The notes under the pieces: generated by a model
The model's database searches: none
What the model was told of the DNA's origin: nothing
Seen by the model: the letters and a program-made list of their open reading frames with translations, nothing else
NCBI GenBank assembly: GCA_013695175.1
Contig: JACDAZ010000471.1
Span: 1-14,362 of the forward strand
Reading direction: 5' to 3'
Origin: Flavisolibacter sp.
GTDB lineage: Bacteria > Bacteroidota > Bacteroidia > Chitinophagales > Chitinophagaceae
Length of the DNA: 14,362 nt
In this document: piece by piece, positions 1 through 14,362 of the stretch
Position numbering within the stretch: the stretch's first letter is position 1
Layout: each line of letters begins with the position of its first letter
Position numbers and translations under genes: made by a program

Positions 1-563
1 CTGTTTAAATTTGAAACAGTTATGGTAACATCATTTGCATTGGCTGCAGAAAAAGCAAATAGTAGTCCAGTAAGAAATTGGGATGATAATGATCCATCTA
101 TAGTAATACTTTTTGGATTTAAAGGACCTTGTATTTGAAGAGGTAATAATCCACTATTACTTTTAATTACTACACCAAGATTTGGTAGAACTTCATCAAA
201 AAAAGATAATGGTCTTTTCATTAGACTTCCTGAACCTGTAATATTAATGGGTGCATAGGACAATGCAGCTATGGGAGTAAACATTCTTACAGATAAACCA
301 CTTTCGCCACAATCAATTGTATTTGAAACAGGTTTTATTCCTTTACTATTAATAATAATTTTATCATCACTACTTTCTACTATAGCACCTAATTGCTGAA
401 TTATATTTAATGCTGCTTCGTCATCTGCTGATTTTCCGGGATTTTTCAAAACGGTTCTTCCTCCTTTTAATAAAGCTGCTGCACAGGCTCTTTGCATAAC
501 GCTTTTTGATGCAGGTGCTGATACCGACCCGGTAAGGGAAGATGGAGATATAATAACCTGCAT
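1..563 (-). CDS. aroA: 3-phosphoshikimate 1-carboxyvinyltransferase (EPSP synthase), N-terminal part, cut by window edge
   Basis: Sixth step of the shikimate pathway: transfers enolpyruvate from PEP to shikimate-3-phosphate, in the cytoplasm. About 187 codons are visible and the frame is open to the window edge, so well under half of a usual 410-440 residue enzyme is present. The N-terminus carries the substrate-binding S-K-S signature (SAPASKSVMQRA, about residues 15-26). Further on come DCGESGLSVRMFTPI (the SGxxxR family motif) and GSLSSQFLTGLL (the SSQF shikimate-phosphate loop). The ATG shares its A with the aroB stop codon (TAATG), so translation is probably coupled to aroB. It is the last visible gene of the attenuated aromatic operon; whether the operon continues is not visible. 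Identification is firm. Confidence 0.95.
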   Translation of the reverse strand, partial: MQVIISPSSLTGSVSAPASKSVMQRACAAALLKGGRTVLKNPGKSADDEAALNIIQQLGAIVESSDDKIIINSKGIKPVSNTIDCGESGLSVRMFTPIAALSYAPINITGSGSLMKRPLSFFDEVLPNLGVVIKSNSGLLPLQIQGPLNPKSITIDGSLSSQFLTGLLFAFSAANANDVTITVSNLN

Positions 564-1573
564 TATATATAGTTCTTTAATTGTGTAAAAGAAATCCGAT
601 GAATTACTGCGCTTCCAATTTTTTCCAATAAAATAAAATCAATTGAATCTTTTGATTTTTTCTTATCCATTTTTAATACATCAAATACATTGTTTCTGTC
701 AACTTTTAAAGTAGTGGGCAGTTCATATTGCTGAAGAAGATTAGATACTTTTCCTGCGTTTTTTATTTTTAATACTTTTTCAGCGATATTGGTTGCATAA
801 ACCATCCCTATTGAAATGGCTTCTCCATGTGGCATTGTGTAGAGGTTTTCAATAGCATGACCTATTGTATGTCCAAAGTTCAACAGCTTTCTCCCGCTTT
901 TTTCAAATTCATCTTTTTGAACAATTTTAGTTTTCAAAAGCACATTCCTTTTGATCAATGCTGACAGTTCAAGCGGGTTTTTTTGATAAAATAATAAATT
1001 TTGTTTTTCCAGTTTTTTAAACATTGCTGCATCTTTTATACATGCATGTTTAATGATCTCAGCAAATCCATTTTTCCATTCCTGTTGTGGCAAGGTTTTT
1101 AAAAAAGAAAGATCGTATAATATAAATGAGGGCTGCCTGATCACTCCAATCATATTCTTATAAACACCAACGTCCACACCATTTTTACCTCCTATAGATG
1201 CATCTACTAAAGCCAGAATAGTTGTTGGAACAAATGCAAAAGAAATACCTCTCATATATATTGAAGCCACATAACCAGTAATGTCTGTTATTACACCACC
1301 ACCAATACCTATTAAAGTTGTAGTTCTGTCAGCTTTCAGTTCTATTAACTGCTGAACAACCGAATCTACAGTTTGTTGAATTTTATAAGCTTCACCTGGT
1401 TTTAATACTATAGTATTCCAGTTTTTAAATATTTTTTGATGTAATGAAAAAACATTTTCATCTGTTATCAATACGGTATTTGTTTGATCAACCAGTTGTC
1501 CTAAATATTTTATTTCCGCATCAAAATAGTAATGTACTATACCGGTATTAAATTTTACTAATTTTTTATGCAT
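563..1573 (-). CDS. aroB: 3-dehydroquinate synthase
   Basis: Converts DAHP to 3-dehydroquinate, the second shikimate-pathway step, using NAD and a divalent metal. The 336-residue protein is slightly shorter than the usual 340-360. Visible motifs are the NAD-binding GGGVITD (91-97), the family signature VPTTILALVDASIGGK (115-130), ExxKH (E172-H176), and the metal ligands in HTIGH (235-239) and HGE (249-251). The start overlaps the stop of the upstream DAHP synthase/chorismate mutase gene by one base (TGATG), and its own stop overlaps aroA by one base (TAATG). This is typical of translational coupling in a tight operon. No internal promoter is needed or seen. Confidence 0.96.
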   Translation of the reverse strand: MHKKLVKFNTGIVHYYFDAEIKYLGQLVDQTNTVLITDENVFSLHQKIFKNWNTIVLKPGEAYKIQQTVDSVVQQLIELKADRTTTLIGIGGGVITDITGYVASIYMRGISFAFVPTTILALVDASIGGKNGVDVGVYKNMIGVIRQPSFILYDLSFLKTLPQQEWKNGFAEIIKHACIKDAAMFKKLEKQNLLFYQKNPLELSALIKRNVLLKTKIVQKDEFEKSGRKLLNFGHTIGHAIENLYTMPHGEAISIGMVYATNIAEKVLKIKNAGKVSNLLQQYELPTTLKVDRNNVFDVLKMDKKKSKDSIDFILLEKIGSAVIHRISFTQLKNYI

Positions 1574-2661
1574 CAGGCATTAAATATTTTAGTTTGATGA
1601 TTAATGCTTTCAAGGTGTACAGCATCAAGATATTTTGTAATAAAATCTTTACTCAAACCTAGTTTTTCACCTTTTTTGCATGCACGATCCAATATTTCAT
1701 TCCACCTTTTTGTTTGTAGTATAGTAATGTCGTTTTCTTTTTTGTATTCAGCAATTCTTTCTGCAATTTTCATTCGCTGACTTAAAATGAACATCAATTC
1801 ATCATCTAAATGATTTATCTGTTGTCTTAATTTTTCTAGAGCTGCATGATATTCTTCCGAAGCAATATCTTCTTTCCTCCAGATAATTTCGTTAAGCAAT
1901 AACAATAGCTGCTCAGGTGTTATCTGCTGGCTGGCATCGCTCCATGCATTATCAGGATCAATATGACTTTCTATCATTAAACCATCAAATCCCAAATCAA
2001 TGGCCTGTTGTGCAACTTCAAATAAGATATCACGTCGTCCGCAAATATGCGAAGGATCGTTTATGATCGGCAGCCCCGGATTTCTTCTCTTCATTTCAAT
2101 TGCCAAATGCCACATAGGCGCATTCCTGTATTCAGTATTGCCATAAGAAGAAAAACCACGATGTATTAAACCAATATTTTTTATGCCTGCCTTTGCTATT
2201 CTTTCTACAGCACCTGTCCATAATTCAAGATCAGGATTAATAGGATTTTTTATTAACACAGGTATATCTACCCCACGTAATGCATCTGCAACTTCCTGAA
2301 CACTGAATGGATTTACTGTTGTCCTGGCACCAATCCAAAGCATATCCACATCAAAATGCAATGCATCATAAACTTGTTTACCTGTTGCCACTTCTACAGT
2401 GGTAGGCAACCCGGTAAGTTGTTTTGCTTTTTGTAGCCAGGGCAAACCTTTAGCACCAATGCCTTCGAAACTCCCGGGTCTTGTCCTTGGCTTCCAGATA
2501 CCGGCACGTAGCATATTAACCTTTCCGGTTTGTGAAAGCTTTGTTGCTGTTTCCACCACCTGGGCTTCTGTTTCAGCACTACAAGGACCAGATATGATTA
2601 ATGGTGTTTTGATCCATTTTTCTTCAGTGGAATTCTGGGATAAAGTTGATGTTAGTTCCAT
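1573..2661 (-). CDS. bifunctional DAHP synthase / chorismate mutase
   Basis: A fusion enzyme that catalyses the entry step of the shikimate pathway (PEP + erythrose-4-phosphate to DAHP) and the later chorismate-to-prephenate step. Residues 15-265 form a type I-beta (KDO8P-synthase-like) DAHP synthase with GPCSAE (25-30), KPRT (57-60), GARTT (111-115), KNPINPD (138-144), DPSH (202-205) and ESH (231-233). Residues about 271-360 are an AroQ-type all-helical chorismate mutase with the pattern LRQQINHLDDELMFILSQR and a K-K-E-N segment. C-terminal chorismate mutase fusions to DAHP synthase are known in Bacteroidota, where the mutase can also act in feedback control. It follows tyrA after 29 bases, the largest gap in the operon, and overlaps aroB by one base. 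Confidence 0.95.
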   Translation of the reverse strand: MELTSTLSQNSTEEKWIKTPLIISGPCSAETEAQVVETATKLSQTGKVNMLRAGIWKPRTRPGSFEGIGAKGLPWLQKAKQLTGLPTTVEVATGKQVYDALHFDVDMLWIGARTTVNPFSVQEVADALRGVDIPVLIKNPINPDLELWTGAVERIAKAGIKNIGLIHRGFSSYGNTEYRNAPMWHLAIEMKRRNPGLPIINDPSHICGRRDILFEVAQQAIDLGFDGLMIESHIDPDNAWSDASQQITPEQLLLLLNEIIWRKEDIASEEYHAALEKLRQQINHLDDELMFILSQRMKIAERIAEYKKENDITILQTKRWNEILDRACKKGEKLGLSKDFITKYLDAVHLESINHQTKIFNA

Positions 2662-2690
2662 AAAAATTTATTTGTGAGTTGTAATTATTT

Positions 2691-3530
2691 TTATTTGATA
2701 ATATTTTTTATACGGTTAGCCTTTTCAATGAGTTCCTGTAAATAATTATAATTTTCTTTTTCCAGGCAAGATTTAAATTTTCGCAGCTGCGAAATATGTT
2801 CATTCAAAACATCCAACACATTTTCACGGTTTTGCATAAAAATGGGAACCCACATTGCTGCATTGCTTTTTGCCAATCTTACAGTACTTTCAAAACCACC
2901 ACTTGCCAAACTAAAAATGGCATCTTCCTCTCTTTCTTTTTCTAAAACGGTATTAGCAAGTGCAAAAGAAGTGATGTGTGAAATATGACTTACATAAGCC
3001 ACATGAATATCATGTTCATCTGCATTCATGTACAAAGGTTGCATTCCTAATTTTCTATACAGGTCTTTAACCATTTCAACTGCATCTTTATCAGCCTTAT
3101 CTATATCGCAGATTACCACGGCTTTACCTTTAAAGGCGCCACTGATAGCAGCTTCCGGGCCACTATATTCTGTACCCCACATTGGATGTGTAGCAACAAA
3201 ACGTTTTCTATTTGGATGGTCTTTGATGACTTCAATAATTCCGGATTTTATTGAACCCACTTCTATTACAACTTGCTTAGTTATTTTATCCAATATAAAA
3301 GGAAGGAGTTTTTCTATTTCATCAACCGGTATTGCGATTATGATGAACTCTGACTTTAAAATAGCTTCTTCCAATGAAACAACTTCATCAACCAGACCTT
3401 TTTCCAAAGCAATTAAAGCATGCTTTTCATTAGCTTCCACTCCAAGTATTGTTTTAGCAATAGAAAGCTCCTTTAATGCTATAGCCATGGAACCACCTAT
3501 TAATCCTAAACCAATTATAGACACTTTCAT
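2691..3530 (-). CDS. tyrA: prephenate dehydrogenase
   Basis: Oxidatively decarboxylates prephenate to 4-hydroxyphenylpyruvate for tyrosine synthesis. The 279-residue protein opens with a Rossmann NAD(P)-binding loop, GLGLIGGS (7-14). It also carries EVGSIKS (about 90-96; many homologues have Asp where this has Glu) and the catalytic-region motif HPMWGTE with H115. The C-terminal helical dimerisation domain contains HISHITSFALAN. There is no C-terminal ACT domain, so tyrosine feedback through such a domain is not evident. Its ATG overlaps the end of the aminotransferase gene by four bases (ATGA). The upstream aminotransferase can finish the pathway. An arogenate-specific variant cannot be excluded from sequence alone. 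Confidence 0.93.
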   Translation of the reverse strand: MKVSIIGLGLIGGSMAIALKELSIAKTILGVEANEKHALIALEKGLVDEVVSLEEAILKSEFIIIAIPVDEIEKLLPFILDKITKQVVIEVGSIKSGIIEVIKDHPNRKRFVATHPMWGTEYSGPEAAISGAFKGKAVVICDIDKADKDAVEMVKDLYRKLGMQPLYMNADEHDIHVAYVSHISHITSFALANTVLEKEREEDAIFSLASGGFESTVRLAKSNAAMWVPIFMQNRENVLDVLNEHISQLRKFKSCLEKENYNYLQELIEKANRIKNIIK

Positions 3531-4687
3531 AATTCCATGATTTTTCTTATCCTAATAATAGCTTCGTCAAATCTAACTTCTGGACTACACAAACTAATTC
3601 TAATAAAATGTTCTCCTTCCGAACCAAATATGCCACCCGGTGTTATAAAAACTTTTGCTTTATGTAGTACATCATCACTAAGCATAAATCCATTTTCCCA
3701 TTTTGGATTTACCTTAGCCCATACAAACATTCCAGCCTGCTCATCTGAATAGGTACATTTTAATAATTGAAGCAATTCATAAACTTTTTCTCTTCTTTTT
3801 CTATACGTATCATTCAGGTTTTTAAACCATTCTTCTCCTAGTTCCAAAGCTTTTGCTGCTGCCAGTTGTACAGGCAAAAACATACCACTATCCATATTGC
3901 TTTTAAATTTTAAAACATCATTAATTTTATCGGCAGCTCCACATAACATACCTATTCGCCAACCCGCCATATTATGTGATTTACTTAAAGAATTTAATTC
4001 AATTACAACATCTTTTGCTCCATCTATTCCTAATAAACTGGTGGGGTTATTATTTAGTATAAAGCTGTATGGATTATCATGACAAATAAGAATTGAATGT
4101 TTCCTGGCAAAGGCTACTAATTTTTCAAATAATTCTTTATCAGGTAATTTACCGGTTGGCATATGCGGATAGCAAACCCACATTAGTTTTACATTAGAAA
4201 GATCCAGTTTTTCAATTTCATCAAAATCAGGCAACCAATTATTTTCTTCTTTTAAATTATAATCTATAATTGTTCCACCGGCGCATAAAACTGCAGTTCT
4301 ATATGTGGGATAACCCGGATTGGGTACTAAGGCTGCATCACCTTCATTTAAATAGGTCATGCAAATATGCATGATGCCTTCTTTAGAACCTATAAGCGGA
4401 AGAATTTCTTTTTCTGCCGACAGATCTACTTGATACCATTTCGAATACCATTCAGCAATAGCATTTCTAAAAACAGGTGAACCTTTATAACTCTGGTAGG
4501 AATGGGTGTTTGTTTTAGAGCTTTGCTCATGTAAAACTTTAATAACACTATCATGCGGTGGCAGATCGGGACTACCTATACCTAAATTTAAAACGGGCAT
4601 CCCATTTTTATTCAACTCTTCTATCTCCTGCAGTTTTTTAGAAAAGTAGTATTCATTAATATCTTTTAACCTGTCAGCAGTAAGCAT
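3527..4687 (-). CDS. PLP-dependent aminotransferase, class I/II (probable aromatic aminotransferase)
   Basis: Fold type I aminotransferase of 386 residues. Visible features are the SLSKSHNMAGWRIG segment with the PLP lysine at K236, the PLP-contacting Asp in CHDNPYSF (D204), NPGYPTY (123-129) and a C-terminal FIRISLC arginine. The usual NPxNPTG motif appears as YPHMPTGK (173-180), a variant I recognise from Bacteroidota enzymes. Family membership is sure; the substrate is inferred from context. It sits between pheA and tyrA, whose products make phenylpyruvate and hydroxyphenylpyruvate, so it most likely makes Phe and Tyr. The start is one base after the pheA stop, and the stop overlaps tyrA by four bases. 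Annotation pipelines may label such proteins methionine or LL-diaminopimelate aminotransferase. Confidence 0.9.
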   Translation of the reverse strand: MLTADRLKDINEYYFSKKLQEIEELNKNGMPVLNLGIGSPDLPPHDSVIKVLHEQSSKTNTHSYQSYKGSPVFRNAIAEWYSKWYQVDLSAEKEILPLIGSKEGIMHICMTYLNEGDAALVPNPGYPTYRTAVLCAGGTIIDYNLKEENNWLPDFDEIEKLDLSNVKLMWVCYPHMPTGKLPDKELFEKLVAFARKHSILICHDNPYSFILNNNPTSLLGIDGAKDVVIELNSLSKSHNMAGWRIGMLCGAADKINDVLKFKSNMDSGMFLPVQLAAAKALELGEEWFKNLNDTYRKRREKVYELLQLLKCTYSDEQAGMFVWAKVNPKWENGFMLSDDVLHKAKVFITPGGIFGSEGEHFIRISLCSPEVRFDEAIIRIRKIMEL

Positions 4688-4688
4688 G

Positions 4689-5522
4689 TTATTTTAATGT
4701 TTTTCCCTTTTTGTAAATACCGAAAACCTTAACTGTTTCAGCATGTTTCTTTATACTTTTTAAAGCAATTTCGAATTCCTCAATTTTATTAAATTCCAGA
4801 TCTGCATAAAAACTATACTTCCAATTGCTGCCCGGAACAGGAACACTTTGGAGCTTGCTTAAGTTTATATCATACCTGGCTATATCTGTTAGCACCTTTG
4901 CAAGGCTTCCTTTAAGATGTTTCACCTGAAATTGAATAGAAGCTTTATTAGCTGTTTCCAGTTGATAAATACCATTTTGAGGTACCACAATAAGAAATCG
5001 TGTATAATTATTTTTTTCATCCTGTATGGCAGGTGCCAATATTTCCAGCCCAAATAATTCAGCAGCGAGGGAACCGGCAATGGCTGCAATATGCTTACTG
5101 CTATGGCGTTTTATGTGTTTTGCACTTAAAGCAGTATCTTCTGTTTCTACCTGTTTCCACTGATGACAATCTAAAAAATTCTGACATTGTTGTAATGCCA
5201 TCGGATGTGAGTGGACCTCTTTTATATCATTAAGAGAAATGCCGGGATTGACTAATAAATGTTGATTGATCTGCAAATAAATTTCACCGGCAATCTGCAA
5301 GTTTGCTCTTTGAAGCAATTTATAATTGGGGAGAATGCTACCGGCAATTGAATTTTCAATAGCCATAACCCCCCCACCGCTTTGTTGGGAATCAGCAGCT
5401 AATACAACTACTTCTTTAAAAGTAGCGCAAGGAATGATTTCAATTTCATTATTGAAAAAAGCCTGTGCTGCCTTATGATGAAAGCTGCCTTCATAACCCT
5501 GTATTGAAATTTTTCTTTTCAT
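4689..5522 (-). CDS. pheA: prephenate dehydratase with ACT domain
   Basis: Converts prephenate to phenylpyruvate for phenylalanine synthesis. The 277-residue monofunctional enzyme has the PDT domain at about 4-180: GYEGSFHHKAA at the start, AIENSIAGS (54-62), HSHPMALQQC (104-113) and the catalytic TRF (174-176). A C-terminal ACT domain (about 197-272) probably binds Phe. In it the classical ESRP effector motif is replaced by Q-S-V-P within INLSKLQSVPVPG, as I recall for Bacteroidota enzymes. It has no fused chorismate mutase; that activity sits on the DAHP synthase four genes downstream. It is the first structural gene of the operon. Its ATG directly follows the U-tract of the attenuator terminator, with no Shine-Dalgarno sequence, so both transcription and ribosome access may depend on that hairpin. 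Confidence 0.95.
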   Translation of the reverse strand: MKRKISIQGYEGSFHHKAAQAFFNNEIEIIPCATFKEVVVLAADSQQSGGGVMAIENSIAGSILPNYKLLQRANLQIAGEIYLQINQHLLVNPGISLNDIKEVHSHPMALQQCQNFLDCHQWKQVETEDTALSAKHIKRHSSKHIAAIAGSLAAELFGLEILAPAIQDEKNNYTRFLIVVPQNGIYQLETANKASIQFQVKHLKGSLAKVLTDIARYDINLSKLQSVPVPGSNWKYSFYADLEFNKIEEFEIALKSIKKHAETVKVFGIYKKGKTLK

Positions 5523-5552
5523 AAAAAGAAAATCCCGGCGTTTGCCGGGATT
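5523..5552 (-). terminator. attenuator terminator before pheA
   Basis: A 9-bp stem (AATCCCGGC, loop AAAC, GCCGGGATT) is followed by the tract TTTTCTTTTT, whose last T is directly before the pheA ATG. It is strong and GC-rich in an AT-rich context. On the opposite strand it also reads as a hairpin followed by T-residues. It should also stop read-through from the upstream helicase gene. Confidence 0.88.
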
Positions 5553-5634
5553 TTTTATGCTGATTTAAAACAATTGAATATATCAACAAAGCATTCCCGG
5601 TTTCACTTTAAAATAAAAGTAAAAATAAAACCAA
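5523..5634 (-). promoter_or_regulatory. transcription attenuator with protector, antiterminator and terminator arms
   Basis: Three alternative pairings can be drawn in the leader RNA. Protector: UUGGUUU over the Trp/Phe codons (5634-5628) pairs with AAACCGG (5603-5597), including two G-U pairs. Antiterminator: CCGGGA (5600-5595, the Pro-Gly codons of the leader peptide) pairs with UCCCGG (5550-5545), which is the left arm of the terminator; it can extend through AUGC (5594-5591) with GCAU (5560-5557). Terminator: the AAUCCCGGC/GCCGGGAUU hairpin. A ribosome stalled on the aromatic codons covers the first arm and frees the second for the antiterminator. A ribosome that reaches the UGA covers the second arm and lets the terminator form. 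This matches the classical trp/phe logic. Folding was done by eye. Confidence 0.82.
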
Positions 5635-5657
5635 CGATATGCTCTTGCTGTTGCCAT
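5583..5657 (-). CDS. aromatic amino acid leader peptide (attenuation peptide)
   Basis: A 24-residue open frame between the helicase and pheA genes, in the same direction as the operon. It starts ATG-GCA-ACA-GCA, and its core is Y-R followed by eight aromatic codons in a row, W-F-Y-F-Y-F-Y-F (residues 9-16). It then reads K-V-K-P-G-M-L-C and stops with TGA. Nine of 24 residues are aromatic. Such a run, placed before a terminator and an aromatic biosynthesis operon, is the hallmark of a regulatory peptide on which a ribosome stalls when charged tRNA is scarce. The mix of Trp, Phe and Tyr codons fits an operon that feeds all three amino acids. The -7 box ends four bases before the ATG, so translation may be leaderless. 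The peptide itself probably has no other function. Confidence 0.88.
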   Translation of the reverse strand: MATARAYRWFYFYFYFKVKPGMLC

Positions 5658-5661
5658 TGAA

Positions 5662-5692
5662 CAAATATATAGATCATTCCAAAATAAACAAA
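5662..5692 (-). promoter_or_regulatory. promoter of the aromatic operon (Bacteroidota type)
   Basis: On the minus strand a TTTG (-33 box, 5692-5689) is followed after 19 bases by TATATTTG (5669-5662), an exact match to the Bacteroidota -7 consensus TAnnTTTG at the usual spacing. It lies between the helicase stop codon and the leader peptide. The predicted transcription start, about five bases past the -7 box, falls on or beside the leader peptide ATG. This is a motif match, not a mapped start. Confidence 0.72.
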
Positions 5693-5698
5693 TTCTAT

Positions 5699-7366
5699 TT
5701 ATCTTCTTACTGAATCTGCTTCATTCATTCTTATTTTTCTTCCTTTATACTTCTTGCCGTCAATTGACTCAATCATCTGTTTTGCAGCCTTTGACTCAAC
5801 TTCTATCCAACTATTCATTTCTTTCATATCTATTCTGCCTAAACTACTTTTGCTTAAATCACTCAGATCAAGTATGAATTGTAAAAAACTTGCTTTATAA
5901 AAGCCATCTTTCGTTCCAAGGTTTATAAACAGTCTTGTGTAATTACCATCTCCTCCAAAATCTCTGCCACGGGTGTCTCTTTTTCTGTCACCAGGCCTAT
6001 CACCCCTGCTTGTAGTTGCTGTTCTCCTATCTTCTCTTGTTCGTTCCCGGGGGTTTAAGTCTTCAGCATTTTCATAATATTTTAAAAACCTGTCAAATTC
6101 CATTGCAGCCACTCTTTTCAAAACTTCCTCTTTTGAAACATCAGCAAATTTCTCCTGGAGCATAGGTAAGTAAGTTTCATAATCTCCATGACTAATATCA
6201 GCTTGCAGGAGTTTATCCATAAAATAATAAAATTGCTTTCTGCAAACATCTTTACCCGATGGAATTTCCAATTTATGAAAATTAACCTGGATCATTCTTT
6301 CTATTTGCCTGATGCGACCTACTTCACGGGTATGAACAATGGACATACAGATACCTGTTTTACCGGCACGCCCGGTTCTTCCACTTCTGTGCGTGTATAC
6401 TTCCACATCATCCGGCAGTTCATAATTAATAACATGCGTGATTCCCTGAACATCTATTCCTCTTGCTGCAACATCAGTTGCAATTAATAATTGCAATGAT
6501 TTTTCTCTGAATTCGCCCATTACCTTATTCCGCTGACCTTGTGTAAGATCACCATGCAGGGCTTCTATGTCATAACCTTCCCGGGTAAGTTTTTCCGAAA
6601 CTTCCTGAGCATCAAGCTTAGTTCTTGTGAAAATGATACCATACATTCCCGGATTAAAATCAATGAGTCTTTTTAAAGTTTCATATCTGTGCTGCGCAGA
6701 GGTAACACAATACTGATGATCAATATTAATATTTGCAGTATTCTTTTTCCCAACTGTAATTTCTACCGGTTGTTGCATATAGCGTTTGCTTACCTGCCTG
6801 ATTTCCGGTGGCATAGTAGCACTAAAAAGCCAGGTACTGTCTCTTTCAGGAGTATTTTGAAGTATAAATTCAATGTCCTCCTGGAAACCCATGTTCAACA
6901 TTTCATCTGCTTCATCCAGAACAACATATTTTATTTTTTCCAGGTTGATTGCCTTTCTTTCAATAAGATCAATTAATCTGCCGGGAGTCGCAACTATTAT
7001 ATGAATTCCTCTTCTGATATCTCGAATTTGCATGCTTATAGATGTACCTCCATATACTGCCAGCACATTTACTGAAGTTGTATATTTTTTATATTTTTCG
7101 ATGTCATTCACAATCTGCATGCATAGCTCACGTGTAGGACAAATAATTAATGCCTGTGGATGTTTATCTTTAGATTCCACCAATTGAAGCAGAGGCAATC
7201 CAAAGGCTGCCGTTTTTCCCGTTCCGGTTTGCGCCAAACCAATAAGATCTTTTGTTCCGGATAATAATACAGGAATTGCTTTTTCCTGTATAGTTGTGGG
7301 TTCAGTAAAACCTAATTCTTCTATAGCCTTTAATAATTTAGGATCTAATCCTAACTCTTGAAACAT
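5699..7366 (-). CDS. DEAD-box RNA helicase with DbpA-like RNA-binding domain (DeaD/CsdA type)
   Basis: ATP-dependent RNA helicase, probably for ribosome assembly or cold-related RNA remodelling. The 555-residue protein shows the full motif set: Q motif FTEPTTIQ (20-27), Walker A AQTGTGKT (45-52), PTREL (77-81), TPGR (127-130), DEAD (151-154), SAT (182-184), ATDVAARGID (296-305) and HRSGRTGR (326-333). A charged Arg/Asp-rich linker (about 437-470) joins it to a C-terminal RRM-like domain (about 475-550; RLFINLGTKDGF...IGxIDMKEMNSWIEVE type) as in DbpA and DeaD. The start ATG lies 16 bases after a good -7 box. Downstream, the aromatic operon promoter begins only a few bases past its stop, with the attenuator hairpin as the nearest terminator. 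Whether it is a true DeaD or DbpA orthologue is open. Confidence 0.93.
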   Translation of the reverse strand: MFQELGLDPKLLKAIEELGFTEPTTIQEKAIPVLLSGTKDLIGLAQTGTGKTAAFGLPLLQLVESKDKHPQALIICPTRELCMQIVNDIEKYKKYTTSVNVLAVYGGTSISMQIRDIRRGIHIIVATPGRLIDLIERKAINLEKIKYVVLDEADEMLNMGFQEDIEFILQNTPERDSTWLFSATMPPEIRQVSKRYMQQPVEITVGKKNTANINIDHQYCVTSAQHRYETLKRLIDFNPGMYGIIFTRTKLDAQEVSEKLTREGYDIEALHGDLTQGQRNKVMGEFREKSLQLLIATDVAARGIDVQGITHVINYELPDDVEVYTHRSGRTGRAGKTGICMSIVHTREVGRIRQIERMIQVNFHKLEIPSGKDVCRKQFYYFMDKLLQADISHGDYETYLPMLQEKFADVSKEEVLKRVAAMEFDRFLKYYENAEDLNPRERTREDRRTATTSRGDRPGDRKRDTRGRDFGGDGNYTRLFINLGTKDGFYKASFLQFILDLSDLSKSSLGRIDMKEMNSWIEVESKAAKQMIESIDGKKYKGRKIRMNEADSVRR

Positions 7367-7382
7367 AACTCAAAAATTTGTG

Positions 7383-7390
7383 CAAAGGTA
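7383..7390 (-). promoter_or_regulatory. -7 promoter box of the helicase gene
   Basis: The minus strand reads TACCTTTG, an exact TAnnTTTG match, ending 16 bases before the helicase ATG. No clean TTG -33 box is seen at 17-23 bases upstream, so only the -7 element is called. The same TTACCTTTGCA string precedes lipB. Confidence 0.55.
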
Positions 7391-7465
7391 ATTACTGCGT
7401 AACCAGTTGAAACATATTTAACAGCTAACTATTGTAGAATAAAATAGATTATATACCTGTTATTG

Positions 7466-7499
7466 TAAAATAGTATAACCACCCTTTTGGGGTGGCTAT
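7466..7499 (-). terminator. terminator after the single lipoprotein gene
   Basis: On the minus strand ATAGCCACCC, loop CAAAA and GGGTGGTTAT form a 10-bp stem with one G-U pair, followed by the T-rich ACTATTTT. It lies 36 bases past the stop of the 7536-7706 lipoprotein gene and before the helicase promoter, so it separates the two units. The rest of 7367-7535 holds nothing else I can identify. Confidence 0.7.
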
Positions 7500-7535
7500 T
7501 CATAATTCAACTTAATAATGCAGTAGAAATTTCTT

Positions 7536-7706
7536 CTAGTTATTAATATCAGTAGTATCTCTTGTTATAGTTGTATCAGTAACTACCTGCATTGTGTCCT
7601 GGGTAACAAATGTAGAAGTATCAGTGGTTTGAGTTTCACTGTTTGCTCCATCATTACAAGCTACGAAAGTGGCAGCAATTACTACCAGCGTTAAGAATTT
7701 TTTCAT
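7536..7706 (-). CDS. small Thr/Asp-rich lipoprotein (56 residues)
   Basis: A 56-residue reading frame starting at an ATG with the classic lipoprotein signal: M-K-K, a hydrophobic stretch and the lipobox F-V-A-C (Cys17), followed by N-D-G. The mature part of about 40 residues is low-complexity, rich in Thr and Asp (TQTTDTSTF, DTTITRDTTD). No domain is recognised; it looks like a short disordered chain anchored to the membrane by lipid. It closely resembles the 59-residue lipoprotein at 7875-8054 in length, signal and composition. It forms its own transcription unit, with a terminator downstream and an upstream promoter of the GGTTACC-N14-GTATTAA type shared with the ECF sigma gene. It is probably a member of that sigma factor's regulon. 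Function unknown. Confidence 0.8.
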   Translation of the reverse strand: MKKFLTLVVIAATFVACNDGANSETQTTDTSTFVTQDTMQVVTDTTITRDTTDINN

Positions 7707-7737
7707 TTTTACTATTTTTATTTGATCAAATATGAGT

Positions 7738-7765
7738 TTAATACCTTTTTTCTAAAAAGGTAACC
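7738..7765 (-). promoter_or_regulatory. predicted ECF-sigma promoter of the single lipoprotein gene
   Basis: The minus strand reads GGTTACC (7765-7759), 14 bases, then GTATTAA (7744-7738). The same two boxes at the same spacing lie before the lipoprotein operon and before the sigma gene. The distance from the second box to the ATG is 31 bases, leaving room for a 5' leader of about 24 bases. Confidence 0.68.
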
Positions 7766-7781
7766 CATTATATTAATAATT

Positions 7782-7811
7782 AAAAAAAAGCCACCCTGGG
7801 AACAGGGCGGC
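7782..7811 (-). terminator. terminator of the four-gene lipoprotein operon
   Basis: The minus strand forms GCCGCCCTG, loop TTCC, CAGGGTGGC, a 9-bp stem with one G-U pair, followed by eight T residues. This is a textbook intrinsic terminator, 63 bases past the stop of the 7875-8054 gene. It separates the operon from the single lipoprotein gene further along. Confidence 0.9.
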
Positions 7812-7874
7812 TGTCTAACGATTGCTTGCCATATAAAAAAAATTTACATAATACTACTAAAGCACGGCAAAGAA

Positions 7875-8054
7875 TCAGAATCTTGTAGTATCATTAAAAT
7901 TTGTTGTATCAGTTGTAATAGGTGTAATTAATGTGTTTGTGTCTGTTGTAATTGTTGTGTTTGTTGTAGTATCTGTAGTATAATCACTATCTGCATCATT
8001 ATTGCAGGCAACTAATACACCGGCTATTGCGAACATTGCTAAAACCTTTTTCAT
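7875..8054 (-). CDS. small Thr/Asp-rich lipoprotein (59 residues)
   Basis: A 59-residue frame starting at an ATG with a lipoprotein signal (M-K-K-V-L start, lipobox L-V-A-C, Cys17, then N-N-D). The mature chain is almost a Thr/Asp/Asn low-complexity tract, with TTDTTTNTTITTDTNT in its first half and DTTNFNDTTRF at the end. No domain is recognised, and disorder is likely. It is the last gene of a four-gene operon of small lipoproteins, 25 bases after its upstream neighbour and followed by a strong terminator. Its best relative in the window is the 56-residue lipoprotein at 7536-7706, so the pair looks like a duplication. Function unknown. Confidence 0.8.
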   Translation of the reverse strand: MKKVLAMFAIAGVLVACNNDADSDYTTDTTTNTTITTDTNTLITPITTDTTNFNDTTRF

Positions 8055-8079
8055 GTTTAAAATTTTTAAATTATTAAAA

Positions 8080-8319
8080 TTATTGTCTGGTTGCAGAATC
8101 TCTGCGATTTAAACTGTCCAGTCTGTCTAAAGCTTCTTTCTTTTGCTCTGTTGTAGAGTCTATAATGTCTTTTCTTACTTCAGCGGAAGAATCGATAACA
8201 TCTTTTCTTACGTTTGCAATTGAATCAAGTGAATCTTTTGTTCTGGCAGTTGAATCTGCTTCATTATTACATGCAACAAGTGTAACAGATAATCCTAGAA
8301 TAACTACTAACTTTTTCAT
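8080..8319 (-). CDS. small lipoprotein with 11-residue charged repeats
   Basis: A 79-residue protein: M-K-K start, hydrophobic segment, lipobox L-V-A-C (Cys17), then N-N-E. The mature region holds three tandem 11-residue units: DSIANVRKDVI (32-42), DSSAEVRKDII (43-53) and a weaker DSTTEQKKEAL (54-64). The 11-residue period with alternating acidic and basic residues predicts a long amphipathic helix or right-handed coiled coil, as in LEA-like or YtxH-like proteins; that comparison is only by pattern. It is third in the lipoprotein operon, 11 bases after the preceding stop. It is probably tethered to a membrane by its lipid. Function unknown; a role in envelope stress is inferred from the sigma gene and the shared promoter. 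Confidence 0.86.
   Translation of the reverse strand: MKKLVVILGLSVTLVACNNEADSTARTKDSLDSIANVRKDVIDSSAEVRKDIIDSTTEQKKEALDRLDSLNRRDSATRQ
8128..8226 (-). repeat. three tandem 33-base units coding for 11-residue repeats
   Basis: The three 33-base units encode the DSxAxVRKDxI-type repeats. The first two share GTAAGAAAAGA near their ends and most codons; the third has diverged. This points to in-frame tandem duplication inside a small gene. Confidence 0.7.
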
Positions 8320-8330
8320 TTTTTTTGTTT

Positions 8331-8567
8331 TTAATTATTGCCCTGTAGCATATGTATCGCATTAGAAGAATCTCTCTTCTCCAATTTAATCTCTATTTTA
8401 TCTTTTAACTCTTTAGCTTTTACTTTAGTTGAGTCCCAGGCTTTATCTAACGTGGTGTCTATTTTATTACTTATTGAATCTAATTTTATTCTTGTAGAGC
8501 CGCCACTTTCATTATTGCACGAATAAAAAATAGCAGATACACATACAACAACAATCAGACCTTTCAT
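8331..8567 (-). CDS. small lipoprotein with charged helical tail
   Basis: A 78-residue protein from the ATG at 8567. This start is preferred to an in-frame TTG one codon earlier because it gives the same TGATG one-base overlap with the preceding stop that is seen elsewhere in the window. The signal sequence ends in an atypical lipobox F-Y-S-C (Cys17), followed by N-N-E. The mature part is rich in Lys, Asp and Glu (KVKAKELKDKIEIKLEKR) and predicted to be helical with an approximate 11-residue period like its neighbour. It is second in the lipoprotein operon. No domain is recognised. The F-Y-S-C lipobox departs from the usual L-[AS]-[GA]-C, so lipidation is likely but less certain than for the other four. 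Confidence 0.82.
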   Translation of the reverse strand: MKGLIVVVCVSAIFYSCNNESGGSTRIKLDSISNKIDTTLDKAWDSTKVKAKELKDKIEIKLEKRDSSNAIHMLQGNN

Positions 8568-8803
8568 CAATTTTTTCTTGCAGAGTCAGCTAAAGCTTTA
8601 TTAGCAGAATCAGTTTTTTCAAAAGAAGTTTCAACCTGTGATTGAATACTGTCTTTTGCTCTTTGTATTGAATCAATTCTAGCTTGTGCAGTAGAATCAA
8701 TAATTTCTAAAACAGAATCTTTTACTGTTCCATCAACTTCAGCCTGATTATTACAAGCGCCCAAAACACTGAAAATCAATGCCATTGATAATAATCTTTT
8801 CAT
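8567..8803 (-). CDS. small lipoprotein, first gene of the lipoprotein operon
   Basis: A 78-residue protein with M-K-R-L-L, a hydrophobic core and the lipobox L-G-A-C (Cys17), followed by N-N-Q. The mature part is a charged chain with repeated D-S pairs (KDSVLEIIDS, RIDSIQRAKDS, KTDSANKALADS), likely helical; no known domain is recognised. An AGGAAG ribosome-binding site lies directly before the ATG, one of the few in this window. It heads an operon of four small lipoproteins and overlaps the next gene by one base. Its promoter matches that of the divergent sigma gene, so it is probably controlled by that sigma factor. Confidence 0.86.
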   Translation of the reverse strand: MKRLLSMALIFSVLGACNNQAEVDGTVKDSVLEIIDSTAQARIDSIQRAKDSIQSQVETSFEKTDSANKALADSARKN

Positions 8804-8826
8804 ACTTCCTACTTTTGTATAAATAA

Positions 8827-8854
8827 TTAATACATTAAATGCTAAAAGGTAACC
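8827..8854 (-). promoter_or_regulatory. predicted ECF-sigma promoter of the lipoprotein operon
   Basis: The minus strand reads GGTTACC (8854-8848), 14 bases, then GTATTAA (8833-8827). The ATG follows 23 bases later, with AGGAAG just before it. It is identical in both boxes to the promoter at 7738-7765 and lies back to back with the sigma gene's own copy. Confidence 0.7.
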
Positions 8855-8888
8855 TCCCTTTTCAAGTTTTTTTTTAACACCTTCGTTG

Positions 8889-8916
8889 GGTTACTATTTT
8901 TAAAAAGCAGTATTAA
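8889..8916 (+). promoter_or_regulatory. predicted autoregulatory promoter of the ECF sigma gene
   Basis: The plus strand reads GGTTACT (8889-8895), 14 bases, then GTATTAA (8910-8916). It differs by one base from the two lipoprotein promoters and has the same spacing. The second box ends only ten bases before the TTG start codon, so the transcript would have an extremely short leader. Positive autoregulation of ECF sigma genes is common; here it is inferred from the motif. Confidence 0.62.
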
Positions 8917-8926
8917 AAATGATACT

Positions 8927-9493
8927 TTGAAGACTGAGTCGAAAGAAATTTTATTGCTTCGTGGGCTGGCTGATAACGATAAAAAGGCAATTGAGACTAT
9001 TTACAAAGAAAATTACAATATAGTCCAGGCTTTAATTATTAATAACAATGGCAGTTCGGAAGATGCAAAAGATATTTTCCAGGAAGCAATTATTGTATTG
9101 TATGAAAAAGTGAAAACCGGGACCTTTACGCTTAATTGCCAGATCAGAACATACATATATTCCGTTAGCAAAAGGTTGTGGTTAAAGAAGTTAATGCAAC
9201 AAAATCGTTTTTCACTTACTTCTGAAGGTCACGAAGAAACGGTGCAAATTGAAGCAGATGTAGATGACTATGAAAAAAAAGAAACAGAATTTAAAATGAT
9301 GGAAAAGGCTGTTAGTGGTTTAGGTGAGCCTTGTAAAAGTTTGATTGAAGCATTTTATGTAGAAAAAAGAAACATGCAGGAGATTGCAAATTCTTTTGGA
9401 TATACAAATGCTGATAATGCTAAAAATCAAAAATATAAATGCCTCATGCGTTTAAAAAAATTATTTTTTACTCAGTATAAATTAGATTCATAA
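8927..9493 (+). CDS. ECF-type RNA polymerase sigma factor
   Basis: A 188-residue sigma-70 family protein of the extracytoplasmic function group. Region 2 (about 22-92) includes the core-binding and -10 recognition helix DAKDIFQEAIIVLYEKV (46-62). A short acidic linker (about 100-122) follows, then region 4 (about 125-183) with the helix-turn-helix MQEIANSFGYTNADNAKNQK, a pattern common in Bacteroidota sigma factors. The start is TTG; the nearest ATG (8919) is in another frame and stops after three codons, and the next in-frame ATG lies deep in the gene. It is followed after two bases by a membrane-anchored anti-sigma/protease gene. It is probably held at the membrane by that partner and activates its own promoter and two divergent lipoprotein units. 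Confidence 0.92.
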   Translation: MKTESKEILLLRGLADNDKKAIETIYKENYNIVQALIINNNGSSEDAKDIFQEAIIVLYEKVKTGTFTLNCQIRTYIYSVSKRLWLKKLMQQNRFSLTSEGHEETVQIEADVDDYEKKETEFKMMEKAVSGLGEPCKSLIEAFYVEKRNMQEIANSFGYTNADNAKNQKYKCLMRLKKLFFTQYKLDS

Positions 9494-9495
9494 TC

Positions 9496-10596
9496 ATGAA
9501 CGATCTGCAAATTCTGGAAGCTGTAGAAAGATACATCTCAGGACAAATGAGTTCGGATGAAAGGGTGTATTTTGAACAGCTGCGTAAAACCGATCCGGAA
9601 ATTGATCAGTTAGTGGTGGAGCATACATTTTTCATGCAACAGTTCGACAGGTTTGAAAACACAAAAAAATTAAAGACCCGGTTGAATGAGGTGCATATTG
9701 AATTGGCGGAAAGAAATCTGATCAAATCTCCTAAACTAAAAGGCAAAGCAAAAATTGTTTACTTGTTTAACAGGTACAAAAAAGTAACTGCCATTGCAGC
9801 TTCTATTGCTGGTATTACTGCATTAACATTTAGTGCTATGGTTTGGTCTGTTTCACCAAACAATAAAAATAATGCTGACATAAAAGCATTAAACAGGGAA
9901 ATTAGCGCTTTAAAAAATCAAAATTCACAACAGAATCGTGAGATCAATAACATCAAACAAAATATTCCTGCTACCATTAATTATACAAAAGGTGGAACGG
10001 GATTTTTAATTGATGAAGAAGGTTATATTGTTACCAATGCACACATTATAGAGAATGCACGCAATATTGCTGTTCAAAATGCAGCTGGCAAAGACATGAC
10101 AGTGAATGTAGTATATGTTGATGTTGAACGTGATCTTGCTATACTTAAAATAGCTGACACCAGTTTTATGGCTCAACCTATTCCTTTTAGAATTAAAAAA
10201 TCATCTGCAGATATTGCTGATCATGTTTATACATTAGGTTATCCAAGAAATGATATTGTTTACGGTGAAGGCTATCTTGCTGCAAAAACAGGATACAATG
10301 GTGATACGCTCACCTGCCAGATTGCAATTGCAGCCAATCCAGGAAACAGTGGAGGACCAGTATTGAACAGGAATGGTGAAGTAATTGGCATTTTAAGTAC
10401 AAAACAAACAAGTGCTGATGGTGTTGTATTTGCCATTCAATCTAAATACATCCATCTTGCTTTGGAAGAATTGCAAAACAAAGATTCTACATATAAACAT
10501 TTAAAAATACCTTCATCCACTTCTTTAAAGGGTATGGAAAAAACACAACAAGTGAAAAAAATATCTGAATATGTGTATATGGTAAAAGTGAGTTGA
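9496..10596 (+). CDS. membrane-anchored anti-sigma-like protein fused to an HtrA-type trypsin protease domain
   Basis: A 366-residue protein in four parts. Residues 1-90 are cytoplasmic and predicted helical (AVERYISGQMSSDERVYFEQ), resembling the N-termini of Bacteroidota anti-sigma factors but lacking the zinc-binding His/Cys motif. Residues about 97-118 are a single transmembrane helix. Residues about 127-156 form a Gln/Asn-rich coiled coil. Residues about 160-325 are an S1C (DegS/HtrA-like) trypsin fold with a readable triad: His183 in TNAHII, Asp213 in ERDLAIL and Ser285 in NPGNSGGPV. There is no PDZ domain; a short tail ends YVYMVKVS. It lies two bases after the sigma gene. In E. coli, RseA and the protease DegS are separate proteins; here both roles appear in one chain. 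The protease call is firm, the anti-sigma role inferred. Confidence 0.85.
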   Translation: MNDLQILEAVERYISGQMSSDERVYFEQLRKTDPEIDQLVVEHTFFMQQFDRFENTKKLKTRLNEVHIELAERNLIKSPKLKGKAKIVYLFNRYKKVTAIAASIAGITALTFSAMVWSVSPNNKNNADIKALNREISALKNQNSQQNREINNIKQNIPATINYTKGGTGFLIDEEGYIVTNAHIIENARNIAVQNAAGKDMTVNVVYVDVERDLAILKIADTSFMAQPIPFRIKKSSADIADHVYTLGYPRNDIVYGEGYLAAKTGYNGDTLTCQIAIAANPGNSGGPVLNRNGEVIGILSTKQTSADGVVFAIQSKYIHLALEELQNKDSTYKHLKIPSSTSLKGMEKTQQVKKISEYVYMVKVS

Positions 10597-10614
10597 TGAA
10601 AAAAAATTATAATG

Positions 10615-10650
10615 AAAAGGCTGTCATAAAAGTAAAGACAGCCTTTTTTT
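10615..10650 (+). terminator. terminator of the sigma/anti-sigma operon, bidirectional
   Basis: AAAAGGCTGTC and GACAGCCTTTT form an 11-bp stem around an 11-base loop, followed by a run of seven T residues in total on the plus strand. On the minus strand the same hairpin, with its shorter T-run, can end the convergent nucleotidyltransferase gene. Confidence 0.92.
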
Positions 10651-10661
10651 GTTTGATTATA

Positions 10662-11561
10662 TTACCATAGTTTATCAGGATAAACATCCTCAGAAACAAG
10701 TTTCTGAATATTTTTTGTAACCACCGGGGCATCTTCTTTATACGTTACACCAAACCATTGACCTTTTGTTGGAATCACTTTTACTTTTCCTTTTTTCTTT
10801 CGTATGAATTGATCTACTGTAAGAGGAATTAAAAATTCCGATTTAGGGTCATTTATACTTTGATTTAAAAATTGTTTGAATTCATCTTCCAGAAATTGAA
10901 AAATGGAAGGATGAAAACACCAGAAATTCATAGAAGCCATTGCGTCTTCAGCAATTTCGTGCATACTACCTTCATTGTCTTCATAAACAATTTTGCCATC
11001 ATGCCGGAATATCTTTAATATTTCATTAATGGCTATTAAATTATCATAATTATCCACTTCACAAACCCCTCTGCTAACAGATCCATTTTCTGAAAGTGTA
11101 CCCGCCAGTTCATAACCTATTAATGCATATTTATCCGGACTACAATCTGTAGTTAAAAAATGAAATGCTTTTTGAAAGCCATTGCTTCCATAAAAATCAT
11201 CGGCATTAATAACTGCAAATGGCTCCTGAACAGCCTGCCTGGCACAAAGAATAGCGTGTGATGTTCCCCAGGGCTTCTTTCTGTCAGCGGGCACTTTATA
11301 ACCATTTAAATATGCATCCATCTCCTGGAAGACATATTCCGTTTGAATTTTGCCTGCCAGTTTTGGTTCAAAAATATTCCTGAAATCTTCTGCAAAATCT
11401 CTGCGTATAATAAATACAACTTTATCAAAACCTGCATTTATAGCATCATGAATAGAGTAATCCATAATAGTTTCTCCACCCGGACCGAATTGTTGAATTT
11501 GTTTCATACTTCCATAGCGTGATGCCATACCAGCCGCCATAATCACTAATGTTGGTTTCAT
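10662..11561 (-). CDS. nucleotidyltransferase family protein (NTP-transferase fold)
   Basis: A 299-residue protein of the sugar-phosphate nucleotidyltransferase superfamily, which joins an NTP to a phosphorylated substrate. It begins with the nucleotide-binding loop MAAGMASRYGSMKQ (8-21), a variant of the usual GGxGTRxxxxTxxxPK. It also has the PWGTSHAI substrate loop (97-104) and a metal-binding NADD (119-122) in VINADDFYG. A GQWFGVTYKED segment closes the domain. The substrate cannot be told from sequence. It stands alone, convergent with the sigma operon across a shared terminator and divergent from the PLP enzyme gene. The ATG is preceded by an A-rich stretch with no clear ribosome-binding site. 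It might act in sugar activation, but no pathway neighbours are present. Confidence 0.85.
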   Translation of the reverse strand: MKPTLVIMAAGMASRYGSMKQIQQFGPGGETIMDYSIHDAINAGFDKVVFIIRRDFAEDFRNIFEPKLAGKIQTEYVFQEMDAYLNGYKVPADRKKPWGTSHAILCARQAVQEPFAVINADDFYGSNGFQKAFHFLTTDCSPDKYALIGYELAGTLSENGSVSRGVCEVDNYDNLIAINEILKIFRHDGKIVYEDNEGSMHEIAEDAMASMNFWCFHPSIFQFLEDEFKQFLNQSINDPKSEFLIPLTVDQFIRKKKGKVKVIPTKGQWFGVTYKEDAPVVTKNIQKLVSEDVYPDKLW

Positions 11562-11643
11562 TTGTTTCTTCTTTATGTTTTTAAAAACCCTTTATTTCAA
11601 TAATAGGTGCGAAAATAAATAAATTCGCTCCCCTCTACCTTTC

Positions 11644-12543
11644 ATGCAACAATTAATAATTGATACAATAAGGATTTATTCATTAAAAAACATGTACCAG
11701 CCATACAATGTGGAGGTTGATATTTTGCGCCTGGATGAAATACACCCTGTTATTTCAGGCAATAAGTGGTTTAAATTAAAGGAGTATTTACATGAAGCCG
11801 AACGGGAAGGGAAAAAAAATATTTTAACTTTTGGTGGAGCCTGGTCAAATCATATTTTAGCCACTGCGGCTGCCTGTAATCTTACAAATTTTAATTCTAT
11901 TGGAATTGTAAGGGGTGAGAAAGCTCAAAATCTATCTGCCACTTTAGAAGATGTTTTAAAGCTTAAAATGAAATTATTCTTCACAGAAAGATCTTCATAC
12001 GCACAAAAAAAAGTTCCTGAAGAAGTTTGGCACCAATACAAGCAGGAAGAAACTTATATTATTCCTGAAGGCGGTTATGGACTTGCAGGCTGTAGTGGTG
12101 CATATGATATTGGAAATTATTATTCAAAAAAATATAGCCATGTAATAACTGCATGTGGAACAGGAACCACCTTTGCCGGTTTAGTAAAAGCAGCAACTAA
12201 TAATGAAAAACTAATTGGTATCAGCGTTCTTAAAAATCACTTAGGTTTAACAACGGATATTAATCAACTACTCCCATTGTATTTACAAAACCAATTTACA
12301 ATTATGAATGATTTCCATTTTGGCGGTTATGCAAAAATTACAAAGGAATTAATTTCATTTATGAATTCATACTATTTGCAAACATCTATTCCAACAGACA
12401 TAGTTTATACAGGTAAAATGTTTTATGCTGTTGATCAACTAATTAAAATAAATCATTTGCCTGCAAACAGTCAGATTTTAATAATACACACCGGTGGATT
12501 GCAAGGAAACCGTTCGCTGCCAAAGGGAACGTTAATATTCTGA
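11644..12543 (+). CDS. PLP-dependent enzyme of the ACC deaminase / D-cysteine desulfhydrase family
   Basis: A 299-residue fold type II PLP enzyme. The lysine motif SGNKWFKLKEYL (38-49) contains the expected Schiff-base Lys41. GGAWSNHILATAAA (64-77) resembles the nucleophile/carboxylate-binding loop of the family, and the phosphate-binding loop is ACGTGTTFAGLV. The protein is a little shorter than most ACC deaminases (about 330), and true ACC deamination versus D-cysteine or other beta-elimination cannot be decided. Such genes are frequent singletons in Bacteroidota. It is divergent from the nucleotidyltransferase gene with 82 bases between them and followed by a secreted-protein gene 55 bases later. 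The ATG at 11644 was chosen; a second in-frame ATG at 11692 would remove 16 residues. Confidence 0.85.
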   Translation: MQQLIIDTIRIYSLKNMYQPYNVEVDILRLDEIHPVISGNKWFKLKEYLHEAEREGKKNILTFGGAWSNHILATAAACNLTNFNSIGIVRGEKAQNLSATLEDVLKLKMKLFFTERSSYAQKKVPEEVWHQYKQEETYIIPEGGYGLAGCSGAYDIGNYYSKKYSHVITACGTGTTFAGLVKAATNNEKLIGISVLKNHLGLTTDINQLLPLYLQNQFTIMNDFHFGGYAKITKELISFMNSYYLQTSIPTDIVYTGKMFYAVDQLIKINHLPANSQILIIHTGGLQGNRSLPKGTLIF

Positions 12544-12562
12544 TATAAACAATTGCTCCTTA

Positions 12563-12570
12563 TATATTTG
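12563..12570 (+). promoter_or_regulatory. possible -7 promoter box of the secreted-protein gene
   Basis: TATATTTG matches TAnnTTTG exactly, is the same 8-mer as in the aromatic operon promoter, and lies 28 bases before the ATG at 12599. No TTG -33 box is found at the usual spacing, so this is tentative. Confidence 0.4.
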
Positions 12571-12598
12571 TAATAACTAAAGCTGAAATCCTGTATTT

Positions 12599-13282
12599 AT
12601 GAACCGCATCTTACATATTTTAATATTCATAGCATTAGCCGGCAGTAGCTTTATTACAGCAGCACAGGATACTTTGCCAAAATTTAATGTTCGCAATGTT
12701 GGAAATGACAAGTATATAATTGGTTGGACCAATCCCTTTCCCAATATGTCCCAAATAAGCATCCAACGTTCTCATGATTCTTTAAGGAATTATACAACTA
12801 TCTTAAGTGTTGCCGACCCAAAAGCAATACAAAATGGTTATGCTGACACCAAAGCTCCCAACGATCATATGTATTACAGGTTGTTTTTTGTTTTAGAAGG
12901 AGGAATTTTTTACTTTACTGAAGCAAAAAAACCGATTTTAGATACATCTGCTTCTGCAAGCAAAACTATTATTGAAACTAAAATTTTATCAAAAATAGAT
13001 TCTGCAAATCTCAAAAAAATTGAAGCTTTTGTACCGTCTTTTTATGTATATACCAAAAAAGAAGGTGTATTTATAAACCTGCCTGACGCAGATGATAAAA
13101 AATATTCTATTAAATTTTTTGAAGAGAACAATGATTTTCTTTTTGAAATAAAAGGAGTAAAACAAACTGCGCTTACATTAGACAAAGCAAATTTTCACCG
13201 GGCAGGTTGGTATAGATTTGAGCTTTATAATGATGAGAAACTAGTAGAAAAACACAGGTTTTACCTGGCTAAAGATTTTTGA
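12599..13282 (+). CDS. secreted protein of unknown function
   Basis: A 227-residue protein with a signal peptide: M-N-R, a hydrophobic core of about 15 residues (ILHILIFIALAGSSF), and a likely signal peptidase I site near ITAAQ-D, giving a mature start around residue 24. There is no lipobox cysteine. The first mature third (FNVRNVGNDKYIIGWTNPFPNMSQISIQRSHDS) has beta-strand alternation and conserved-looking Trp and Tyr residues of the kind seen in fibronectin type III or similar beta-sandwich modules; this is a weak structural guess. A second beta-rich part ends AGWYRFELYNDEKLVEKHRFYL. No catalytic motif is visible. The 3' end overlaps the convergent lipB gene by 22 bases. Probably periplasmic or surface-located. 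I do not recognise the family. Confidence 0.78.
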   Translation: MNRILHILIFIALAGSSFITAAQDTLPKFNVRNVGNDKYIIGWTNPFPNMSQISIQRSHDSLRNYTTILSVADPKAIQNGYADTKAPNDHMYYRLFFVLEGGIFYFTEAKKPILDTSASASKTIIETKILSKIDSANLKKIEAFVPSFYVYTKKEGVFINLPDADDKKYSIKFFEENNDFLFEIKGVKQTALTLDKANFHRAGWYRFELYNDEKLVEKHRFYLAKDF

Positions 13283-13995
13283 TCTTTTACTTCTACTACA
13301 AATACCTTTTCAAAATTTTTCTTTACTACTTCTTTTACTTCTGCCATATTCAGATCTTTACCTAATTCTTCTTTCATAGATGTTACTTTTTTATTTTGTA
13401 TACCACATGGAATAATATGATTGAAGTAGCTTAAGTCCGTATTAACATTCAGTGCAAAACCATGCATTGTTATCCAGCGACTGCATCTGACACCCATTGC
13501 ACATATTTTCCTTTCCCTGCCTTTTACTGAAGCATCAATCCATACACCTGTTTCACCTGCGGACCTTCCAGCTTTTATTCCATAATCTTTAAGCGTAAGA
13601 ATAATTACTTCTTCCAACTCTCTCAGATACCTGCCTATATCGGTGTAAAATTTTTCCAGGTCTAAAATAGGATAACCCACTATTTGATCAGGACCATGAA
13701 AAGTAATATCACCACCCCTGTTGGTTTGATAAAACTGAATTCCCTGAGCTGATCTTTCGCTCTCATTGATAAGCACGTTGCTGATGTTACCGCTTTTACC
13801 CATGGTATATACAGGAGGGTGTTCAACAAATAGTAAATAATGATTTGTTGTTTCACTTAATGAATGCTTTTCATCTTTAGATTGAACTGATTTTTTAACC
13901 TGCAAATTTTCCTGCAACAATTTTTCCTGGTATTCCCAGGCAGATTTATAATCTAACATTCCAAGATCTTCAAACTGCACAATTTGCTTTGACAT
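13261..13995 (-). CDS. lipB: octanoyltransferase (lipoyl(octanoyl) transferase)
   Basis: Transfers octanoyl groups from acyl carrier protein to lipoyl domains of 2-oxoacid dehydrogenases and the glycine cleavage system; cytoplasmic. Within 244 residues lie the signature RGGDITFHGPDQIVGYPI (93-110), KICAMGVRCSRWITMHGFALNV with the catalytic-region Lys163, and PCGI with Cys197, the acyl-accepting cysteine. A hydrophilic insert (about 33-50) precedes the first strand. The ATG at 13995 is preferred to an in-frame TTG three codons upstream. It lies six bases after a TACCTTTG box, and the TTG would fall inside that promoter. The end overlaps the convergent secreted-protein gene by 22 bases. The gene is divergent from an RluD-type gene. 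Confidence 0.95.
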   Translation of the reverse strand: MSKQIVQFEDLGMLDYKSAWEYQEKLLQENLQVKKSVQSKDEKHSLSETTNHYLLFVEHPPVYTMGKSGNISNVLINESERSAQGIQFYQTNRGGDITFHGPDQIVGYPILDLEKFYTDIGRYLRELEEVIILTLKDYGIKAGRSAGETGVWIDASVKGRERKICAMGVRCSRWITMHGFALNVNTDLSYFNHIIPCGIQNKKVTSMKEELGKDLNMAEVKEVVKKNFEKVFVVEVKDQKSLAR

Positions 13996-14001
13996 GAGCT
14001 G

Positions 14002-14009
14002 CAAAGGTA
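14002..14009 (-). promoter_or_regulatory. -7 promoter box of lipB
   Basis: The minus strand reads TACCTTTG, an exact TAnnTTTG match, six bases before the lipB ATG. A start point at the usual distance would fall almost on the ATG, implying a leaderless or near-leaderless mRNA. No clear -33 TTG is seen. Confidence 0.5.
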
Positions 14010-14017
14010 AAGGATGT

Positions 14018-14025
14018 TATTTTTG
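14018..14025 (+). promoter_or_regulatory. -7 promoter box of the pseudouridine synthase gene
   Basis: The plus strand reads TATTTTTG, an exact TAnnTTTG match, five bases before the ATG at 14031. It lies eight bases from the oppositely directed lipB box, so the two polymerase footprints would overlap and probably exclude each other. Confidence 0.45.
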
Positions 14026-14030
14026 CCGGG

Positions 14031-14362
14031 ATGGCAGACGATTTACACGAAAAAGCTTTTGATCAAATAGATAGCAATGATGAATTGTATGAAAGATTTC
14101 AATTTACCATTGATAAGGGGCAGGAACCGTTGCGCATTGACAGGTTTTTAATGAACAGGATTGAAGGCGCTACAAGGAATAAATTACAACAGGCCATAAA
14201 TGCAGGATTGGTACTTGTAAATGGAAAAGAAATAAAACAAAATTATAAAGTAAAACCAGGCGATAATATTATAATCTATTCAGATCTTTCCCCTGAAAGT
14301 ACAGATGTTGTTCCTGAAAAAATGGAATTGAATATTGTGTTTGAAGATGATCAGATCATGAT
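14031..14362 (+). CDS. RluD-type ribosomal pseudouridine synthase, N-terminal part, cut by window edge
   Basis: About 110 codons are visible and the frame is open at the edge. After an acidic lead (MADDLHEKAFDQIDSND) comes an S4 RNA-binding domain: PLRIDRFLMNRIEGATRNKLQQAINAGLVLVNGK, then KQNYKVKPGDNIIIY. The next segment, PEKMELNIVFEDDQIM, matches the entry into the RluA/RluD catalytic domain, where I-V-x-E-D-x-x-x normally precedes the motif with the catalytic Asp. That aspartate lies beyond the window. RluD makes pseudouridines in helix 69 of 23S rRNA; which family member this is cannot be fixed from the fragment. The ATG at 14031 follows a TATTTTTG box by five bases, so the mRNA may be leaderless. 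Confidence 0.88.
   Translation, partial: MADDLHEKAFDQIDSNDELYERFQFTIDKGQEPLRIDRFLMNRIEGATRNKLQQAINAGLVLVNGKEIKQNYKVKPGDNIIIYSDLSPESTDVVPEKMELNIVFEDDQIM

Follow-up and report, generated by a model that had tools for sequence, protein, structure and literature searches.

A leader-peptide element conserved upstream of pheA in Bacteroidia is predicted to sense phenylalanine and tyrosine by transcription attenuation

Introduction

How is the shikimate/Phe/Tyr gene cluster of Flavisolibacter sp. regulated, and which amino acids does its putative switch read? Enterobacteria provide a classical case of attenuation by a leader peptide at pheA (PMC1183508), and a first-pass annotation of a 14,362-nt stretch of DNA from this member of the Chitinophagaceae (the whole stretch analysed, hereafter the window; contig JACDAZ010000471.1 of assembly GCA_013695175.1) had proposed an unlisted attenuator sensing all three aromatic amino acids directly upstream of pheA. 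Here, we describe the anatomy of this element, its occurrence and covariation among relatives, the behavior of its stems in a folding model, and the codons of its leader.

Results

The leader precedes a six-gene cluster on the minus strand

Six genes of the shikimate/Phe/Tyr pathway, including that for the entry enzyme, follow one another on the minus strand, in support of the six-gene cluster of the first-pass annotation, with aroA cut by the window edge (Table 1). The distances between them, from pheA to aroA, are 1, -4, 29, -1, and -1 nt, a consensus scan listed no minus-strand terminator from pheA to the window edge, and the genes may be co-transcribed. The gene between pheA and tyrA, judged by its context, probably encodes a phenylpyruvate/hydroxyphenylpyruvate aminotransferase. 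A DEAD-box helicase gene (5699-7366 in the window) lies either upstream of the leader, as here, or inside the operon between tyrA and the DAHP synthase gene; the latter arrangement was found in 20 of 50 loci (L032-L081). Elsewhere in the window (8927-10596), a pair of open reading frames (ORFs) by eye resembles an ECF sigma factor and then a trypsin-like protease that may begin with an anti-sigma part.

Table 1. Features of the pheA leader region and the downstream gene cluster in the window.
Feature	Position	Strand	Basis or remark
Sigma-A-type promoter of Bacteroidota (predicted)	5662..5692	-	TTTG 5692-5689, 19-nt spacer, TATATTTG 5669-5662; sequence
Predicted transcript start	5657	-	A of the leader AUG
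Leader peptide ORF MATARAYRWFYFYFYFKVKPGMLC	5583..5657	-	ATG at 5657, 24 codons, stop TGA 5585-5583; sequence; aromatic-run ORF in relatives
Region 1, protector arm	5622..5645	-	Overlaps codons 5-12; predicted fold and arm-swap test
Region 2	5588..5609	-	Antiterminator core CCGGGA 5600-5595 and AUGC 5594-5591, inside the last leader codons
Region 3	5544..5560	-	GCAU 5560-5557 and terminator 5' arm AAAAUCCCGGC 5554-5544
Region 4	5523..5539	-	Terminator 3' arm GCCGGGAUUUU 5539-5529 and U-rich tract to 5523, adjoining the pheA AUG
pheA, prephenate dehydratase	4689..5522	-	Best NCBIfam match E 7e-62, below the model's curated cut-off; PF00800 over cut-off
PLP aminotransferase	3527..4687	-	Family matches below cut-offs
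tyrA, prephenate dehydrogenase	2691..3530	-	Over cut-off; 4-nt overlap with the aminotransferase gene
DAHP synthase-chorismate mutase fusion, pathway entry enzyme	1573..2661	-	E 8e-55 and 1e-12 for the two parts, below cut-offs
aroB, 3-dehydroquinate synthase	563..1573	-	Over cut-off
aroA, 5' part, cut by the window edge	3..563	-	E 4e-36, partial, below cut-off

The gap between the end of the DEAD-box gene (5699) and the ATG of pheA (5522) measures 176 nt (5523-5698), slightly less than the 180 bases first given. All parts that had been placed in it, a promoter, a 24-codon leader peptide, and protector, antiterminator, and terminator stems, are found there by sequence and folding, and comparison with relatives, described below, supports this attenuation anatomy and the order of its stems. 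Read 5' to 3' on the minus strand, the gap contains TTTG, 19 nt, TATATTTG, the leader ATG, 24 codons, TGA, a terminator hairpin, and a U-rich tract. We take the upstream TTTG to be part of the Bacteroidota sigma-A-type promoter. Codons 9-16 of the leader form the putative regulatory run W-F-Y-F-Y-F-Y-F, and its only Trp codon (TGG 5633-5631) falls within region 1. The terminator hairpin (5554-5529) is followed by TTTTCTTTTT up to 5523.

In the predicted fold, the run and the codons preceding it (5645-5622) pair with 5609-5588, the protector UUGGUUU:AAACCGG is present, and the terminator is formed as well. An alternative pairing is possible between CCGGGAAUGC (5600-5591) and GCAU...UCCCGG (5560-5545), in which CCGGGA (5600-5595) is complementary to UCCCGG (5550-5545) and AUGC (5594-5591) to GCAU (5560-5557). 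Region 2 overlaps the codons before the stop, which agrees with the earlier claim that the antiterminator arm lies within the last codons of the leader. The 136-nt leader has a folding energy of -41.4 kcal/mol compared with -23.2 ± 3.3 kcal/mol in 200 shuffles, 5.6 standard deviations below their mean, and none of the shuffles was as low. Scans of the whole window, in contrast, returned counts close to those in shuffled sequence, both for promoters, using an E. coli-type consensus (64 vs 61.0), and for terminator-like hairpins (9 vs 8.4), and the case for these two parts therefore rests on conservation.

The leader is conserved in Chitinophagaceae and in other families of the class

We sampled 117 Chitinophagaceae genomes from 100 genera, of which 80 carry this pheA, and scored as a leader any short ORF within 400 nt upstream of pheA with at least six (loose) or at least seven (strict) aromatic residues per 10. 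At the loose threshold, 77 of the 80 loci, our own included, have such a leader, compared with 4.3% of shuffles and 3 of 80 reverse complements; at the strict threshold, the corresponding values are 76 of 80, 0.8% of dinucleotide shuffles, and 1 of 80. The start codon is ATG in 76 of the 77 leaders and GTG in one. Within 400 nt upstream of pheA, no leader was found in L027, L080, and L081. Named records, which partly overlap in organisms with the family genome set, gave a leader in 78 of 80 cases (Filimonas, Segetibacter, Niastella, Terrimonas, Sediminibacterium, Flavihumibacter, Ferruginibacter, and others), the two without one being L235, for which 165 nt of upstream sequence are present, and L261. 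A further 30 hand-picked family loci yielded 26 leaders; L184, L198, L200, and L201, the last at a contig end, have none.

Outside the family, we read 64 of the 132 genomes with a match in a survey of the phylum, 28 from the same class or order and 36 from other classes. Among the 28, all from other families, 25 have the leader, each time with a terminator-like hairpin downstream. Two genomes of one family (f8) have pheA directly after an apparent aroA, and no leader was seen there by eye. In other classes, only 4 of 36 loci have a leader. The pheA genes of these four (L085, L088, L109, and L115) are Bacteroidia-like, being about as close to our pheA as are genes from the same class (E 6e-94 to 1e-63), which suggests either joint transfer of gene and leader or mis-binned contigs.

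The stems covary

The main evidence for the stems comes from an alignment-free test in which arms were swapped between genomes. Arms were extracted from the 77 leaders, with the best-scoring hairpin taken as the terminator; an antiterminator arm was obtained in 75, L054 and L061 being the exceptions, and there were 46 distinct arm pairs. Among the 63 leaders left after a similarity filter, a leader's own arms pair better than foreign arms for the protector (regions 1:2, -16.2 vs -12.3 kcal/mol), the antiterminator (2:3, -19.7 vs -15.6 kcal/mol), and the terminator (3:4, -18.6 vs -14.1 kcal/mol), and in none of the three was the difference reached in 20,000 permutations. The permutations control for relatedness only through the similarity filter, the sole guard being the control pairing of regions 1:3, which showed no advantage of own arms (-5.58 vs -5.69 kcal/mol; 14,136 of 20,000 permutations). 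In 56 of the 63 leaders, the pairing of region 1 is also stronger than the average over its synonymous recodings.

Column counts were made on a MAFFT alignment of 70 of the 77 leaders, from which six near-identical ones were dropped by the filter and L076 by choice. Double changes occur in 9 of 11 terminator pairs, and none of 500 shuffles reached the observed value on any of five measures. For the antiterminator, 9 of 10 pairs show double changes, and no shuffle out of 500 matched the observed pairs, pair types, or covariation score; the share of paired cells was reached by 18 of 500 and the number of double-change cells by 2 of 500. Partners slid along the alignment gave up to 7 pairs and 23 double-change cells, compared with 9 and 21 observed. 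In this alignment, CCGGG is one column off between two groups of leaders, which weakens the antiterminator column test and is the reason why the swap test was made the main one. Individual cases of jointly changed antiterminator arms are GCCGGAGG/CCTCCGGT in L039, GCTGAGGTT/GGCCTCAGC in L072, and TCTGAGGCTC/GAGCCTCAGG in L077. The position of CCGGG relative to the leader ORF varies among 160 distinct leaders: it is in frame 0 in 61, in frame 1 in 15, and in frame 2 in 33, and 51 do not contain the exact word. Its presence in all three frames indicates that the RNA and not the peptide is conserved there. The RNAalifold consensus contains the terminator only, as consensus folding cannot show alternative structures. 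Swap test and pair counts together support mutually alternative antiterminator and terminator stems as well as the protector, at the level of prediction and covariation. The comparison with relatives that the first-pass annotation had named as a possible refutation, on presence of the leader and covariation of its stems, thus came out in its favor.

Folding model and proposed mechanism

In window transcripts ending at the terminator loop, upstream RNA sequesters region 3 with a modelled probability of 0.83 when a ribosome is stalled in the run, compared with 0.07 when it has reached the stop codon. Averaged over 77 leaders, the two values are about 0.88 (0.74 if the stall is at the run's last codon) and 0.05; individual stall values exceed 0.8 in 69 of 77 leaders and stop-state values lie below 0.2 in 73. 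These absolute values are soft, since sequestration still averages 0.51 and exceeds 0.8 in 11% of cases when region 2 is shuffled. The geometry fits a model in which a stall in the run would leave region 2 free and a ribosome at the stop would cover it: the median distance between the end of the run and region 2 is 8 nt, and the leader stop lies at most 36 nt after the start of region 2 in 74 of 75 leaders.

Equilibrium folding fails to reproduce the ribosome-free state of the attenuation model before region 4 is made. At that stage, antitermination is favored without a ribosome (0.81 in the window; mean over the 77 leaders 0.82, with just two of them under 0.2), so that the protector is not thermodynamically dominant. 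Once all four regions are made, the terminator wins, with 0.999 in the window whether the RNA is free or carries a ribosome stalled or at the stop, and means over the 77 leaders of 0.96 free, 0.77 stalled, and 0.99 at the stop. As the terminator is favored in every state at equilibrium, the switch must be kinetic and decided during RNA synthesis, which is also how classical attenuation is pictured.

We consider it very probable, from the comparative data and the model, that the element is a classical ribosome-mediated transcription attenuator that senses the charging of tRNA-Phe and tRNA-Tyr and gates pheA-aminotransferase-tyrA-DAHP synthase/chorismate mutase-aroB-aroA. RNA polymerase would start at or next to the AUG of the 24-codon leader ORF and translation would begin immediately. 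With both charged tRNAs plentiful, the ribosome would pass the F/Y run, reach the stop, and cover region 2; region 3 would then pair with region 4, and the resulting terminator would end transcription immediately ahead of pheA. A shortage of either charged tRNA would make the ribosome stall in the run and cover region 1, leaving region 2 free to pair with region 3, to pre-empt the terminator, and to let the six genes be transcribed. If the leader is not translated at all, region 1 may hold region 2 and allow the terminator to form. The leader would thus act as an OR gate through which shortage of Phe or of Tyr controls the entry enzyme and both branches.

Promoter box, leader start, and tandem modules

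In 55 of the 76 leaders making up the first set, the motif TAnnTTTG has its last base 4-10 nt ahead of the leader AUG. In the larger set, it is found at this distance in 115 of 159 distinct leaders (one of the 160 could not be placed) compared with 17 of 643 ATG-initiated ORFs of at least 200 residues from the named loci. The TAnnTTTG box of F. psychrophilum occupies positions -12 to -5 relative to the transcript start (PMC9723704). Applying this spacing here, most leader ORFs are predicted to start 0-6 nt into the transcript, that of the window at 0. Leaderless mRNAs make up only 5.5% in F. psychrophilum, with a median 5' UTR of 24, and these bacteria are described as lacking Shine-Dalgarno sequences (PMC9723704). 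A leader ORF starting at the first bases of its transcript would raise the question of leaderless translation in such bacteria.

In genus g6, all nine genomes examined (L075, L079, and L286-L292) carry two leader and terminator modules in series before pheA. A Phe-Trp pair stands close to the end of the run in the first leader, and the second contains Phe and Tyr only.

Leader codons and pathway gene content

The runs of the 160 distinct leaders contain 860 Phe, 550 Tyr, and 32 Trp codons. Two genomes, G068 (99% complete) and G074 (90%), lack any prephenate dehydratase domain in a search that matches 14 of 14 control genomes. The cluster of G068 starts with tyrA, and its leader MTQYSKYYYWYYLNRITG has six Tyr codons, one Trp, and no Phe; the Tyr share, Y/(F+Y), of the 160 other leaders reaches 0.71 at most. 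Given that Phe makes up 0.61 of the Phe and Tyr codons, chance would produce six such codons with no Phe among them about 4 times in 1000, if draws are independent. In G074, the leader precedes the aminotransferase gene and has five Tyr and two Phe codons, a share that equals the 0.71 maximum. The reverse case, L271, in which pheA adjoins the DAHP synthase gene and tyrA is not in the fetched stretch, has an ordinary leader with six Phe and two Tyr. With one clear and one weak genome, these sequences are suggestive of leader codons that follow gene content. The leaders shifted towards Tyr where prephenate dehydratase is missing lie at L158:4900-5400 and L160:4950-5400.

The two genomes came from a search of 394 genomes with the TyrA and PheA proteins, the lists being compared by eye. 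Candidates with tyrA and without pheA were G059, G068, G074, G302, G358, and G360 (pheA fragment only); all except G068 and G074 were set aside for apparent contig ends. Of twenty pheA-less loci read around the DAHP synthase gene, just G068 has an aromatic leader preceding the cluster, to which inspection by eye adds G074. Other short aromatic ORFs (in L154, L163, L169, L170, and, on the opposite strand, L160) were dismissed as unrelated because of where they lie. No clear leader was found in G423, which has pheA without its usual neighbors. At E 1e-12, this pheA is absent from 119 of the 394 genomes of the family, and from 88 of the 331 of good quality. Eight of eight such genomes tested lack any prephenate dehydratase domain, and the pheA-bearing G000 and G423 match. 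Judging from gene content, the pheA-less genomes are likely to be Phe auxotrophs or to use an unknown route.

Discussion

Which amino acids the leader reads, and whether it is an attenuator at all, can be weighed against four other readings. The first-pass annotation had regarded the element as a tri-aromatic sensor. On this reading, the Trp codon would be a true third input, since DAHP synthase also feeds Trp. In the folding model, a stall at Trp9 of the window leader antiterminates as well as stalls at Phe or Tyr (0.83), and a real stall at this codon would be expected to have the same effect. Of 29 leader peptides from outside the family, 14 contain a Trp at some position, and the Phe-Trp pair of the first tandem leader in genus g6 is present in all nine genomes seen. 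Against this, Trp is neither conserved nor enriched in the run: it accounts for 2.2% of the Phe, Tyr, and Trp residues there compared with 11.0% in the background (ORFs of at least 250 residues in the 80 named loci) and occurs in the runs of just 31 of the 160 distinct leaders. In 24 of these 31, it occupies one site, the residue just before the F/Y run, where other leaders mostly have Arg, Thr, or Gly. In the window, the UGG at this site pairs with CCG of the antiterminator arm, and among nine Trp-leader duplexes, TGG is fully paired with the CCG of region 2 in six (the window, L028, L036, L039, L058, and L067), partly in L048, and not in this way in L059 and L074. The single Trp codon of the window leader therefore probably serves the RNA stem first. 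The same genome, moreover, has a separate WWW leader, MNLVINKHWWWHTNFNKGSV, before trpE (L110:1277-1339), followed by a terminator-like hairpin as judged by eye; this leader scores 33.7 bits against Bacteroid-trp (Rfam RF01692), below the gathering score of 49. Together with the rarity of Trp in the run, this indicates that Trp has its own switch and that Phe and Tyr are the conserved signal here, and we regard a third input from Trp as unlikely.

The remaining readings question the mechanism. That the hairpin is a plain constitutive terminator of the DEAD-box gene, with an incidental aromatic ORF, would suit the position of that gene directly upstream in the window and the terminator scan, which was not above chance. 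However, the leader is also present where the DEAD-box gene sits inside the cluster, with one exception (L081); covarying antiterminator and protector arms argue against a plain terminator, and an aromatic run far above shuffles argues against an incidental ORF, which leaves this reading extremely improbable. The window hairpin ends only 6 nt before the pheA AUG and could instead hide the start of pheA, so that translation would be attenuated and transcription not ended. In relatives, though, the distance from the leader stop to the predicted pheA start varies between 50 and 196 nt and the hairpin stays after the leader and is followed by a U-rich tract, so we give translational attenuation a slight chance at best. 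A short aromatic peptide could also be an arrest peptide, in which the nascent chain stalls the ribosome on binding a small molecule, as in TnaC. Leaders differ in the frame in which the part behind the run is read, F and Y exchange freely, and no fixed arrest motif was apparent by eye, all of which make such a peptide scarcely credible.

A transcription attenuator reading Phe and Tyr would place entry into aromatic amino-acid synthesis under RNA-level control in a large class of bacteria. Since the leader sequence reveals what is sensed, it allows one to predict the amino acids that a species tracks, and a leader that changes after gene loss would be a natural test of sensing that follows pathway content. 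A wider reading seems to us plausible, if somewhat short of probable: a class-wide Bacteroidia family in which a leaderless or near-leaderless leader acts as a two-tRNA OR gate over the shikimate/Phe/Tyr operon, its codons being retuned when a branch enzyme is lost, with one genus having an AND-like double gate whose first leader has a conserved Trp codon.

The enterobacterial pheL leader has a Phe-rich run and a single target gene. Like that element (Rfam RF01859, Phe_leader), the one described here places a leader peptide before a prephenate dehydratase gene and follows a terminator/antiterminator logic, but it reads Phe and Tyr and precedes a six-gene cluster. The Phe_leader model gives 23.2 bits for the window element, with a gathering threshold of 55. 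No Rfam family reaches gathering anywhere in the window; permissive matches in 5400-5800 number 27, all below gathering and many on the other strand, and Bacteroid-trp has no match at gathering in the window, nor up to E 1 in 5400-5800. Leaders that read codons of more than one amino acid are known from thr and ilvGMEDA, which share this property with the pheA leader and differ in amino acids, pathway, and phylum, as they are not from Bacteroidota; the earlier statement that leaders usually sense one amino acid has to be read with these precedents in mind.

Bacteroid-trp (RF01692; PMC2864571) is also a leader RNA of Bacteroidota, and our trpE leader is weakly similar to it; unlike the pheA leader, it has Trp codons and belongs to trp genes. 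The trpL attenuator of Sinorhizobium meliloti resembles our element in a transcript that begins with the leader AUG, as is predicted here; it senses Trp, and its RNA and peptide act in trans (PMC7298713). Salmonella mgtCBR has two leader ORFs and serial attenuation, like genus g6, with other signals and genes (PMC3641672). Closest in taxonomy and position is a structured 5' element reported in 2021 at pheA of F. psychrophilum, which is present in other Flavobacteriaceae genera and has no Rfam match; the same study saw strong signs of attenuation by leader peptides ahead of amino-acid operons generally (PMC9723704). The passages on this element name no leader sequence, sensed amino acids, or stems, nor the operons with attenuation clues (PMC9723704), and we infer that it is probably the same element as ours. 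The description of our element as unlisted holds for Rfam, but a pheA element had already been reported in F. psychrophilum (PMC9723704). The literature covered, with most subscription papers outside it, describes no Phe/Tyr leader, no stems, and no Chitinophagaceae element. Leader-peptide attenuation at pheA is thus known already; what appears to be new here is the Phe/Tyr leader with its stems at the pheA of Bacteroidia, together with the predicted near-leaderless start of the leaders, the serial modules of one genus, and the Tyr leader without Phe in a genome without prephenate dehydratase.
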